Source: a bacterium
GTDB taxonomy: Bacteria; UBA4055
Reading direction: 5' to 3'
DNA length: 11,569 bases
Assembly (NCBI GenBank): GCA_029559475.1
Contig: JAKQBN010000028.1
Location: 1-11,569 of the forward strand
The notes beneath the pieces were generated by a model, which saw only the letters and a program-made list of their open reading frames with translations, searched no databases and was not told where the DNA came from. Of the stretch, positions 1 to 11,569 are shown in pieces. The stretch's first letter is position 1. Each line of letters starts with the position of its first letter. Position numbers and translations under genes: made by a program.

Positions 1-995
1 AGTATAGTTTTGTACTGCGCTGTAAAAAGCTGTTTATTGTTTTTTGGCAATGTAATTTCAACTACTGCTTTGTTGTTCTGCTTGCAGACGATGATTCCGA
101 TAGTTTTGTTTTCTTCTTTTGATTTAATGAACCTGTCATAATAGTTAATATACATCTGCATTTGTCCGAGATCCTGATGAGCCAGTTTGCCAATTTTTAG
201 ATCAATTATTACAAAACATCTAAGAAGCCTGTTGTAAAAAACCAGATCAACAAAATAATGTTCTTCGTCGAATGTGAACCTGACCTGCCGCCCCCCGTAA
301 AAGAAACCTTTGCCTAATTCAAGCATAAATTTCTCAATCTGATTGATTATCGCAGTCTCCAATTCTGTTTCGGAGTATTTCGCTTTTTCTTCAAAACCCA
401 AGAACTCAAGTATAACCGGACTTTTTATTATATCATGAGGTTTTTCAATTATTTGTCCCTTTTTGGAGAGTTCCAAGACTTTCTTTTTGTCCCTGCTGAG
501 TGAAAGTCTTTCGTACAGACCTGAATCAAATTGTCTCCTCAGCTCTTTTATGCCCCAGTTGCTTTGCAAAGATTCAAGCTCGTAGAACTTTCTTTCAGCT
601 TCGTTTTCAATTCGTGACAAGAATATATAATGACTCCATGTTAAGAAACTACTCGGCAATTTCCGAGAAAGCTTCTCGGAAATTAGTGTGTTGTTCAATA
701 TCCGAGAACCGTTCTCGGATATTCGGATCTGCGTGCTGTAGATCAGATAGAATCTCCGCATATTTTCAAGGTTATCTACTGAGAATCCCTTTCCCAATTT
801 TTTGGAAAGATCTGCAGAAACTTTTTTTAGAAGTTTTTTTCCATAGCCAGCCTTTTCTTTACCTGATTGCAGTTCTTCTACGATCATACTTCCGACTGAG
901 AAATAAGTAAAAACCATCACAGTATTCGAAGTCTTTACAACAAACTTTCTTGCATCTTCTATCAGATCTATTATTTTCTTACTCAATTCTATCAT
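1..995 (-). CDS. YhcG/DUF1016-family PD-(D/E)XK nuclease, 3' end beyond left edge
   Basis: Reading the minus strand from the ATG at 995 gives 331 open codons to the window edge. The family is usually about 340-380 residues, so only the last few dozen are probably missing. The N-terminal DUF1016 helical domain (about 1-170) has the family signature of a FY..Y motif near 82-87 and LTWSHY at 118-123, followed by ELRRQ near 151. The C-terminal nuclease domain (about 185-331) shows E212, D250 in FVDLVFY and D265-x-K267 in DLKIGK, then GQMQMYINYYDR; these are the expected PD-(D/E)XK residues. Family members often lie inside restriction-modification loci, but their substrate is poorly defined. The start codon overlaps the upstream methyltransferase stop as ATGA, with an AGAGG ribosome site 5 nt upstream, so translation is probably coupled. 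Two 13-codon palindromic repeats fill residues 90-115. Family assignment is confident; a role in DNA defence is inferred from the neighbour. Confidence 0.9.
   Translation of the reverse strand, partial: MIELSKKIIDLIEDARKFVVKTSNTVMVFTYFSVGSMIVEELQSGKEKAGYGKKLLKKVSADLSKKLGKGFSVDNLENMRRFYLIYSTQIRISENGSRILNNTLISEKLSRKLPSSFLTWSHYIFLSRIENEAERKFYELESLQSNWGIKELRRQFDSGLYERLSLSRDKKKVLELSKKGQIIEKPHDIIKSPVILEFLGFEEKAKYSETELETAIINQIEKFMLELGKGFFYGGRQVRFTFDEEHYFVDLVFYNRLLRCFVIIDLKIGKLAHQDLGQMQMYINYYDRFIKSKEENKTIGIIVCKQNNKAVVEITLPKNNKQLFTAQYKTI
658..723. repeat. Two in-frame 27-bp palindromes, 39-bp period, inside the YhcG gene
   Basis: Positions 658-684 have perfect 12-bp arms (AATTTCCGAGAA and its complement) around the spacer AGC. 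Positions 697-723 have perfect 12-bp arms (AATATCCGAGAA and its complement) around the spacer CCG. Their starts are 39 bp apart, exactly 13 codons, so they also form a direct repeat that keeps the reading frame. On the minus strand they encode RISENGSRIL and LISEKLSRKL, in the variable linker just before the conserved LTWSHY motif. Each can form a hairpin in DNA or mRNA. Whether they are a mobile palindromic element, a binding site or a repeat expansion is not known. Confidence 0.9.
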
Positions 996-2830
996 ATTTT
1001 CCTCTTCTTTACGAATATGTTTATGCTTACGCCCTGCATGATGTCAAAGACATTTTCGTCTTTTGAACCGTCGGGACAGACTTCCTTCTTCTTTGCGTTG
1101 CCGTGAAGGTCGAGTATATAAACTTTGTCGAATGTTTCTAGCAGGTGCTTGCGCATTTGCCTGTGTATTATTCCGTCAATGAAGCTGTTGTTCGATATAT
1201 ATGCAAGTATGCCTTCGCCCGTTCTATCAATTAGAGATTCTGCGTAGCGGATGAATTTGATGTAATCGTCGGATAGAGGCTGTATGTTCCTTTCGTTGAG
1301 GTCTTTTTTATAGTCAACCATTAGTTTTTCGATCCATTCCGATTTGTTGGAGCTGCTTACGCTGTACGGCGGGTTGCCCATGACGACCATGACCGGTGTG
1401 TCCCGTTTGATGTGGTTGGCCTCGTTTGCTTCGGATGAGAGCCATGATGCGAAGAGCGTGCCTGTGTCGGGATGGTATTCTTCAAGGCTGTTGGTGAGAT
1501 AGACCCTGAACCTCTGTTCTTTTGCGGGTTTGTAGCCCGTTTCTTTTAGGAGGATGTCGAGCTTGAGGTGAGCCATTGCGTAGCTTGCCATTAGCAGTTC
1601 AAATCCGTTCAGGCGCGGGAGCAGCTGGGTTTCGACATAATTGCTCCAGATCCCCTGCTGGCCTTCAAATTTTGTGTGTATCTGCCTGATGACTTCCGCC
1701 AAAAATGTGCCTGTTCCCGCTGCGGGGTCGAGTATCTGTACTTTATGAACATTATCTTTGGTTCTGCTGCTGTCGGCTAATCCTAAAGGGAGATTGAATT
1801 CCGATTTTAAGATGTCGTCAACTGCGCGGACGATGAAATTTACCACCGGCTGAGGCGTGTACCATACCCCGCGTGCTTTGCGGAGCTTCGGGTCGTATTC
1901 AGACAAAAATGTTTCGTAAAAGTGGATGACGGGGTCTTCGGTCTTTGTGTCCCTGCCGTAGTCTTTGAGCAGTTCTTCAACATTGCAGGCTAAAAATACT
2001 TCTACGAGGTTGTCAACTATCCATTTTATTCTGTCGTCAAGATCGGGTCCGGCTATATATGCGAATAATTTCCTTAGGAAAGGGTTTGATTTTGGTATGA
2101 GTTCCGCCGCTTCCTGTCTGCTGAAGCTGTTGAGGTTGGTGTCGTGAAGGCGGGCCGCGAACATTCCGTAAGCTATGGTCTGAGCATAAACATCCGCGAA
2201 ACCTTTGGGCGTGATGTCGTGAATTAAGATCTCCCTGAAGGCGTTCATCTGATCCTTGAGCGTACTGTTCTCCTGAGTTTCTTCGTCGGAAAGCAGAGCT
2301 TTTTCAATAATGTCAGCTAAGAGACGCGCTTTGTTCGCCATCATTTCGGCAAGTTGTTTTGAGCTTGTGATCGTCTGTCCGATATGCGTACAGAAATATT
2401 TCAATAAGTATGTAAAGCTCTCAAAGTTCTGCGTTAAAGGCACGATCTTACCGTTCCGCACTTCTCCGATGCTTATCTTCTGGCTGAACTGACCGTTGGA
2501 ATAAAAGTGAAAGCTGAGATAGTCTGTAAATATCAGGTTGCTGAGTGAATTTTTATAGCGGTCGAACTGCTCCTTGTTGCCGGTTTTCTTATTTCCGTCA
2601 AGGTCGGTGTCACCTATGTCCTTCGCTTCGATAAATCCCACCGGAATATCTTTCCGCGTCAGGATAAAGTCAGGCGCTCCGCACTTCTGCCGCTTGGGCT
2701 CGTTCGTCGCCCTTACGCCCGGTTCCATGCTTTCGATAAGCTGCTGAAGGTCGCCCCGAAAAGTGTGCTCAGTCGCGTTCCCGAGTTTATATCTCGTGTT
2801 AATGCTGGAAATGTATTCTTGTAAGGTCAT
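992..2830 (-). CDS. N6-adenine DNA methyltransferase with N-terminal PD-(D/E)XK-like domain (type IIG/ISP-like), C-terminally truncated
   Basis: The 612-residue protein should transfer methyl groups from S-adenosylmethionine to adenine in DNA. The N-terminal part (about 1-115) looks like a PD-(D/E)XK nuclease domain, with PD at 53-54 and E68-A-K70. A helical linker follows, then the gamma-type methylase core: GVWYTPQPVVNFIVR near 321-335, SAM-binding motif I DPAAGTGTF at 368-376 and catalytic NPPY at 486-489. Type ISP/IIG relatives usually carry several hundred further residues with the target-recognition domain. Here the protein ends at ...SINIFVKKRKI, straight after the methylase core, and the next gene begins inside its stop codon. 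The enzyme may therefore need a separate specificity subunit, act without one, or be inactive. No helicase domain is present. The start at 2830 follows a GGAAG site and a good promoter. Methylase identity is sure; functional state is not. Confidence 0.9.
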   Translation of the reverse strand: MTLQEYISSINTRYKLGNATEHTFRGDLQQLIESMEPGVRATNEPKRQKCGAPDFILTRKDIPVGFIEAKDIGDTDLDGNKKTGNKEQFDRYKNSLSNLIFTDYLSFHFYSNGQFSQKISIGEVRNGKIVPLTQNFESFTYLLKYFCTHIGQTITSSKQLAEMMANKARLLADIIEKALLSDEETQENSTLKDQMNAFREILIHDITPKGFADVYAQTIAYGMFAARLHDTNLNSFSRQEAAELIPKSNPFLRKLFAYIAGPDLDDRIKWIVDNLVEVFLACNVEELLKDYGRDTKTEDPVIHFYETFLSEYDPKLRKARGVWYTPQPVVNFIVRAVDDILKSEFNLPLGLADSSRTKDNVHKVQILDPAAGTGTFLAEVIRQIHTKFEGQQGIWSNYVETQLLPRLNGFELLMASYAMAHLKLDILLKETGYKPAKEQRFRVYLTNSLEEYHPDTGTLFASWLSSEANEANHIKRDTPVMVVMGNPPYSVSSSNKSEWIEKLMVDYKKDLNERNIQPLSDDYIKFIRYAESLIDRTGEGILAYISNNSFIDGIIHRQMRKHLLETFDKVYILDLHGNAKKKEVCPDGSKDENVFDIMQGVSINIFVKKRKI

Positions 2831-2861
2831 GGTTTTACTTCCGTAAATATTATTTAGAAGA

Positions 2862-2890
2862 ATAGTAAGCTATTTAAATTGTAATTTCAA
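2862..2890 (-). promoter_or_regulatory. Sigma-70-like promoter for the methyltransferase-YhcG operon
   Basis: Read on the minus strand there is a TTGAAA -35 box (2890-2885), a 17-bp spacer and a TACTAT -10 box (2867-2862). The expected transcript starts about 25 nt before the methyltransferase ATG at 2830. Seen by inspection only. Confidence 0.55.
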
Positions 2891-2940
2891 ACGAATATTT
2901 GTAAAAAATGTTTGTATCATTGTGCAGTTTCGTGTTAAAA

Positions 2941-2996
2941 CAGATTTATTCCCCGCAAAAAGTCTGATTTTTCAGATTTATTCCTTGCAAAAAGTC
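2941..2996. repeat. Pair of 24-bp direct repeats in the divergent intergenic region
   Basis: Copies at 2941-2964 and 2973-2996 share CAGATTTATTCC, then two variable bases (CC or TT), then GCAAAAAGTC: 22 of 24 identical with a 32-bp period (about three helical turns). The right copy contains the -35 box of the ATPase promoter, which is the layout of an operator. The binding protein is unknown. Confidence 0.75.
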
Positions 2997-3013
2997 GGTA
3001 TATTTATTATATT
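2985..3013 (+). promoter_or_regulatory. Promoter of the AAA/DUF4143 ATPase gene
   Basis: TTGCAA (2985-2990), a 17-bp spacer and TATATT (3008-3013) make a good sigma-70-like promoter. The -35 box lies inside the right-hand 24-bp repeat, so a protein bound to the repeats would compete with RNA polymerase. Transcription would start near 3020, about 20 nt before the ATG. Confidence 0.6.
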
Positions 3014-3040
3014 AGCTATGAAATCAATCCGGAGTATTTT

Positions 3041-4354
3041 ATGAAAAGAACGGCGATGACATTTCTTTCCGAATGGAAGAACAAAAATGACAGAAAACCT
3101 CTTGTGGTCAAAGGAGCAAGGCAGGTCGGAAAAACATGGCTGTTAAAGGAATTTGGAAAAAATAATTTTAAAAATTGCCGCTATTTTGATTTTGAAAAAG
3201 AGAAAAACAGATGGACTCCTGTTTTCGCAAACGGTATTGATCCAAAGACGGTTCTGAGAAATATATCACTCTTATTGAACGAACAGATAGACCCCAAGAA
3301 CGATCTTCTAATTTTTGACGAGATCCAGAATATTCCGAGAGCTATCACTTCGCTTAAATATTTTCACGATGAAATGCCTGAAATAGCAATAATATCGGCA
3401 GGTTCACTTCTCGGGATCATTCTGTCGGACGAATCTTTTCCTGTCGGTAAAGTTGAATTTTTTAACCTCAGACCTATGAACTTTAAGGAATTTCTGCTAA
3501 ATTACGGAAACGACCTTCTGTTTGAAGGATATGAAGAAGCATGGAAGAAAAAGGCAACGGACGAAACTCTTCATGCCAAGCTTACGGAAGTTATGCGCGA
3601 ATATATGATCACCGGAGGTATGCCCGAAGTCGTAGGATATTTTCTAAACAACAGAAATGAACCGGGGGTATTCGATGCAGTCAGGAAAAAACAGAAGGAT
3701 CTTTTAAACACATATCAGGCTGATTTCGCCAAGCATTCCGGTAAAAACAATGCGGTTCATATTTCTGCCGTATATCAGAATGTTCCTGTTCAGCTGGCGT
3801 CAAATATCAACGATTCGGTTAAAAGGTTCAAATTCAAAGAAGCTCTCAAAGGCAAAAAAGGATATTCGGAACTAAGCGGTCCGATAGACTGGCTTGTCAA
3901 CGCTGAACTGGTAATAAAAATACCTATTTGCAACAGAGCCGAACTGCCGTTAAAAGCATTCTGCAAAGACAATACCTTCAAACTTTACTATAACGATATA
4001 GGTCTTCTGGGTGCTGAATTAGATCTGCCGCCTTCAGCAATTCTTATGGATGATTACGGCATGAGCAAAGGATATTTTATGGAGAATTTTGCCGCTCAGG
4101 AACTTTCTCATACATCCGACAGGCCTGTCTATGCGTGGAACGAAAGAACTTCTGAGATCGAGTTCATCATTACGGAAGGTCGCAATATTGTCCCGGTAGA
4201 AGTCAAATCAGGTTCTAGAACAAAAGCAAAAAGCCTTCAGCAGTATATTTTAAAATACAACCCTGAAAAAGCCTGCATACTCAGCGGTTCAAGATCATTT
4301 AGCACCGACAGAAATATTTCTAGGATACCACTTTATTATGCCGGAAAGATTTAG
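3041..4354 (+). CDS. AAA family ATPase with DUF4143 C-terminal domain
   Basis: This 437-residue protein belongs to the AAA_14/DUF4143 family, common in Bacteroidota and candidate phyla and of unsettled function. The ATPase part has Walker A GARQVGKT (25-32), Walker B LLIFDEIQ (89-96) and a sensor-like SAGSLLG (119-125). The C-terminal half has the family layout MENFAAQEL (347-355), then SEIEF (371-375) and VPVEVKSG (384-391), which resembles a PD-(D/E)XK nuclease core; E374 stands where aspartate is more usual. Length is typical, so the gene looks intact. A GGAG site at 3031-3034 supports the start. It is transcribed away from the methyltransferase-YhcG operon, across a region with two direct repeats that may control it. 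Nuclease activity is an inference; family assignment is strong. Confidence 0.9.
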   Translation: MKRTAMTFLSEWKNKNDRKPLVVKGARQVGKTWLLKEFGKNNFKNCRYFDFEKEKNRWTPVFANGIDPKTVLRNISLLLNEQIDPKNDLLIFDEIQNIPRAITSLKYFHDEMPEIAIISAGSLLGIILSDESFPVGKVEFFNLRPMNFKEFLLNYGNDLLFEGYEEAWKKKATDETLHAKLTEVMREYMITGGMPEVVGYFLNNRNEPGVFDAVRKKQKDLLNTYQADFAKHSGKNNAVHISAVYQNVPVQLASNINDSVKRFKFKEALKGKKGYSELSGPIDWLVNAELVIKIPICNRAELPLKAFCKDNTFKLYYNDIGLLGAELDLPPSAILMDDYGMSKGYFMENFAAQELSHTSDRPVYAWNERTSEIEFIITEGRNIVPVEVKSGSRTKAKSLQQYILKYNPEKACILSGSRSFSTDRNISRIPLYYAGKI

Positions 4355-4358
4355 AATA

Positions 4359-4387
4359 TTGGAAATTTTGCTATTAATCCGTATTTT
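4359..4387 (+). promoter_or_regulatory. Promoter of cobO
   Basis: TTGGAA (4359-4364), a 17-bp spacer and TATTTT (4382-4387) lie just after the ATPase stop codon at 4354, so cobO probably has its own transcript. The 80-base gap is too short for a cobalamin riboswitch and none is seen. Confidence 0.5.
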
Positions 4388-4434
4388 ATGTGCAAAATTA
4401 TTGGAGGTCTAATTAAAAACAAGGGGATTTACAT

Positions 4435-4959
4435 ATGACTGAACAGGAAAAAGGCTACATTCATGTTTATACGGGCGACGGGAAGGGTAAAACCACCGCG
4501 GCTTTCGGTCTTGCTCTGAGAGCGGCCGGAGCGGGCAAAAAAGTATTCATAGGTCAGTTCGTAAAAGGAATGCATTACAGCGAACTCGACATCCTGCCCA
4601 AGATCCCGAACATAACCCTTAAGCAGTACGGAAGGGGATGTTTTATTTATAAAGATCCTTCGCAGGAAGATATTGATGCCGCTCAGGCGGGTCTGTTTGA
4701 AATGAAGAATATTCTCAGATCGGGCGATTACGATCTTGTTATCATGGACGAGGCGAACATAGCCCTGTACTATGAACTTTTCAGATTTGAGGAACTTAAG
4801 CAAGCGCTTAAGGAGAGGGCGGAGCATGTAGAAGTAGTGATCACAGGCAGAAAAGCGCCTCAGGAGCTTATCGAAATTGCCGACCTCGTTACAGAAATGA
4901 AAGAGATCAAGCATTACTTCACAAAGGGTGTTCAGGCCAGGACCGGCATAGAAAAATAG
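4435..4959 (+). CDS. cobO: Cob(I)yrinic acid a,c-diamide / cob(I)alamin adenosyltransferase, CobA/CobO/BtuR family
   Basis: The cytoplasmic enzyme transfers the 5'-deoxyadenosyl group of ATP to reduced cobalt in corrinoids, giving adenosylcobalamin (B12 coenzyme) or its precursor. The 174 residues carry the characteristic P-loop GDGKGKTTAA (14-23), Walker B-like DLVIMDEAN (100-108) and the C-terminal signature ARTGIEK (168-174), all typical of the CobO class rather than PduO or EutT. The usual DE.N pattern is DEAN here. Length matches the family once the variable N-terminal arm is allowed for. An AGGGG ribosome site at 4422-4426 fits the ATG at 4435. No other cobalamin gene is in the window, so it may serve salvage or a pathway encoded elsewhere. 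A minus-strand reading of 4429-4974 is only an antisense shadow. Confidence 0.95.
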   Translation: MTEQEKGYIHVYTGDGKGKTTAAFGLALRAAGAGKKVFIGQFVKGMHYSELDILPKIPNITLKQYGRGCFIYKDPSQEDIDAAQAGLFEMKNILRSGDYDLVIMDEANIALYYELFRFEELKQALKERAEHVEVVITGRKAPQELIEIADLVTEMKEIKHYFTKGVQARTGIEK

Positions 4960-4987
4960 TAAATTGAAGAACAATAATTTAAATAAA

Positions 4988-5017
4988 TTGACTTTTTGCT
5001 GTAATATTGTCTATATT
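4988..5017 (+). promoter_or_regulatory. Promoter of the membrane zinc-ribbon / Met-rich protein unit
   Basis: TTGACT (4988-4993), an 18-bp spacer and TATATT (5012-5017) are close to consensus. Transcription would start near 5024, shortly before the GAGGG ribosome site at 5043-5047. Confidence 0.6.
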
Positions 5018-5042
5018 TTACAACTGAGAGAGAATATATCTT

Positions 5043-5056
5043 GAGGGTAAAGTATA
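5043..5056 (+). promoter_or_regulatory. Ribosome site placed before an ATA codon: probable true start of the next gene
   Basis: GAGGG at 5043-5047 is followed after 6 nt by ATA at 5054-5056, in frame with the membrane protein annotated from 5099. No ATG, GTG or TTG exists in this frame between the upstream stop (5048-5050) and 5099. Starting at ATA would restore the 15 residues that complete the first membrane helix. It is either a rare ATA start or an ATG changed by mutation or assembly error. Confidence 0.4.
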
Positions 5057-5098
5057 GATAACAGGCATAAAAATATTCAGCTGCTGAGCTGGTTCGGA

Positions 5099-5584
5099 GT
5101 GATGGTTGTGATACTTGCTGCGGATTATTTCGCAGGGCCTTACATTCAGTTCCCGGTCACTTACATTATTCCTGTGGCATTGGTATCGTGGCACAACGGA
5201 AAATTCTGGGGATATTCTTTCGCGGTTACTATGTCGGTTATGAGGGTAATATACAGCGTTTTTATATGGAATCTGCCATGGTCGGCCGCTGATACGATAA
5301 TTAATCTGACCGTCAGTTTTTCCGTGTTCGCGCTTCTGGTGACGTTATTCGATAAAGTGGCGGTACAGAACAGAGAACTTTCTAATAAAGTTGATGTACT
5401 GACAGGCCTTCTGCCTATATGCTCGAACTGCAAGAAGATCAAGAACGATACGGACAACTGGGAACAGGTCGAGAGCTATATTTCCAAGAAAAGCAGCGCA
5501 TCTTTTACGCATAGCCTTTGCCCGGAATGCAGAAAAAAGCTATATGGCAATGAAATTGAGAAATTAAGAAAACAAAATAATTAA
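5099..5584 (+). CDS. Small four-helix membrane protein with C-terminal CxxC...CxxC zinc-ribbon-like tail
   Basis: The frame is open back to 5051. The first standard start is GTG at 5099, which has no well-spaced ribosome site and cuts the first membrane helix, so the protein probably begins at ATA 5054 (176 residues instead of 161). It has about four hydrophobic segments, the second in the conserved context DYFAGPYIQFPVTYIIPVAL seen in N-terminal membrane sensors of histidine kinases and diguanylate cyclases. A short coiled linker (QNRELSNKVD) leads to a tail with GLLPICSNCKKIK, then WEQVESYI and CPECRKKLY. That tail is often found at the C terminus of signalling proteins and its four cysteines probably bind a metal. 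No kinase, GGDEF or PAS domain lies between, so this is a stand-alone sensor or membrane scaffold of unknown function. It is followed after 11 nt by the Met-rich exported protein, probably co-transcribed. Confidence 0.8.
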   Translation: MMVVILAADYFAGPYIQFPVTYIIPVALVSWHNGKFWGYSFAVTMSVMRVIYSVFIWNLPWSAADTIINLTVSFSVFALLVTLFDKVAVQNRELSNKVDVLTGLLPICSNCKKIKNDTDNWEQVESYISKKSSASFTHSLCPECRKKLYGNEIEKLRKQNN

Positions 5585-5595
5585 AAGGGTAAAAA

Positions 5596-6240
5596 ATGAA
5601 AAAGCTGATCATGACAGTATTAACGGTAGCGCTGATGCTTACTGCAGGCGAAAAAGTAAAAATGAGCACTGTCTTAAGCGGAGATTATTTTTCAAAAGGC
5701 TTTTCAGCCGATGTGAAAATGACTTCGGACATGCCGATGATGCCTGTCATGGAGCCTTATAAGATCTATACGGACGGAGACGGCAACAGCAGAACTGAGA
5801 TGAAAGATAATATCAGCCTTTATATCGAAGAGAAAGGTAAAGATATGATCTATAACTACGATAAAAAATCAAAAACCTATACAGTGATGTCTCTTGACGA
5901 TATGCCGGGCGGAATGCAGAAACCAGAAGAATTTGAGGAAGAAGAACTCGTCGAAAAAGCCGGAAGCGCTATGTTCGCGGGGGTAAAATGCGACAGATAT
6001 AAGATCATCATCGATGATAAAGACAAGTCTGCTGATGATGAGATGCAGGGAGACAGCTATATTTTCGTTGATCCGGTAAAAAAGATGGTCACTGGAATGG
6101 AAACAAAAATGGGCGAGTACTATATGAAAATGGAATATTCGAACATTAAACAGGGAGTCGACAAATCGCTTTTCAAGCCTATTCAGGGCTATAAGAAAGT
6201 CGAGACATCATTCCCCGGCGGGATGAACTTTTTTAAATAA
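5596..6240 (+). CDS. Exported methionine-rich protein, DUF4412-like
   Basis: This 214-residue protein starts with a signal peptide (charged MKK, hydrophobic core to about residue 16, likely cleavage near TAG-EK) and has no lipobox cysteine, so it is probably periplasmic or secreted. The rest is hydrophilic and resembles DUF4412/LolA-like outer-envelope proteins: beta-strand pieces such as YKIYTDGDGNSRTEM (55-69), a FAGVKCDRYKI element (127-137) and MEYSNIKQGVDKSLFKP (179-195). About 22 of 214 residues are methionine, several clustered (MPMMPVM at 46-52), and an acidic run EEFEEEELVE lies at 111-120. A metal- or lipid-binding role is conceivable but not shown. AAAGGG at 5583-5588 supports the start. 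It sits 11 nt after the membrane protein and ends at a strong terminator, so the two form one unit. Confidence 0.75.
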   Translation: MKKLIMTVLTVALMLTAGEKVKMSTVLSGDYFSKGFSADVKMTSDMPMMPVMEPYKIYTDGDGNSRTEMKDNISLYIEEKGKDMIYNYDKKSKTYTVMSLDDMPGGMQKPEEFEEEELVEKAGSAMFAGVKCDRYKIIIDDKDKSADDEMQGDSYIFVDPVKKMVTGMETKMGEYYMKMEYSNIKQGVDKSLFKPIQGYKKVETSFPGGMNFFK

Positions 6241-6245
6241 ATTAT

Positions 6246-6269
6246 AAGCCCGGTTATCCGGGCTTTTTT
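6246..6269 (+). terminator. Rho-independent terminator
   Basis: An 8-bp stem AAGCCCGG / CCGGGCTT with a TTAT loop runs into a T tract at 6264-6269, just after the stop codon of the Met-rich protein gene. Confidence 0.9.
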
Positions 6270-6331
6270 ATTAGTGTCAAACCGATAATTGTGCCTAAAT
6301 ATGGAAGAAAATAATAAAAAAAAGTTTGTAT

Positions 6332-6360
6332 TTGGTTTTTGAACAAGCCGTCGTTATATT
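6332..6360 (+). promoter_or_regulatory. Possible promoter of the beta-helix gene
   Basis: TATATT at 6355-6360 is a good -10 box. The best-spaced -35 candidate, TTGGTT (6332-6337, 17-bp spacer), is weak. About 65 nt of leader would precede the strong GGAG ribosome site at 6421-6424. Nothing else is recognised in the leader. Confidence 0.4.
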
Positions 6361-6430
6361 TTTTTTGTAATAAGCATCAGCAAACGTTTCTTAAATAGAG
6401 AACAGTTTTATATTTAAAAAGGAGAAGTGA

Positions 6431-9400
6431 ATGAAAAGATCAGCAAAATTTCTGTTAATCGCGGCAATTCTTTTGTCAGCGGCAGGAAGTATTCTATCCG
6501 GTGCTGTTTTCCATGTCAGCACATCCGGAAACGATTCGAACGACGGTTTGTCCTGGGCTACGGCTTTCGCTTCAGTTCAGAAAGGGATCAACTCGGCAAA
6601 CTCAGCAGGGAACAGTGAAGTTTGGGTTTCTTCAGGTACTTTTTACCCGACTGAATGTTTGACCGATGTAACAGGATTGAGGACCGGAGACGCGTATAAA
6701 ACATTTCTGATGTACGCGGGCGTGAATGTTTACGGCGGTTTCGCCGGTACGGAATTGTCAAAAGACGCAAGAGCCCTGTCAGGTTCAGATCCGTGGGAGT
6801 TCGCAAATCCGACGGTACTTGACGGAAGTTCGACCGGATCATACCATGTCGTATGGTTCTGTACGAACGGTTTTTACACGGAGACCTATGAAGGTGTAAC
6901 GGTTTACTTTCCCAACGCTATTGCATCGCAGTCGGTCATGGACGGATTCACAATCACCGGCGGATTCGCCAATTATCCGACAAGAATTCAGTCGTCTTCA
7001 ACTGACGCTAAACAGAATTTCTGCCATTATTCAGGCGGAGGTGTTGCATTAACAGGAAAGGGCGAGCTTCACAATTGCGTTGTTCAGAACAATAAGGCCA
7101 GGTATTCGGGTGCCGGTATCGCGATGCAGCTCGATTCAAAGGTTCTGTACTGTGTCGTTGAGAATAACGAAGGTATAGGCGCGAATTTCTACAACGCAGG
7201 ATTTCTGGGAATAGGAGCTTTCAATTACTGGAGGTGCGACGGCGCAGGGATAGGTACGAAAGGAAGCACATCTGCAAGAGGGCTTATCGATCATTGCATC
7301 ATCAGAAATAATCTCGGGCAGTCGAACGACCTTTATCCCAATCCTCCTAGCGCAACCTACAATAAATTCAATCAGGGTGGAGGATTATGCGTATTCCGTA
7401 CTGATGTTACTAACTGCAAAATTTCTTCAAACAACATCAAGAAAAATCCATCCTCTTACGCCGGAGGATCAGGGCCATCGTGCGGTGGTGGCGTTTATAT
7501 GCAGTCGAATGCGTATCTTTATAACTGTGAGATAACAGATAACGGATTCGTCGATAACGCAGCTCAGAACGGAGCAGGCATTTTTATGGCGGATGAGCAG
7601 GTGGCAGCGACAAACTACACAGATCTTCTTGTAAAGAACTGCTATGTCCACACGAACAGAGCCGGCGGAGCTATAGCTTATGATGCAGGCTATCAGCAGA
7701 TCGAGAACACTATAGTCGCGAATAATCCCGGCTATGCAGTTTACAGCTACGGGAACGCGACCAACGGAAGAACAGTCAACTGCCTGATCTACAATAATCA
7801 GGGCGGATGGTGCAATACAACGAACATATCCAATAAAAACCACTCGCTGATCAATTCTACAGTTGTGAAGAACGGCGGGTACGGTGTGCTTGTACAGAAT
7901 TCAAACGCCTACAGCATAAGCAATTCGTTAATCTGGGGAAATACTAACAATTACGCAATTCCCGCGACAGTAACAATAAATAACTCTGCTTTCGATTACA
8001 CGACTATGCCTGCCGGAACGAACCTGATCCAGCTTCCGACGACGAATGATCCGGGTCCGGTTTTCCTGAACCCGACAACAACAGCCGGAATAAATCAGGC
8101 GGGCTGGGAATCAGCCAGCTGGAGGATAGGGAACACATCTCTCTGCAAAGACGCAGGAAATAACAGTTTTATAAACACAATTACTACTGTTGATATTAAC
8201 GGTGATCCCAGGATCCAGGGCGGAACTGTAGATTTGGGTGCTTATGAATTCACTCTCTACACGCTAAATCTTACTGTAGCTGATCCTGGTACAGGAGTAG
8301 CTCTTATTTTAAACAACAGTTCAACATCAGGTACATTCGCGCCGGGAACACCTCTGACGATAAAAGCAACGCCATCTACGGACTATTCATTCTGGAAATG
8401 GACTTATGACGGAGTAACCGCGAATAAGATATCTGAATGGACATTCAATATGCCTGCCGAGAACATAGAACTATCGGCGCATTTTACATTAGATCCGAAT
8501 GCACCGACTAGCGGTCTGCCTTCAGGGAACAATGTTCCTGTCTCAACTAATCAGCTGAGCTGGACAGCTCCGGCATCGGGCCAGGCTCCGACCAACTATC
8601 AGGTGTTCTTATATTCTGAAGCGGACGGATATACAAATCCGATAATCAACGGTATCGAAACAGTAAACACTTATTATAATAATGTTTATCTGGATATGAA
8701 TACTACTTACCTTGCGAGAATATACGCTGAGTACGATCCCGATTTTATGGCGAAAGGCGTCAGCGAACCTTTGGAGTGGTATTTTAAAACTGAGAACATA
8801 ATATTATATACTGTTCAACTCTCTGTAGATCCTATGGGAGGAGGGCTGGTTCTCATACAGAATAACGGTTCTGCTACAGGTGATTTTGAAGCAGGTACCG
8901 TGTTGAATCTTACAGCTACGCCTGACGGCGAATATGTTTTCTGGAAATGGACTCTTGAAGGAGTAACCGTAAGTACATCGGCTAACTTCACTTACACTGT
9001 TCCTGCTTCAGACGCAAATCTTGTAGCTCATTTCTATCTCGATCCGAATGCTCCGACGAACGGTACACCATCAGGAACCGGAATTTCTGTAAGTACCGAT
9101 ACTATCGGATGGACCGCGCCGGCTTCGGGTACAGTACCTACGAATTATAAGGTTTACCTCTATTCGGAAGCAGATATGTACACGACTCCGATCATAAACG
9201 GAGCAGTATGCGTTACATCACCTTATTCAGGCCTTGATCTTGTTTACGGGACTACATATAAAGTTCAGGTATATTCGAATTATGATCCTGACGCAAAAGG
9301 AATGAGCGATCCTCTGACCTGGTTCTTTACGACCGAGGAAGGCTCGCTTTCAGCTCCTGACGGTCTCACTGTAACGGATCTGACCGGTTCTGTACGTCTT

Positions 9401-9571
9401 GACTGGGACGCAAGCGCAGGTGCGGACTCTTACAGGATCTATTCATCAACGGATCCTTATGCGGACTTCGCTGCGTGGACACTCGAAACAGAAGTAACGG
9501 GAGTTACTACATGGACAGACAGCAGTGTATCAGGAGTAATGAAATTCTATAAAGTAACATCAGCAAGGTAG
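6431..9571 (+). CDS. Secreted right-handed beta-helix protein with tandem InlB-B-like/Fn3-like modules
   Basis: The 1046-residue protein has a signal peptide (about 1-24, cleavage near LSG-A). Residues 25-130 hold the entry FHVSTSGNDSNDGLSWATAFASVQ, typical of secreted polymorphic-outer-membrane-like or pectate-lyase-like proteins. Residues 165-605 are a parallel beta-helix with recurring GGGV/GAGI turns and NC..Y..N rungs, closing with DINGDPRIQGGTVDLGAYE (588-606). Two tandem copies of a module follow (about 609-787 and 792-967), each an InlB-B-like repeat with FWKWT plus an Fn3-like domain. A last Fn3 domain (about 973-1046) ends in MKFYKVTSAR. No LPXTG, type IX or autotransporter sorting signal is obvious. 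Such proteins usually bind or cut polysaccharides or act as adhesins; no catalytic site can be claimed. GGAG at 6421-6424 supports the start. It has its own promoter and terminator, so it is monocistronic. Confidence 0.9.
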   Translation: MKRSAKFLLIAAILLSAAGSILSGAVFHVSTSGNDSNDGLSWATAFASVQKGINSANSAGNSEVWVSSGTFYPTECLTDVTGLRTGDAYKTFLMYAGVNVYGGFAGTELSKDARALSGSDPWEFANPTVLDGSSTGSYHVVWFCTNGFYTETYEGVTVYFPNAIASQSVMDGFTITGGFANYPTRIQSSSTDAKQNFCHYSGGGVALTGKGELHNCVVQNNKARYSGAGIAMQLDSKVLYCVVENNEGIGANFYNAGFLGIGAFNYWRCDGAGIGTKGSTSARGLIDHCIIRNNLGQSNDLYPNPPSATYNKFNQGGGLCVFRTDVTNCKISSNNIKKNPSSYAGGSGPSCGGGVYMQSNAYLYNCEITDNGFVDNAAQNGAGIFMADEQVAATNYTDLLVKNCYVHTNRAGGAIAYDAGYQQIENTIVANNPGYAVYSYGNATNGRTVNCLIYNNQGGWCNTTNISNKNHSLINSTVVKNGGYGVLVQNSNAYSISNSLIWGNTNNYAIPATVTINNSAFDYTTMPAGTNLIQLPTTNDPGPVFLNPTTTAGINQAGWESASWRIGNTSLCKDAGNNSFINTITTVDINGDPRIQGGTVDLGAYEFTLYTLNLTVADPGTGVALILNNSSTSGTFAPGTPLTIKATPSTDYSFWKWTYDGVTANKISEWTFNMPAENIELSAHFTLDPNAPTSGLPSGNNVPVSTNQLSWTAPASGQAPTNYQVFLYSEADGYTNPIINGIETVNTYYNNVYLDMNTTYLARIYAEYDPDFMAKGVSEPLEWYFKTENIILYTVQLSVDPMGGGLVLIQNNGSATGDFEAGTVLNLTATPDGEYVFWKWTLEGVTVSTSANFTYTVPASDANLVAHFYLDPNAPTNGTPSGTGISVSTDTIGWTAPASGTVPTNYKVYLYSEADMYTTPIINGAVCVTSPYSGLDLVYGTTYKVQVYSNYDPDAKGMSDPLTWFFTTEEGSLSAPDGLTVTDLTGSVRLDWDASAGADSYRIYSSTDPYADFAAWTLETEVTGVTTWTDSSVSGVMKFYKVTSAR
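8255..8791 (+). repeat. Coding repeat, module copy 1
   Basis: This encodes residues about 609-787 of the beta-helix protein: LYTLNLTV, FWKWT, LDPNAPTSG, WTAPASG, TNYQVFLYSEAD and EPLEWYF in that order. The same order of motifs returns in copy 2, with several short stretches still near-identical in DNA. It represents an internal duplication. Confidence 0.85.
8804..9331 (+). repeat. Coding repeat, module copy 2
   Basis: This encodes residues about 792-967: LYTVQLSV, FWKWT, LDPNAPTNG, WTAPASG, TNYKVYLYSEAD and DPLTWFF, in step with copy 1. Most other positions differ, so the duplication is not recent or the copies are diversifying. Confidence 0.85.
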
Positions 9572-9588
9572 AATTACTTTTTAAAATG

Positions 9589-9617
9589 AAAAGCCCGATG
9601 GTGAATCGGGCTTTTTT
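9589..9617. terminator. Rho-independent terminator shared by convergent genes
   Basis: An 11-bp perfect stem AAAAGCCCGAT / ATCGGGCTTTT with a GGTGA loop and T tract lies between the beta-helix stop (9571) and the peptidase stop (9638). On the minus strand the stem is followed by a T-rich run interrupted by CA, so it may work in both directions, better on plus. Its GCCCG core and TTTTTTATT tail match the terminator at 6246. Confidence 0.9.
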
Positions 9618-9637
9618 ATTTCTAGAATTTTATAAAA

Positions 9638-10360
9638 TCAGTCTCTTCTTCTTCCGAAAAGACCGGCTCTGTACGCCCAGTAGAGAAGGTTTAAGATCGC
9701 GCCGATCGCAGCCGCGACATAAGTCAGTCCGGCAGCTCTTAAAACGGAACTGACCGCGCCCAGTTCTTCATCGCCTTCTATTATCCTTAGACTATAAAGT
9801 TCCTTTTTTGCCCTTGAGGATGCGTCAAATTCTACAGGGACGGTGATTATGGAAAAGAAAGTCGCGGCTCCGAACATAAGAACGCCGATAACCGCTAAAG
9901 AATAACCAAGTCCGGCTCCTTCTGCAGCTCCAAGCATTATGCCGAAAATTACAAGGTAAGGTCCGAGCATACTTCCGATATTGGCGACAGGGACGATCGC
10001 GCTTCTGATGTACATCGGCACATATCCGTGCGAGTGCTGTATAGCATGGCCGGCCTCATGTGCCGCTACTCCCGCCGCCGATGCGCTTCTGCCGTTGTAA
10101 ACATCTGCGCTCAGCACAAGTGTTTTGTTTGTCGGATTATAATAGTCAGTCAGAAATCCGCCCTGCTGATGGATCTCTACATCGTAAATATTAGCGCTTT
10201 CGAGAACCTTTCTCGCTACTTCACCTCCCGTAAGACCGCTTCTGAGAATGACATTTTTGCCTTTGTTAAAGGCTGATTTCACCATCATTGAAGCTACGCC
10301 GGAAAGAACGGCGGTTACGAGAATTATTATCATATAAATCGGGTCGAACATCATCATCAT
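9638..10360 (-). CDS. Membrane zinc metallopeptidase, YugP / Zn_peptidase_2 family
   Basis: The 240-residue integral membrane protein is a putative neutral zinc protease; substrates of the family are not well defined. The zinc site HEAGH is at 101-105, preceded by LVLSADVYNGRSASAAGVAA, and a likely third ligand is E177 in PVEFDASSRA, a conserved family motif. Hydrophobic segments lie at about 8-27, 120-143, 152-175 and 208-231, giving an N-terminal anchor and a C-terminal bundle around the active domain. Length is typical (about 225-240). The protein begins with four methionines; AGGAGA lies 6 nt before the first ATG, so that one is probably used. It faces the beta-helix gene tail to tail and is divergent from the tricorn-like gene. 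A functional link to either is not shown. Confidence 0.93.
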   Translation of the reverse strand: MMMMFDPIYMIIILVTAVLSGVASMMVKSAFNKGKNVILRSGLTGGEVARKVLESANIYDVEIHQQGGFLTDYYNPTNKTLVLSADVYNGRSASAAGVAAHEAGHAIQHSHGYVPMYIRSAIVPVANIGSMLGPYLVIFGIMLGAAEGAGLGYSLAVIGVLMFGAATFFSIITVPVEFDASSRAKKELYSLRIIEGDEELGAVSSVLRAAGLTYVAAAIGAILNLLYWAYRAGLFGRRRD

Positions 10361-10388
10361 AAGTTATCTCCTAATTTGTTAAGGCTGT

Positions 10389-10417
10389 AATATACACAAA
10401 TAAATTTCATTTCTCAA
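10389..10417 (-). promoter_or_regulatory. Promoter of the zinc metallopeptidase gene
   Basis: On the minus strand TTGAGA (10417-10412), a 17-bp spacer and TATATT (10394-10389) lie about 30 nt before the ATG at 10360. Confidence 0.6.
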
Positions 10418-10428
10418 TCCTTTTTAAT

Positions 10429-10456
10429 TTGATTTTATACTAATATTTATTATATT
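10429..10456 (+). promoter_or_regulatory. Promoter of the tricorn-like gene
   Basis: TTGATT (10429-10434), a 16-bp spacer and TATATT (10451-10456) precede the ATG at 10488. The element is back to back with the peptidase promoter, with 11 bp between the two -35 boxes, so one regulator could act on both. Confidence 0.55.
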
Positions 10457-10487
10457 CAGTTCAACTGATAAATCAGAGGACTGTCTT

Positions 10488-11569
10488 ATGAAAATTATAC
10501 CGACAATCATTGTATGCGCCGTTTCTGCGCTTTTTTCTTTCGAACCTCATTTTATGAAAGACCCCGCGGTTTCACCCGACGGCTCGACAATATGTTTTTC
10601 ATATGCGAACGATCTGTGGTCGGTACCGTTCTCAGGCGGAACCGCTAAAAGGCTGACATCTGTCAAAGGTGATGATTCCAATCCTGATTATTCACCTGAC
10701 GGAAGATATATCGCCTTTAATTCCGACAGGGACGGATCTTACGCAGTTTATATCATTCCGGCGAACGGGGGAGTTGCGAAGAGGGTCGTTACCGGAGATT
10801 ATTCTGTAGTCGACTGGTTCGCCGATTCGGAGAATCTTCTTCTTACAAAACACGTTCAGTTCACAGGAAGCAAAATGTTTAAGATCAACATAAAAGGATA
10901 CGGACTGACCGATCTAAATAAGATAGGCTATCTCTACGCTGATCTGTCGAAAGAGAACGACAAAATGGTCTTCGCGCAGAACGGCGAACCTTACAGAGAA
11001 AGAATGACAGGAAGCCAGAACGGAAGGCTTTTCATCTGCGATCTTAAAAATAATACCTATTCAAAAATAGCCGACAGCCCGCTGACCGAAAGATATCCTG
11101 TATATTCCAAAACAGGAAAGGGGATATATTTCGCCAGGTCAGACGGAGAACTGTTTCAGATATATCTGCTTCCCGGATCCGAGATCGGGAAAGAGGATCC
11201 GAAGCTTGATAAGATAACTAATTTCGATAAATGGTCGGCAAGAGATATTTCCATAGCTTACGATAACGACAGGATGGCTTATGAGTATTTTGACGGAATA
11301 TGGACGACAGATCCGTCGACCGGAGCATCAGGTAAGCTGAATATCGAGATCAGCGAAGATCACCTAGGAACGGATGAAGTTGATGACAATATTTCGAGTG
11401 CAGATAAATTCTTTCCTTCAGCGAAAGGGAACTGGGTTCTTTTTAAAAGCAGATTCGACCTTTTCGCGGTGCCTGTTGAAGGCGGAGAGGTCAAAAGGAT
11501 CACGGGAGATAACCCCGGCATAGAAGATTTTGTGGTAATGAAAGACAACGAGACTGTATATTTTACTGC
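10488..11569 (+). CDS. Secreted tricorn-like protease / PD40 beta-propeller protein, N-terminal part, cut by right edge
   Basis: The frame is open for 360 codons to the window end. A signal peptide (MKIIPTIIVCAVSALFS, cleavage near residue 17-18) points to export. The rest consists of PD40/TolB-like propeller blades: AVSPDGSTICFSYANDLWSV near 27-46, PFSGGTAKRLTS and YSPDGRYIAFNSDRDG near 69-84, IIPANGGVAKRV, and later VPVEGGEVKRITGD. This order, with DLW followed by GGxAKRLT, is typical of the N-terminal propeller of tricorn-type S41 proteases, whose PDZ and serine-protease domains would lie beyond the edge. A plain PD40 protein without protease domains cannot be excluded from this part. AGAGGA at 10475-10480, 7 nt before ATG, supports the start. 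A minus-strand reading at 11360-11548 is a shadow. Confidence 0.85.
   Translation, partial: MKIIPTIIVCAVSALFSFEPHFMKDPAVSPDGSTICFSYANDLWSVPFSGGTAKRLTSVKGDDSNPDYSPDGRYIAFNSDRDGSYAVYIIPANGGVAKRVVTGDYSVVDWFADSENLLLTKHVQFTGSKMFKINIKGYGLTDLNKIGYLYADLSKENDKMVFAQNGEPYRERMTGSQNGRLFICDLKNNTYSKIADSPLTERYPVYSKTGKGIYFARSDGELFQIYLLPGSEIGKEDPKLDKITNFDKWSARDISIAYDNDRMAYEYFDGIWTTDPSTGASGKLNIEISEDHLGTDEVDDNISSADKFFPSAKGNWVLFKSRFDLFAVPVEGGEVKRITGDNPGIEDFVVMKDNETVYFT

Follow-up and report, generated by a model that had tools for sequence, protein, structure and literature searches.

The methylase gene that runs into a YhcG gene in this bacterial DNA encodes the catalytic half of a split type IIG restriction-modification (R-M) enzyme, and relatives carry the specificity half as a separate gene beyond YhcG. 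The window, by which we mean the whole stretch of DNA analysed, is the entire contig C12 (11,569 bases) of a draft genome of 83 contigs. Our favoured reading, which we consider likely, is that of a split and probably working enzyme in which the joint between methylase and specificity parts is a slot for cargo genes that has spread by homologous recombination.

The catalytic half is a protein of 612 residues encoded on the minus strand (992-2830; open reading frame and translation) and ending in ...GVSINIFVKKRKI (in another extract of the translation, ...MQGVSINIFVKKRKI). It combines the motifs of an N-terminal PD-(D/E)XK-type nuclease (GAPDFILTRKDIPVGFIEAK) and of a gamma-type N6-adenine methylase (DPAAGTGTF, NPPY), as a type IIG enzyme does, and Pfam assigns it the domains N6_Mtase and Eco57I. 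When it is aligned to the full-length family, as the original prediction had proposed, only positions 1-658 of the PADLOC type IIG model PDLC03610 (length 1096) are matched. Its phmmer matches in the PDB are LlaBIII, DrdV and LlaGI, the alignments to LlaBIII and LlaGI beginning in the methylase part. Plasmid relatives are named 'type ISP' by NCBI; the helicase domain of that type did not appear in a Pfam scan of the protein. The specificity domain that should follow at the C-terminus of a type IIG chain is absent, the chain stopping four residues past SINIFVK. As first noticed, the methylase ends exactly where YhcG starts, its stop TGA and the YhcG start ATG sharing the four nucleotides ATGA (992-995, minus strand). 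The preceding joint (1002-1030, minus strand), located by pattern match to the codons V-S-I-N-I-F-V-K-K-R, has the AGY serine codon and the K after VK that mark split alleles.

The cargo gene (3-995, minus strand) shows 331 residues of a YhcG/DUF1016 protein with a helical N-domain and a PD-(D/E)XK nuclease domain, identified by Pfam (DUF1016_N, E 1.5e-35; YhcG_C, E 8.4e-51) and by its match to the PADLOC phage-defence candidate PDC-S02 (E 2.9e-122). The gene runs off the window, which is the whole contig, and the specificity half is unseen because base 1 is the contig end. Beyond positions 1-2 would thus lie the C-terminal part of YhcG and the specificity (TRD) half that is expected to follow; both are present in the relative G005 (L118:6414-7917). 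A search of the window's draft assembly with a close relative's specificity half did not find it elsewhere, the sole match being an intact paralogue on contig C37, with 36% identity.

The source genome stands close to MAGs labelled Candidatus Delongbacteria. In G005 (locus L118) the methylase half is 95% identical to that of the window, and YhcG is 97% identical at the DNA level. There, on a 94-kb contig, the 612-residue half leads through the same ATGA into YhcG and then into a separate gene of 416 residues starting MNNKKTAQVYHFDLYGTRDEKYEFL, the genes overlapping at both joints. This second gene matches Pfam PF18135 (Type_ISP_C, E 7e-87) and spans positions 654-1077 of PDLC03610, complementary to the 1-658 of the first half. 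Downstream halves of split relatives have their own start codon and a single PF18135 match (E about 1e-85), with no Methylase_S. From its likeness to G005, the window enzyme probably has such a second half of its own, past the contig end. Of the origins first put forward for the truncated methylase, a YhcG cassette that pushed the remainder to the left is what relatives display, whereas a deletion fusing two genes is unsupported.

Within the same genus, G002 (matching L006 of isolate UBA12480) has a normal enzyme of 1029 residues, and G001, whose first half is 98% identical, is unsplit and lacks YhcG. In the G001 copy (G001:C417, L085) the first half contains an internal stop or frame break, and the linker is rich in K (VKKKDKKK). 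Two Delongbacteria relatives (L118:1268-3760 and L021:1246-2779) have an HTH/IrrE-type peptidase gene (PD-Lambda-2_B-like) and an AlbA_2 Schlafen-type gene ahead of the split enzyme, at full length in L118 but in a much shorter form in L021; the window copy is without this neighbourhood.

A scan of the genome collection, with searches of relatives, of Bacteroidota and of three Bacteroidota orders, gave 165 distinct loci showing the joint. Seventeen of these, the window included, are split, a ratio that is not a population frequency because the searches favour near relatives of the window enzyme. All 17 split chains stop two to four residues past the last K of SINIF(V/I)K, and the 124 complete unsplit enzymes continue for 380-665 residues beyond it (typically ~430), with no chain of intermediate length. 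The expectation that relatives are normally longer therefore holds, and 612 residues is not the normal family length. First halves are 80-98% identical to unsplit PDLC03610 members. The split loci, those named all being MAGs, come from Delongbacteria, Ignavibacteria and several orders of Bacteroidota, and many lie far from either end of a long contig (94 kb, 278 kb, 213 kb, 303 kb). An assembly or frameshift artefact at the contig end, a suspicion raised by the window YhcG running off its contig, is hardly credible when the same joint is read within contigs of many independent assemblies. On viral contigs the relatives showing the joint are all unsplit, and a joint-pattern search there gave no match. 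The plasmid collection contains relatives of the enzyme, and the one looked at individually (L154) is a truncated remnant. Three loci (L039:9681-9788, L051:9928-10095 and L083:10407-10538) have extra copies of the enzyme's last 36-56 codons 3' of an intact unsplit gene, a pattern such as insertions at the 3' end would leave if they duplicated the end of the gene.

The genes found at the break point are of six or more kinds. YhcG fills 13 of the 17 slots (with two copies each in L042 and L226), KilA-N is found in L014 and L052, RhuM in L226 and DUF3800 in L228; the L056 slot holds a relative of the REP-associated transposase (66 bits, under the model cut-off of 80) and the L268 slot a PIN-like gene, by a weak match. 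Recurring as it does in 17 or more loci, and with inserts of this diversity, the break looks like a reusable slot, not an accident. PADLOC phage-defence candidates among the cargo are PDC-S02 (YhcG), PDC-S22 (KilA-N), PDC-S05 (RhuM) and DUF3800_VII, and the embedded gene may be accessory cargo, probably antiviral, that is expressed alongside the enzyme and gets swapped within the slot. YhcG is widespread anyway, with 37 of 118 Bacteroidota genomes having it, so its place as top cargo is not in itself surprising; the surprise is the exact, repeated position of the insert.

Seen by itself, the window shows only a methylase half and YhcG, as would a two-protein enzyme without a TRD in which YhcG replaces the specificity domain. 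We regard such a replacement as very improbable. All 15 split loci with enough contig downstream have a second half, unrelated genes can occupy the slot, and YhcG is a free-standing family found outside R-M loci as well. The two-gene variant of the original prediction is accordingly real, recurring in 17 loci, but YhcG is not the supplier of the missing function, since the specificity half lies downstream wherever the contig reaches it and other genes fill the same slot.

The joints themselves have the layout of translationally coupled genes. ATGA overlaps occur at the first joint in 7 of the 17 split loci (6 of 16 besides the window), and the recurrence that the original prediction had asked about is seen in G005, with the same 612-residue half and YhcG; gaps of 1-11 nt are found in six loci and of 48-156 nt in four. 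At the second joint, 11 of the 15 readable cases have the ATG of the second half inside the embedded gene, 8-17 nt from its end. The genes run in the order RM half, YhcG, specificity half, with the split at the methylase/specificity joint, and would be carried on one transcript and coupled in translation through overlapping stop and start codons. In the unsplit enzyme the break falls in a loop (618-626) between two strands, according to predicted secondary structure and a modest-confidence AF2 model, ~65 residues ahead of the Pfam specificity domain. The mean pLDDT of the AF2 models is 71 for the unsplit enzyme and 70 for the lone second half, and their nearest folds are DrdV, LlaGI and LlaBIII, at rmsd values too large for interface claims. 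The two halves may reassemble non-covalently into a working enzyme, by analogy with type I M + S and type IIB RM + S, and the split system would then retain enzyme activity.

In a rival reading, YhcG and the other small genes would be selfish mobile cassettes that disrupt the enzyme at a tolerated joint, and the split enzyme would be mostly a dying relic; a REP-associated-transposase relative is among the inserts (L056), the second halves of L042 and L084 are interrupted, and an in-frame stop is found in the unsplit G001 copy too. However, at least nine second halves are intact (L014, L049, L056, L118, L226, L228 and L266-L268), the remainder besides L042 and L084 being cut by contig ends or unseen. 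Values of dN/dS are low, at 0.04-0.10 for first halves, where pairwise values partly reflect time before the split, and 0.08 for the last 190 codons of L118 against L006. The joints, moreover, retain overlapping starts and stops, and the inserts are mostly lone coding genes without a transposase or visible terminal repeats. We therefore think that a selfish insertion is rather unlikely as a general account, and some split systems may still be decaying, because the specificity halves of L042 and L084 look broken. The interrupted half of L042 contains, at L042:10951-11200, an open reading frame that by sequence appearance resembles a DUF559-type protein. Intact second halves, constraint and the reassembly of known enzymes together favour a working split enzyme with embedded cargo.

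Split alleles do not form a clade, and both trees rule out the split state as a clade marker. Placing the split label on the first-half tree takes 12 changes for 13 rows (12.5 with shuffled labels), and starred branches alone force at least six changes of split state; the tree of the conserved C-terminal 170 residues needs eight changes for eight split rows. Split alleles nevertheless have common marks at the joint. A K or R follows VK in 17/17 split and 13/148 unsplit alleles (Fisher 2e-15), and the serine codon is AGY in 17/17 and 39/148 (Fisher 1.6e-9), both tests treating as independent alleles that are not; such markers point to shared ancestry of the joint. Excess identity among split alleles covers the ~32 codons leading up to the joint (z 2.95 and 1.75), with none comparable further upstream, and excess similarity is also present where the second half starts, over its first 60 nt (permutation p 0.0005). 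Selection on coupling sequences could be a partial source of this joint similarity (z about 3).

The main evolutionary rival is a single ancient split, repeatedly re-fused in most lineages and with its cargo swapped in situ. It would explain why all split joints have K or R following VK and an AGY codon for the serine, and the VKKKDKKK... linker of the unsplit, 98%-identical G001 resembles and could be a healed split joint. Most unsplit enzymes, on the other hand, keep a VKTGKKKKNELGKV-type linker, and split rows mostly nest singly among unsplit ones in both trees. The joint similarity also fades within ~32 codons upstream, which fits import over descent, and we judge an ancient split with repeated re-fusion to be improbable.

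Two further observations speak for the spread by recombination that we favour. Between the window and G005, dS is 0.51 over codons 1-466, 0.15 over codons 467-612 and 0.105 in YhcG, and the low-dS stretch, into which the end of the methylase and the cargo both fall, reads as a recombination tract. At L014:8660-8830, after KilA-N, a short second-half start is joined at a common AAATATGC to a duplicated methylase end, downstream of which follow YhcG and then the true second half; this arrangement is a recombination fossil in which a KilA-N split allele was joined to a YhcG split allele. The module of slot plus joint would thus travel among related enzymes by homologous recombination, its arms being the conserved end of the methylase and the beginning of the specificity half.

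YhcG genes have a further feature near the codons for W-[S/T/G]-H. Two palindromes of ~25 bp (659-683 and 698-722, minus strand) stand in the window gene just before the LTWSHY codons. Counting exact arms of at least 8 nt in the 160 nt that precede the W-[S/T/G]-H codons, we find palindromes at that place in 16 of 25 YhcG genes. Their density there is 5.5 per kb, ~30-fold above that of the remaining gene sequence (0.17) or of codon-shuffled genes (0.15). A separate plasmid set gives 6.25 against 0.31 per kb, with six of seven motif-bearing YhcG genes positive. There are one to three palindromes (~25 bp) per gene in the window, L021, L226, L229, L266, L267, L269, L302, L304, L305, L309 and others, and their sequence varies between genes, with position and symmetry kept. 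The L266 and L267 proteins have nearly alike C-terminal parts and different N-terminal parts, a pattern that suggests domain exchange near the palindrome. It is speculation that the palindrome is a putative YhcG binding or cleavage site on its own gene or mRNA. We found no description of palindromes in YhcG in the open-access literature. A further reading would make the joint a dedicated mobile slot, with the still-working split R-M system as an addiction-stabilised carrier, YhcG, KilA-N, RhuM, DUF3800 and PIN genes exchanged as cassettes, and YhcG perhaps recognising the palindrome in its own gene; taken as a whole, we find this doubtful.

Embedded defence genes are already known between genes of multi-gene systems; what differs here is that similar genes repeatedly interrupt a gene that is normally undivided, and do so at one precise domain joint. 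We found no description of a split type IIG gene with cargo in the open-access literature. The slot yields natural split type IIG enzymes on which reassembly and coupled expression can be tested, reading its contents is a route to further defence candidates, and it is a case where the spread of embedded cargo by recombination is traceable in DNA.

Among known systems, the PDLC03610 enzymes (relatives DrdV, LlaBIII and LlaGI) share the nuclease, methylase and Type_ISP_C parts and their order, normally in one chain of ~1030-1100 residues, whereas here there are two genes with a third between them. Type ISP enzymes, also one chain, have a helicase-like ATPase between nuclease and methylase, and the window protein has no helicase match. 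The type IIB enzymes BcgI and BsaXI are alike in having nuclease and methylase in one protein and specificity in another, and BsaXI activity was reconstituted by mixing RM and S (PMC9159934). BsaXI S, however, has two TRDs of the HsdS kind, whereas the split relatives have a colinear single Type_ISP_C and unsplit close relatives exist. A further mark of the BcgI/BsaXI kind is cutting to either side of the recognition site. Gamma-type methylases are known as M~S or M+S (PMC3874165), and the EcoKI M and S proteins function both as overlapping coupled genes and as a fused chain (PMC3510504); the EcoKI hsdM/hsdS fusion is engineered and type I, whereas the split here is natural, type IIG and with cargo.

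Embedding itself has precedents. Type I hsdM-YhcG-hsdS operons, the rlo/mlo genes that intervene in C. jejuni hsd loci (PMC5183652) and the PDC candidates likewise place single accessory genes between methylase and specificity genes, and 'guilt-by-embedding' is a concept for finding defence candidates, cited in PMC12255303 and PMC12988326; a single gene recurring between components of a defence system is also what the slot shows, with YhcG in 13 of 17. The window's own genome has an hsdM-YhcG-ORF-hsdS locus with a second YhcG (G000:C37:106500-112000, L122), in which the 283-residue ORF before hsdS has no Pfam or PADLOC match. ATGA overlaps occur in hsdM-YhcG-hsdS operons as well. A Citrobacter plasmid has YhcG between a type I methylase and hsdS, joined to each by an ATGA overlap, and a Methylobacter plasmid has hsdM-YhcG-hsdS, also overlapping. 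In type I systems and the embedded candidates, however, the insert stands between two normal genes, whereas here it interrupts a normally undivided gene at a domain joint.
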